The position numbers and the translations under genes are program-made. DNA of 43,423 nt from a virus. Each line of letters opens with the position of its first letter. Positions within the stretch are counted from its first letter, which is position 1. The stretch is from positions 1 to 43,423 of the IMG/VR virus record IMGVR_UViG_3300008266_000263; one strand, written 5' to 3'. Shown here in pieces: positions 1 through 43,423 of this stretch. The notes beneath the pieces were generated by a model. That model saw only the letters and a list, made by a program, of their open reading frames with translations, ran no database searches and was not told where the DNA came from.

Positions 1-1
1 T

Positions 2-1324
2 GGTACTAATAGTAAAACAGTAGCAGCATGGAATTGGTTTTTGAATGCAGCAGCAGGAGACGAATATAGAATAATGTGGGCTACTGATGATACAAATGCT
101 GAAATATATTATGACCCAACACCTATAACCGGACCAGCAGTACCGTCAATCATAGCAACTGTAGCTAGAGTAGATCAATTTCTAAGTAATACAGGTTCAT
201 TTACTGGTTCATTTACAGGTGTATTTACAGGATCACTACTCGGAACAGCGGCTACAGCTTCATATTACCAAGAAACAGATCCTGTCTTTGTAGCAAAATC
301 AGCTTCACTTGCAACAACTGGTTCAAATCAATTTAATGGTAATCAAACAATAACGGGCTCTCTTATTCAAGGATTAGAGGGGAATATAGCAACAGGAGAA
401 TACTCACATGCTGAAGGAAGTATTACTCAAGCAATAGGAGATTACTCTCATGCTGAAGGAGATTTTACCCAAGCAATAGGAAATTATTCTCATGCAGAAG
501 GTCAAAATACAATAGCGTTAGGACAGTATTCTCACGCAGAAGGGAATAATACAATAACATCAGCTAGCTGGCAACACGTACAGGGCCAATGGAATGCTAC
601 ATCATCAGTACCTGCAGCTTTTATTGTAGGTAATGGTACTGACGATAATAATAGAAGTAATCTTATACACGCCGCGGGAAATCAAGTAGAGATAACCGGA
701 TCCCTAATAGTATCAGGATCAGGAACATTAGTTAATATAGGTCCTGCAGTATTTAGTGGTTCAGTATCAATATCAGGTTCAACTGAAGGTGGTGGATCAG
801 GTCATATTTTAACATACAATACAGCATCAGGTGAATTATTCTATACTGCATCATCTGCTATTGGTGGAGGTGGAGGAGGAAATTCAATTGGTCAATTAAC
901 AGGAGATGTTACAGCAGGCCCTGCTTCATCACCAGCCCAATCAGTAATAGCAACAGTAAAACCAAATTTAAAAAGTGGTAGCTTTGGTGTTACAATAGAT
1001 GGAAATGGTGGTGTAATAGCGGTTGGTCAAAGAGGATATGTAACTATGCCTTATGACGGTACTATATTAGATTGGGAACTTTTAGCAGATACAACCGGTA
1101 CTTGTAATATTGATGTTAGAAAATCCACATTTGCAGGATTTCCAACTCAAACCTCAATTACTGGTTCTGCACCAATTACAATGTCTGCAGCTCAAAAAGC
1201 AACATCTTCAACATTAACTGGTTGGACTACATCCTTCAATCAAGGAGATATATTTGGATTTACAGTAGTCAGTGCCACTTCAATAACAAGGTTGTATCTT
1301 TCATTAACAACATTAAGATCATAA
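2..1324 (+). CDS. Tail fibre protein with SHAEG repeats, 5' end outside window
   Basis: The reading frame is already open at base 2, so this is the C-terminal part of a longer gene; a TTG at 41 is not a credible start. Translation upstream of it (GTNSKTVAAWNWF) continues smoothly into the rest. The visible 440 residues hold low-complexity GSFTGSFTG linkers, four 14-residue YSHAEG repeats (bases 401-568) related to the head repeats of trimeric adhesins, a glycine-rich linker, and from about base 990 a C-terminal domain with GYVTMPYDGTI and LSAAQK/SAAQK-T-LTGWTTS features that recurs at the ends of many phage fibres and probably binds a receptor. It is most likely a trimeric distal tail fibre. 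It lies 4 bases before a small companion gene and upstream of two more adhesin-like genes. The role as a fibre is secure by repeat type; the receptor is unknown. Confidence 0.85.
   Translation, partial: GTNSKTVAAWNWFLNAAAGDEYRIMWATDDTNAEIYYDPTPITGPAVPSIIATVARVDQFLSNTGSFTGSFTGVFTGSLLGTAATASYYQETDPVFVAKSASLATTGSNQFNGNQTITGSLIQGLEGNIATGEYSHAEGSITQAIGDYSHAEGDFTQAIGNYSHAEGQNTIALGQYSHAEGNNTITSASWQHVQGQWNATSSVPAAFIVGNGTDDNNRSNLIHAAGNQVEITGSLIVSGSGTLVNIGPAVFSGSVSISGSTEGGGSGHILTYNTASGELFYTASSAIGGGGGGNSIGQLTGDVTAGPASSPAQSVIATVKPNLKSGSFGVTIDGNGGVIAVGQRGYVTMPYDGTILDWELLADTTGTCNIDVRKSTFAGFPTQTSITGSAPITMSAAQKATSSTLTGWTTSFNQGDIFGFTVVSATSITRLYLSLTTLRS
401..568 (+). repeat. Four 14-residue YSHAEG repeats in tail fibre
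   Basis: The Y-S-H-A-E-G unit begins at bases 401, 443, 485 and 527, exactly 42 bases (14 residues) apart. The intervening residues follow a T-Q-A-I-G or T-I-A-L-G pattern. This is the spacing of trimeric beta-roll head repeats found in adhesins and phage fibres. Confidence 0.85.
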
Positions 1325-1328
1325 AGTT

Positions 1329-1571
1329 ATGACGTACAAAATCATTTCAACAAGACAAGCAGGAGAAACATTAATTACAGTAGTTGAATATAATTTCGAT
1401 ACTACTATTGTTACAACAGAGGTACCTCATTTTATGCCTCAATCAACAGAAGAAATAGAACAAAATATTATTAATAGAGCTTCCTCTGAAATAGCAAGGA
1501 TTAATGCTGCTAACACAATTGCTAATTTAATTCCAACATTACCTATTAACGAAGAAAAGCCTATTGAGTAA
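1329..1571 (+). CDS. Small protein following tail fibre
   Basis: An 80-residue acidic protein that I do not recognise by name. The N-terminal half (MTYKIISTRQAGETLITVVEY) looks like a short beta-rich domain, and the C-terminal half is a predicted amphipathic helix (EEIEQNIINRASSEIARINAANTI) followed by a proline-rich tail. It starts 4 bases after the fibre stop, and its TAA overlaps the ATG of the next gene by one base, so the three are translationally coupled. Short proteins of this shape often follow phage fibre genes and may act in fibre assembly or as a fibre-associated accessory; that role is inferred from position only. Confidence 0.7.
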   Translation: MTYKIISTRQAGETLITVVEYNFDTTIVTTEVPHFMPQSTEEIEQNIINRASSEIARINAANTIANLIPTLPINEEKPIE

Positions 1572-3127
1572 TGAGTACTTGGACAGGAGCAGTTAGTACA
1601 GATTGGAATAATGCTGCTAATTGGACAACAGGAGGTACAGGAACTGGTGTTCCTAGTGCAACAGTTGATGCTATTTTTAGTGGCACACCTACAAGACCAT
1701 GTGTGTTAGGTGCAAATAGAACTTGTAGAGCTTTAACTTTTACAGGATATACATCTACTGTTGATTTTGCAACATTTACATTAACTGCTAATAATAATAT
1801 CACATTTCAAGCAGATCAATCAAGCAGAATAATTGGTACAACAGGTATACTAATAAGTGGGGCAACAGGAACTATAACATCTAATGGAGGAACATGGCCT
1901 TTAAATTATAGAATAAATAATTTTGTTGGTACAGTCACTCTTGCAGATAATATGGTTGTTAGTGGAAATTTTTCAACTGGTGCTGGTGGTACAGTAACAG
2001 TAAATGGTAATACTCTTTCTATAGGTGGAAATTTCACAGGAAGTACTACTTTTGTAGGTACAACTAACTTTATAATGAATGGTACAGGAACAATAACTAC
2101 CTGTAATACAAATATTGAATTTAATACAGCAGGAACTATTACAGTTTCAGGAAATCTTTATATACTTAGAAGATTTGTAATTACGGCTGTTGGTACTTTA
2201 ACTGGATTATCAACTTCGAATATTATATTTGAAGGAGTAGCAGGAACAAATACTATTAATTTAGGAGGAAGAACTATAGGTAATTTAACATTAACTACAG
2301 CAGCAGCTCCAACATACCAATTTTTATCAGATTTATATTGTACATCTTTTGTGATGAGTAATGGTACAAATACATATAATGGACCAACTGCCCCTTCAAC
2401 TGCAAAAATATATGCATCTGCTAATCTAACCACAGGAACTGTAGGCTCAACAAATGGTACTTTATCATTAGAAATGACAGGTACAGGAACATTTACTGCA
2501 ACCAATACTTTAGGTTTACCATTAACTTTTAATTCAGGAGTAAATACAATTACTTTTGCTGCTACTTGCAATATTGGCGCTACTACACTTACAAGAACAA
2601 GTGGTGTTATAAATACAGGAGTTGGAACTGTTAATTTATTTGGTACTACATTAAATACACCCGGAATAATATATTATAATATTACAGTAAATTCATCAGC
2701 AGGAGATTCTACTATAACTATTAATTCACTCGCTAGCATGTCAAATAACTTGACAGTAGGTGCTACTGGTAATCCCACCTTTACTGGTTCTGCAGGATGG
2801 ACTTGTGCAAATTTAATATGCTCAAATTCAGGTAGATCCATAACACTAGCAAATATTTCATCTGGTGCTTCTTATAGAACCACAACTAATGCTCAATTGA
2901 GTGGAGTTAATGGTAACCCAATATTAATGACCTCAAATAACGCTACCACAAGATCTCTGTGGACATTAGACAATGGATCTGTTCAATCACTAGCATATGT
3001 AAACGGAACGAGAATTGATTCATCTCAAGGTCAAACAATATGGAGTTTTGGAGGATTTTTAACGGATACTGTTAACTGGGGTACTGGAAGTCAACCTTTG
3101 ACAGTAGCAAATACATTTGTGTGTTAA
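1571..3127 (+). CDS. Adhesin-like tail protein, beta-helix type, copy 1
   Basis: 518 residues, nearly all short Thr/Gly/Asn/Ile-rich beta repeats. The N-terminus has the WTG...dWNNAANW...vPsatvDAiFsG signature seen in autotransporter-like and Bacteroidota surface proteins, followed by a long predicted right-handed beta-helix. The last 115 residues (from base 2782) form a distinct domain with GWTCANLICS, GASYRTTT, SLWTLD and RIDSSQGQTIWSFGG features, closely similar to the end of the next gene. It lies directly downstream of the fibre module and probably forms a receptor-binding or sugar-binding appendage. No signal peptide is present, which fits a virion protein rather than a secreted one. 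The exact virion location is unknown. Confidence 0.75.
   Translation: MSTWTGAVSTDWNNAANWTTGGTGTGVPSATVDAIFSGTPTRPCVLGANRTCRALTFTGYTSTVDFATFTLTANNNITFQADQSSRIIGTTGILISGATGTITSNGGTWPLNYRINNFVGTVTLADNMVVSGNFSTGAGGTVTVNGNTLSIGGNFTGSTTFVGTTNFIMNGTGTITTCNTNIEFNTAGTITVSGNLYILRRFVITAVGTLTGLSTSNIIFEGVAGTNTINLGGRTIGNLTLTTAAAPTYQFLSDLYCTSFVMSNGTNTYNGPTAPSTAKIYASANLTTGTVGSTNGTLSLEMTGTGTFTATNTLGLPLTFNSGVNTITFAATCNIGATTLTRTSGVINTGVGTVNLFGTTLNTPGIIYYNITVNSSAGDSTITINSLASMSNNLTVGATGNPTFTGSAGWTCANLICSNSGRSITLANISSGASYRTTTNAQLSGVNGNPILMTSNNATTRSLWTLDNGSVQSLAYVNGTRIDSSQGQTIWSFGGFLTDTVNWGTGSQPLTVANTFVC
2782..3127 (+). repeat. Shared C-terminal domain, copy 1 of a duplicated segment
   Basis: 346 bases ending the adhesin gene at 1571. 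They align without length change to 4366-4711, keeping long runs such as GGATGGACTTGTGCAAA versus GGTTGGACTTGTGCAAA. Confidence 0.65.
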
Positions 3128-3148
3128 TTAAAAAAGATATTTAAAGAT

Positions 3149-4711
3149 ATGCCTACTTGGACTGGATTAGGAGCTAATAATAACTGGAATACTGTAGGTA
3201 ATTGGGATACTGCAGTTCCAACCGCTGCAACAACTGCATTATTTACTGGTGCTGGAGTAAGTGGTAGTAAAAACTGCACTATTACAGCAGGTGCTGCCTG
3301 CTCACTACTTAGTTGTTCAGCCTACTTAGGTACAATGAGTTTAGCCAACACTCTAACTGTTGTAGGTAATCTTACACTAAATTCAGGAATGGCTATTACT
3401 GGAAGTGGTGGTATATCAAAAACAGGAAACGGAACTCTCATATCAAATGGAGTTACACTGGATGCACCACTAACATTAAATGGAGGCGGTGGTACAGCAC
3501 ATACTTTGGGTAGTAATTGGACAATTAATGGTACTATTAGTCAAAATCTCAGTTCACAAACTATTACAGGGGGTGGATTTACTGCAAGTCTTGGTGCAGG
3601 TTTAACAGTGGGTATACTATCTGCCAACAATGTTACTTTTTTACTTAGAGGAACAGGAACACTATCCGCAACCAGTTATGTCGGAAATACAATTACGGGT
3701 TCAACAATCTTAATAAGCAGTTCAGCAGGAACTATAACCCAAGCTGGATTATCTCTGTCTACATGTACATTTACCTATGTTACTGGTGGTTATAATTCAA
3801 CCGGTACACTAAGTGTAGGAGGTTTAGGAGTTACATTTAATAATATATCAGGAATAGTATTTGATAGTGTAGCTTTTTTAGCAGCTGGTGGACAAGCTAT
3901 AACTCTTAATTCAAACATATATATATCAAGAAGTCTCTCAGTAGGAGCAGTGATTGGGAATATAAATGGGGCTTTTACTGCTTATGTAGGTGGTAATATA
4001 ACACCATCAGTAGGAATAAGAGGAACTGCAACTATAGAAATGAGTGGATCAGGTAATGCATCAATTTCAGCAGGCTCTATTCAAAATAACTTAACTATAA
4101 ATAAAAGCGGAGGAGCAACAGTAACTTTTCCTGCGGGTGGTACAATAACATGGGGTGAGACTGGAAGAACTTTAACATACACTGCAGGAACTATTAATCC
4201 CAGTACATCAACATTCGCTATTCCAAATAATATTCCCGTTACAATAAATGGAATGAGTTTTTATAATTTAACAGTTCCTGGGGGTAATAGTTCTATTGTA
4301 ACTCAAAATGTATTAAATAATATAAGCAATAACTTAACTTTAGGAAGTAATGGAAATATCCTATTTACTGGCTCAGTCGGTTGGACTTGTGCAAACTTAA
4401 TATGCTCAACAATTGGTAGAACAATAACATTAGGAAACAGTAGTACTGGAGCTAGTTATAGAACTACAACTAGTGCAAGCTTAACTGCAACCTCCGCATC
4501 AAGAATCACAATGACCTCAGATAATGCAACCACAAGATCACTATGGACATTAGACTATGGTGCACAACAACAGCTTATATACGTTAATGGTACTCGTATA
4601 GATTCATCTCAAGGTCAAACAATATGGAGTTTTGGAGCAGCGTTAACAAATACAGTTAACTGGACTACCGGATCAAGACCAGGAACAATAGGATATACCT
4701 TTGTAAACTAA
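3149..4711 (+). CDS. Adhesin-like tail protein, beta-helix type, copy 2
   Basis: A 520-residue paralogue of the preceding gene, 21 bases downstream. It opens with MPTWTGLGANNNWNTVGNWD, the same W-rich start, and ends with the same 115-residue domain (bases 4366-4711). The two C-terminal segments have the same length and keep GWTCANLICS, ASYRTTT, RSLWTLD and DSSQGQTIWSFG. The central beta-repeat region is much more diverged. The pattern suggests a tandem duplication in which the tip domain is constrained, perhaps for trimer formation or attachment, and the shaft has changed. A T-rich stretch follows the stop, but I see no strong hairpin terminator. Confidence 0.75.
   Translation: MPTWTGLGANNNWNTVGNWDTAVPTAATTALFTGAGVSGSKNCTITAGAACSLLSCSAYLGTMSLANTLTVVGNLTLNSGMAITGSGGISKTGNGTLISNGVTLDAPLTLNGGGGTAHTLGSNWTINGTISQNLSSQTITGGGFTASLGAGLTVGILSANNVTFLLRGTGTLSATSYVGNTITGSTILISSSAGTITQAGLSLSTCTFTYVTGGYNSTGTLSVGGLGVTFNNISGIVFDSVAFLAAGGQAITLNSNIYISRSLSVGAVIGNINGAFTAYVGGNITPSVGIRGTATIEMSGSGNASISAGSIQNNLTINKSGGATVTFPAGGTITWGETGRTLTYTAGTINPSTSTFAIPNNIPVTINGMSFYNLTVPGGNSSIVTQNVLNNISNNLTLGSNGNILFTGSVGWTCANLICSTIGRTITLGNSSTGASYRTTTSASLTATSASRITMTSDNATTRSLWTLDYGAQQQLIYVNGTRIDSSQGQTIWSFGAALTNTVNWTTGSRPGTIGYTFVN
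4366..4711 (+). repeat. Shared C-terminal domain, copy 2 of a duplicated segment
   Basis: Counterpart of 2782-3127 in the second adhesin. Both end with TGGAGTTTTGGAG and an aACtGG strand followed by a short tail. Confidence 0.65.
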
Positions 4712-4729
4712 TTTTTTTAAAATTTTTAT

Positions 4730-4739
4730 ATATTTATAA
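4730..4739 (+). promoter_or_regulatory. Late-type promoter motif ATATTTATAA
   Basis: Exact ATATTTATAA, 15 bases before the ATG at 4755, in a gap that separates the tail-tip genes from the next gene. The same motif precedes many first-in-unit genes in this window. Confidence 0.55.
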
Positions 4740-4754
4740 ACAAAATCTAATAAA

Positions 4755-5060
4755 ATGAAAGAATCACAATTACGTCAATTAATTAGAGAAGAAATCTCTA
4801 AAGTAATGAATGAAAAAGAAAATCTATCAGAAATAGATCCTTTAATGATACAACAAGCTGTAGAGCTAGATCCTAAAATTATACTTGGAATTATTGGGTC
4901 AATAGCTGCATTATTAGGAGGTAGAGCTGCTGCTAAATCTGCACTTGAACAAGCTGTACAAGGTACAGGACCATTAAGTGGTCTTATTAGTCCTAAAAAA
5001 GCACAGGAAATTTTAGATTTCTTAAATGATCTAGCCTCAGGTGGAGGTAGTGGAAGATAA
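4755..5060 (+). CDS. Small protein with LRQLIREEI N-terminal helix
   Basis: A 101-residue protein. The N-terminus MKESQLRQLIREEISKV is a charged amphipathic helix of a type common at the start of T4-like marine phage proteins, and it aligns with the start of the protein at 21694 (MKTSIFKQLIKEAVREV). Residues about 42-60 are hydrophobic (IILGIIGSIAALLGG), followed by an alanine-rich helix and a glycine-rich end. It could be a virion protein whose helix targets it to a capsid or assembly site; this is inference. A late-type motif lies just upstream and an early-type promoter starts 19 bases after the stop. Confidence 0.7.
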   Translation: MKESQLRQLIREEISKVMNEKENLSEIDPLMIQQAVELDPKIILGIIGSIAALLGGRAAAKSALEQAVQGTGPLSGLISPKKAQEILDFLNDLASGGGSGR

Positions 5061-5078
5061 AAACCCCTTCATAAAAAC

Positions 5079-5123
5079 GTCATATTAAATTTTCGGGTTT
5101 TTGAGGATTTTTTTGTATTTTTA
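5079..5123 (+). promoter_or_regulatory. Early-type promoter with single GTCAT box
   Basis: GTCATATTAAA begins at 5079, and a -7-like TATTTTTA lies at 5116-5123 with a TTCG 20 bases before it where TTTG is expected. It matches the other early promoters here but has only one GTCAT box and a weaker -33. The ATG at 5144 follows by 20 bases. Confidence 0.45.
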
Positions 5124-5143
5124 GATTATAAAAAATCTACATT

Positions 5144-5320
5144 ATGAAAAATTTCATGTTAAAACCCGCAGTTACTATAAGTGTTAGTATTATACTTATT
5201 ATTTTAGGACTATACGGTATCCATAATTTTAAAGGACTTTCTACCGCTTCTGCTGTAATGGCTTTATATTTTGGAATAGCTCATATTGGTTCCTTTTTTG
5301 AAAAAGATCAAACAGATTAA
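5144..5320 (+). CDS. Small two-helix membrane protein
   Basis: A 58-residue reading frame starting MKNFMLKPAVTISVSI and ending FFEKDQTD. It has two hydrophobic segments (about residues 9-25 and 35-50) joined by a short GIHNFKGLSTAS loop, so it should be an inner-membrane protein. It is preceded at the proper distance by an early-type promoter and an A-rich leader. I recognise no family. Small two-helix proteins are common among early phage genes that act on the host membrane, but nothing in the sequence fixes a function. Confidence 0.6.
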   Translation: MKNFMLKPAVTISVSIILIILGLYGIHNFKGLSTASAVMALYFGIAHIGSFFEKDQTD

Positions 5321-5326
5321 AAATAT

Positions 5327-5409
5327 GTAGCTTAGGACCGCTACAGTTACAAATCTTATAGTACTCGCTATCCTATTAGATTATGGGCATCCTCGTGATG
5401 CCCTTTTTT
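5327..5409 (+). ncRNA. Candidate small structured RNA ending in a terminator
   Basis: Between two small genes there is no good reading frame but three successive hairpins: GTAGC/GCTAC (5327-5331 with 5340-5344), ATAG/CTAT (5358-5361 with 5368-5371), and GGGCATC/GATGCCC followed by a T-run (5385-5409). The last is a clear intrinsic terminator. The stretch could be just the 3' untranslated region of the gene ending at 5320, or a small phage RNA processed from it. No tRNA T-arm is visible. Confidence 0.3.
5385..5409 (+). terminator. Intrinsic terminator
   Basis: Perfect 7-bp stem GGGCATC/GATGCCC with a CTCGT loop, followed by six or more T. It ends the unit that contains the small membrane protein gene at 5144. 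Confidence 0.8.
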
Positions 5410-5462
5410 ATTGGCGTTTTATAATGTCTATAAAAAAGAATTTTACAAAAATCATAGTATCC

Positions 5463-5494
5463 CGTGGTTTTATAAAAATCCGTTCGTATATTTA
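5463..5494 (+). promoter_or_regulatory. Probable early-type promoter without GTCAT boxes
   Basis: CGTTCGTATATTTACGACA at 5481-5499 matches the TTCGTATCTTTATGACA core of other early promoters here. The -33 position holds CGTG, a weak match to TTTG. The ATG at 5519 is 24 bases downstream, the same distance as in the other cases. No GTCAT pair is present. Confidence 0.4.
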
Positions 5495-5518
5495 CGACAA
5501 ATAAAAAAATATATACAT

Positions 5519-5629
5519 ATGAGACATGAACCCTCTTACACAAAAATTGCTCTTTCACTATTTATTTTAGGTAGTGTTGGTATTTTAGCAATAATTTCAA
5601 TTTTCACTCTAATCTCTAAATTTATTTAA
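5519..5629 (+). CDS. 36-residue single-helix membrane peptide
   Basis: MRHEPSYTKIALSLFILGSV begins a 36-residue peptide with one hydrophobic helix (about residues 10-33) and a short basic tail. The frame is open back to a TTG at 5411, but that would place the coding region across the promoter at 5463-5494 and the preceding terminator, so the ATG at 5519, with its A-rich leader, is the better start. It ends 3 bases before the next gene and is likely co-transcribed with 5633-6630. Function unknown. Confidence 0.5.
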   Translation: MRHEPSYTKIALSLFILGSVGILAIISIFTLISKFI

Positions 5630-5632
5630 TCT

Positions 5633-5977
5633 ATGAGCTATCCAGCAGAAGTTACCAAGTATTCGAAAGAAATATCTTCTGAGTTTGAAGAGTATTCTCT
5701 TGTAGAGTTTCGTGAGCCTAAAGAATTTATGCGTCTTTTGGAGCAAAAAATTGAGGATGAATGTTTACAACTTTGGATTGAAGATCCTGAGGATTTTAGA
5801 CTAACTCCTGAAAAACTTACAGAAATAGTTTTAACTATTACAACTCAAACTCATATAAACTCACTAATGAGACAAGGTTTAGTTGATGGTGTTGAAGATG
5901 AAAATGGGGAAATGATTTACTTCCCTACTGAAAAAGGAAAAGAACTACATAAACAATTAGAAAATGAAGAAGCTTAA
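5633..5977 (+). CDS. Acidic protein with winged-helix-like end
   Basis: A 114-residue, strongly acidic protein. The C-terminal half (INSLMRQGLVDGVEDENG, then IYFPTEKGKEL) has the pattern of a winged helix-turn-helix: a recognition-like helix, GLV turn, a beta wing and a Y-x-T-x-KG motif. It might therefore bind DNA or a DNA mimic partner, but the strong acidity argues for caution. It overlaps the next gene by 14 bases and starts 3 bases after the membrane peptide, so the group is one operon. No family name can be given. Confidence 0.65.
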   Translation: MSYPAEVTKYSKEISSEFEEYSLVEFREPKEFMRLLEQKIEDECLQLWIEDPEDFRLTPEKLTEIVLTITTQTHINSLMRQGLVDGVEDENGEMIYFPTEKGKELHKQLENEEA

Positions 5978-6440
5978 ATATTGGTTTAGAGATCTTAAAT
6001 CGGGTATTAGAAATTTATATAACTGGTTTCCTGTTATATGGAAAGATAGAGATTGGGATTACCATTATCTTTTGATTATCCAAAAACATAAACTAGAAAA
6101 ACTTCATAAAAATATCTCTGAAAATTTCTATGATTGCCCTGAAAATTTTGAAAGGAAAAAATCCCTACAAGCCCTAAAAATAGCAATCAATATCCTAGAA
6201 AGAAAAATCAACGATTGGTATTTTGATACCTATTCAGATTTAATTTCAACAGGAGATTGGGATAGTATGTGGGAAAAAGTAGAAAACTCGGAATCTTATA
6301 GAATACGAGAGGATTGGAAAATTTCTCCTGATATGGAATTATATGATTTAAAAAGTAAACAAGCAGGATCTATAGAAAAAAGAGATTGGGATGTTTATAA
6401 TAAAATAATGAATAAATATTTACTTTATTGGTGGGATTAA
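5964..6440 (+). CDS. Conserved-looking phage protein with WKDRDWD motif
   Basis: 158 residues, rich in Trp, Lys and Asp. The N-terminal part (YWFRDLKSGIRNLYNW, FPVIWKDRDWDYHYLL) followed by a long amphipathic helix (KHKLEKLHKNI) resembles a family of uncharacterised proteins that I have seen in T4-like phages, often with WKDRDWD. The second half repeats W-D features (INDWYFD, GDWDSMWEK, EKRDWDVYNK). No catalytic motif is visible. It overlaps the previous gene by 14 bases and lies 1 base before the next. Function unknown. Confidence 0.7.
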   Translation: MKKLKYWFRDLKSGIRNLYNWFPVIWKDRDWDYHYLLIIQKHKLEKLHKNISENFYDCPENFERKKSLQALKIAINILERKINDWYFDTYSDLISTGDWDSMWEKVENSESYRIREDWKISPDMELYDLKSKQAGSIEKRDWDVYNKIMNKYLLYWWD

Positions 6441-6441
6441 T

Positions 6442-6630
6442 ATGGAATTACCTAGAAAAAAACAAAACTTTAGATTAAAAGAATCTAATGAATTATTTCG
6501 TTTGGTTACTATGGCTATGAGTTTTGATATTGAAGGTCAAACTATGGTAGTATTTAAATCTGTATCAACAGGTGTTATATTTACTATCCCTTTAATAGAA
6601 TGGGATGAATATTTTGAACAAGTTTCTTAA
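6442..6630 (+). CDS. Small hypothetical protein
   Basis: A 62-residue protein starting 1 base after the previous stop, last in its operon. The sequence (ESNELFRLVTMAMSFDIEG, FKSVSTGVIFTIPLIEWDEYFEQV) reads as a small beta-barrel-like fold ending in a helix, similar to short regulatory or adaptor proteins of phages. There is no signal peptide or membrane helix. Not recognised. Confidence 0.6.
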   Translation: MELPRKKQNFRLKESNELFRLVTMAMSFDIEGQTMVVFKSVSTGVIFTIPLIEWDEYFEQVS

Positions 6631-6637
6631 TTTTCTG

Positions 6638-6647
6638 ATATTTATAA
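6638..6647 (+). promoter_or_regulatory. Late-type promoter motif ATATTTATAA
   Basis: Exact motif, 12 bases before the ATG at 6660, in a 29-base intergenic gap. It suggests that the secreted protein at 6660 is transcribed separately from the early operon upstream. Confidence 0.55.
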
Positions 6648-6659
6648 CAAAAATCCACC

Positions 6660-7436
6660 ATGAAAACTCTAGCCAAAATGGTGTTGCTTTTAGCAATACT
6701 ATCAATAGAGTTGTCTCCAAATCTTTACTCCCAATGTTTTAGCGGTCAACAATTACCTGTATTAAAACACTACCCTGCTATAGGGAATCCTAATTTTATT
6801 CAGCTTTACAATAATGGATTTTGTTTATCAGAAAATATATCTGATACTACTCTTTGGTTTAATTTTTATCCTGAGGGAAAAAATGGATTAATTTATTGGG
6901 GTTATTCTTCTCCTTTAGGTTTTCCAGTTACTGTAACTAGTATTGAATTATATGATACTAACTGTGTTTTGCTTAATGTAGGAAACAGTATTGCTAATTT
7001 TACTGATAGTATCTACTATGTATCTTTTGATATAAGGACTCAATATATTGATAATTTTTGCCCTTATTTTATTGAGATAAATCCATTAGCTGTAGAGTTT
7101 GGTCCCTTAGTAGCCCAACAAGTTAATCAATCTTTATATTTAACTTGGACTACCTATAGTGAAAAAAATGCAAATAATTTCATCATTCAATATAGCTATG
7201 ATTTGAATACTTGGGTAGATGCTACTTCAGTAAAAGCTTCAGGAAACAGATCTACCGCTACTACCTACTCAACCTCTATATACCCTAATTACCCAGGCTT
7301 GATTTATTTAAGAGTAATAGAATATGATTATAATGGAGGTAGAACATTTAGTGAAATTATAATGGCTAAGTATTATCCAGTTGAAGTTAGGATGGAACAT
7401 TATGATTTAGCAGGAAGATTAATTTATGTAAAATAA
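6660..7436 (+). CDS. Secreted protein with FN3-like domain and truncated T9SS-like end
   Basis: 258 residues. The N-terminus (MKTLAKMVLLLAILSIELSP, then NLYSQ) is a typical Bacteroidota signal peptide with probable cleavage near residue 25. Residues about 150-240 follow the Bacteroidota FN3-like pattern: LYLTWTTYSEKNANNFIIQY, a W-x-D-A-T strand, and LIYLRVIEYDYNGGRTFSEI. The chain stops right after EHYDLAGRLIYVK, which matches the first strand of a type-IX-secretion C-terminal sorting domain (YDLxGRxV) but lacks the remaining strands. It should be exported to the periplasm; whether it goes further is unclear. Candidate roles are envelope modification or superinfection exclusion, by inference. 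A virion role is less likely because of the signal peptide. Confidence 0.75.
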   Translation: MKTLAKMVLLLAILSIELSPNLYSQCFSGQQLPVLKHYPAIGNPNFIQLYNNGFCLSENISDTTLWFNFYPEGKNGLIYWGYSSPLGFPVTVTSIELYDTNCVLLNVGNSIANFTDSIYYVSFDIRTQYIDNFCPYFIEINPLAVEFGPLVAQQVNQSLYLTWTTYSEKNANNFIIQYSYDLNTWVDATSVKASGNRSTATTYSTSIYPNYPGLIYLRVIEYDYNGGRTFSEIIMAKYYPVEVRMEHYDLAGRLIYVK

Positions 7437-7455
7437 AATTTAATTTTTTTAAAAC

Positions 7456-7510
7456 GTCATATTAAAGTCATATAAAAGTTTGGTCTCGCAAGAGGCCATT
7501 CGTATCTTTC
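7456..7510 (+). promoter_or_regulatory. Early-type promoter with paired GTCAT boxes
   Basis: GTCAT boxes at 7456 and 7467 (11 bases apart), TTTG at 7479-7482, exactly 20 bases, then TATCTTTC at 7503-7510. The spacer holds a GGTCTC-GCAA-GAGGCC hairpin (7482-7497). The ATG at 7532 is 21 bases downstream after a TTAAAAAC leader. Confidence 0.75.
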
Positions 7511-7531
7511 GGCAAATTAAAAACGCAACAT

Positions 7532-7747
7532 ATGACTAATCAAATAATTAATTTTGATGATGGAGTAACAGCAAACTTCACTAAAAGAGATGGAAAAATC
7601 ATTTCTGTTGAGTTTGATTACCCTGCTGGTTATAAAACATTCGAAGAGGAACAAGAAGAATTACCTATCACCAAACGTAAGTATTTAAATGAAGAAACAG
7701 GTGATTGGGTAGGTTATGGAAGAGCAAAACAATTAGGAATTATTTAA
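7532..7747 (+). CDS. Small acidic hypothetical protein
   Basis: 71 residues, acidic, no membrane segment. MTNQIINFDDGVTANFTKRD, then GKIISVEFDYPAGYKTFEEE reads as a beta-hairpin domain, and the end has LNEETGDWVGYGRAKQLGI. It is directly behind a strong early-type promoter and an A-rich leader, so it is probably one of the first products made after infection. It may share a transcript with the tRNA-like gene that starts 10 bases after the stop. No recognised family. Confidence 0.65.
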   Translation: MTNQIINFDDGVTANFTKRDGKIISVEFDYPAGYKTFEEEQEELPITKRKYLNEETGDWVGYGRAKQLGII

Positions 7748-7757
7748 TTTTTATAAT

Positions 7758-7872
7758 GGTTAGGTGGCGGAATTGGCGAGACGCAAGTATCATAGTGAGA
7801 TACTAATAGTGTGGTGAAAGTCCACTTTAAATCCTAGTTACCTATCTGCAGGTTCGAGTCCTGCCCTGACCA
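7758..7872 (+). tRNA. Abnormal 115-base tRNA-like gene with Leu-type D-arm
   Basis: The acceptor GGTTAGG/CCTGACC pairs over 7 positions (one T-G), the T-arm GCAGG-TTCGAGT-CCTGC is perfect, the discriminator A is followed by CTA, and the D-arm GGCGGAATTGGCGAGACGC is typical of class II (Leu) tRNAs. The next hairpin, AGTATC-ATAGTGA-GATACT, has a 7-base loop with T at position 33 and would give anticodon AGT, which is not a Leu codon and is abnormal for a bacterial Thr tRNA. Between it and the T-arm are about 43 bases, far more than a normal variable arm, with an internal GTGG/CCAC hairpin. It may contain an insertion, be degenerate, or be a tRNA mimic. Identity is unresolved. Confidence 0.6.
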
Positions 7873-7891
7873 CTAATTTTAATAAAAAACT

Positions 7892-7981
7892 ATGGATACA
7901 ATCTATTCAGTAATATTGATTATATTACTTTTGATTACAATTCGCAAAATGTATAAAGATAAAACTTATATAGGCAAATGA
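7892..7981 (+). CDS. 29-residue membrane peptide
   Basis: MDTIYSVILIILLLITIRKM, followed by a short basic tail, is a single-pass membrane peptide. Its TGA overlaps the ATG of the next gene (ATGA at 7978-7981), the coupling arrangement used throughout this region, which supports it as a real gene despite its size. It starts 20 bases after the tRNA-like gene. Function unknown. Confidence 0.5.
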   Translation: MDTIYSVILIILLLITIRKMYKDKTYIGK

Positions 7982-8376
7982 AAACAACTTACCAAAATCG
8001 TTACGGGGACAATATTGTTTTTGAAAAAGAAGCAAATACAGTCAAAATGACTGGGTATTCACCTTATTTAAGGTTTGGTTATCCTAATGTGTATGATGAT
8101 GCATATGCTGCTTATTGTAAGGATATTGAGAATCCTATGGATTTAAATTTATTTAAAAATAAAATCCATGAATGGAAAGAAGGAAAAGTAAACCCACTTA
8201 AACAATATGAAAAGTTAGTTTATTCAGATCTTTCTAAATATGATATGGTAGATCCATCAGGTGGTCCTTATTTAGCAGTAGGAACTAATTTAAAATATTA
8301 TTTTGGAGTAAAAGAAAATATAATCATTGAATCAATCCATTCAGAAAAAGATCATATTCTTTTTAAAATAAAATAG
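7978..8376 (+). CDS. Hypothetical protein
   Basis: 132 residues, soluble, with alternating aromatic and charged residues. No motif I can name. Visible features are the start MKTTYQNRYGDNIVFEKEAN, a tyrosine-rich middle (YPNVYDDAYAAYCKDIENP), a W-K-E-G turn, and a glycine-proline segment DPSGGPYLAVGTNLKYYFGV that suggests a compact beta domain. It is translationally coupled to the membrane peptide before it. The unit ends before the late-type motif at 8392. Confidence 0.6.
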   Translation: MKTTYQNRYGDNIVFEKEANTVKMTGYSPYLRFGYPNVYDDAYAAYCKDIENPMDLNLFKNKIHEWKEGKVNPLKQYEKLVYSDLSKYDMVDPSGGPYLAVGTNLKYYFGVKENIIIESIHSEKDHILFKIK

Positions 8377-8391
8377 AATTAAATCCTTACC

Positions 8392-8401
8392 ATATTTATA
8401 T
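8392..8401 (+). promoter_or_regulatory. Late-type promoter motif, one-base variant
   Basis: ATATTTATAT, 5 bases before the ATG at 8407, in the gap before the lipoprotein and secreted-protein pair. Confidence 0.45.
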
Positions 8402-8406
8402 ATAGT

Positions 8407-8673
8407 ATGGTACGGATTTTCTTTTTTGTGATTTTATTGACCATTCTTGGCTGTAAAACAAAAAATGTTTTGTATACTGACTATATCCTTATTGAAAAAA
8501 CCGATGGAACTAAGGATACACTTACCCACAAATATTGGAATAAATTTACTTGGGATGAATATAAAATGGAATGGTTTGTAAAATATCATAATTTAGATAT
8601 TAAACAGGTTTCTAATGTTAAATTATTATATACAACTAAAAAAGTATTTACTGATAAACAATTAAATAAATGA
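8407..8673 (+). CDS. Small predicted lipoprotein
   Basis: 88 residues beginning MVRIFFFVILLTILGCKTKN. The short hydrophobic stretch ending L-G-C fits a signal peptidase II lipobox with Cys16 as the lipidated residue, although the -2 Leu is not ideal. The mature part is basic and contains TDGTKDTLTHKYWNKFTWDE, with no enzymatic motif. Its stop overlaps the ATG of the PKD-domain protein (ATGA at 8670), so the two are made together and may act together at the envelope. Possible roles include superinfection exclusion, by analogy with other phage lipoproteins. Confidence 0.65.
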   Translation: MVRIFFFVILLTILGCKTKNVLYTDYILIEKTDGTKDTLTHKYWNKFTWDEYKMEWFVKYHNLDIKQVSNVKLLYTTKKVFTDKQLNK

Positions 8674-9656
8674 AACAGTTTCTTATTGCTCTGCTACTAT
8701 TAACTAGCATAGCAAGTTACAGTCAGGGTGGTGTTAGATTATTTTTTGAAAAATCAAATCAATTCTATAAACAAACCATTATTACATTCTCAGAATCAAC
8801 TACAGACCAAGCCGATAATTGTTGCGATGCATTAAGGCTCCCTGGTTCAGAACAAGCAATTTGGTCATACATAGGAACAGGAGAATATATAATTAATTCG
8901 TTTGGGTACTTAACAGAAGATAAATTAATTCAGTTAGGTACCTCTGCTTTTCCTGATACAGGTACATTTACTATAGGTGTAGATCAAGTTATAGGAGACA
9001 CATTATCCTATGTTTTAATAGATAATTATATATCTGGTTATCATACACTCCCTTATACATTTCAAGGTCCTGTTTCAAATAGATTTTCTATATTATTTGA
9101 ACGTCCACTTCAAATAGAGGTTGAAAATGGTTGTGAGGTAGGATATATAATTATTAATAATGATGAACCCAGTGTCCCATATACTTTATTAAATGAAAAT
9201 AATGAAGTATCATATTTACCCTCCTATACAGATACCATATATGATTTACCAAGTGGAGATTATACCTTATGTTTATATGATTCTATTCCTGAACAAATTA
9301 ATTTTTCTATAAATAATACAGTTATTGATGCTTCTTTATATTTACCTTATACTACAATTTATATAGGGGATTCATATATAGTTCCTGTATTAAATATATA
9401 TTCGCTTTATGATTCTATTGAATGGGATTTTGGAGATGGCAATACAACATCTAATGATTTAAACCCAGTACATTATTATGCCCAAGCTGGTATATATAAT
9501 TTAAGAGTTATTGTTACTGAGGGAATATGTGAAAAAATATTTGAGGCTCAGATTATAGTAGATAATTTAGCTAATATTAATTATGTAAATGCATTTAAAC
9601 ACAAACCAACAAATTATTATTATACAATAGATGGTAAATTAGTTAAAAAGTTATAA
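8670..9656 (+). CDS. Secreted protein with PKD domain and DGKLVKK end
   Basis: 328 residues. A signal peptide covers residues 1-19 (MKQFLIALLLLTSIASYSQ). The mature protein has two beta-rich parts, a Cys pair (NCCDALRLPG), and at about residues 230-300 a clear PKD domain (IEWDFGDGNTTSNDLNPVHY, then AGIYNLRVIV). The end, YYYTIDGKLVKKL, matches the start of a type-IX-secretion sorting domain (DLxGKLVKK) but nothing follows. With the FN3-like protein at 6660 this gives two phage-encoded secreted proteins built from Bacteroidota surface-protein parts. PKD domains usually mediate protein or sugar binding. The product may mask or modify the host surface; that is inference. Confidence 0.75.
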   Translation: MKQFLIALLLLTSIASYSQGGVRLFFEKSNQFYKQTIITFSESTTDQADNCCDALRLPGSEQAIWSYIGTGEYIINSFGYLTEDKLIQLGTSAFPDTGTFTIGVDQVIGDTLSYVLIDNYISGYHTLPYTFQGPVSNRFSILFERPLQIEVENGCEVGYIIINNDEPSVPYTLLNENNEVSYLPSYTDTIYDLPSGDYTLCLYDSIPEQINFSINNTVIDASLYLPYTTIYIGDSYIVPVLNIYSLYDSIEWDFGDGNTTSNDLNPVHYYAQAGIYNLRVIVTEGICEKIFEAQIIVDNLANINYVNAFKHKPTNYYYTIDGKLVKKL

Positions 9657-9657
9657 T

Positions 9658-9861
9658 ATGAAAAAGTTATTTTATATAGTTTGGGTTATTATATTAATGG
9701 TTGCTTTCTTTTTCCCAGCAGTAATTAGTTTTGTAACTTGGAATTTTTGGTATATGTTATTATTTTTTGTGTCTTGGATACCAACCTTAGCTCTGTTCTA
9801 TATAGGATTGTTACTAATACCACTTGGGGTTGTAAAAAAGGTCATATTAAAGTCATATTAA
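9658..9861 (+). CDS. Small two-helix membrane protein
   Basis: 67 residues, almost entirely hydrophobic, with two predicted membrane helices (about residues 4-28 and 30-58) separated by an F-V-T-W-N-F-W turn. It starts 1 base after the PKD-protein stop, making a three-gene envelope cluster with the lipoprotein. Its last codons (K-V-I-L-K-S-Y-stop) are written by the two GTCATATTAAA promoter repeats of the next unit, so coding and regulatory DNA overlap here. Function unknown. Confidence 0.65.
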   Translation: MKKLFYIVWVIILMVAFFFPAVISFVTWNFWYMLLFFVSWIPTLALFYIGLLLIPLGVVKKVILKSY

Positions 9862-9896
9862 AACGGAGGCCTCGCAAGAGGCCTTTCGTATCTTTA
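9841..9896 (+). promoter_or_regulatory. Early-type promoter with paired GTCAT boxes and GCAA hairpin
   Basis: GTCATATTAAA repeats at 9841 and 9852, and TATCTTTA at 9889-9896. The position expected for TTTG is replaced by GGAG, so the -33 is poor. A perfect 7-bp hairpin AGGCCTC-GCAA-GAGGCCT occupies 9867-9884. The ATG at 9919 is 22 bases downstream. Confidence 0.65.
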
Positions 9897-9918
9897 TGAC
9901 ACAATTAAAAACGCACCT

Positions 9919-10302
9919 ATGATCTACCAAGCAGAATTGAACAATCTAGTTATTGAGATCTGTAAGATTCAATCAACTAAAGATTATCCTAACAAGGAAA
10001 AAGTAATTTTAGAAAAAAGAATTCAGTTAGAAGAAGTTAGAGATAAAGTTCGTAATTTATTCAAAGAAAACGAACAAAATGAAGTTGATATAATTAAAGG
10101 TATTACTGAGCGTTCTGATGAAGATTGCAAGTATATTTACAATGTAGTATTTACTGAGGATTTCTTTAAATGGAAATCAGATAAAATCAAAGCTTTAATT
10201 AAAGTAGGATTAAATCAAGGAGAAGTATATCGGGTATGTTGTTTAAAGCCTGAACTTGATATCAATCAGTCTTATATTGATCAGATTGCTAAAAAGTCAT
10301 AA
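9919..10302 (+). CDS. Hypothetical early protein
   Basis: 127 residues, mostly helical, starting MIYQAELNNLVIEICKIQST and containing a charged coiled-coil-like segment (KVILEKRIQLEEVRDKVRNL). The second half (DCKYIYNVVFTEDFFKWKSD, then KIKALIKVGLNQGEVYRVC) could be a helical DNA-binding domain, but no canonical motif is certain. It is alone behind its promoter, and its final Ser-stop lies inside the GTCAT box of the next promoter. Unrecognised. Confidence 0.65.
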   Translation: MIYQAELNNLVIEICKIQSTKDYPNKEKVILEKRIQLEEVRDKVRNLFKENEQNEVDIIKGITERSDEDCKYIYNVVFTEDFFKWKSDKIKALIKVGLNQGEVYRVCCLKPELDINQSYIDQIAKKS

Positions 10303-10342
10303 TTCAGTCATTTTGAAAATCGAAATTTCATTCGTATCTTTA
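10296..10342 (+). promoter_or_regulatory. Early-type promoter with paired GTCAT boxes
   Basis: GTCAT at 10296 and 10307, TTTG at 10312-10315, a 19-base spacer, and TATCTTTA at 10335-10342. The ATG at 10366 follows after a TTTAAAAAAAC leader. Here the second GTCAT abuts the -33 box, 8 bases closer to it than in the 7456 and 11728 promoters. Confidence 0.7.
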
Positions 10343-10365
10343 ACCAAATTTAAAAAAACATAACC

Positions 10366-10507
10366 ATGAAAAAATCAAATTTCCCCATCACAACTCTTTG
10401 GAACCAATCAAAAGATGCTCTTAAAAAAAAATGAGACCTGGAAAGAACGTTTATGGATGGCTTTAGAAAATAACGGACTTTTACCTGAACTAGATGAGAA
10501 AATCTAA
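10366..10507 (+). pseudogene. Short gene split by a frame change at an A9 run
   Basis: The ATG at 10366 starts a 22-residue frame (MKKSNFPITTLWNQSKDALK) that stops at TGA 10432-10434 directly after nine A. If the frame moves by one base at the A run (10423-10431), reading continues for 25 residues with a protein-like composition (NETWKERLWMALENNGLLPE) to TAA 10505-10507, which overlaps the next ATG as real genes do here. The joined product would be about 46 residues. The cause may be transcript slippage on A9, ribosomal frameshifting, a homopolymer sequence error or a true mutation. Upstream is a complete early-type promoter, so the gene is expressed in some form. Confidence 0.45.
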
Positions 10508-10727
10508 AATTGTTTCCCAACTAATGGCTGACGATATAATTCAGGATGAATTTATCGTTATGAATGAGGATGGACACTTCTTTAGGGGACTAGTTATGGG
10601 ATTACCTGATTGGTCCCCTCATATAGATCAAGCTAAACCTCTTGACAATATCAGAAAATTTGAAACCCTATGCAGAATGTGTAGGGGCACAGAACTAATC
10701 TACGAACATGTCAGAAAAAAAAGGTAA
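10494..10727 (+). CDS. Hypothetical early protein
   Basis: 77 residues with the sequence MRKSKIVSQLMADDIIQDEF followed by a beta-like segment (NEDGHFFRGLVMGLPDW) and CRMCRGTELIYEHVRKKR at the end. The two cysteines are only two residues apart without a second pair, so a zinc finger is not supported. It overlaps the split gene before it by 14 bases and the next gene by 20, so it belongs to the same early operon. Not recognised. Confidence 0.6.
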   Translation: MRKSKIVSQLMADDIIQDEFIVMNEDGHFFRGLVMGLPDWSPHIDQAKPLDNIRKFETLCRMCRGTELIYEHVRKKR

Positions 10728-11013
10728 ACCCGCAAAATTATTATACCCGTTTCCTACACAAAGGTGTTTAGAAATAAAACACTATAATACAGGACAATGG
10801 TATCGAGTTACCCCTAGAGAATTTAGAAGTTATAAGGGTGATAGGAGAATACTCCAATTCGATGAAAATAATCAACCCTATTATGAAGAATACTCAGGGC
10901 CCGTTTATTATTTTGAAAGTAATATAGTTTATAAAGAAAATACTCCAGGTTTTATCTATTTACATAATATAGATCCTAGACCTTCAAGAAAAACCATTTA
11001 TAGCAATAAATAA
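10708..11013 (+). CDS. Hypothetical early protein, basic
   Basis: 101 residues, rich in Tyr, Arg and Pro, starting MSEKKGKPAKLLYPFPTQRC. The middle (IKHYNTGQWYRVTPREFRSY) looks like a small beta domain with many surface-exposed aromatics, perhaps a nucleic-acid- or protein-binding module. No known motif is visible. It overlaps the previous gene by 20 bases and ends 3 bases before the GTCAT box of the next promoter. Confidence 0.6.
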   Translation: MSEKKGKPAKLLYPFPTQRCLEIKHYNTGQWYRVTPREFRSYKGDRRILQFDENNQPYYEEYSGPVYYFESNIVYKENTPGFIYLHNIDPRPSRKTIYSNK

Positions 11014-11015
11014 GA

Positions 11016-11062
11016 GTCATATAAAAGTCATTTGGATTTTTGAATTTTTGTAATTATATTTA
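11016..11062 (+). promoter_or_regulatory. Early-type promoter, overlapping an ATATTTATAA motif
   Basis: GTCAT at 11016 and 11027, TTTG at 11031-11034, a 20-base spacer, and TATATTTA at 11055-11062. The -7 box is also part of ATATTTATAA at 11056-11065, so both promoter classes could use this site. The ATG at 11088 is 25 bases after the -7 box. Confidence 0.7.
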
Positions 11063-11087
11063 TAACAAATTTAAAACCCCCACACCT

Positions 11088-11309
11088 ATGGCCTCAGATG
11101 CTAAAATCTTAATTTGTTACTCTTTTAAAGATCAACAACAAGCAAAAGAGTTAGGAATAGAAACAGTTCAACAGTTTGAATTTGATATTAACGAAATGCC
11201 TGAAGCTGATATATTTTTTGAAAATTTAAAAATAGCTGGTGGTAATGTTAGTTATTGGGTTGCAAACAGATTTGTTAAAGGTTATTCTGAAGATTTTATT
11301 TGGAACTAA
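11088..11309 (+). CDS. Small hypothetical early protein
   Basis: 73 residues starting MASDAKILICYSFKDQQQAK. The frame is open upstream to a TTG at 11040, but this would run through the promoter, so the ATG at 11088 behind the A-rich leader is the start. The pattern AKILICYSF, ELGIETVQQFEFDI, and ADIFFENLKIAGG suggests a small alpha/beta fold, perhaps Rossmann-like, but no binding motif can be assigned. It is followed after 20 bases by the metallopeptidase gene. Confidence 0.6.
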   Translation: MASDAKILICYSFKDQQQAKELGIETVQQFEFDINEMPEADIFFENLKIAGGNVSYWVANRFVKGYSEDFIWN

Positions 11310-11329
11310 ATTTTTAAAAACCACACTAT

Positions 11330-11722
11330 ATGTCTCCATACAACGAAGTTTCTGCTAAAATTGTAGTAAATTGGTGTATTAAAAATATGGGAGTATCTCA
11401 CTTTCATAATACTACACCTGAAATCGAGGTAAGTAAAAAGAAATCTAATCGAATGGGTGAATTCGATGAAGATTATAACATTATTACTGTATTTAAGAAA
11501 AATCACAAATCACTTATAGAATTTATTAGAACTATAATTCATGAGTATGTTCATTATCTTCAAGATCCTATATATTTAGAACATTGTGATAACACTTATG
11601 AAGCAGGAGAAGATAATCCTGCAGAAGCAGAGGCTGAGGAGCGAGCTCAATGTTATGCTAGTATTTGTAAAAAAGATATCATGAGTATAATTAAGACTTA
11701 TAATATGTATAATGAGAAATAA
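11330..11722 (+). CDS. Predicted zincin metallopeptidase
   Basis: 130 residues. Residues 71-75 are HEYVH within IRTIIHEYVHYLQD, the HExxH zinc-binding and catalytic motif. A cluster of glutamates about 25 residues later (NPAEAEAEERAQCYA) supplies a likely third ligand as in gluzincin-type enzymes. The length fits a minimal peptidase domain, with the N-terminal 60 residues forming the usual beta-sheet. A similar HExxH plus E-x-E-x-EA arrangement occurs inside the giant protein at 39429. It is in an early operon, so it may cleave a host protein soon after infection; the substrate is unknown. Confidence 0.75.
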   Translation: MSPYNEVSAKIVVNWCIKNMGVSHFHNTTPEIEVSKKKSNRMGEFDEDYNIITVFKKNHKSLIEFIRTIIHEYVHYLQDPIYLEHCDNTYEAGEDNPAEAEAEERAQCYASICKKDIMSIIKTYNMYNEK

Positions 11723-11727
11723 AAAGC

Positions 11728-11782
11728 GTCATATTAAAGTCATATCAAAATTTGGATTTTTGAAATTCTGTTCGTATCTTTA
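11728..11782 (+). promoter_or_regulatory. Early-type promoter with paired GTCAT boxes
   Basis: The best example: GTCAT at 11728 and 11739, TTTG at 11751-11754, a 20-base spacer, and TATCTTTA at 11775-11782. The ATG at 11809 follows after a TTTAAAAACATAAAAAAC leader. Confidence 0.78.
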
Positions 11783-11808
11783 TGACACATTTAAAAACAT
11801 AAAAAACT

Positions 11809-12561
11809 ATGAAACTAAACCTTGTTGAACCGAACTTTCTAGACAATGAAACTATCGGTAAATTCCCAGTGTTAGACACGTATTCATTACGTCAGCTAGC
11901 TCCTTCATTTTTTTCTGAAATTACTAAAAACAAAATGTTAGATTTTTCAGAAGTACTTGATATGGCTAGTGAAAAAGGTTGGAAACCAGTATATGCTGTT
12001 GAAAAACCTAGTAAACAATTTAAAAGACAAGGATATAGTCCAGCTTTTATTAAGTTTCGTAATGAAAATATGCAGCTTTCTGCAAATGAAGATTTGTATC
12101 CTGAAGTATTGATGCGTGTTAATCCAGTTCAAAACTATTCTGCATTAGATTCAGGTTATTTATTTCGTCAAGTTTGCTCTAATGGACTAGTAAGAGCTCA
12201 AGATCAACAAAGTTACAATATTAAAGGAGGTAATGCTGATTTTAAATTAAACAGTTTCGAAAGAGCATTTGAAGAAGTTAATACTGATTTCGGTAAAATT
12301 TTATTACCTGTTAATCAAATGAAAGAAATAGAGCTTAACGAAACACAAAAATTCAACTTTGCAACTAAAGCAAAAGATATTTCAAAATTATCTAAAGTTA
12401 GCGCTGTTGAATTGTTAACTCCTCGTCGTATTGAAGATGAAGGTTCAGTATTATGGAATGTATTTAACCGAGTTCAAGAAAATGTAATGAGTAATTTATC
12501 ATCAGGTTTACACGTTGAATTAAATCAACAATTGTGGAAGCTAGCTGAACAGTATGCTTAA
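11809..12561 (+). CDS. DUF932-like phage/plasmid protein
   Basis: 250 residues. The central segment (YLFRQVCSNGLVRAQ, residues about 117-131) and the C-terminal LWNVFNRVQENVMSN match the hallmark CSNGL and N-x-x-Q-E-N patterns of the DUF932 family, found in phages, plasmids and some integrative elements. Members have no settled biochemical role; some lie in anti-restriction or replication contexts. Here it is alone between a strong early promoter and a strong terminator, which implies high and independent early expression. Codon use is somewhat less AT-rich than in the structural genes (GTTCGT, CGTCGT). Family assignment is by eye and fairly good. Confidence 0.7.
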   Translation: MKLNLVEPNFLDNETIGKFPVLDTYSLRQLAPSFFSEITKNKMLDFSEVLDMASEKGWKPVYAVEKPSKQFKRQGYSPAFIKFRNENMQLSANEDLYPEVLMRVNPVQNYSALDSGYLFRQVCSNGLVRAQDQQSYNIKGGNADFKLNSFERAFEEVNTDFGKILLPVNQMKEIELNETQKFNFATKAKDISKLSKVSAVELLTPRRIEDEGSVLWNVFNRVQENVMSNLSSGLHVELNQQLWKLAEQYA

Positions 12562-12579
12562 AATTAATTAAATATTAAG

Positions 12580-12608
12580 AATAGCCCCTTAATTGGGGCT
12601 ATTTTTTT
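12580..12608 (+). terminator. Strong intrinsic terminator
   Basis: AATAGCCCC/GGGGCTATT, a 9-bp perfect stem with a TTAATT loop, followed by T6-7. It ends the DUF932-like transcription unit. Confidence 0.9.
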
Positions 12609-12612
12609 CTTT

Positions 12613-12622
12613 ATATTTATAA
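12613..12622 (+). promoter_or_regulatory. Late-type promoter motif ATATTTATAA
   Basis: Exact motif, 7 bases before the ATG at 12630 and immediately after a terminator. A new start of transcription is needed here, which supports the motif being a promoter. Confidence 0.6.
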
Positions 12623-12629
12623 TAAAATT

Positions 12630-12899
12630 ATGAAAAAATCATTTCTAAAATTAGTTGATTGGTTTGATTCAATTATCAGATCATACCCTACTTATGGTTT
12701 CCATATTGAAGGAAAACATAAAGATAAAATTTGTAAGTTCTTAGATGAAAATGAATTTTATTATGAAATCTTTCTAAGCCAAGAATTTAATGAAGGATAT
12801 TTATTTAAATTTAATGGTAGATTTTTTTCAGTAAAAGATTATGAATTAGTAATAAAAAAACTGAAAAATTTAAAAATTAAGTTTTCTGAATTGGGTTAA
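12630..12899 (+). CDS. Small hypothetical protein
   Basis: 89 residues, basic, no membrane segment. MKKSFLKLVDWFDSIIRSYP begins with an amphipathic helix, followed by IEGKHKDKICKFLDENEFYY and a beta-hairpin with GRFFSVKDYELVIKKL. This resembles a small alpha-beta two-layer domain. It is the only gene in its unit; its end overlaps a minus-strand gene by 23 bases. Function unknown. Confidence 0.6.
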   Translation: MKKSFLKLVDWFDSIIRSYPTYGFHIEGKHKDKICKFLDENEFYYEIFLSQEFNEGYLFKFNGRFFSVKDYELVIKKLKNLKIKFSELG

Positions 12900-13095
12900 T
12901 TTTTCGTTTACGCAACCAAAAATATACTCCAAAAAATAAGGCCGATACTAGGTAGAAAATACCTGTGGTAATCCAGTATGAATTTGTTATATTCAGTATC
13001 GTTTTGAAAATAATATCGAACCCAAAAGGGTTGAAAAACATGGCAAGCATGAGAAAGTAATCTTCTAAGGGTACAACTGTCAGCTTCTTTATCAT
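12877..13095 (-). CDS. Small membrane protein on the minus strand
   Basis: 72 residues, reading from 13095 down: MIKKLTVVPLEDYFLMLAMF, then a hydrophobic segment and a second helix (TTGIFYLVSALFFGVYFWL) with a basic tail RKRKINPIQKT. Two membrane helices are likely, with the C-terminus in the cytoplasm by the positive-inside rule. Another frame from 13102 has poorer composition and is rejected. No plus-strand gene covers 12900-13100, so this is a real minus-strand gene, converging with 12630-12899. A late-type motif variant lies upstream on its own strand at 13133-13142. Function unknown. Confidence 0.6.
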   Translation of the reverse strand: MIKKLTVVPLEDYFLMLAMFFNPFGFDIIFKTILNITNSYWITTGIFYLVSALFFGVYFWLRKRKINPIQKT

Positions 13096-13132
13096 TATCC
13101 ATATGTGTAGATTTAGTTCAACAATAAGTTTT

Positions 13133-13142
13133 CAATAAATAT
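13133..13142 (-). promoter_or_regulatory. Late-type motif variant on minus strand
   Basis: Minus strand reads ATATTTATTG, 37 bases before the ATG at 13095. The distance is longer than usual for this motif, so it is a weak candidate. Confidence 0.3.
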
Positions 13143-13239
13143 GAAAGTTTTAAATTTTATCTTAAGTGAGCCTTATGTAAATTACCTTATAATTACATTA
13201 GATTTGGCATACAAACATTTTTTTATTAATTTGATTTAA
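13141..13239 (+). CDS. Possible 32-residue peptide
   Basis: MKVLNFILSEPYVNYLIITL begins a short frame in the divergent gap between the minus-strand membrane gene and 13271. It is hydrophobic and ends LAYKHFFINLI. It would contain the promoter of the next gene, so it may be accidental. Included only as a candidate. Confidence 0.2.
   Translation: MKVLNFILSEPYVNYLIITLDLAYKHFFINLI
13203..13233 (+). promoter_or_regulatory. Host-like promoter
   Basis: TTTG at 13203-13206, a 19-base spacer, and TTAATTTG at 13226-13233, one mismatch from the Bacteroidota TAnnTTTG box. There are no GTCAT boxes. Transcription would begin near 13240, about 31 bases before the ATG at 13271. Confidence 0.45.
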
Positions 13240-13253
13240 AAGGATTCTTCAAC
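13240..13253 (+). repeat. Left arm of 14-base inverted repeat flanking a gene
   Basis: AAGGATTCTTCAAC here is complementary, with one mismatch, to GTTGAAGAACCCTT at 13630-13643. The arms sit at the predicted 5' end of the mRNA and just after the stop codon of the gene at 13271. Confidence 0.4.
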
Positions 13254-13270
13254 ACTAAAAAAATAAAATT

Positions 13271-13621
13271 ATGGAAACAATGTATTTTACTTTTGGAGTA
13301 TTAACGATGGTTGCTATGGTAGTTGTAGCGGCTGTTATTTATAGTATTCTGATGGTATTCAAACAATCGAAACAAATTAAGCATATTCAAGATGGTTACC
13401 TAAATGGGATAAGAGGTGTTCAGGAAGATTTGAATTGGCGTAGTAATGATTTCAATGATCGTTTTAAAGACTATCATCAACGAATTGAAAATTCATTTAC
13501 AAATGCTAGAGATATGGCTAACGCCTATACCGATATGCGCATTGATAAATTAGAAGATAAACTAACAGGAGCTAGTATAGCTAAAGAAAAATTAAATAAT
13601 AAAAATTTACTAAAAGGATAA
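13271..13621 (+). CDS. Membrane-anchored coiled-coil protein
   Basis: 116 residues. An N-terminal membrane helix (about residues 6-29, TFGVLTMVAMVVVAAVIYSI) is followed by a charged coiled coil (IKHIQDGYLNGIRGVQEDLN, and IENSFTNARDMANAYTDMRI). The layout, a short N-terminal anchor with a long cytoplasmic or periplasmic helix, is like that of spanin-type or membrane scaffold proteins, but no lysis gene partner is visible. It has its own host-like promoter, and an inverted repeat brackets the gene. Function unknown. Confidence 0.65.
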   Translation: METMYFTFGVLTMVAMVVVAAVIYSILMVFKQSKQIKHIQDGYLNGIRGVQEDLNWRSNDFNDRFKDYHQRIENSFTNARDMANAYTDMRIDKLEDKLTGASIAKEKLNNKNLLKG

Positions 13622-13629
13622 ATTAACTC

Positions 13630-13643
13630 GTTGAAGAACCCTT
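13630..13643 (+). repeat. Right arm of inverted repeat, followed by T-run
   Basis: GTTGAAGAACCCTT, complementary to 13240-13253 with one mismatch, and followed by a run of T (13642-13648). It could act as a terminator-like or mRNA-end pairing element. Confidence 0.4.
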
Positions 13644-13658
13644 TTTTTATCTATCACC

Positions 13659-13808
13659 ATGAATAAGAATTTTGAATTTGCTAAAAAAAAGCAAAGAGAA
13701 TCAGCTAAGGAACAAGGATTTTATGATGGACGTTTTAAAACCAAAATGATTCCTGTTAAGAAAAAAGACAAATACAAAAAGAAATTTGATACAGATTTAG
13801 AAGAATAG
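13659..13808 (+). CDS. Small lysine-rich protein
   Basis: A 49-residue, very basic protein: MNKNFEFAKKKQRESAKEQG, then FYDGRFKTKMIPVKKKDKYK and an acidic end DTDLEE. No family is recognised. Similar short lysine-rich proteins in phages may bind nucleic acid or ribosomes. It ends just before a terminator, and it lies 37 bases after the coiled-coil gene, probably on the same transcript. Confidence 0.5.
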   Translation: MNKNFEFAKKKQRESAKEQGFYDGRFKTKMIPVKKKDKYKKKFDTDLEE

Positions 13809-13815
13809 TTTTTTT

Positions 13816-13838
13816 ACCTATTATTTATAGGTTTTTTT
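13816..13838 (+). terminator. Intrinsic terminator
   Basis: ACCTAT-TATTT-ATAGGT, a 6-bp stem with a 5-base loop followed by T7. It is AT-rich and moderate in strength, and closes the unit 13271-13808. Confidence 0.7.
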
Positions 13839-13871
13839 ATATTATGGGTGTTTGGAGAAATCTAGATACCC

Positions 13872-13881
13872 ATATTTATTG
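13872..13881 (+). promoter_or_regulatory. Late-type promoter motif variant
   Basis: ATATTTATTG, 3 bases before the ATG at 13885 and shortly after a terminator. This placement decides the start of the next gene at 13885 rather than the TTG at 13852. Confidence 0.45.
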
Positions 13882-13884
13882 TTG

Positions 13885-14298
13885 ATGAATATTGAACAAA
13901 TTTTTGAACTATTTTCCTCTAATGAGGACTCTGCCGACTCTACTTATATGAGTTTCGACCAGCATCCTTATTATAATATAGGAATGTTTAAAAAATTAAT
14001 ATTAAATAATACCAATTACAATTATAATCTTTCCTTATCTCTCCATAAACAAAATCCTGATTGGAGTGTTGATGATATACTTGATTTAGGAGAAAATATA
14101 TTATTTAACAGAGCTTATTCTTATATAAGTCAATTTGATATAGAAAACTCACTACATAAGGAAATATTAGATACATTTGCTGATCATATTTTACTAAAGT
14201 GTTTAGAAATTACTATTAAACACTATGAAGCATCAGAAGAATACGAAAAATGTGCTTTCCTAAATAGAATTAAATTACAGGTAGTAGAATTTTTATAG
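13885..14298 (+). CDS. Hypothetical helical protein
   Basis: 137 residues starting MNIEQIFELFSSNEDSADST. The frame is open to a TTG at 13852, but the terminator and late-type motif between them favour the ATG at 13885. The protein is acidic and mostly helical, with SLHKQNPDWSVDDILDLGEN in the centre and a final segment (CLEITIKHYEASEEYEKCAF) like an anti-sigma or small adaptor helix bundle. No named motif. It converges on the minus-strand gene at 14393. Confidence 0.6.
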   Translation: MNIEQIFELFSSNEDSADSTYMSFDQHPYYNIGMFKKLILNNTNYNYNLSLSLHKQNPDWSVDDILDLGENILFNRAYSYISQFDIENSLHKEILDTFADHILLKCLEITIKHYEASEEYEKCAFLNRIKLQVVEFL

Positions 14299-14301
14299 AA
14301 T

Positions 14302-14323
14302 CGCATGTATTTATATCGATGCG
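14302..14323. terminator. Possible hairpin between convergent genes
   Basis: CGCAT (14302-14306) pairs with ATGCG (14319-14323) across a 12-base loop. The stem is short and lacks a clear T-run, so it is only a possible terminator for one or both convergent genes. Confidence 0.25.
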
Positions 14324-14347
14324 TTCATTGAAATTTCATTAAAAATC

Positions 14348-14378
14348 GATTATAAACAATTATAGACGGATTATAAAC
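14348..14378. repeat. Three near-tandem GATTATAAAC repeats
   Basis: GATTATAAAC at 14348-14357, AATTATAGAC at 14358-14367 and GATTATAAAC at 14369-14378. The units are 10 and 11 bases apart, so they lie on the same face of the helix. They sit in the 94-base gap between two convergent genes, where a promoter is not expected. Confidence 0.55.
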
Positions 14379-14392
14379 GAAGTAAAATTAAT

Positions 14393-14920
14393 CTATCGCC
14401 AATTATTATACTTATTTATCCAACGATTTAAATATTGCTTATCTTTTATAGGTAAGACATAAGTATTTTCAGTAACATAGTTTTGTACTTTTATACTATC
14501 CATTGGGTAATCTCTTAATAATGAGTTTTGTCTTTTAGATAAATTAAATATAGCTAATATTTTACAACTCATTCGTTTTACACTTCCTATTTTAACTGAG
14601 TCTTGATTAGTTAAATAAAAAGTTACTATCGTAGAATCTGAACAGTATGTTTTTAGTGGTTCACCTTTTCTAAATTCAATTGGTTTAGCCATTTTATCTT
14701 GATAATAAAGTTTAAATGCCATTATAAATTCATATTTTGGAATTTCTAAATTATCTACTATGGGTTGTAGTATAAAACTAGAATCAGGAGTAATAACTAA
14801 AGCTGGAGGTTGTGAAAGTTCTATTTTAGATTCAGTAGTAGAATTATCTCTATCATAGTCTAATAAAAGACTTATGGAAAACATTAATAAAAATACGGAT
14901 ATAGAGAATCTAAGTTTCAT
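14393..14920 (-). CDS. Secreted or membrane-anchored hypothetical protein, minus strand
   Basis: 175 residues, read from 14920. The N-terminus (MKLRFSISVFLLMFSISLLL) is a signal anchor or signal peptide; the rest is a soluble domain with QPPALVITPDSSFILQPIVD, YYQDKMAKPIEFRKGEPLK, and a Trp-containing end (RWINKYNNWR). A C residue pair is present (YCSDSTI, MSCKILA) and could form a disulfide in the periplasm. It is one of only two minus-strand genes. A perfect late-type motif lies 6 bases upstream on the minus strand. Function unknown; export to the envelope is likely. Confidence 0.7.
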   Translation of the reverse strand: MKLRFSISVFLLMFSISLLLDYDRDNSTTESKIELSQPPALVITPDSSFILQPIVDNLEIPKYEFIMAFKLYYQDKMAKPIEFRKGEPLKTYCSDSTIVTFYLTNQDSVKIGSVKRMSCKILAIFNLSKRQNSLLRDYPMDSIKVQNYVTENTYVLPIKDKQYLNRWINKYNNWR

Positions 14921-14926
14921 TTTTTA

Positions 14927-14936
14927 TTATAAATAT
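14927..14936 (-). promoter_or_regulatory. Late-type promoter motif on the minus strand
   Basis: The minus strand reads ATATTTATAA, 6 bases before the ATG at 14920. A motif that reverses together with its gene is strong support for a directional promoter. Confidence 0.6.
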
Positions 14937-15015
14937 GATTTCTTTCAACTTAGTTTGGAATTTTTATCAAGATGCAGTATATTGGAACCACAGGGATTTT
15001 GAAATAAGGGAATGA
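14935..15015 (+). CDS. Possible 26-residue peptide
   Basis: MISFNLVWNFYQDAVYWNHR followed by DFEIRE, in the gap between the minus-strand gene and 15061. The aromatic-rich WNHRDFE segment recalls the IWKDRDWD part of the protein at 5964, so it might be a short relative or remnant. No clear promoter belongs to it. Low confidence. Confidence 0.3.
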   Translation: MISFNLVWNFYQDAVYWNHRDFEIRE

Positions 15016-15060
15016 GAAAATGAACGAATTAAACGTAATATAAATATTAAAAAACGAATT

Positions 15061-15261
15061 ATGAGAAACAGAGAATTATTTTTAAATAAATTAGATACAT
15101 TGGAATCTAATATGAACAAGTTACAATTTATGGTTAACCGACAGTCTCCTGTAGAGGATTTTCTTTCAACAGTGGAAAACTCAAGAGATATTCTAGAGCA
15201 ACTAAAATCATTTATAGCTCAACAACCATTTTCACCTGAGGAAATTAATACTACTCGATAA
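15061..15261 (+). CDS. Small coiled-coil protein
   Basis: 66 residues. MRNRELFLNKLDTLESNMNK, then LQFMVNRQSPVEDFLSTVEN reads as two helices of a short coiled coil. I have the impression that similar N-terminal sequences precede HD-domain and late sigma genes in other T4-like environmental phages, which would make it part of the core gene set. It starts the cluster 15061-17038 and ends 1 base before the HD gene. Role unknown; a small adaptor or assembly factor is possible. Confidence 0.65.
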   Translation: MRNRELFLNKLDTLESNMNKLQFMVNRQSPVEDFLSTVENSRDILEQLKSFIAQQPFSPEEINTTR

Positions 15262-15262
15262 T

Positions 15263-16030
15263 ATGATTTTAACAGCCGAACAAATTCAACAAAATTGGAT
15301 TGATTTAGAAGAAACAATTAAAGCATATATTAGTGAACCACGTCGTTCCAAATTGCTTGATTTCTATTCTCAATACTCAGAACGTATTATGTTGATGCCA
15401 GCAGCACATAAAAAAGAATATCATAATGCATTCCCCGGGGGGTATGTAGAACATGTTCTTCGTGTTGTTGATTGTGCACTTAAATTACATAATATTTGGG
15501 AGGAAATGGGGGCAGATATATCCACTTATACTAAAGAAGAATTAGTATTCTCAGCATTAAATCATGATTTGGGTAAAATGGGTACAGAAACAGAAGAATC
15601 ATATATCCCCCAGACTGATCAATGGCGTCGAGATAAATTAGGTGAAGATTATATGTTCAATAATAAGGTTCCATTTGCCTCAGTACCTGATCGTGGTTTA
15701 TTTCTACTCCAGTCATATGGTGTTCAATACACATTTAATGAAATGATCGCTATTCAGACACATGATGGTTTATATGATGAAGGTAATAAAAAGTACTTGA
15801 TGTCTTATATGCCTGAACAAAAACCACGTACATGTTTACCATTTGTTGTACATCAAGCCGATTTAATGGCAGCACGTATTGAGTTTGAACGTGAATGGAA
15901 CCCAGTATTTCAAGGTAAAAAACCATCTGCAAAAGAAGTAGCAACCACTCAGAAAAAAATTCCAGTACAAGGAAGAGCATTACAAACTGTAAAAAGTAAT
16001 TCATTAAAAGGTTTAATTGACAGTTTATGA
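15263..16030 (+). CDS. HD-domain phosphohydrolase
   Basis: 255 residues with the full HD-superfamily metal set: H64 in GGYVEHVLRV, H101-D102 in SALNHDLGKMG, H167-D168 in IQTHDGLYD, and D200 in VVHQADLMAARIE. Enzymes of this type hydrolyse nucleotides or phosphate esters, such as dNMP or dNTP species, or cyclic nucleotides. An HD protein at this place next to the late sigma gene is typical of T4-like environmental phages. Its likely job is nucleotide pool management or destruction of a signalling nucleotide; the substrate cannot be read from sequence. Its stop overlaps the next start (ATGA at 16027). Confidence 0.85.
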   Translation: MILTAEQIQQNWIDLEETIKAYISEPRRSKLLDFYSQYSERIMLMPAAHKKEYHNAFPGGYVEHVLRVVDCALKLHNIWEEMGADISTYTKEELVFSALNHDLGKMGTETEESYIPQTDQWRRDKLGEDYMFNNKVPFASVPDRGLFLLQSYGVQYTFNEMIAIQTHDGLYDEGNKKYLMSYMPEQKPRTCLPFVVHQADLMAARIEFEREWNPVFQGKKPSAKEVATTQKKIPVQGRALQTVKSNSLKGLIDSL

Positions 16031-16290
16031 TAACTACTATTATTATTTTATCATTATTAACCTCAGTTTTAGCATTTACTACTTTGAATCTTCTAAAAAA
16101 AGTAGAAAAATATGAAGATTCTCAAGAAAAATATCAAAAATCATATAACAATTTAACCAAACTTATTAAAGTTGCCGAAGTAAAAATGAAAGAATTAGAT
16201 ACAAAAGGTACATTTAGTGGTGATGATGAAATTGGTTGGTTTTTTAATTATTTAAAGGAAGTGCAAAGTGAGATAAAAAAGACTTTATGA
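16027..16290 (+). CDS. Small membrane-anchored protein with DDEIGWFF motif
   Basis: 87 residues. An N-terminal membrane helix (MITTIIILSLLTSVLAFTTL), a coiled-coil region (LLKKVEKYEDSQEKYQKSYN), and a conserved-looking C-terminal segment TKGTFSGDDEIGWFFNYLKE. The GxFxxDDEIGWFF signature recurs in small proteins of many T4-like phages near replication and late genes. Function is not known. It is coupled to the HD gene and ends 4 bases before the late sigma factor. Confidence 0.75.
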   Translation: MITTIIILSLLTSVLAFTTLNLLKKVEKYEDSQEKYQKSYNNLTKLIKVAEVKMKELDTKGTFSGDDEIGWFFNYLKEVQSEIKKTL

Positions 16291-16294
16291 TTTT

Positions 16295-17038
16295 ATGGAG
16301 AATATGGTGATTCCAAAATCATCTTCTAAAAAAAACTATTTTACCAAAGATACCGAAGATGCAATAGTTCAATATAATAACTCAATCGATCCAGAGGAAA
16401 GAGGTAGATTATTTAGAGATCAAATTCATTATGCTTTTTATAAATTAGCGGAGAATTTAATTCATACCTTTAAGTTTTATTATACAGAGGTTGAAAATTT
16501 AGAAGATTTAAAACATGAAATAGTTTCTTTATTAGTAGAGGAAAAGATTCATAAATTTGACCCTTCCAAAGGTGCTAAGGCTTATTCTTATTTTGGTACA
16601 ATAGTTAAAAATTGGCTTATTGTATATAACGATAAGAACTATAAAAAGAAAGTAGATAAAGCACCTATCGAAGATGTTAAATCTAATGAGTCTTTTTCTT
16701 ATTCTTTAGAAGATCAAAAATATAGTGGGGACAAATTATCTAAATTTATCGATCAATATGTAGATTATTGTACTAATAATATTTATGAATTATTTCCGTT
16801 AGATAGATATACTACCCCTTCTGATGAAAATGCTAAAATAGCAGATGCAATATTAGAGTTATTTAGAAAAAGAGAATATTTAGATGTATTTAATAAAAAA
16901 GCTCTTTACATTTATATTAGGGAAATGATAGATGTTAAAACTCCTAAAATTACTAGAGTTGCAAATAAATTAAATGAAATATTTAAGAAAAATTATATAT
17001 TTTATTTAGAAAATGGTTATATAGACTTTAATCATTGA
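16295..17038 (+). CDS. Late transcription sigma factor, gp55-like
   Basis: 247 residues. Residues about 33-110 match sigma-70 region 2: RDQIHYAFYKLAENLIHTFK, a helix LEDLKHEIVSLLVEEKIHKF, and the highly typical DPSKGAKAYSYFGTIVKNWL. T4 gp55 is a reduced sigma factor that has region 2 and directs RNA polymerase to late promoters with only a -10 element; this protein has the same size range. The rest of the chain is basic and lacks a clear region 4, as in gp55. It most likely recognises the ATATTTATAA motif in this genome. It precedes the structural genes, which start with such a motif at 17040. Confidence 0.82.
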   Translation: MENMVIPKSSSKKNYFTKDTEDAIVQYNNSIDPEERGRLFRDQIHYAFYKLAENLIHTFKFYYTEVENLEDLKHEIVSLLVEEKIHKFDPSKGAKAYSYFGTIVKNWLIVYNDKNYKKKVDKAPIEDVKSNESFSYSLEDQKYSGDKLSKFIDQYVDYCTNNIYELFPLDRYTTPSDENAKIADAILELFRKREYLDVFNKKALYIYIREMIDVKTPKITRVANKLNEIFKKNYIFYLENGYIDFNH

Positions 17039-17039
17039 T

Positions 17040-17049
17040 ATATTTATAA
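17040..17049 (+). promoter_or_regulatory. Late-type promoter motif before the structural module
   Basis: Exact ATATTTATAA, 4 bases before the ATG at 17054, overlapping the stop region of the sigma gene. With TATATTTATAACAAA the ATG itself would be at or near +1, implying a leaderless mRNA. Confidence 0.6.
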
Positions 17050-17053
17050 CAAA

Positions 17054-17404
17054 ATGGATTCTTTAGACATAAAAGTATTTGGTAAAAAAACATTTTCCAA
17101 TATTTTAGAAGAAATATATAATAATCAAAAGAAAAAAGAGGCTCAAATATCTGCTTTAATAGCAGAATTAAAACCTCTTATTGGTGATATAGGAGACGCC
17201 ACATTAATTGTTCCTCTTATTAAAGAATATCTTGAAATAGGGGTTAAAAATGATGAACAATTAATTAAAATGGCTACTATTATACAAAGAGTTATGCAAT
17301 CATCTACTACTACTGGTAGTGATTTTTCTATATCTGATGAAGAAAAAGCCCAATTATTAGCAGAAATTGATAAGATAAATAAATCTAATTCTGAGGAAAA
17401 ATAA
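17054..17404 (+). CDS. Small helical protein at head of baseplate operon
   Basis: 116 residues, almost all helical: KTFSNILEEIYNNQKKKEAQ, ISALIAELKPLIGDIGDATL, a leucine-rich middle and an acidic end ISDEEKAQLLAEIDKI. A protein of this kind begins the baseplate gene set in related environmental T4-like phages. It could be a virion component or assembly chaperone. Its TAA overlaps the start of the hub-like gene by one base (TAATG). Confidence 0.65.
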   Translation: MDSLDIKVFGKKTFSNILEEIYNNQKKKEAQISALIAELKPLIGDIGDATLIVPLIKEYLEIGVKNDEQLIKMATIIQRVMQSSTTTGSDFSISDEEKAQLLAEIDKINKSNSEEK

Positions 17405-19386
17405 TGAGTGTACTTAAACCTAATTCTAAAGTAGGTCAATTTTTATCTGTAACAGGTTTATCTGATTTGATAACTCCTGTTAGAGTTAAAAGTATTGTTT
17501 TAGATGAAAGTCATCCTCGTTTTAAAGAATTAGGAGGGTGGAATGCTTTAGGAGTAATTGAATTTGATTCTATAACTAAATCATCTAATTCAAACCAAAA
17601 TCTTTCTACAGCTACTCCATTACTATCAAATATAAAAATTTATCCTTTAATTAATGAATTAGTTTATTTATTATCTCTTCCTAGTTCAAATATTGGGAAA
17701 GCTACCTCATATACAGAAAACTATTATATTAATATAATTGGATTATGGAATCATCCTCATCATAATGGATTTCCTCAAAACCCTAATACTTTAGATCCAA
17801 ATTCTAAAAGAGATTATGAATCGACTTCTGCAGGTGATGTTAGACGAATAAAAGATACTTCTACAGAAATATTTTTAGGAAATACTTTTAAAGAAAGATC
17901 AAATATACATCCTTTATTACCTTTTGAAGGAGATATAATCTATGAAGGTAGATGGGGTAATTCAATTCGTTTAGGTAGTACAGTAAAAGGAACTACTAAT
18001 AATTGGTCTACAACAGGTGAAGACGGAGATCCTATTATTATAATTAGAAATGGACAAGGTAAACAAACAGACGAAGGTTGGATACCTATAACTGAAAATA
18101 TAAACAATGATGATACCTCTGTTTATATAACCAGTACTCAAAATATTCCTTTAAATGCTTCTTCTATTTCATATGAGAGTTACCAACAAAAACCAACTGA
18201 CCCAAAATCATACTCAGGAAAACAAATTATTTTAAATTCTGGTAGATTAGCATTTAATTCTAATACTGATCATATATTATTAAGTTCAGCTAAATCTGTT
18301 AATTTAAATTCATTAGAATCAATAAATATTGATACTAAAGATGCTATTATACAAACATCTGGTAAAATATATTTAGCTGATAAAAATGCTTCTCAACAAG
18401 TTTTATTAGGCAATAAAACAGTTGATTTTTTAAAAGATTTATTAATTTCTTTAAATAAAGTAGCAACTGCATTAATAGCTCTAGCAGAAATACTTCCTCC
18501 AACCCCACAAGTAGGAGTTAATACCTCAGCCGCAGAATTAAATGCTACCATTAGTAGATTGCTTTCTCAAACTAATAATTTATTATCCAAAGATGTATAT
18601 ATAAAAGACAATGGAGCATCTCTATTTTTATCACCTAATTCAGAAAATTTATCACCTCAAACTGAAGAGTTAATTAAAAATCAAGTAACTAGTTCTACCC
18701 AAACATCTTCGGAAGGAATAACATGGGATGATTTTAATTATAATTCAATAATATCTGAAGGAGGATCACAAATTAGAAGAGGAGATTCTTTTATAGAAGA
18801 TGAAGATCCAAGACCCCCACTTATAAATTATGATGTAGTATTCGTTGGAGGATTAGATGGTAAAGGATATAAAGATATAGTAACCCAAAGTAAAATTTTT
18901 ACTAGAAATATTAATAATAATGTTAATATAAGAACTTACAGTTATACACAAGAAATTGAATATTTAACTTTTATCAAAAATAATCCAAATGTTTATGTTG
19001 TAGTGTTTAGTAAATCTTGTGAATCTTCTGTAAAAATTGCTCAAATTCCAGGTTTTGATAAAAATAAATTATTTATTGTTGAACCTTATACAACAGATGG
19101 TGGAAAAACAACTAAAACAATACAAGATGCAGTAGCAATAGGGGTTCCCGCAAAAAATGTTTATGTTGGATGGGGTATAGGTACAGGACTTATTTCATCT
19201 AAAACAAATCCTTCTATAAAAGTACCTGTTGTAGAAGGTGCTACACCAACAAATTGTGGATTACCTGGATTAATAGGAAGTGATGTTAAATCACATTGGT
19301 GTGCTTTGTTAGTTATTGGTGAAAAAATAAATGATTTATTTAAATCAAAACCCCAAATTGGATTCCCTGATATAATTGATAGATAA
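17404..19386 (+). CDS. Baseplate hub/spike-like protein with extra C-terminal hydrolase-like domain
   Basis: 660 residues. The first 260 residues look like a gp5-like hub: an OB-fold-like N-terminus (SVLKPNSKVGQFLSVTGLSD, then FKELGGWNALGVIEFDSI) and GRWGNSIRLGS. Residues about 275-330 are a beta-helix-like spike (GRLAFNSNTDHILLSSAKSV, NLNSLESINIDTKDAIIQTS). From about residue 474 a separate alpha/beta domain follows (DVVFVGGLDGKGYKDIVTQS), with a VVFSKSCESS turn near 535 and DVKSHWCAL near 629 that could supply a Ser and a His of a hydrolase. T4 gp5 has a lysozyme domain; here the enzyme may be replaced by this C-terminal one, by inference. Confidence 0.72.
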   Translation: MSVLKPNSKVGQFLSVTGLSDLITPVRVKSIVLDESHPRFKELGGWNALGVIEFDSITKSSNSNQNLSTATPLLSNIKIYPLINELVYLLSLPSSNIGKATSYTENYYINIIGLWNHPHHNGFPQNPNTLDPNSKRDYESTSAGDVRRIKDTSTEIFLGNTFKERSNIHPLLPFEGDIIYEGRWGNSIRLGSTVKGTTNNWSTTGEDGDPIIIIRNGQGKQTDEGWIPITENINNDDTSVYITSTQNIPLNASSISYESYQQKPTDPKSYSGKQIILNSGRLAFNSNTDHILLSSAKSVNLNSLESINIDTKDAIIQTSGKIYLADKNASQQVLLGNKTVDFLKDLLISLNKVATALIALAEILPPTPQVGVNTSAAELNATISRLLSQTNNLLSKDVYIKDNGASLFLSPNSENLSPQTEELIKNQVTSSTQTSSEGITWDDFNYNSIISEGGSQIRRGDSFIEDEDPRPPLINYDVVFVGGLDGKGYKDIVTQSKIFTRNINNNVNIRTYSYTQEIEYLTFIKNNPNVYVVVFSKSCESSVKIAQIPGFDKNKLFIVEPYTTDGGKTTKTIQDAVAIGVPAKNVYVGWGIGTGLISSKTNPSIKVPVVEGATPTNCGLPGLIGSDVKSHWCALLVIGEKINDLFKSKPQIGFPDIIDR

Positions 19387-19399
19387 AAAATAAAAAAAT

Positions 19400-20878
19400 A
19401 TGCCTCCATACCCTCCAGTACTTATATGGAATTCAAAACTTTTTACATTTCCTACAGGTAAATATCAATGGGAAAATTTTACTAATGAACAAAGAAAAAG
19501 TGTTAATGATGTTTTAAATCAAGTTAATACTTTTGTAGGATTATTAACCAGTGATTCTGATGTAAGTGTAGATAATCCTGTTATAATAGAAATACAAGGA
19601 TCAGAATCTAATATACCTGCTACTAATTATCCATTTGTTAAAGATACTCCTGAAGAAGAATTATTTACTAAACCATTAGCTGGACTAAGATCAGCAATGA
19701 TTAATAATAGAATTAGAGCAAATTATTCAAATATAAATAATGGTATATCTTTAGGAAAAGTAAAAATTGATCTTTTAAATCCCAAAGGTGGAACAGTAGA
19801 ATTTGATAAAACAAAATATGATGATGGAGAAGGTGATCCAAAATATGTAAAATCATTGACAGATGAACAATATGTTGAAATTAAAATTTTTCTTCCAACT
19901 CCAACAGATCAAACAGTTATCTGTAATACTAATAATACAGCTTTTGCAAAAGATTATGTAACCCCTCCATCAAATTGTGTTGGTAGTTATGATTTTTATA
20001 GTTTTCCTGATAATTTTATATCAGGTGTTATGAGTTTTTCAATCAATAGTAATTTAATTCCTGATGCTTTTAAAATTCAATTTAGGGATGAAAATGGTTC
20101 TCCAACAAAAACAATTTTAATTCCTCCATATGTGTCTGTATATTATCTTTCTGAAGTTGATAGACCAAAATACGCGGATCAATTAGTTCCATCAAAAAAG
20201 ATAGATAAGGAGGAATATCTTCTAGAAAGAAATCCTTCTAATCCTTATAAAAAGATACTCAAAAGAGATGAAAGAGGTAATTTTATTGCAAATCCAAATT
20301 ATGGAAAACCAGAAAATCAACCAGATATAGATTCTATAAATAAAAGTTTTGAAACTTTTAAAACAATTTTTGTAAAAAGAATCAAAGAAATGGTAGAAGC
20401 ATATAATACTAGACCAAATTGTGAGTTATGGAAAAATGGAACAGGATGGACTACTATAATAGTTAGTTCTACTGTAAACCAAATGAAAACTCAGTTAAAA
20501 ACATATTATCCTAAATTTAGTTCTATTATAGATACTGATCCTTATTTTAATACTCTTCATTCTAAAATTCCTATATTTTTCTATGATAGAAGTGCTGATC
20601 TCAAATATTTTAAAGAAAAAAATTTATCAATAATACAATCAAATAATCTTTATATATATGATTTACAAAATACTACTAGTAGTGGAAATGTAAATTATGA
20701 TCTTGGAAATTTTAGTTTTTGGGTAAAAAAATTACCTAATGAAAGATTTATTGAGATTACTAGTTATGCTTTTACTAATAATACTAAATATAATCTTATA
20801 TCAAAATGTTACAATAAATCTACTAACGCTTCAGAAGTATTACCAATTGTAAAACAAAAACTACAATTAGATTTTTAA
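19400..20878 (+). CDS. Baseplate-associated structural protein, OmpA-like N-terminal part
   Basis: 492 residues, located between the hub-like gene and the small wedge genes. Residues about 50-170 have an OmpA-C-like pattern: NPVIIEIQGSESNIPATNYP, ELFTKPLAGLRSAMINNRIR, then EQYVEIKIFL, which would be a peptidoglycan-binding fold. The rest is unrecognised, with many Lys, Asn and Tyr, a long central loop region with a KRIKEMVEAYNTRPNCELW helix, and a beta-rich end. It may attach the baseplate to, or guide it through, the cell wall. The OmpA comparison is tentative. It starts 13 bases after the hub gene. Confidence 0.6.
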   Translation: MPPYPPVLIWNSKLFTFPTGKYQWENFTNEQRKSVNDVLNQVNTFVGLLTSDSDVSVDNPVIIEIQGSESNIPATNYPFVKDTPEEELFTKPLAGLRSAMINNRIRANYSNINNGISLGKVKIDLLNPKGGTVEFDKTKYDDGEGDPKYVKSLTDEQYVEIKIFLPTPTDQTVICNTNNTAFAKDYVTPPSNCVGSYDFYSFPDNFISGVMSFSINSNLIPDAFKIQFRDENGSPTKTILIPPYVSVYYLSEVDRPKYADQLVPSKKIDKEEYLLERNPSNPYKKILKRDERGNFIANPNYGKPENQPDIDSINKSFETFKTIFVKRIKEMVEAYNTRPNCELWKNGTGWTTIIVSSTVNQMKTQLKTYYPKFSSIIDTDPYFNTLHSKIPIFFYDRSADLKYFKEKNLSIIQSNNLYIYDLQNTTSSGNVNYDLGNFSFWVKKLPNERFIEITSYAFTNNTKYNLISKCYNKSTNASEVLPIVKQKLQLDF

Positions 20879-20891
20879 TTTATTATAAATA

Positions 20892-21671
20892 ATGGGTTTA
20901 CCAGCATTAGCACAAACATTAATTAAAAAAGTAGCTTCTTTAAAGGATAAAGCTTTATCTACTATTTTAACTGAAATTAATAAGTTAAAAGATAAATGTC
21001 CTAATGAAGCAACTTTATCTAAAACTATTATTATAAGGAATCAAATAGTAGAATCTTTAAATTCACTTAAAACTACTATAAACACTATTAATTCAGTAGT
21101 AACTCCATTAGATGCAATAATACCCACATTAAAAATAGCTATTAGTACTATTAAACTATTACCAGCACCAACAGCAATCCCCCCAGGTATTGGTATCCCT
21201 ATAGGAGTAATAACTACTGCTAGTGATGGATTAGGAGTAGCAAAATCTTTATTAACACAAACAGAAAAACAATTAGGTTCTTTTGATTCAATATTAGCTT
21301 ATATTACATCTACAATAGATGAAATATTATCTAAATTAGAATTACTTGATATTTTAATTGAAAAATGTAAATTTGAAAATTCTTCACTTATAGAAGATTC
21401 ACTTTTACCAGTAGATCCTGAATTATTAAATCAAATAAAACAAATAAAAGATTCTCAACAGAATGTTTCTGATATGGTTTATAAAGGGTTTACATTTGAA
21501 ATTATTGAAGATGAAAATATTAATTTATCTATTACTAAAAGATATGCAGTAGCTAAAAATTCTCAAGGTGTGGTTTTATTAAAATCAACTCCATCATTTA
21601 CTACTAATCCTAATATTTTAATAGAAGAATTAAAATTTATAATTGATAATAAAGGTTTGATAGCAAATTAA
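20892..21671 (+). CDS. Helical baseplate/tail protein
   Basis: 259 residues. The N-terminal 180 residues form long helices (ALAQTLIKKVASLKDKALST, NQIVESLNSLKTTINTINSV) with an alanine-proline-glycine interruption (PAPTAIPPGIGIPIGV) and further heptad-like segments, followed by a small beta domain (KGFTFEIIEDENINLSITKR, VLLKSTPSF). It resembles tape-measure or wedge-stabilising proteins of smaller size. It is 13 bases from the gene upstream. I cannot assign a T4 counterpart. Confidence 0.6.
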   Translation: MGLPALAQTLIKKVASLKDKALSTILTEINKLKDKCPNEATLSKTIIIRNQIVESLNSLKTTINTINSVVTPLDAIIPTLKIAISTIKLLPAPTAIPPGIGIPIGVITTASDGLGVAKSLLTQTEKQLGSFDSILAYITSTIDEILSKLELLDILIEKCKFENSSLIEDSLLPVDPELLNQIKQIKDSQQNVSDMVYKGFTFEIIEDENINLSITKRYAVAKNSQGVVLLKSTPSFTTNPNILIEELKFIIDNKGLIAN

Positions 21672-21679
21672 AATTTATA

Positions 21680-21689
21680 ATATTTATAA
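21680..21689 (+). promoter_or_regulatory. Late-type promoter motif ATATTTATAA
   Basis: Exact motif, 4 bases before the ATG at 21694, in a short gap within the structural module. Confidence 0.55.
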
Positions 21690-21693
21690 TTAT

Positions 21694-22038
21694 ATGAAAA
21701 CATCTATATTTAAACAACTAATTAAAGAAGCAGTTAGAGAAGTGTTTCAAGAAGAAATGAAAAATTTACTTTTAGAAGCTGTTAGAGCTCCTAAAACAAT
21801 AGTTAATGAATCTTTAAGAGATACATATGCACAACCTCATATTGAAAAACCTAAAGTTTTAACCCCAGAAGAAAGACGATCAATATTTGGAAATATGATT
21901 TCTGAAATGTCAGGAAATTCAACTTTAACTACTCGAAATGTTTCTAGTTTTACCCCAAGACCAGTTGATCCGGTTAATGGTTCTCTTCCTGAAGGAGATT
22001 TAGGTTTAGATCAAATAATGAATTTAATGAGTAAATAA
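21694..22038 (+). CDS. Small protein with LIKEAVREV N-terminal helix
   Basis: 114 residues. The N-terminus MKTSIFKQLIKEAVREVFQE aligns with the protein at 4755 (MKESQLRQLIREEISKV), and the sites IKE-A (residues 10-13) and LLE-A (26-29) resemble the (L/I)xE cleavage signal of the T4 prohead protease gp21. The remainder has EERRSIFGNMISEM and a proline-rich acidic end. It may be a virion or assembly protein carrying a cleavable targeting helix. Its TAA overlaps the gp25-like start by one base. Confidence 0.65.
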   Translation: MKTSIFKQLIKEAVREVFQEEMKNLLLEAVRAPKTIVNESLRDTYAQPHIEKPKVLTPEERRSIFGNMISEMSGNSTLTTRNVSSFTPRPVDPVNGSLPEGDLGLDQIMNLMSK

Positions 22039-22454
22039 TGGCTTTTGGTGCTGTAAAAATACCCCCAATTAATACTAAACCTAGTATAGCAATAGGAGTT
22101 AGTATTCCTTTTGATGGAAATGCTGTATTTAATTCTACTTATACTACTCAAGATGCTACAAGAAATAATTTAATTAATTTCTTACTTACTAATCCGGGAG
22201 AAAGATATTTTTCAGTGGGATATGGAGCTGGTCTTAGAAGGTATATTTTTGATCAAATAAACCGCCAAAATTTTGATTTTTTAGAAGCTGATATACAAAG
22301 TAAAATAGCTTCATATTTCCCTAATGTTACAGTTACTTCTATAAACATTTCAGCAGATCCTGATAGAAACCAAGTTTTTATTTCAATAAATTATACTATT
22401 AAAGATTTTAATATAAATGATGAATTAAATGTAGCTTTTACAACAACTGATTAA
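22038..22454 (+). CDS. Baseplate wedge protein, gp25-like
   Basis: 138 residues, the usual length of the GPW/gp25 family. The diagnostic segment INFLLTNPGERYFSVGYGAG-LRRYIF at residues about 46-71 matches the family core; the protein then continues with a helix LEADIQSKIASYFPNVTVTS and closing strands. In T4, gp25 joins the wedge to the sheath initiator platform with gp6 and gp53. It is directly followed by the gp6-like gene, the same order as in other myophages. The T4 name 53/25 is not used as a symbol because family identity, not orthology, was read. Confidence 0.9.
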   Translation: MAFGAVKIPPINTKPSIAIGVSIPFDGNAVFNSTYTTQDATRNNLINFLLTNPGERYFSVGYGAGLRRYIFDQINRQNFDFLEADIQSKIASYFPNVTVTSINISADPDRNQVFISINYTIKDFNINDELNVAFTTTD

Positions 22455-22459
22455 TAAAA

Positions 22460-24319
22460 ATGGCAAATAACAAAGACATAAAATATATAAACAAGGATTT
22501 TAGTGAATTTAGAAACTCACTAATTAATTATGCTAGAACATATTTTTCAACAATATTTAATGATTTTAGCCCCTCTTCTCCAGGAATGTTATTCATGGAA
22601 CAAGCATCTTATGTAGGAGATGTTTTGTCATTTTATCAAGATAATCAATTTCAAGAAACTTTTTTACAATTTGCCCGTCAAACTAACAACATATATTCAT
22701 TAGCTTATATGTTTGGTTATAAACCAAATGTAACTAGTGCCGCTTCTACAATTGTTGATTTTTATCAAATATTACCTTCAAAATTAAATAATGGAACTTA
22801 TGTTCCTGATTTTGATTATGCTTTATATATAGCTGAAAATTCTACAGTACAATCTCCAAACAAAAATAAAATTCCTTTTTTAGTAGGTGATTCTGTTAAT
22901 TTTTCTTATTCTAGCTCAATTGATCCAACAGAAATAACAATTTATGAAGTAGATAATTCAGGTAATCCTACATATTTTTTGTTGAAAAAATCAAAACCAG
23001 CAATTTCAGCAACTATTAATACTGTTGATTTTTCTTTTAATACCCCCCAAAGATTTCCTACAGTTAATTTATCTGCAGATAGATTTATTGGGATTTTAGA
23101 TGCTATTGATGATGATGGAAATGAATGGTATGAAGTTGATCATTTAGCTCAAGATACTATTTATGATTCTATAAAAAATACTAATGTAAATGATCCTAAT
23201 TTTTCTAATAATGGAAATAATACTCCATTTTTATTAAAATTAAAACAAGTTCAAAGAAGATTCACTACTAGAATAATCAATTCAGGATCTATACAAATCC
23301 AATTTGGTGCAGGAAATACCTCTGATTCAGATGAAGAAATAATCCCTAATCCAGATAATGTAGGATTAGGTTTACCTTTTGAAAAATCTAAATTAACGGC
23401 AGCTTATGCCCCTAATAATTTTGTTTTTACAAAAACATACGGTATAGCACCATCAAATACTGTAATAACATTTAGGTATTTAACAGGGGGAGGGTCTTCA
23501 TCAAATGTATTTGCTGGTGATTTAACAGAAATAGTAGGTAAAGTATCATTTTTAAAAAGTAATTTAAATAGTGATTTAGCCCAAAGAATAATTAATTCTT
23601 TAGAAGTTTTAAATCCTTCTGCAGCAGATGGTGGTGGAGATGGAGATACAATAGAAGAAATAAGACAAAATACTATTTCTAATTTTGCATCACAATTACG
23701 AAATGTAACTCAAGATGATTATTTAGTAAGATCATTATCTTTACCTTCAAGATATGGAGTAGTAACAAAAGCTTATATTGAACCAACTAAAGTAACTCCT
23801 TCATTTTCTGGAGAAACTAATTCTATATTAGATTTATATATTTTATCTCAAGACCAATCAAAACATTTATCTATAGCAACACCTGCATTAAAACAAAATT
23901 TAATTACATATTTATCTGAACACAGAATGATAAATGATGTTGTTAATATAAAAGATGCTTATATAATCAATATTGGGGTATCATTTGAAATTATGGTATT
24001 ACCTGATTATAATAGTAATGAAGTTTTAACCAATTGTATTTTAGCTTTAAAAGATTATTTTTCAATTGATAAATGGCAAATTAATCAACCTATTATTTTA
24101 AGAGAGATTTATATTTTATTAGATAAAATTCAAGGAGTTCAAACTGTTAAAAATGTTTCTATTGAAAATAAAACTGGTGAACTTTTAGGTTATTCACAAT
24201 ATGCTTATGATATCCCTGGAGCTACAATAAATAATGTTGTTTATCCTTCATTAGATCTTTGTATTTTTGAAGTAAAATACCCCGATACAGATATTTTAGG
24301 AAGAGTAGTTACTTTCTAA
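22460..24319 (+). CDS. Baseplate wedge protein, gp6-like
   Basis: 619 residues, close to T4 gp6 (660). The N-terminus (MANNKDIKYINKDFSEFRNS, LINYARTYFSTIFNDFSPSS, PGMLFMEQASYVGDVLSFYQ) is the strongly conserved gp6/baseplate J start. Central features include LKQVQRRFTTRIINSGSIQI and GAGNTSDSDEEIIPNPDN, and the C-terminal part has the J-like domain (DGDTIEEIRQNTISNFASQL, VTQDDYLVRSLSLPSRYG). In T4 gp6 dimers form the inner baseplate ring and change shape at sheath contraction. It lies 5 bases after the gp25-like gene. Confidence 0.88.
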   Translation: MANNKDIKYINKDFSEFRNSLINYARTYFSTIFNDFSPSSPGMLFMEQASYVGDVLSFYQDNQFQETFLQFARQTNNIYSLAYMFGYKPNVTSAASTIVDFYQILPSKLNNGTYVPDFDYALYIAENSTVQSPNKNKIPFLVGDSVNFSYSSSIDPTEITIYEVDNSGNPTYFLLKKSKPAISATINTVDFSFNTPQRFPTVNLSADRFIGILDAIDDDGNEWYEVDHLAQDTIYDSIKNTNVNDPNFSNNGNNTPFLLKLKQVQRRFTTRIINSGSIQIQFGAGNTSDSDEEIIPNPDNVGLGLPFEKSKLTAAYAPNNFVFTKTYGIAPSNTVITFRYLTGGGSSSNVFAGDLTEIVGKVSFLKSNLNSDLAQRIINSLEVLNPSAADGGGDGDTIEEIRQNTISNFASQLRNVTQDDYLVRSLSLPSRYGVVTKAYIEPTKVTPSFSGETNSILDLYILSQDQSKHLSIATPALKQNLITYLSEHRMINDVVNIKDAYIINIGVSFEIMVLPDYNSNEVLTNCILALKDYFSIDKWQINQPIILREIYILLDKIQGVQTVKNVSIENKTGELLGYSQYAYDIPGATINNVVYPSLDLCIFEVKYPDTDILGRVVTF

Positions 24320-24335
24320 AAAATTATATTTTATA

Positions 24336-24345
24336 ATATTTATTA
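24336..24345 (+). promoter_or_regulatory. Late-type promoter motif variant
   Basis: ATATTTATTA, one mismatch from the consensus, 6 bases before the ATG at 24352. Confidence 0.45.
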
Positions 24346-24351
24346 TAAAAA

Positions 24352-25473
24352 ATGGCCTTTTATAGACTATTTCCTACTCAAGATGCTACTCTTTATTCTG
24401 AGTATCCTACTCAAAATACAGGATTGGATGAGATTCTAGAAGCTTCTTTAAAAGTTTCTGATTTAACTACTCCTCAAGCAAGTAGATTCTTAATTCAATT
24501 TTCTACAGATGAAATCAATGATGTGTTAGTAAATAAAATAAACACATCATCATGGAATTCTTATTTAAAATGCTTTATAGCAGATATTAAAGGATTAAAT
24601 CTATCTTCTACTTTAGAACTATACCCGGTATATGGGTCTTGGAATATGGGAACTGGTAAATATTTAGATAATCCTAAAGTTACAAATGGAGTTAGTTGGC
24701 AATATAGATCATATGATGGAAGTAATGCATGGTTAACCAGTTCATTTCCAACAGGAGTAACAGCATCATATTCATCTTCTGCAGGTGGAGGGACATGGTA
24801 TTATGATTTGTCTTCTAGCGGTTATACAGCGTCTATAAGTGCATCTCAATTATTTAATTATGCTTCCGATAAAGATTTATCTTTAACTGTTACAAATGTT
24901 ATAACAGCTTGGAGTCAAAGTATAATCCCCAATAATGGATTTATATGTAAGCAACAAACTGAATTTGTTAATGATATAGCAGTACAACCTAAAATTAAAT
25001 ATTTTTCAATTGATACCCATACAATTTATCCTCCATGTTTAGAATTTAGATGGAGAGATTATAATTTCAATACCGGATCTTCAACTTCTACTTTCATAAA
25101 CACACAGGAAATAACAGTTAATATAGCTGAAAACCCAGGGGTATTTTATCCTGAAAGTATAAATAAATTTAGAGTAAATTGTAGACCTACATATCCCCCA
25201 AGAGTATTTCAAACTGCTTCTTTATATTTAACCAATTATTATCTCCCTACAGCATCTTATTATGCTATTAAAGATTTACATACAAACGAATATATAATAG
25301 ATTTTGATGATCAATACACTCAATTAAGTGCTGATGAACAAAGTTCATATTTTATATTATATATGAATGGTTTACAACCAGAAAGGTATTATGAAATACT
25401 GATAAAAACCATTTATAATGGAGTTACTCAAATATTTGAAGATAATTATTATTTTAAAGTAATTAATGGATAA
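24352..25473 (+). CDS. Baseplate structural protein, DNRLRE-like fold
   Basis: 373 residues. Residues 1-230 resemble the DNRLRE (disaggregatase-related) beta-sandwich: FPTQDATLYSEYPTQNTGLD, ASRFLIQFSTDEI, then LTVTNVITAWSQ. The second half is beta-rich with FRVNCRPTYPPRVFQTASLY and ADEQSSYFILYMNGLQPERY. A gene of this type sits between gp6-like and the very large baseplate protein in related environmental T4-like phages, so it is likely a wedge or peripheral baseplate component. Its stop overlaps the next start by one base. Confidence 0.65.
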   Translation: MAFYRLFPTQDATLYSEYPTQNTGLDEILEASLKVSDLTTPQASRFLIQFSTDEINDVLVNKINTSSWNSYLKCFIADIKGLNLSSTLELYPVYGSWNMGTGKYLDNPKVTNGVSWQYRSYDGSNAWLTSSFPTGVTASYSSSAGGGTWYYDLSSSGYTASISASQLFNYASDKDLSLTVTNVITAWSQSIIPNNGFICKQQTEFVNDIAVQPKIKYFSIDTHTIYPPCLEFRWRDYNFNTGSSTSTFINTQEITVNIAENPGVFYPESINKFRVNCRPTYPPRVFQTASLYLTNYYLPTASYYAIKDLHTNEYIIDFDDQYTQLSADEQSSYFILYMNGLQPERYYEILIKTIYNGVTQIFEDNYYFKVING

Positions 25474-25823
25474 TGGAACAATTAAGGTTAAACAAAAAAC
25501 TTTTTTATAGTGATCCCTATAAAAAAATAGTTAATACTTCTTTTACCCAATTAGTTTCTCCATCATCACCTCCTTCTCCTTCTGAGGAATTTTTTCCATC
25601 ACAAATACTTGAATTTTTTCAAAAATATCAAGAATTATTTTATTTAATACCTAAATTTGGAGAAACGAATTCACATGAATATATTATAAAATCTAGTTCT
25701 GAATATGTTGGTACAACAAATAGTCAAAATGAAGAAATACAAGCATTAATTAATGAAATTACTTCATTAAGACAAACAAATTTAGAACTTAACCAACAAT
25801 TAGTTAACATACAAATAAAATAA
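25473..25823 (+). CDS. Small protein with C-terminal coiled coil
   Basis: 116 residues. Proline-serine-rich linker (SPSSPPSPSEEFFPSQ) after a basic N-terminus (MEQLRLNKKLFYSDPYKKIV), and a terminal leucine-zipper-like coil (EIQALINEITSLRQTNLELN). It overlaps both neighbours by one base and is probably co-assembled with the large protein that follows, perhaps as a trimerisation or attachment factor. No T4 counterpart was recognised. Confidence 0.6.
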   Translation: MEQLRLNKKLFYSDPYKKIVNTSFTQLVSPSSPPSPSEEFFPSQILEFFQKYQELFYLIPKFGETNSHEYIIKSSSEYVGTTNSQNEEIQALINEITSLRQTNLELNQQLVNIQIK

Positions 25824-28800
25824 TGGATAGAATAGTAAACATTACCCCATTAGATGGATCAAATATAAATGAATACCAATCGTATTCCTCAGAAGACTTA
25901 AATTTACTACCTTACACTAGTAAAAATATAATTTTTGATCCTAATACAGATATAGTTGAATTTACAATTTATGATTCTGTTTCTAATGTTGTAGGTTATG
26001 AAGAATTTTATTCAAATTATTCTATAACAAATAATCAAATTGTTGTTGATCCTGAAAAAGATTTAGAAAGATTTAGTTTTACTGAGGGAATATATACTGT
26101 TAAATACAATTTTTTATCTAATTTATTAGAATCTTCTCCTTATTCAAAATTTTTTATTACCGAAATAAGTCCTGATAGAACAGAAATCAGATTAGATTCA
26201 ACTACAATTCCAAATAATATATTATCTCTTTTAACTGAAGGATTATCTGAATCTATCAGAACAACCACAAATTCAAATGCATACCCAGTATTTTATTTAA
26301 ATTTTGGTCAAGATAGATTAGTTATTGCAACTAATGTATTATTAGATGATTCAGATTCTAATAATTCCACAGTTCTGATAAAACTATATGAACCTCTCCC
26401 ATCAGAATTTAATCTAAAATCAGAATTATGGTTAGCAAGAAAAATAGCAGATTCAATAGCTTACCAAGTAGATATACAAACTACATTTAATTTTGATGAT
26501 GAAATAAATGAATTTGGATTAAAATTAAGAGGTCCTAATTTAAATTTAAATATTAATGATCAAATAAATAATTCAACAGAATTTGTAAATTATAATTCTT
26601 TATTTTCTAATATTTCTACCTTAGGAACAGGAAGTTTAAAATATCAATTAGATAGTTTATTAGCTGAAAAAGGAATAGAAATAAATGTTGATTATAGTGA
26701 CTATTCTAATTTTGTTCATTTTTCATCTGCAAAAACCAGATTAGAAAATTTTATTTTAAAACTAGCATTAATTGAACAATACCAATATAACAACAAACTC
26801 CCAGAAGGAGCTACTACTAATAACTATATATCTCAAAGTCAAAATTTATGGTTAGATAAAATCAACAGTATTATAACTAATTTTGATGGTTATGAATATT
26901 ATCTCTATTATGAATCAGGAAGCACAGCATGGCCTAAATCTAATTCTACTTATCCTTATAATAATGTTTTAACTACAGATACTACTGCTATTTCTTCTTG
27001 GTTAAGTTCTCAATTAACTATAGCAGAAAAATATGATTCTGAAAATAAAGATTATTTATTAAATTCAATTCCTATTTATTTAATTGATGATGGTTCTAAT
27101 AATAAAATGAAACTATTTGTTGAAATGTTAGGACAACATTTCGACAATGTTTGGATTTATATAAAAGACATAACTAATAAATATAATGCTGATAATCGAT
27201 TAGATTATGGAGTTTCAAAAGATTTAGTTGCAGATATATTAAGAGATTTTGGAATAAAAATATATCAAAATAATTTTTCAACCAATGATTTATATTCTTC
27301 TTTATTAGGAATAACTCCTTCTGGAAGTTTATATAATATTTCAAATGCTTCTACTATTTTACCTACTTCTGAAGGATATGAATATATAGATACATTTGTA
27401 ACAGCTTCTGCTACAGGATCTTTATTTCCAATAGAAGATTTAAATAAAGAAATTTATAAAAGAATTTATCATAATTTACCTTACTTATTAAAGAAAAAAG
27501 GTACTTTAGAAGGATTAAGAACTCTTGTTACTATATATGGTGTTCCTGATACTTTATTAAGAATAGTTGAGTATGGGGGTAAAGATAAAACTAATGTAAA
27601 TGATTGGGATTACTGGTATAATTATTTTTCTTATGCTTTTGATACTAAACAACAAGCCCAACCATTAATTCCCTGGTTACCTCTATTAAGAAATTACTAC
27701 AACTCAGAACAAGCTATTTTACCTGATACCATTACTTTAAGATTTAAAACTAATGGTATCCCAGATACTCCTATTACTAGCCAAAGTATTTTTGTAAAAA
27801 AATCTAATAATGTTGATACTGAATTTGATTTTGGAGTATTTTTATTTTATACAGGTTCAGGGTATTTAAGTAGTTCATATTCTGGTTCTATTCCTGATGA
27901 ATATAATCAATATGGAAATTTAAGATTTACACTAAAAAGAGATGGATTACCATCATATACTTCATCAGCAGATATATATTTACCATTTTTTGATGGGGGT
28001 TGGTGGAGTGTAATGTTAAAAAGAGATAAACATCTTGCTGTTGGTGATGATTTACAAACAGTAACTTATAGTTTATATGCTAAAAATAAAATATATAATG
28101 GTGTTGATGGATATGAAATAGGATTTCAGGGTTCTAGTTCTATTACCATAGATGGGCCTAATGAACCATCATGGAATACCTCTTGGAATAATTTTAGTTA
28201 TTATGCTTTACCTTTTGTTCCATTTGGTGTTTATATGGGAGGATATATAAATGGAGTTACTCAAAACGGAGATATTATTGTTCCTTCTAATACTATATTT
28301 TCAGGCTCATTCCAAGAATTTAGATATTATGGTAACCCCATAAATGAAATTACTTTTGATGATTATGTAATGAACCCTAAATCAATTGAGGGTAATACAA
28401 CCCAAGGATCAGGTTCATCAAAAGATTTAGTAGATTTTAGAGCCCCATTAGGAAATTTATTAGAACAAACATATTATTCAACTAATCCTTATGAAACATA
28501 TATATCTTTACATCCTGCAATTACAGGTTCATGTATTACTGAATCATTTTGGAATAATATAAATGATATTATAACAAATGCTGCTGAATATGCTTCGGCA
28601 GAATATGCTTTACTCCCAAATACTTTTTATTTTTATGGAGATCCTGGGGGGACAGTAATAACAGCTCCTGATTCACATAGTAATTATGATATTTTATATC
28701 ATACTCCTGGATTAACTCATACTGTTTCTCAAACAGAAGTTTATTATGTTGATACTCCTATTGTAGGTTTATCAACACCAAACTCAAATAAAATAAAAGA

Positions 28801-31800
28801 TGCAAATTCTTCATTTTATGGAGAAGTTTTATCTAGTGTTTCATCTTTACAACAAAATTATGAGGCATCCCAAAGTTATACTAAAGACATAAATTATTTA
28901 GAGGTAGGTTTTTCACCTCAAAACGAAATTAATGATGATATTGCTGAGTCTTTAGGTTATTTTGATATTGGAAAATATATAGGAGATCCCCAATATAGAT
29001 TTACTACTAACAATACTTATCCTGATTTAAATAAATTAAGAGATGAATATTTTTGCAAATATATCCATCCTTATAATTTAAATGATTATGTTAGATTAAT
29101 TAAATATTTTGATAATTCATTATTTAAATTAATCAAAGATTTTGTACCTGCCAGAACTAGTTTAGCTTCTGGTTTAATAATTAAACCTCATTTTCTAGAA
29201 AGAAACAGATATCAAGTTCCTTCTGTAGAATGGGAAAAACAAGAATTAACAGCCTCTATCGATACAGCTTTCATTTCAGGAGGAATAGCTGGAGGATTTA
29301 GTGAATTTGCGGGTGAAAACCCATTTATTAGAAATTATATACCTGATTTTACCCAAAGTTGGCAAGAAACTATAGTAACTCCATTAGGATTAACAACCCA
29401 ATCTCATACTACTCAGGATGAATTTTATAATGGAGAATTTAGTGGATCTATAATTCAAATGTATGAAGAACAAATTAATCCATTTTTGGATGTTTCTACA
29501 AAAGAAAATTTATATACTGTAACTCAATATATTGGGAAAAAATATAAAAACTATTCAGCAGGACCTTTACCAAAACAAAATGGATATTTTATAGTAGATG
29601 AAATAATTTTTGAAGAAAAATTTTTAAATCCAAACACTGAACCAAATCAAGGAGAAATTTATTTATTTAATGAAAGTATAGATGCAACTCCTGTTCAATC
29701 ATTCCCAAATTTTAACCCAACTCAATATAAAAATAAATTTGTTAAAATAAGTAAATTCAACTCTAGTGGAGATAATTTAGCAACTTCATTAGAACAAGCT
29801 ACTCAACTTAATATTTTAATGAAAAATGGAAGTGGAATTACAAATGTTAGTTTTCCAATTCAACAAATAACAGAATATCCTACTTATTATTTATATACAA
29901 TAGCAGATCCCGAACTCTCAAGCATTCTTTCAGTTCCTATATATGGTACTTTATATAATTTAAGTTTATTATTTTTACAATCTCCTACTATTCCAGTTAA
30001 TGTATATAATAATGATAATGAAATAAGAAATGGAGATGCTTTAGCAATTGGAAATGCAAATTTTATTCCTTTAAGTGCTCTCTCAATTAATAGGATTGCC
30101 CAAAATCAAGGATATCAATTTACTCCTACTATAAATTTTGATGGATTTGGGTATGGAAATTTTAATACATCTGATTTTTCTTATGTTTTTGAAAAAACCC
30201 CAAATGTAAATGATATAAATATAATTATAGCTGGAAATATTATCAATACAGGTGCAGGAACTAGAACTATCAGTCTTCTTAGAAAAAATACAAATCAACT
30301 TTTACTCGAATCTGAAGTACTTGATTCAACCGTCCTAACATCCGCAGGATTTCAAAATTTTTTTCTATTTGCTACTCTCTCAGATTCTTCTCTTCCGGTT
30401 GAAAATGATGAATTATTTTTAACTATTAGTGCTACTAATGCTGGTAGTGTAACAAATCTTAATATAACCCAATTTGAAATAGATTATAAAACAGCAGCTC
30501 AATCAAATACACCCCCAGATTTAATTGCTATAGAACCTGGTTTTGAAATTGATTTTGTTAATAATGATTATAATGCTTTATTAGGTAATACATTTGAAAT
30601 AAGAAAAAGCCAATATTATATGGATGTAGATTATTCTACTAGTCCAACTATAGGTTCATCTTTAACTCCAATTAATTTTAATCAATTGATTGATGGAATT
30701 GCTACTAGAGCTCAAGTACAAGATTATTATTATAACTTACAAAGACATACTCTTCCAAGATATGATGGTTCTAGAACTACAGCTGCAAAATTTAATGAAT
30801 ACACAGATGGTGATACAGGTTATGGTAAAGAAATAGTAGCAGGAAATTTAAAACCATTTGTTGGGTACTATACTAGTAAAGGAGGATCTACTCCTGAAGT
30901 ATTAAAGAAAACAATTATTAATTTAGACTATATAATTGATGAAGATATTAATACTCAAGTTCCTGCTTTAAGTGATTTTACTTATAACAATCAAGTTCAA
31001 TTATTTGAAAGAGATGGATATCTATATTTAGATCCTGATAAAAATTCAGCTCTTGAACAATTTGCTGGAAATAATAAATATAAAATTTATAGATCTGGTG
31101 AATATGCCACCCCAATTTTATATTCACAGACAGGAAGTAGTACAGGATTTATACCAGTTTTATCATTTGCTCCTCCAGGTGAAACACCTGTTGGTCCATA
31201 TTTTACAGGAAAATATAATGTAAATCAAACCTCAAATACTCTTAAAGATTCATTATATAGACGTAATACTAATAATTCTTTTAGCTCACAAGGCAGATAT
31301 GGATATAACAATTTCCCATATAATTCAGCTTATGGAGGAGTTAATGATAATCCAATTGATAATCCTAATTTTCCTCCATTAAGTGGAGGAGGAAATTCTT
31401 TACAATATCCACATACTTGGAATCAAATTCCTCTTGATCATACTCAAATCATTTATCAAGATGCTGGACTTATTTTAAGATCACCATATCCTACTGGACT
31501 AAATAATAATCTACCAACCAGTCCTATGAATAGAGGAAGAATAGATTTAGCTAATCCAGTCCAATTTCCGAATTATTCATTCAAAGCTAAGTTTACTGTA
31601 ACTATCAAATGGAATCCTCAACAATTTAGTACAGATCCTACTAATGGTCTTAGTCCTAATTTTGGAATAGATCAGACTAATTATAGTCAATATAATGTTA
31701 ATAATAATACTCCTCTTAAGGTTGGTTTTAGAATTAGAGGTACTGCTACAGGTTGGGATTTTCTTGATTTAACTCCTGAACCAGGAACTCCAGGTGGTCC

Positions 31801-32749
31801 CTCATATGAATATATACAAAAAGGAACAGTTAGAACAATAACAATAGAAACCCCAATAATACCTCCTGAACAGATTGGGGTTGGAGGATATATATTTGTT
31901 CAAGGAATAGCATTTTTTGGAGATAATGATTATTTAGATTCACTAATAACTGGGAATAGTATTAATAATTTTACAATAGCATCTAATAGAAGATTATCAT
32001 TTTATAATGATGGTGTTACCATTACTAATCCAACTTTAGAAATTATTCAAATTCCTGAACCTAACATAATAGAAATTGATTACTCTAATGGTCCATATAT
32101 TACAGCAGTAGCCAATTCATTAGATAATACCACCCCAGAAGGTGATTCTTCATTAGCCTTTGTTGTATTTACTTCATCATTTTCTAATGTTTGGGGTAAA
32201 ATATTTCCCCAAATTACAAATTCAGGATATGATTCTACGATATATCCTTTCCAACTTCCAGAAGATTATGAAGCATCAAATACATTTAGTCTTCTTTATG
32301 GAGGAGCTACATCACTTGGTAGTATATCTTTCTTCCCGTTACCCCCACCAAATCAACCACTTCTTTTACCTCCCTCACCCCCTCCACCAGGAACATTTGA
32401 TTATGAAATTAGATTTAATGCTGATGAAAACCAATCATATCCTATAGCTGGATATTACTATAATGAAGATGATAATGCTTTAATATTTATTATAGTTCGT
32501 CCAAGAACCGCTATTCTAACTTCAAATACTTCAAATGCAATTTTAGGTATTCCTAATGGTCCAGTCCCAATAGAAAATTATCAATCTTTTTTAATTAGAC
32601 GTTGGATTCCAAGAGCAGGATATATATATTTGGATGTTGATGCACCTTTAGGTAGAGGTATAGTTAAACCTGAATTTATAACTAAAGATATTCAAGATAA
32701 AATTCCTGAAATTGTTAAAGATTTAACAGACAAAGGATTAATTCAATAA
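25823..32749 (+). CDS. Very large baseplate/tail structural protein (2308 residues)
   Basis: Single uninterrupted frame of 2308 residues. Residues about 549-575 hold the most recognisable part (YHNLPYLLKKKGTLEGLRTL, then VTIYGVPDTLLRIVEYGGKD), a motif of giant structural proteins in environmental T4-like phages. Residues about 640-770 look like a concanavalin/LamG-type sandwich with GGWWSVMLKRD. Later segments are beta-rich with repeated DYYYNLQRHTLPRYDGSRTT-type patterns and a proline-rich run (PPPPNQPLLLPPSPPPP-like). It is translationally coupled to the coil protein. It probably plays the part of T4 gp7/gp10-like peripheral wedge proteins or a side appendage, but I cannot assign a T4 gene. 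Confidence 0.75.
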   Translation: MDRIVNITPLDGSNINEYQSYSSEDLNLLPYTSKNIIFDPNTDIVEFTIYDSVSNVVGYEEFYSNYSITNNQIVVDPEKDLERFSFTEGIYTVKYNFLSNLLESSPYSKFFITEISPDRTEIRLDSTTIPNNILSLLTEGLSESIRTTTNSNAYPVFYLNFGQDRLVIATNVLLDDSDSNNSTVLIKLYEPLPSEFNLKSELWLARKIADSIAYQVDIQTTFNFDDEINEFGLKLRGPNLNLNINDQINNSTEFVNYNSLFSNISTLGTGSLKYQLDSLLAEKGIEINVDYSDYSNFVHFSSAKTRLENFILKLALIEQYQYNNKLPEGATTNNYISQSQNLWLDKINSIITNFDGYEYYLYYESGSTAWPKSNSTYPYNNVLTTDTTAISSWLSSQLTIAEKYDSENKDYLLNSIPIYLIDDGSNNKMKLFVEMLGQHFDNVWIYIKDITNKYNADNRLDYGVSKDLVADILRDFGIKIYQNNFSTNDLYSSLLGITPSGSLYNISNASTILPTSEGYEYIDTFVTASATGSLFPIEDLNKEIYKRIYHNLPYLLKKKGTLEGLRTLVTIYGVPDTLLRIVEYGGKDKTNVNDWDYWYNYFSYAFDTKQQAQPLIPWLPLLRNYYNSEQAILPDTITLRFKTNGIPDTPITSQSIFVKKSNNVDTEFDFGVFLFYTGSGYLSSSYSGSIPDEYNQYGNLRFTLKRDGLPSYTSSADIYLPFFDGGWWSVMLKRDKHLAVGDDLQTVTYSLYAKNKIYNGVDGYEIGFQGSSSITIDGPNEPSWNTSWNNFSYYALPFVPFGVYMGGYINGVTQNGDIIVPSNTIFSGSFQEFRYYGNPINEITFDDYVMNPKSIEGNTTQGSGSSKDLVDFRAPLGNLLEQTYYSTNPYETYISLHPAITGSCITESFWNNINDIITNAAEYASAEYALLPNTFYFYGDPGGTVITAPDSHSNYDILYHTPGLTHTVSQTEVYYVDTPIVGLSTPNSNKIKDANSSFYGEVLSSVSSLQQNYEASQSYTKDINYLEVGFSPQNEINDDIAESLGYFDIGKYIGDPQYRFTTNNTYPDLNKLRDEYFCKYIHPYNLNDYVRLIKYFDNSLFKLIKDFVPARTSLASGLIIKPHFLERNRYQVPSVEWEKQELTASIDTAFISGGIAGGFSEFAGENPFIRNYIPDFTQSWQETIVTPLGLTTQSHTTQDEFYNGEFSGSIIQMYEEQINPFLDVSTKENLYTVTQYIGKKYKNYSAGPLPKQNGYFIVDEIIFEEKFLNPNTEPNQGEIYLFNESIDATPVQSFPNFNPTQYKNKFVKISKFNSSGDNLATSLEQATQLNILMKNGSGITNVSFPIQQITEYPTYYLYTIADPELSSILSVPIYGTLYNLSLLFLQSPTIPVNVYNNDNEIRNGDALAIGNANFIPLSALSINRIAQNQGYQFTPTINFDGFGYGNFNTSDFSYVFEKTPNVNDINIIIAGNIINTGAGTRTISLLRKNTNQLLLESEVLDSTVLTSAGFQNFFLFATLSDSSLPVENDELFLTISATNAGSVTNLNITQFEIDYKTAAQSNTPPDLIAIEPGFEIDFVNNDYNALLGNTFEIRKSQYYMDVDYSTSPTIGSSLTPINFNQLIDGIATRAQVQDYYYNLQRHTLPRYDGSRTTAAKFNEYTDGDTGYGKEIVAGNLKPFVGYYTSKGGSTPEVLKKTIINLDYIIDEDINTQVPALSDFTYNNQVQLFERDGYLYLDPDKNSALEQFAGNNKYKIYRSGEYATPILYSQTGSSTGFIPVLSFAPPGETPVGPYFTGKYNVNQTSNTLKDSLYRRNTNNSFSSQGRYGYNNFPYNSAYGGVNDNPIDNPNFPPLSGGGNSLQYPHTWNQIPLDHTQIIYQDAGLILRSPYPTGLNNNLPTSPMNRGRIDLANPVQFPNYSFKAKFTVTIKWNPQQFSTDPTNGLSPNFGIDQTNYSQYNVNNNTPLKVGFRIRGTATGWDFLDLTPEPGTPGGPSYEYIQKGTVRTITIETPIIPPEQIGVGGYIFVQGIAFFGDNDYLDSLITGNSINNFTIASNRRLSFYNDGVTITNPTLEIIQIPEPNIIEIDYSNGPYITAVANSLDNTTPEGDSSLAFVVFTSSFSNVWGKIFPQITNSGYDSTIYPFQLPEDYEASNTFSLLYGGATSLGSISFFPLPPPNQPLLLPPSPPPPGTFDYEIRFNADENQSYPIAGYYYNEDDNALIFIIVRPRTAILTSNTSNAILGIPNGPVPIENYQSFLIRRWIPRAGYIYLDVDAPLGRGIVKPEFITKDIQDKIPEIVKDLTDKGLIQ

Positions 32750-32758
32750 TATTTATAA
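32749..32758 (+). promoter_or_regulatory. Late-type promoter motif ATATTTATAA
   Basis: Exact motif overlapping the stop codon of the giant structural gene, 18 bases before the ATG at 32777. Confidence 0.5.
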
Positions 32759-32776
32759 TAAAAAAATAGTTAAAAA

Positions 32777-33433
32777 ATGGGATATTTAAATAATCAAGTA
32801 GTTACAATAGATGCTATTTTAACCACAAAAGGTAGAGAATTATTAGCACGAAATGATGGTTCTTTTAGAATTACACAATTTGGTCTAGCAGATGATGAAA
32901 TAGATTATACTCTTTATAATCCAAGTCATCCATCAGGTTCAGCTTATTATGGCCAAGCAATTGAAGGAATGCCCCTATTAGAAGCATTCCCCGATGAAAC
33001 ACAAGTTATGAAATACATGCTAACTACTTTACCTAGAGGTACATCTAAAATGCCTACAATTTCTGCGGTACCTTCTATTGTTTTAGCTCAAGGAGCTAGT
33101 CAGGTAATTTCACCTCAAACTTTAAATTATTTAGGTAATAATAGTGTTTTTGAAACTTTAGGATATAGTTTTATTATAGCTGATGTTAGAACAATGGGTA
33201 CATTTGAAGGAGTAGGTGTTAATACTTCTACTTCGTTAACATTAAATTCTACTCAAACAATAGGAACTGATTTATCTAAAACAGTTGTTGGAACTTCATT
33301 GAATTTAAGAGCTACTACTGTAAATACATTATTTGGTTCTAATCCAACTCTTCAAACTACATTAACAATAATTGGTAGAGATTCAGGAGCTAGAGTAACT
33401 ATTCCTATTACTATTACTAAAACTAATATTTAA
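32777..33433 (+). CDS. Conserved virion structural protein
   Basis: 218 residues. The N-terminal half (VVTIDAILTTKGRELLARND, FRITQFGLADDEIDYTLYNP, then AIEGMPLLEAFPDE) is a strong signature that I associate with a widespread structural protein of environmental T4-like phages, adjacent to tail-completion and neck genes. The C-terminal half is a beta domain with SLTLNSTQTIGTDLSKTVVG. It probably forms part of the tail or neck appendage. It opens the unit 32777-36704. Confidence 0.7.
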   Translation: MGYLNNQVVTIDAILTTKGRELLARNDGSFRITQFGLADDEIDYTLYNPSHPSGSAYYGQAIEGMPLLEAFPDETQVMKYMLTTLPRGTSKMPTISAVPSIVLAQGASQVISPQTLNYLGNNSVFETLGYSFIIADVRTMGTFEGVGVNTSTSLTLNSTQTIGTDLSKTVVGTSLNLRATTVNTLFGSNPTLQTTLTIIGRDSGARVTIPITITKTNI

Positions 33434-33446
33434 AAAATAATTTTTT

Positions 33447-34475
33447 ATGTCATTTAAAATTTTAGACTCAGAAGATTTTGTAGTAAGTTCTGACTCAATT
33501 GTAGCTGCTTGTTGGACTAATAATAACCCAACATTAACATCTTTTTATTCTTCTTCTACTCAGGTTGCTGGTTCCTCTGGTAATTATTATACTAATGTAT
33601 ATCAAGATGTTTCAACTAATACTAATGCAGAAATACAATTTGCTATAGCTTATGGAAATAAACAAGGTAGTGGAAGTGTTTGGTATAGTAGTATAGTACC
33701 TGAAAATTCTCCAACAAAAACAGTTTATGGACAATATAGAACTTTAGTATTAGGAGATGAAAATTCAGATTTTATCTTTGGTGGAACTACCTCTAATGAT
33801 TTTTTTGCTATATCAGTTGAACGTTCTAGATATAAAGAGTCTTTATTTCCTGGTTCTTTAAATTTAACACTATCTAGCTCTGCAGGACAAATTCAAATTA
33901 CAGACAACAGCAGAAATATTACTACACAAACATTTTTAGACTCAGGAAGAGTTTATGATTTAGTTAGTGGAAGTAATGGATCTGGAGTTTCTACCGGAAT
34001 AACATATAATGGATTATTAGGATATACTGTTTCTGGTTCTTATGGGTGGTTATTGCCTGATATTGGGGTAATTTTATTAAATCCAAAAGCATTATCATTA
34101 CCTGCAATAGATGGAGGAATTAATTTAACATTAAATACTGGAGCTAATATTGATGATCAGAATCCATCTAAATTGTTTGATGCTATTTCTACAGGAGCTA
34201 ATTTTACCTTACAAAGCCAAGAAACTATAACCTCAGATTTTATATTTGTAAGAGCTCGAAATGCTGAATTTAATTATTCAACAAATCCAAGTTTTATTTC
34301 AGGTAGTAATGGAGCTGTATTATATAATGATTTTATAAATTCTCCTCAGACATATGTAACAACTGTAGGATTATATAATGATGCTAATGAACTATTAGCG
34401 GTTGCTAAACTTTCAAGACCATTATTAAAAGATTTTACTAAAGAATCATTAATTAGAGTTAAATTAGACTTTTAA
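33447..34475 (+). CDS. Virion structural protein A, shared C-terminal domain
   Basis: 342 residues. The last 75 residues (ARNAEFNYSTNPSFISGSNG, then YVTTVGLYNDANELLAVAKL and SRPLLKD) are a common closing domain of tail/neck structural proteins and recur in the following gene. The N-terminus (SFKILDSEDFVVSSDSIVAA) and middle are beta-rich. The two genes are likely paralogues that make neighbouring layers of one virion part. Stop and next start overlap (TAATG). Confidence 0.68.
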   Translation: MSFKILDSEDFVVSSDSIVAACWTNNNPTLTSFYSSSTQVAGSSGNYYTNVYQDVSTNTNAEIQFAIAYGNKQGSGSVWYSSIVPENSPTKTVYGQYRTLVLGDENSDFIFGGTTSNDFFAISVERSRYKESLFPGSLNLTLSSSAGQIQITDNSRNITTQTFLDSGRVYDLVSGSNGSGVSTGITYNGLLGYTVSGSYGWLLPDIGVILLNPKALSLPAIDGGINLTLNTGANIDDQNPSKLFDAISTGANFTLQSQETITSDFIFVRARNAEFNYSTNPSFISGSNGAVLYNDFINSPQTYVTTVGLYNDANELLAVAKLSRPLLKDFTKESLIRVKLDF

Positions 34476-35893
34476 TGGGGGCATTTAAATCTTTTGAAGC
34501 TAAAGATATAATTTCAACTCCTTTTATTGTAAATAAAGATTTTTCATTTCATGGAGATTCTGAATTTACTGGATCAGGATTAGATAAATTTATAGGATAT
34601 AATCTAGGAGGATTATTTTCTACAGATACTTCAACAGATATATTAGATTATTCTTTAAATATATTTAAATCTGAATCATCAGTATTTTTCCCCTCCCCAG
34701 ATCAAGGAAATTTTCAACATACAATAGAAGAATTTACCATAGTAACAGATCCATCCAATTTAATGATTGGTCCTCCACAGGTACAATCTCAAATTCAAGA
34801 TACTTTTGTCTATTTTCCCCAAAATTATCATAGTACAGAATTATTTGCTACATTTTCAGGATATTTTGAATTTTTTTCTGACCCCTCAGTAAATTCATAT
34901 GAAGTATATTATACTATCCAATCATCAAATTTATCTACAGGGAATAATTATTCATTAACTTTTGATAGTTTTTTAACTCAATCTTCAAATATTGGAGGAT
35001 TATTAATAACCCATTCATTTGAAACCCCTATTAATTGGATTCCTCAAGGAGATGATTTTTTATTTATATCATATTTTTTATCTCCAAAAGATTCTCTTAA
35101 TAATTTTGTTAATACCTCAGTAACTCTTGAAAAATTAAATAATTTATTTATAATAACTTCTCAATCTTTAGCTCCTTCTGCATCAAATCCATTAACAGGA
35201 ATAAATGATACTCAATATCAAAGATTAATATATAATTCAATAAAACAATTATATTATACTAATTATATAGGTAACCCTTATCCAACTTCAAGTTTTGATA
35301 CTGGTTCTTCTATTTATACTCAATTTAATAATTATTTACAATCCTACCCATTAGATATTAGATATTTCCCCACCCAATCAGGAGCAAAAATAGGAGTTAT
35401 TAATATTCCATCTCCACTTTATGGAGAATACATAAAACCGAATTCATTTTTATATCAATCGGCCTCGGTGTATGTGTATGACGATGGTGAAGGCAATTTG
35501 CTCAACAGTATAGACAATACTAAATGCGGTAATGTGATTTATAGTCATGGATTGGCTGTTATTACTACTGCAAGTTTCATTTCTGATTTAGAAGCATTTA
35601 TTACTTCTTCTGATATAACATGTTCATTTTCAAGTAGTATGACTCTATTTGAAACTCAATATAAATGTACTATTAGAGAAAATGAATTCAATTTTTCTCA
35701 AAACCCTACAATAATCTCAGGAAGTAATGGTGAATTATATGGATTTGCTACTTCATCATATTTTGACCCTTATATAACCACTGTTGGTTTATATAATGAA
35801 AATCAAGATTTATTAGCTGTAGCTAAATTATCTCAACCTCTACCCTCAAGTAGAACAACAGATACAAATATTATAATAAGAATGGACCGATGA
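34475..35893 (+). CDS. Virion structural protein B, shared C-terminal domain
   Basis: 472 residues. It ends with RENEFNFSQNPTIISGSNGE, then YITTVGLYNENQDLLAVAKL, parallel to the protein before it. A second conserved-looking segment (SASVYVYDDGEGNLLNSIDN, then GNVIYSHGLAVIT) lies near residues 328-365 and is encoded by a GC-richer patch. Other parts are beta-rich and diverged. It probably builds tail or neck structure; the paired arrangement with 33447 suggests duplication. Its stop overlaps the next start (ATGA). Confidence 0.68.
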   Translation: MGAFKSFEAKDIISTPFIVNKDFSFHGDSEFTGSGLDKFIGYNLGGLFSTDTSTDILDYSLNIFKSESSVFFPSPDQGNFQHTIEEFTIVTDPSNLMIGPPQVQSQIQDTFVYFPQNYHSTELFATFSGYFEFFSDPSVNSYEVYYTIQSSNLSTGNNYSLTFDSFLTQSSNIGGLLITHSFETPINWIPQGDDFLFISYFLSPKDSLNNFVNTSVTLEKLNNLFIITSQSLAPSASNPLTGINDTQYQRLIYNSIKQLYYTNYIGNPYPTSSFDTGSSIYTQFNNYLQSYPLDIRYFPTQSGAKIGVINIPSPLYGEYIKPNSFLYQSASVYVYDDGEGNLLNSIDNTKCGNVIYSHGLAVITTASFISDLEAFITSSDITCSFSSSMTLFETQYKCTIRENEFNFSQNPTIISGSNGELYGFATSSYFDPYITTVGLYNENQDLLAVAKLSQPLPSSRTTDTNIIIRMDR

Positions 35894-36264
35894 AAAAGCT
35901 AACTGATATATTAAGTGAAATTAAAGTAAATACTCCCCCAGTTAATATTGCAGTAACTGAAAAAGGAGAAGAAGCAATACGACAAATGAGTTTACTTCAT
36001 AAAGCAGCTGGTTTTTTTGACTTAGAATCAGGAGATATATATGATTTAGCTGATGGTTCTCCTTCTGAACCTTTATTTTTTGCTGCTCTTAATTTATGGA
36101 TATTTTCAGATCGTTATGGTGAAGGAATGATAAAAGTAAATGGTTTAACTACTAAAAAAGAGTATTTAGATAAATATTCTAAGATTTGGGATACTGATAC
36201 AGATAATGCTGAAGATAATTTAATAAGATTTGAAAAACAAGGACTTATAGAAATAATTAGATAA
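35890..36264 (+). CDS. Hypothetical protein with possible targeting N-terminus
   Basis: 124 residues. MKKLTDILSEIKVNTPPVNI starts with a short helix and L8-S9-E10, compatible with the (L/I)xE prohead-protease signal. The rest contains TEKGEEAIRQMSLLHKAAGF and FAALNLWIFSDRYGEGMIKV, and ends with a winged-helix-like DNLIRFEKQGLIEIIR. It is coupled to the structural gene upstream, suggesting a late, possibly virion-associated or assembly role. No recognised family. Confidence 0.6.
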   Translation: MKKLTDILSEIKVNTPPVNIAVTEKGEEAIRQMSLLHKAAGFFDLESGDIYDLADGSPSEPLFFAALNLWIFSDRYGEGMIKVNGLTTKKEYLDKYSKIWDTDTDNAEDNLIRFEKQGLIEIIR

Positions 36265-36266
36265 TA

Positions 36267-36704
36267 ATGTGGTTATACGAAAATAAAGAGGTTAAATCAT
36301 TAGAAGATTTACCAGAGAAAGCTTTTGGTTTTATTTATAAAACAATAAATGTCCAAACAGGAAAATTTTATATAGGAAAAAAACAATTATTCCATACTTC
36401 AAAGAAAAAAATTGGCAAAGAACAAAAAGCCAAAAATAAACTTTTGAATATTTGGAAAGATTTTGAATATATAACTAAAGAATCCGATTGGAAAACTTAT
36501 TATGGTTCTGCTAAAGAATTAAAAGAAGATATTACTAAATTAGGTTTCGATAATTTTAAACGAAATATATTAAAAATCTGTTATTCATCAAAAGAATTAA
36601 ACTATTGGGAAACATCTTATCAATTTAAAGAAGATGTTTTATTAGTTGAATCATATTGTGATAACATAGCTGGAAGATACTTTAGAAAGGATTTTATTAA
36701 GTAA
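36267..36704 (+). CDS. GIY-YIG-like nuclease domain protein
   Basis: 145 residues. GFIYKTINVQTGKFYIGKKQ at residues 21-40 is the GIY...YIG two-strand motif, and YYGSAKELKEDITKLGFDNF with a later W-E (E115 in NYWETSYQF) matches the helix and metal-binding Glu of the family. The usual catalytic Arg is not obvious; a Lys may take its place. Proteins of this kind are found in T4-like phages as free-standing nucleases, sometimes homing. It lies between structural genes and primase and ends 38 bases before the primase start, so it may be either a mobile gene or a resident DNA-processing enzyme. Confidence 0.7.
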   Translation: MWLYENKEVKSLEDLPEKAFGFIYKTINVQTGKFYIGKKQLFHTSKKKIGKEQKAKNKLLNIWKDFEYITKESDWKTYYGSAKELKEDITKLGFDNFKRNILKICYSSKELNYWETSYQFKEDVLLVESYCDNIAGRYFRKDFIK

Positions 36705-36706
36705 AA

Positions 36707-36738
36707 CTTGACTTCCCAAAATTCTTTTTGTATCATTA
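36707..36738 (+). promoter_or_regulatory. Promoter for replication genes
   Basis: CTTG at 36707-36710, 20 bases, TATCATTA at 36731-36738, so spacing and boxes match the early class, but no GTCAT pair is visible upstream. The ATG at 36743 is 4 bases away. Confidence 0.55.
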
Positions 36739-36742
36739 TGGT

Positions 36743-37687
36743 ATGAATATAAACCATATTCTATTAAATTTAGTTATTTCTGTGTTAGGAAATGGCAAAT
36801 CCACTTCTAAGGGTAATTATGCTTTTCATTGTCCTGAGTGTGATCACCATAAACCTAAATTTGAAGTAAATTTCGATGAAACCTCACCCAATTTTCAATC
36901 ATTTAATTGCTGGGTTTGTGGATATAAAGGAAAATCACTTCTAAATTTATTTAGAAAAAGAGGGGCTAATGCTGAAAAGTTACAAGAACTTAAATCCTTA
37001 GTTAAAGTTAATTCCTTAACTAAAAACTCAGCTTATGTTTCATATAAATCAACAGTAGCTCTCCCTAAAGAATTTAAATCTCTTCTCAATACAGATAAAA
37101 ACGATATAATGGCTAGACATGCTTTAGCTTATTTAAAATCTAGAAGGATTAGTATTGAAGATATCGTTAAATATAATATAGGTTTCTGTGAGGATGGAAA
37201 ATATTCTAAAATGATTATTATCCCTTCATATGATGGACAAGGAAATTTGAATTATTTTACGGCAAGAAATTTTGATAAAAGTTCACCCAAAACATACTCC
37301 AATCCTGATGTATCAAAAGATATAATACCTTTTGAACTTTTTATCAATTGGAATGTTCCTATTATAATATGTGAAGGAACCATGGATGCTATTACTATTA
37401 AACGGAATTCTATTCCTTTATTAGGAAAAGTAATTCATCCTAAATTAATGACTAAAATAGTTACTTCACAAGTACAAAAAATATATATAGCTTTAGATAA
37501 AGATGCAATTAAAAAGGCATTAGATTTCTGCGAAGTTCTAATGAACGAAGGTAAAGAAGTTTATTTAGTGGAAATTGACGGGAAAGACCCAAACTATCTT
37601 GGATTTGAAAAATTTACCAAGATATTACACAATGTACAGCCTTTAACTTTTTCGAAGTTATTGGAAAAAAAATTATCATTAGTATGA
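36743..37687 (+). CDS. DNA primase, gp61-like
   Basis: 314 residues. Zinc-binding C30-x2-C33 (HCPECDHHKPKFE) and C56-x2-C59 (CWVCGYKGKS), then a TOPRIM domain with E211 in VPIIICEGTMDAIT and D252/D254 in IYIALDKDA, plus VYLVEIDGKDPNYLG. This is the DnaG/gp61 architecture; it makes RNA primers for lagging-strand synthesis with the helicase. The frame is open to a TTG at 36728, but that lies inside the promoter, so the ATG at 36743 is chosen. The stop overlaps the start of the nuclease gene (ATGA). Confidence 0.87.
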   Translation: MNINHILLNLVISVLGNGKSTSKGNYAFHCPECDHHKPKFEVNFDETSPNFQSFNCWVCGYKGKSLLNLFRKRGANAEKLQELKSLVKVNSLTKNSAYVSYKSTVALPKEFKSLLNTDKNDIMARHALAYLKSRRISIEDIVKYNIGFCEDGKYSKMIIIPSYDGQGNLNYFTARNFDKSSPKTYSNPDVSKDIIPFELFINWNVPIIICEGTMDAITIKRNSIPLLGKVIHPKLMTKIVTSQVQKIYIALDKDAIKKALDFCEVLMNEGKEVYLVEIDGKDPNYLGFEKFTKILHNVQPLTFSKLLEKKLSLV

Positions 37688-38463
37688 ATAAAGGAGAAAA
37701 TGTGTTTAAACAAAAACACTTAATCCTAGAAAACGAATCTAGGCAGATAAATTTTCTAGATCAACGATTCTATCAACACAAAAATGAATACTACCCATCA
37801 GTTACTCATATTTTATCTTACTTTCCAAAAGGTAAATTTTTTGAAGATTGGTTAAAAGATGTAGGTCATAATGCCGATTTTATAGCTAGAAAAGCAGCAG
37901 ATGAAGGAACACAAGTACATACATTAGCTGAAAAATACTTAGAAGGTGAAGAAATTACTTGGATAGATGATAGAGGAAATGCTAAATACTCTTTGAAAGT
38001 TTGGCAAATGTTTCTAAAATTTGTCGAATTTTGGGAAACAGTAAAACCAAAACTTATATCCTCAGAAATCCATTTATTTTCTGAAGAATTTAAAATTGCA
38101 GGAACATGCGATTTAGTAGTAGAAATAAATGATCAGATATGGATTTTAGATATAAAAACTTCTAATAGTATTCATACGTCTTATGATCTACAGACTTCGG
38201 CTTATGCTAAATGTTATGAAGAACGTAAAGGAGTTAAAGTTGATAGAGCAGGAATAATTTGGTTAAAGTCAACAAAAAGAGGACCAGATAATTCAGGTAA
38301 AAGAATTCAAGGAAAAGGATGGGAATTATTTGAATCCCCTAGATCGATAGATGATAATTTTAGAATTTTCATGAATGTATATGAATTATTTAAATTGGAA
38401 AGTCCTTATGATAAACCAATTTCTCAATTCTATCCAACATCTATTAAACTTAAGACAGAATGA
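37684..38463 (+). CDS. PD-(D/E)XK nuclease, RecB/Cas4-like
   Basis: 259 residues with the full motif series: H79 in GTQVHTLAEKYL, D143 in IAGTCDLVVEI, D156-x-K158 in IWILDIKTSN, and Q170...Y174 in DLQTSAYAKCYEE. This is the RecB-like nuclease core common in phage replication modules; the lack of a helicase domain and the small size fit a stand-alone exonuclease for recombination or host-DNA degradation. It is translationally coupled to primase. The target DNA cannot be told from the sequence. Confidence 0.85.
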   Translation: MNKGENVFKQKHLILENESRQINFLDQRFYQHKNEYYPSVTHILSYFPKGKFFEDWLKDVGHNADFIARKAADEGTQVHTLAEKYLEGEEITWIDDRGNAKYSLKVWQMFLKFVEFWETVKPKLISSEIHLFSEEFKIAGTCDLVVEINDQIWILDIKTSNSIHTSYDLQTSAYAKCYEERKGVKVDRAGIIWLKSTKRGPDNSGKRIQGKGWELFESPRSIDDNFRIFMNVYELFKLESPYDKPISQFYPTSIKLKTE

Positions 38464-38486
38464 TATTATTGGAATTCAATCCAACC

Positions 38487-38496
38487 ATATTTATTA
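38487..38496 (+). promoter_or_regulatory. Late-type promoter motif variant
   Basis: ATATTTATTA, 12 bases before the ATG at 38509. This separates the nucleotidyltransferase pair from the replication genes and suggests late expression, as expected for packaged proteins. Confidence 0.5.
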
Positions 38497-38508
38497 CAAA
38501 ATTAAGGA

Positions 38509-39423
38509 ATGATCAAACTTATCAACCTATTACGAGATGTTCTTATTTCTGAGGGAGGTAATGTATTTAAAAATACAGAATACGATACTGAAGATATTTT
38601 ATTATCAAATATTGGACCCACAATTAAAAAATTTACAGAGGATTTAGGTAAAGTATTCCCAAATAAAAAATCTACATTTGCCTCATTAAATGATAAAAGT
38701 AATTGGTTAGGTTCAACAGGTAATAAACCACAATCAGGAGATTTAGATATGGCTTATTCATCTGAATATTTTTTTAAAGATGGACAAGCAGATATTGAAG
38801 GTTGGGGTATAGATCAAAATGAATATAATCAGTTATATGAAAAAAATAAAAAAGCAGCCCGCTCAGCAACAGACGATCAAATCCAATTAAAATCTTTAAT
38901 ACAGTTAATTGTTAAAAAAGTAAATTCAGCTGGAGGAGATTTATTTACTAGTGATAAAGCCTCGGGTGCAGGTTCAATACATTTTTCTTATCCTCAATAT
39001 ACTTCAACCGGAGAAAAATTAGGTTCAAGAGCACAACTTGATATAGATATAGGAGATATGGATTGGTTAAAATTTAGATTTAATTCTGAATTACCTAAAG
39101 AAGATCCCAATATTAAAGGTTTACATAGAGGACAATTAATGTTAGCTATGTTTGCTGCTTTAGGTTATACTTTTAAAAGTGGTAGAGGATTTATACGTAA
39201 AGATACAGGTGAAACCATAGCTGATAAACCTCAAGAAGCTTTGGAAGTATTTAATCAAGAATATGGGCCTCAACAACCATTAACATTAGAGATAGTTAAC
39301 AATTATAATAAATTAATGAGCTATATTAAAGATAATCTTAAACCTGAAGATCAAGAAAAGGTATTAGTTATGTTTAAAGAAGCTTTAAGAAGAGCAGGAG
39401 CATATGTTCCTGAGAATATTTAA
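38509..39423 (+). CDS. Pol-beta-type nucleotidyltransferase-like protein
   Basis: 304 residues. NWLGSTGNKPQSGDLDMAYS gives G68-S69 and D78-x-D80, the minimal Pol-beta nucleotidyltransferase motif; AQLDIDIGDMDWL supplies D178/D180 as the third carboxylate. The segment GLHRGQLMLAMFAALGYTFK and a helical C-terminus follow. The N-terminus MIKLINLLRDVLISE-GG looks like a T4-type capsid-targeting peptide, with ISE-G fitting the gp21 consensus. Enzymes of this fold transfer nucleotides to proteins, RNA or small molecules. A late-type motif upstream and the giant gene 5 bases downstream suggest that both act together, perhaps inside the virion. The acceptor is unknown. Confidence 0.7.
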   Translation: MIKLINLLRDVLISEGGNVFKNTEYDTEDILLSNIGPTIKKFTEDLGKVFPNKKSTFASLNDKSNWLGSTGNKPQSGDLDMAYSSEYFFKDGQADIEGWGIDQNEYNQLYEKNKKAARSATDDQIQLKSLIQLIVKKVNSAGGDLFTSDKASGAGSIHFSYPQYTSTGEKLGSRAQLDIDIGDMDWLKFRFNSELPKEDPNIKGLHRGQLMLAMFAALGYTFKSGRGFIRKDTGETIADKPQEALEVFNQEYGPQQPLTLEIVNNYNKLMSYIKDNLKPEDQEKVLVMFKEALRRAGAYVPENI

Positions 39424-39428
39424 TTATT

Positions 39429-42400
39429 ATGTCAGGTTCAGCAGGTGGAAATCGTATTCCGAGAGAAGCTCTACAAAAAACAGTAGACTCTTATATACAA
39501 AAAGTATTAAAAGGATTTAAAGGTTTTAAAAGCGCTAAAATTTCTGGTTCATACAACACCACAGATAAACAAGATTTCGGCGATATAGACTTGATAGTCA
39601 ACATAGAATCGGATTTAGATAAAAAGACTATTAAACAAGATTTAGTTAAACATTTAGAATCCCTCCCAGAAGACTTAATAGTACCTTTTAAAAGTGAAAA
39701 AAATAAAGGTAAACGTTCTCTAAATCATGGAGAAATTGTCACAGTATTATACCCTATTGAAGGTGTACCTGGAGAATTTGTCCAAATAGACAATATTGTA
39801 TCTTTATCTGAAGAAGAAGGAGAATTTAAAAAAAGTGTATTAGATTTACCTGCTGAAAAACAAGGATTAGTTTTAGGATTAATAAAAGTAGTTTTATTAG
39901 AAGAAGATCCTGAAAAAGTATTTGCTAGGATGGGTATTAAAAATATTGATCCTTTAGGTCAAGATGAAGAATATGAATTTCATATTGATACTTCTGGGTT
40001 AACATTAAAAAAAGTTAAATTAGATAAATCAGGTGATAAAATAAAAACAGTAGAATCTACTGATGTTTGGAAAACATCAAACTTTAATGATGTTAAAAAA
40101 TTATTATCTAATTTTAATATAGAAGGAAGTTTTGATGATATCGTTAGTGATATAAAGAAATTCAAAAACCCAAGATCTAAAGATCGAGTAAAAGGTTGGT
40201 TTTTAAAAAATATTAGAGTTCAAGCTGGGGAAATGGGTACTCCAAAAGCAGAAAAAAAACAACAAGCCATTGATGCTGTAACTGCTTTGGAAGGAAAATA
40301 TAATTCTTTAGTTATGGAATTAATTAAACCTTTAATTGAAGGAATAAAAATTCCAATAACAGAAGAACCACAAAAAACTATAGCTGTATTTCCTGGTAAA
40401 TTTAAACCACCACATAAAGATCATTTAAATAGGATCAGAGCAGCAGCTTTAGATGCTGATGAAGTAATTGTTTTGGTTTCTCCTAAATCATCAGAAGAAG
40501 ACTCAAATCAAGAAACTATAACAGCACAACAAAGTAAAGCTATATTTGATTTATATAAAAGTAAAGGCTTATTACCGGATAATGTTGAAATTCTAATATC
40601 TAATGATATTTTATATAAAGGAAATAATGGTGAAATATTAGCTCATAATTCTCCTGTACGGGTGGCTTATGAAATGATGGATAAAAGATCTGGTCCTAAT
40701 TATATAGCTGTATTTGGTAAAGAAGAAGATCTTAAAAGATTTGGAAAAGTTCCTTCAAATGTTACTGTTAAAAATTATAACGGAGCAGCAGGAAATTTAA
40801 GTGCTACTGATTTAAGAATAGCTTTAAAAAATAACCAAGATATATCTAGTTATATTCCTAAAGAAATAAGTCAAGAAGAATATAAAAATACTTTAGGTTT
40901 AAACACTGTACAAGAAGAAAAAATAACTCTTGATAAAACTTCATTATATAGTATAGCTGAATTTTATAATGTTGAGGCTAAAGAATTAAGAGAATCTTTT
41001 AGAAAAGGTATCAAAATTGAATCAAAAAATATCTCAAAAGATAGTGCTAGGCAAATAGTTTTAGATAATTTATCTAAAAATCCTAAACATTATAACTCAA
41101 TTCCTAAACCAGCCCCTATCTTAAAAGAAACCCCACCTCAACCAGTTGAAGAATACCAAACTCAATCTTCTCTAAACCCAGAAATTTGGGAAGGAGATAA
41201 AATAAAACCTGAATTAGCTCAAGCTTTAATAAAGATAGCTAAAAAATTCTATAAAGATTTAAACATATATTATCCTTTAGAAGATATAATATTAGTAGGA
41301 AGTTCAGCTAATTATAATTGGACTAAACTTAGCGATGTTGATCTTCATTTACTTATTGATTTTTCTCAAGTTAAAGATCCTCAATTATTTAAGGATTATG
41401 TTGACTCGAAGAAAAATGAATTTAACAGTAAATATGATTTAAAATATAAAGAACATCCTGTTGAAGTTTATGTTCAAGATGTAGAGGAACCCAATGCTGC
41501 TCAAGGAGTATATTCTTTAATGAAAGATGAATGGATTAAGATTCCTAAAAAAGAAGATATTGAAGTTCCTGATTCTGAAATAGATAAAAAGGCTGAGCCT
41601 TTAATAAATCAAATTGATGATTTAATCGCTGATAGAGCTACAACACCTGAAGATATAAGAGATCTTAAAGCAAAAATTAGAAAATTTAGAAAATCAGGTT
41701 TAGAAACTGATGGAGAATATTCAATAGAAAATTTAGCTTTTAAAAAACTAAGATATAACGGGTATTTAGAAAAACTTAGTGATTTAGAAAAACACATAAA
41801 TATTAAAGATTTTGGTTTAGAAAACATAAAAGAAACCATCTCAGATACACTAAAAAAACCATTAGCTTCTTTAACTAAATATATTTCTTCTAACATTAAT
41901 ATAGAACCTTTACCAAAGGTAAAATTTATTGATGATGATAAAGAAAATGCTAACAATATTTTAGGAAAAACAGCATATTATAACCCTAATAATAAATCAA
42001 TAACACTTTATACATTAAATCGTCATCCTAAAGATATATTGAGAAGTTTTTCTCATGAAATGATACACCATAATCAAAATTTAGAGGATAGATTGAATAA
42101 TATTAATACTACTAATACCAATGAAGATGGTGATTTACCTGAAATAGAAAGAGAAGCATATGAAAAAGGTAATATGTTTTTTAGAAATTGGGAAGATCAA
42201 ATTAAAAATACTCCATTAAATGAAATTATAATTAGAACTCCTTTTAGTTTATTTAAATTATATGATGCGTATAGAAAAGATGGATTTTATAAAGATTATA
42301 TAACTAAAAATGGGTATATGGTATTCCATTTATTATCTAATGATTTAATAGATAAAATATACCCTGATTCTAAAGATAAAGAATTAGCTCAACGGGAAAT

Positions 42401-43423
42401 AGAAAAACTATCTAAAGAAAATGGCAGCAGCTATATACTTTTTGATTCTCAAAATAAAATAATAGAATTACCTATCCCTTTAGGACAAGGATATTATGCT
42501 GAAGTAATTGATGGTAGATGGATTCGAGACAGAAGAAAAGACTCCTCAGAAGTTATATTAGATTCAGAAAAAAATTTCAAAGAAATCATAAAATCTGATC
42601 CTAATTACGTAATACAAAAACCAGAAGATAATATTATAGTATATAAATCTAACGGCCAATATGTTTTTTTCAATTTAGCTACAGAAACAATATTAGGGAA
42701 ATTTGATGATTATGATAAACAATGGGATCCTGATACTGGATATAGAGGAAATAATTATATTATAAAAAAAGATGGAAAGGCAGGATTTGCTTCATTAGAA
42801 AATGGTGTATTAACAACCAATTTTGAATTTGAAGATGTTAAAGATAGAATGGGTTATAAAGAGGGGTATACTTATTATCTAGATAAAAATAATAAACCTT
42901 TATATAAAGTAAAGGGTACATATGATTCGATATACCCAACTGATACTGATAAGTTTATAGTTCGTGGTAAAAAAGGATTTGCTTTAGTAACATCTGATGG
43001 AAAAATTATTATTCCTTCTTCTCAATCATCAACTTTAAGAAAAGTAAATAATTATTATATTAGAAGTACCTCAAATACATTTGCTATATTTGATGAAAAT
43101 GGTAACCAATTATCTGTTTATGATATAAGAGAACCTCAATTAATGAATATAAGAAATTTTACTCAATTAGATAAAATTTTACAAATTATTCCTGCAGAAG
43201 ATTTACATAAAATATTTTCTTTATTGGATTGGGCTCAAATAATTGCGTATTCTAAAGATCCTGAAAAAACAGTAGAACTAACTAAAGCAGGAGATGTTAT
43301 TGCTAAATTCGATGATGAGGTTATAAAAGATGCTTTAAAACGAACCCCTGGAAATAAAAAAGTAACTTTATTAAAAATATTTAAACAATATAATAATTCT
43401 CCTATATTAAATAAATATTATAA
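39429..43423 (+). CDS. Giant multidomain protein: NTase, HxGH nucleotidylyltransferase, NTase, zincin, WG repeats; 3' end outside window
   Basis: The frame starts at 39429 (MSGSAGGNRIPREALQKTVD) and stays open for 1331 codons to the window end. Domains read in order: (1) Pol-beta nucleotidyltransferase, G40-S41 ... GDIDLIV with D52/D54; (2) HIGH-type nucleotidylyltransferase, FPGKFKPPHKDHL at 321-333 with H329/H332 and SATDLR at 458-463 (the ISxTxxR motif); (3) second Pol-beta type, VGSSANYNWTKLSDVDLHLL at 623-642, D636/D638; (4) zincin, SHEMIHH with HExxH at 876-880 and E905/E907/E909 as third ligand; (5) WG-like beta repeats (KDGKAGFASLENG; RGKKGFALVTSDGK), about 1080-1170. The end is helical. 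No signal peptide. It fits the polyvalent-protein class of phage effectors delivered with DNA; the targets are unknown. Confidence 0.8.
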   Translation, partial: MSGSAGGNRIPREALQKTVDSYIQKVLKGFKGFKSAKISGSYNTTDKQDFGDIDLIVNIESDLDKKTIKQDLVKHLESLPEDLIVPFKSEKNKGKRSLNHGEIVTVLYPIEGVPGEFVQIDNIVSLSEEEGEFKKSVLDLPAEKQGLVLGLIKVVLLEEDPEKVFARMGIKNIDPLGQDEEYEFHIDTSGLTLKKVKLDKSGDKIKTVESTDVWKTSNFNDVKKLLSNFNIEGSFDDIVSDIKKFKNPRSKDRVKGWFLKNIRVQAGEMGTPKAEKKQQAIDAVTALEGKYNSLVMELIKPLIEGIKIPITEEPQKTIAVFPGKFKPPHKDHLNRIRAAALDADEVIVLVSPKSSEEDSNQETITAQQSKAIFDLYKSKGLLPDNVEILISNDILYKGNNGEILAHNSPVRVAYEMMDKRSGPNYIAVFGKEEDLKRFGKVPSNVTVKNYNGAAGNLSATDLRIALKNNQDISSYIPKEISQEEYKNTLGLNTVQEEKITLDKTSLYSIAEFYNVEAKELRESFRKGIKIESKNISKDSARQIVLDNLSKNPKHYNSIPKPAPILKETPPQPVEEYQTQSSLNPEIWEGDKIKPELAQALIKIAKKFYKDLNIYYPLEDIILVGSSANYNWTKLSDVDLHLLIDFSQVKDPQLFKDYVDSKKNEFNSKYDLKYKEHPVEVYVQDVEEPNAAQGVYSLMKDEWIKIPKKEDIEVPDSEIDKKAEPLINQIDDLIADRATTPEDIRDLKAKIRKFRKSGLETDGEYSIENLAFKKLRYNGYLEKLSDLEKHINIKDFGLENIKETISDTLKKPLASLTKYISSNINIEPLPKVKFIDDDKENANNILGKTAYYNPNNKSITLYTLNRHPKDILRSFSHEMIHHNQNLEDRLNNINTTNTNEDGDLPEIEREAYEKGNMFFRNWEDQIKNTPLNEIIIRTPFSLFKLYDAYRKDGFYKDYITKNGYMVFHLLSNDLIDKIYPDSKDKELAQREIEKLSKENGSSYILFDSQNKIIELPIPLGQGYYAEVIDGRWIRDRRKDSSEVILDSEKNFKEIIKSDPNYVIQKPEDNIIVYKSNGQYVFFNLATETILGKFDDYDKQWDPDTGYRGNNYIIKKDGKAGFASLENGVLTTNFEFEDVKDRMGYKEGYTYYLDKNNKPLYKVKGTYDSIYPTDTDKFIVRGKKGFALVTSDGKIIIPSSQSSTLRKVNNYYIRSTSNTFAIFDENGNQLSVYDIREPQLMNIRNFTQLDKILQIIPAEDLHKIFSLLDWAQIIAYSKDPEKTVELTKAGDVIAKFDDEVIKDALKRTPGNKKVTLLKIFKQYNNSPILNKYY

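Follow-up and report, generated by a model that had tools for sequence, protein, structure and literature searches.

Introduction

Proteins that are exported by the type IX secretion system (T9SS) with a type A sorting domain (CTD; TIGR04183, PF18962), such as RgpB and RemZ, carry a Sec signal peptide and an Ig/FN3-like domain before the C-terminus. According to the published T9SS rules, export is signalled by the final 22 residues, and cargo without the C-terminal motif stays in the periplasm. In RgpB the Lbeta3beta4 motif was defined as FDMNGRR (PMC4804311; PMC11285876), and replacement of FDMNGRR, or the G699R mutation, is reported to block secretion, the motif thus being described as essential for the type IX route (PMC11285876). 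Mutation of RgpB D696 had no effect (PMC4804311). In the cryo-EM structures of the F. johnsoniae translocon the conserved CTD motifs set the fold and make no contact with the translocon (PMC10994853).

Phage-borne T9SS cargo is already known from Cryophage, a Bacteroidota phage with T9SS-linked secreted proteins, in which type A sorting domains are found on enzymes (endoglucanase, GH39, PA14) and for whose proteins superinfection exclusion was already proposed (Bellas et al., 2020; PMC7468147). The part of that account used here does not describe a truncated stub (PMC7468147). The nearest cultured phage to the DNA analyzed here is Flavobacterium phage vB_FspM_immuto (NC_055915), with structural genes that are 43-52% identical. 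It has a cluster of signal-peptide proteins (gp013-gp018) with a late-type element before gp013; in gp015 the type A CTD is complete and passes the TIGR04183 cut-off. Small exported phage proteins are also found in T5, where the Llp-type proteins are receptor-blocking lipoproteins.

Here we analyzed two genes from a virus (IMG/VR record IMGVR_UViG_3300008266_000263); the window is the whole stretch of 43,423 nucleotides. The open reading frames at 6660..7436 and 8670..9656 indeed end in YDLAGRLIYVK and IDGKLVKKL, as a preliminary description had quoted them, and their products with the respective homologues are termed family 1 and family 2. Family 1 shares with type A cargo the Sec signal peptide, the Ig/FN3-like domain before the C-terminus and a D-x-x-G-R motif at the equivalent place, but in 10 of 11 members it stops shortly after this motif, the GxY and lysine motifs are missing and it stays below every profile cut-off. 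In family 2, as in flavobacterial T9SS cargo (for example L204, L205, L207, L208), the signal peptide leads straight into a domain that is homologous between the two; the host proteins then run on to a full CTD, and family 2 to a PKD domain and a short C-terminal tail. Unlike cargo of the Cryophage kind, both families are without a complete T9SS sorting domain, and unlike immuto, whose CTD is complete and in which we found no homologue of family 1 or family 2, they end in short tails. In several relatives the family 1 gene lies beside tail-fibre genes, which is reminiscent of T5 Llp, yet there is no sequence relation to Llp and the proteins of families 1 and 2 are themselves not lipoproteins. 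An isolated stub that is kept by selection appears to be new.

Family 1 protein and its relatives

The family 1 gene (6660..7436, + strand) encodes a 258 amino acid protein, as seen from the open reading frame, homologues, predicted structure and fold matches. A homologue search gave 11 members with identity down to 29%. The predicted signal peptide (6660..6731, + strand; cleavage at S24|Q25) has a hydrophobic N-terminus, and Gln is found at +1 in 10 of the 11 members, in accordance with the Q-rule for Bacteroidota signal peptides (PMC5837995). We infer that the protein is exported to the periplasm via Sec. The AlphaFold model (pLDDT 77.7) together with structural fold matches indicates two Ig/FN3-like folds, and a Pfam profile search gave no FN3 match; the FN3-like domain of the preliminary description is thus found in the model and not in Pfam. 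FN3-like domain 2 (7086..7373, + strand) is shared with a homologue in a huge phage (LR756504), 34% identical over family 1 residues 145-233 and continuing into a full-length CTD-like C-terminus, and has a weak match in Portibacter (L053; E 0.003), in which a CTD also comes after.

In the phage collection, family 1 was found only in two huge uncultured phages. The search of bacterial genomes did not detect it in GTDB contigs, and the 149 Flavobacteriaceae genomes gave one weak partial match. No NCBIfam, Pfam or PHROGs profile matched the family 1 protein. The carriers are probably viruses of Flavobacterium-like bacteria. Four relatives (G001, G002, G008, G012) encode proteins that exceed the TIGR04131 cut-off and so have the type B CTD in full, and in two relatives such genes adjoin family 1; the window itself contains no TIGR04131 (CHU_C domain) match.

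The family 1 C-terminal tail

The C-terminal tail of the protein lies at 7401..7433 (+ strand). Judged by the PSSM, pN/pS and the published motif definition, this YDLAGRLIYVK tail is the strand 3-loop-strand 4 piece (motif B, or Lbeta3beta4) of a type A CTD; the earlier assignment to the first strand is incorrect. The motif consists of seven residues, Y-D-L-[AS]-G-R-[LV], with the loop Asp-x-x-Gly-Arg. CTD strands 1-2 and 5-7 are missing from family 1, including the GxY and terminal-lysine motifs. The D-x-x-G-R motif, with invariant D, G and R, is kept in all 11 members, and the C-terminus follows 2-6 residues past it in 10 of them. The exception (L023) continues for ~14 residues to a YYV..K ending in which GxY is not recognisable. 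Strand 4 is almost absent in two members (L008, L010), and it can hardly form in some relatives because only 2-3 residues follow the motif.

The linker before the motif varies in both sequence and length and has a pN/pS of 0.87, compared with 0.39 in the body of the protein and 0.053 in the motif. The motif is therefore under strong purifying selection although the rest of the CTD is absent, and the earlier proposal of a selected rather than random truncation is supported for family 1.

Curated profile searches with TIGR04183 and PF18962 matched neither the family 1 nor the family 2 protein. In a PSSM built from 29 Flavobacterium CTDs the window tail reached 12.3 bits, which none of 488 background phage C-termini equalled; 7/11 family 1 tails scored above this whole background. 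Although the stubs score only marginally against the full profile of the 29 complete CTDs, as is expected when 16 out of about 75 positions are spanned, the tails of the window protein and of several relatives are placed at profile positions 31-46 or very near. The full-length CTD-like end of the LR756504 homologue aligns exactly at the place of the stub. We also scanned DNA for the motif followed by a stop codon. Across the whole collection, the signal-peptide proteins found in this way belong to family 1 only. In bacterial genomes, 21 in-frame short tails were seen among the 80 matches listed; of these 21 tails one, in Maribacter (L104), is a genuinely cut-off CTD and lies where its contig ends, and the rest are chance open reading frames.

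Family 2 protein

The family 2 gene (8670..9656, + strand; open reading frame, homologues and PKD) encodes 328 amino acids. As in family 1, the signal peptide that had been noticed before is also predicted here, with a hydrophobic N-terminus and Gln at +1 in all five relatives (5/5), and export to the periplasm via Sec is probable. The N-terminal domain (8727..9119, + strand) is common to flavobacterial T9SS cargo, as profile matches in hosts indicate, which bears out the earlier remark on Bacteroidota surface-protein parts. A family 2 profile matches 41 of the 149 Flavobacteriaceae genomes (E <= 1e-8), mostly through the N-domain and in some cases only through PKD, and in those host proteins with the N-domain whose C-termini were read a complete type A CTD comes after. 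No family 2 homologue was found in the phage collection. Of the NCBIfam, Pfam and PHROGs profiles only PKD was matched (9414..9521, + strand; PF18911, E 1.1e-8), in agreement with the preliminary description. The AlphaFold model was poor (mean pLDDT 62) and was left out of the interpretation.

The C-terminal tail YYTIDGKLVKKL (9618..9653, + strand; pattern YYx[IV][DE]G[KR]) has a pN/pS of 0.33, compared with 0.91 in the linker. This tail is conserved, but its sequence is only suggestive of a CTD origin: with the 29-CTD profile, 35/488 background tails score as high as the window tail, and only one of the five relatives is significantly CTD-like. The idea that both genes end at the same point of a sorting domain hence applies to family 1 and is only suggestive for family 2.

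Gene order and transcription signals

A late-promoter-like ATATTTAT element precedes both transcription units, at 6638..6645 (+ strand) upstream of family 1 and at 8392..8399 (+ strand) upstream of the lipoprotein/family 2 operon. In the window, 11 of 15 such sites are located 8-40 nt upstream of start codons and several precede genes of the virion module. Families 1 and 2 are thus probably transcribed late with the virion genes. Family 2 is flanked by a lipoprotein and a membrane protein, as was described earlier. The 88 amino acid lipoprotein (8407..8673, + strand) has the lipobox ILGC; its gene shares 4 nt (ATGA) with that of family 2 and precedes it both in the window and in three relatives (L011, L012, L026). 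Directly 3' of family 2 is a 67 amino acid membrane protein with two helices (9658..9861, + strand), which has a relative in L011. In four relatives, family 1 is found directly behind tail-fibre-type genes.

Discussion

What is known of T9SS export predicts that both proteins remain in the periplasm, and for this reason we tentatively favour, at a probability of about one in three, the option that families 1 and 2 are Sec-exported phage proteins, assembled from modules of host T9SS cargo, which act late in the periplasm as decoys or modulators of the T9SS. The proteins would not reach the surface via the T9SS. The isolated Lbeta3beta4 would be shown as a beta-hairpin and may engage the host component that reads this motif in real cargo, by which the phage protein would divert or modulate T9SS traffic. 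Such a process could change the display of adhesins and receptors late in infection, with less re-adsorption of progeny or competitors as a possible effect. The earlier idea that the cluster may remodel the envelope or block competing phages would fit with export, with the late-type promoters and, for family 1, with its place next to tail-fibre genes in several relatives. The lipoprotein and family 2 would probably be active in the same compartment. A narrower version, in which an Lbeta3beta4 without export motif occupies a periplasmic step, is itself not exported and stops adhesin and receptor display as a dedicated anti-T9SS protein, is doubtful.

Several observations count for the decoy: the coincidence of the family 1 motif with RgpB FDMNGRR, tail conservation, the CTD-like homologue in LR756504, the family 2 N-domain before host CTDs, complete CTDs in related phages, the late-promoter-like elements and the position of family 1 behind tail-fibre-type genes. 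Counting against it are the fold-only role of the CTD motifs in cryo-EM (PMC10994853), the RgpB D696 result (PMC4804311), the family 2 tail, which is not significantly CTD-like, the lack of room for strand 4 in those relatives with 2-3 residues past the motif, and the little time that is left for exclusion if expression is late.

The assignment of the conserved CTD motifs to folding in the F. johnsoniae structures raises another option, that the tail is a stable beta-hairpin with an Asp turn, derived from a CTD, which completes the fold and serves another envelope role without T9SS contact. AlphaFold shows a hairpin at residues 246-257, at moderate confidence (pLDDT in the 70s), and the family 2 tail differs in detail, both of which would fit. 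Yet conservation is confined to six residues, strand 4 is nearly missing in two members, and a linker that is free in length and sequence leaves the hairpin without a fixed position on the domain; we consider this option somewhat unlikely. It is also rather improbable that the tail is a genuine minimal T9SS signal with which the protein reaches the surface or the medium and masks receptors or binds competitors. In its favour, only those tail residues that look like a signal are conserved, RgpB cannot do without Lbeta3beta4, further secreted proteins of these phages carry complete CTDs and are presumably exported, and the tail of L023 is longer with its YYV..K ending; however, the C-terminal strands and the lysine motif, on which export depends in the known cases, are both missing, and TIGR04183 gives no match.

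Late-promoter-like elements, a location between tail-fibre and structural genes and the lipoprotein partner could also fit accessory components of the virion or tail fibre in transit through the periplasm, or envelope disruptors at lysis time. This is a poor candidate, as the proteins clearly carry Sec signal peptides in which +1 is Q, spanin-like architecture is absent and tailed-phage virions assemble in the cytoplasm. That the tail represents one lone YD repeat of the RHS type, or a motif that arose by chance, is very improbable. YDLAGRL resembles the YD-repeat consensus, and the window also encodes a baseplate protein that happens to end in DILGRVVTF; against this stand the strong purifying selection on the motif and the alignment of the LR756504 end at exactly the tail position. 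A YD-repeat origin was rejected, the motif being single, with no tandem copies and no RHS profile match even at E 10.

A disputed question in the T9SS field is whether Lbeta3beta4 is read by the secretion system, as P. gingivalis genetics indicates (PMC11285876), or only shapes the fold, as in the F. johnsoniae cryo-EM structures (PMC10994853). Since selection has kept Lbeta3beta4 alone in a phage family, detached from its domain, a tail mutant would test this dispute directly. Read from its sequence, the conserved stub suggests that phages may engage or jam the host secretion machine. We know of no earlier natural T9SS inhibitor, and if the protein does block the T9SS it would be the first one. 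If true, this would be a new route by which Bacteroidota phages could control the host surface.

The secreted proteins and their source

The IMG/VR record is a linear virus fragment of 43.4 kb. Two of its structural proteins, one of them the baseplate wedge protein, share 43–52% identity with their counterparts in vB_FspM_immuto, a 160 kb phage of Flavobacterium sp. LMO8, which makes a Bacteroidota host very likely, though not proven. Sequence analysis bore out the ORFs and signal peptides of protein 1 (6660–7436, 258 aa) and protein 2 (8670–9656, 328 aa) given in the preliminary description, together with the PKD domain of protein 2, the upstream lipoprotein and the downstream membrane protein. 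Bacteroidota signal peptides follow a Q-rule, with Gln at +1 (PMC5837995); Gln is found at the predicted +1 of both signal peptides and is kept in 10 of 11 family-1 and 5/5 family-2 members. Protein 1 gave no match in profile searches, and the FN3-like domains ascribed to it are supported by the predicted structure, in which tandem Ig/FN3-like β-sandwiches are followed by a short hairpin (mean pLDDT 77.7).

A tRNA-like gene whose variable region is long (7758–7872; Rfam tRNA 34.3 bits) sits between the two genes; it was not called by ARAGORN. A gene with a signal-like N-terminus (14393–14920, minus strand) is conserved in the related locus L011, and a related gene lies downstream of family 1 in L043. 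Among the structural genes, a 1331-aa open-ended ORF (39429–43421) shows weak nucleotidyltransferase and cytidylyltransferase matches.

The family-1 tail

Family-1 relatives were found in viral contigs, nine in the first scan and three more in later scans. In an alignment of eleven representatives (29–76% identity to the window copy) the terminal motif is Y-D-L-[AS]-G-R, in which D, G and R never vary, while the preceding 12–15 residues are not alignable. Ten members end 2–6 residues past the motif and one (L023) runs on for ~14 residues. Codon analysis gave a pN/pS of 0.053 for YDLAGR vs 0.87 for the 14-residue linker and 0.39 for the body, which supports, for family 1, the proposal that the truncation is selected and not random. 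By conservation the tail comes 4th among 277 six-column windows, and its synonymous codons vary freely; therefore the constraint acts on the protein.

We built a position-specific score from 29 complete C-terminal sorting domains (CTDs) of type IX secretion system (T9SS) cargo from three Flavobacterium genomes. The window family-1 tail scores 12.3 bits, a value reached by none of 488 other phage C-termini, and 7/11 members outscore this entire background. The tail does not correspond to the first strand of the sorting domain, as was thought, but spans strands 3 and 4 of a type A CTD (TIGR04183) with the Asp 'spoon' loop between them; the equivalent RgpB residues are D696, G699 and R700 (PMC4804311). 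Mizgalska et al. named this motif Lβ3β4, and showed that changing RgpB F695-DMNGRR-701 to GG, or G699R, blocks cargo secretion; the second element that the CTD cannot do without is its C-terminal motif (PMC11285876). The phage tail Y-D-L-A-G-R-L is Lβ3β4 and nothing more.

Origin of family 1

The 636 kb uncultured phage LR756504 encodes a 329-aa signal-peptide protein in which the FN3-like domain of family 1 leads into a CTD-like C-terminus of full length (...FILYDAFGRVIYND...LYILKIV...HKFISE); the profile of CTDs recognizes this C-terminus just marginally. In the alignment, the family-1 stub falls exactly on its YDAFGRV. In a Portibacter protein, a weak match to the FN3-like domain (E 0.003) is likewise followed by a CTD, with IYDLSGRLISLK. 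Among the matches listed in a motif-plus-stop scan of bacterial genomes there are hardly any such short tails. One Maribacter orientalis protein (L104) has a sorting domain that stops at this position too (LVYDLAGRLVLSQIL); it lies at the end of a contig, and a frameshift or the assembly may be responsible. The huge phage LR745206.1 (635 kb, uncultured) has a PKD protein (L211, 1718–2992) overlapped by a following ORF (2980–3396) with the FN3-like domain and, at its end, a short CTD-like stretch, the two perhaps being a single gene interrupted by a frameshift; it also encodes large secreted proteins of 832 and 732 aa with type B sorting-domain-like ends (L212, 5683–8181 and 16336–18534).

Family 2

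The family-2 profile matches 41/149 Flavobacteriaceae genomes (E <= 1e-8), mostly through the N-terminal domain, which is common to many Flavobacteriaceae, and partly through PKD. Host proteins whose C-termini were examined, including stand-alone forms of signal peptide, family-2 N-terminal domain and CTD, end in a complete CTD, whereas the phage protein has an added PKD and a YYx[IV][DE]G[KR] tail. Conservation of this tail shows in its pN/pS of 0.33, vs 0.91 in the linker. The proposal that both tails are sorting-domain pieces stands for family 1 and is only suggestive for family 2; because the resemblance is significant only in the copy of one relative (L006), we do not claim a CTD origin for the family-2 tail.

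Neighborhood and expression

Complete type B CTDs (TIGR04131, over cut-off) are encoded upstream of family 1 in L005 and L006, and type B matches over cut-off were likewise obtained for G012, a 261 kb contig; in L008–L010 the gene that shares 4 nt with family 1 is type B-like but scores under cut-off. The immuto secreted cluster includes gp015 (NC_055915.1, 12691–13422) with a complete type A CTD (TIGR04183 44.8 bits, cut-off 23); it is annotated as 'cohesin domain-containing protein'. Relatives of the family-1 phages carry T9SS cargo. In L003–L006 a tail-fibre-type gene (YadA-head or beta-roll repeats, weak matches) immediately precedes family 1, and in the window, L011, L012 and L026 the lipoprotein gene lies upstream of family 2, overlapping it by 4 nt. 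Further signal-peptide proteins of the cluster (PKD/Ig-like; L005 3950–5326 and 5332–5895, L006 5322–5888) have YTN or FTN as their last residues and carry no sorting domain.

The element ATATTTAT occurs 15 times on the plus strand of the window, 11 copies being within 8–40 nt of a start codon, a zone covering 3.5% of the sequence. It stands ahead of family 1, of the lipoprotein/family-2 pair and of genes in the virion module, as well as of immuto structural genes and gp013, and is a candidate late promoter. Its core TATTTATA, read on the opposite strand, gives the core of T4 late promoters, TATAAATA. Direct repeats GTCATATTAAAGTCATAT lie just before genes (7455–7510, 9840–9895 and 11727–11781; also 5075 and 11016), the first two followed by a GGCCTCGCAAGAGGCC hairpin, and TTCGTATCTTT comes after the repeats, just ahead of the genes. 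Two repeat copies are conserved in L011. These sites look like promoters of a second, distinct class, with a regulator site upstream.

Possible function

Family-1 proteins have a Sec-type N-terminus and, as their tail, an isolated, strongly selected CTD motif, and we found no description of such an Lβ3β4 stub in the searchable literature. T9SS cargo is defined by a complete CTD, which both families lack, so neither is classed as such. Cryophage has already been described as encoding T9SS cargo, with a possible role in superinfection exclusion (PMC7468147). Because RgpB truncated in the C-terminal motif is retained in the periplasm (PMC11285876), the phage protein would probably be periplasmic too. 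There, the isolated tail would interact with whatever reads Lβ3β4, and surface display may be reduced or changed as infection nears its end. On the other hand, a cryo-EM study of F. johnsoniae assigns the conserved CTD motifs to folding, not contact (PMC10994853), and RgpB D696 mutated by itself has no effect (PMC4804311). The tail might instead be a minimal sorting signal or a pure fold element, and the proteins might also have a virion or lysis role.
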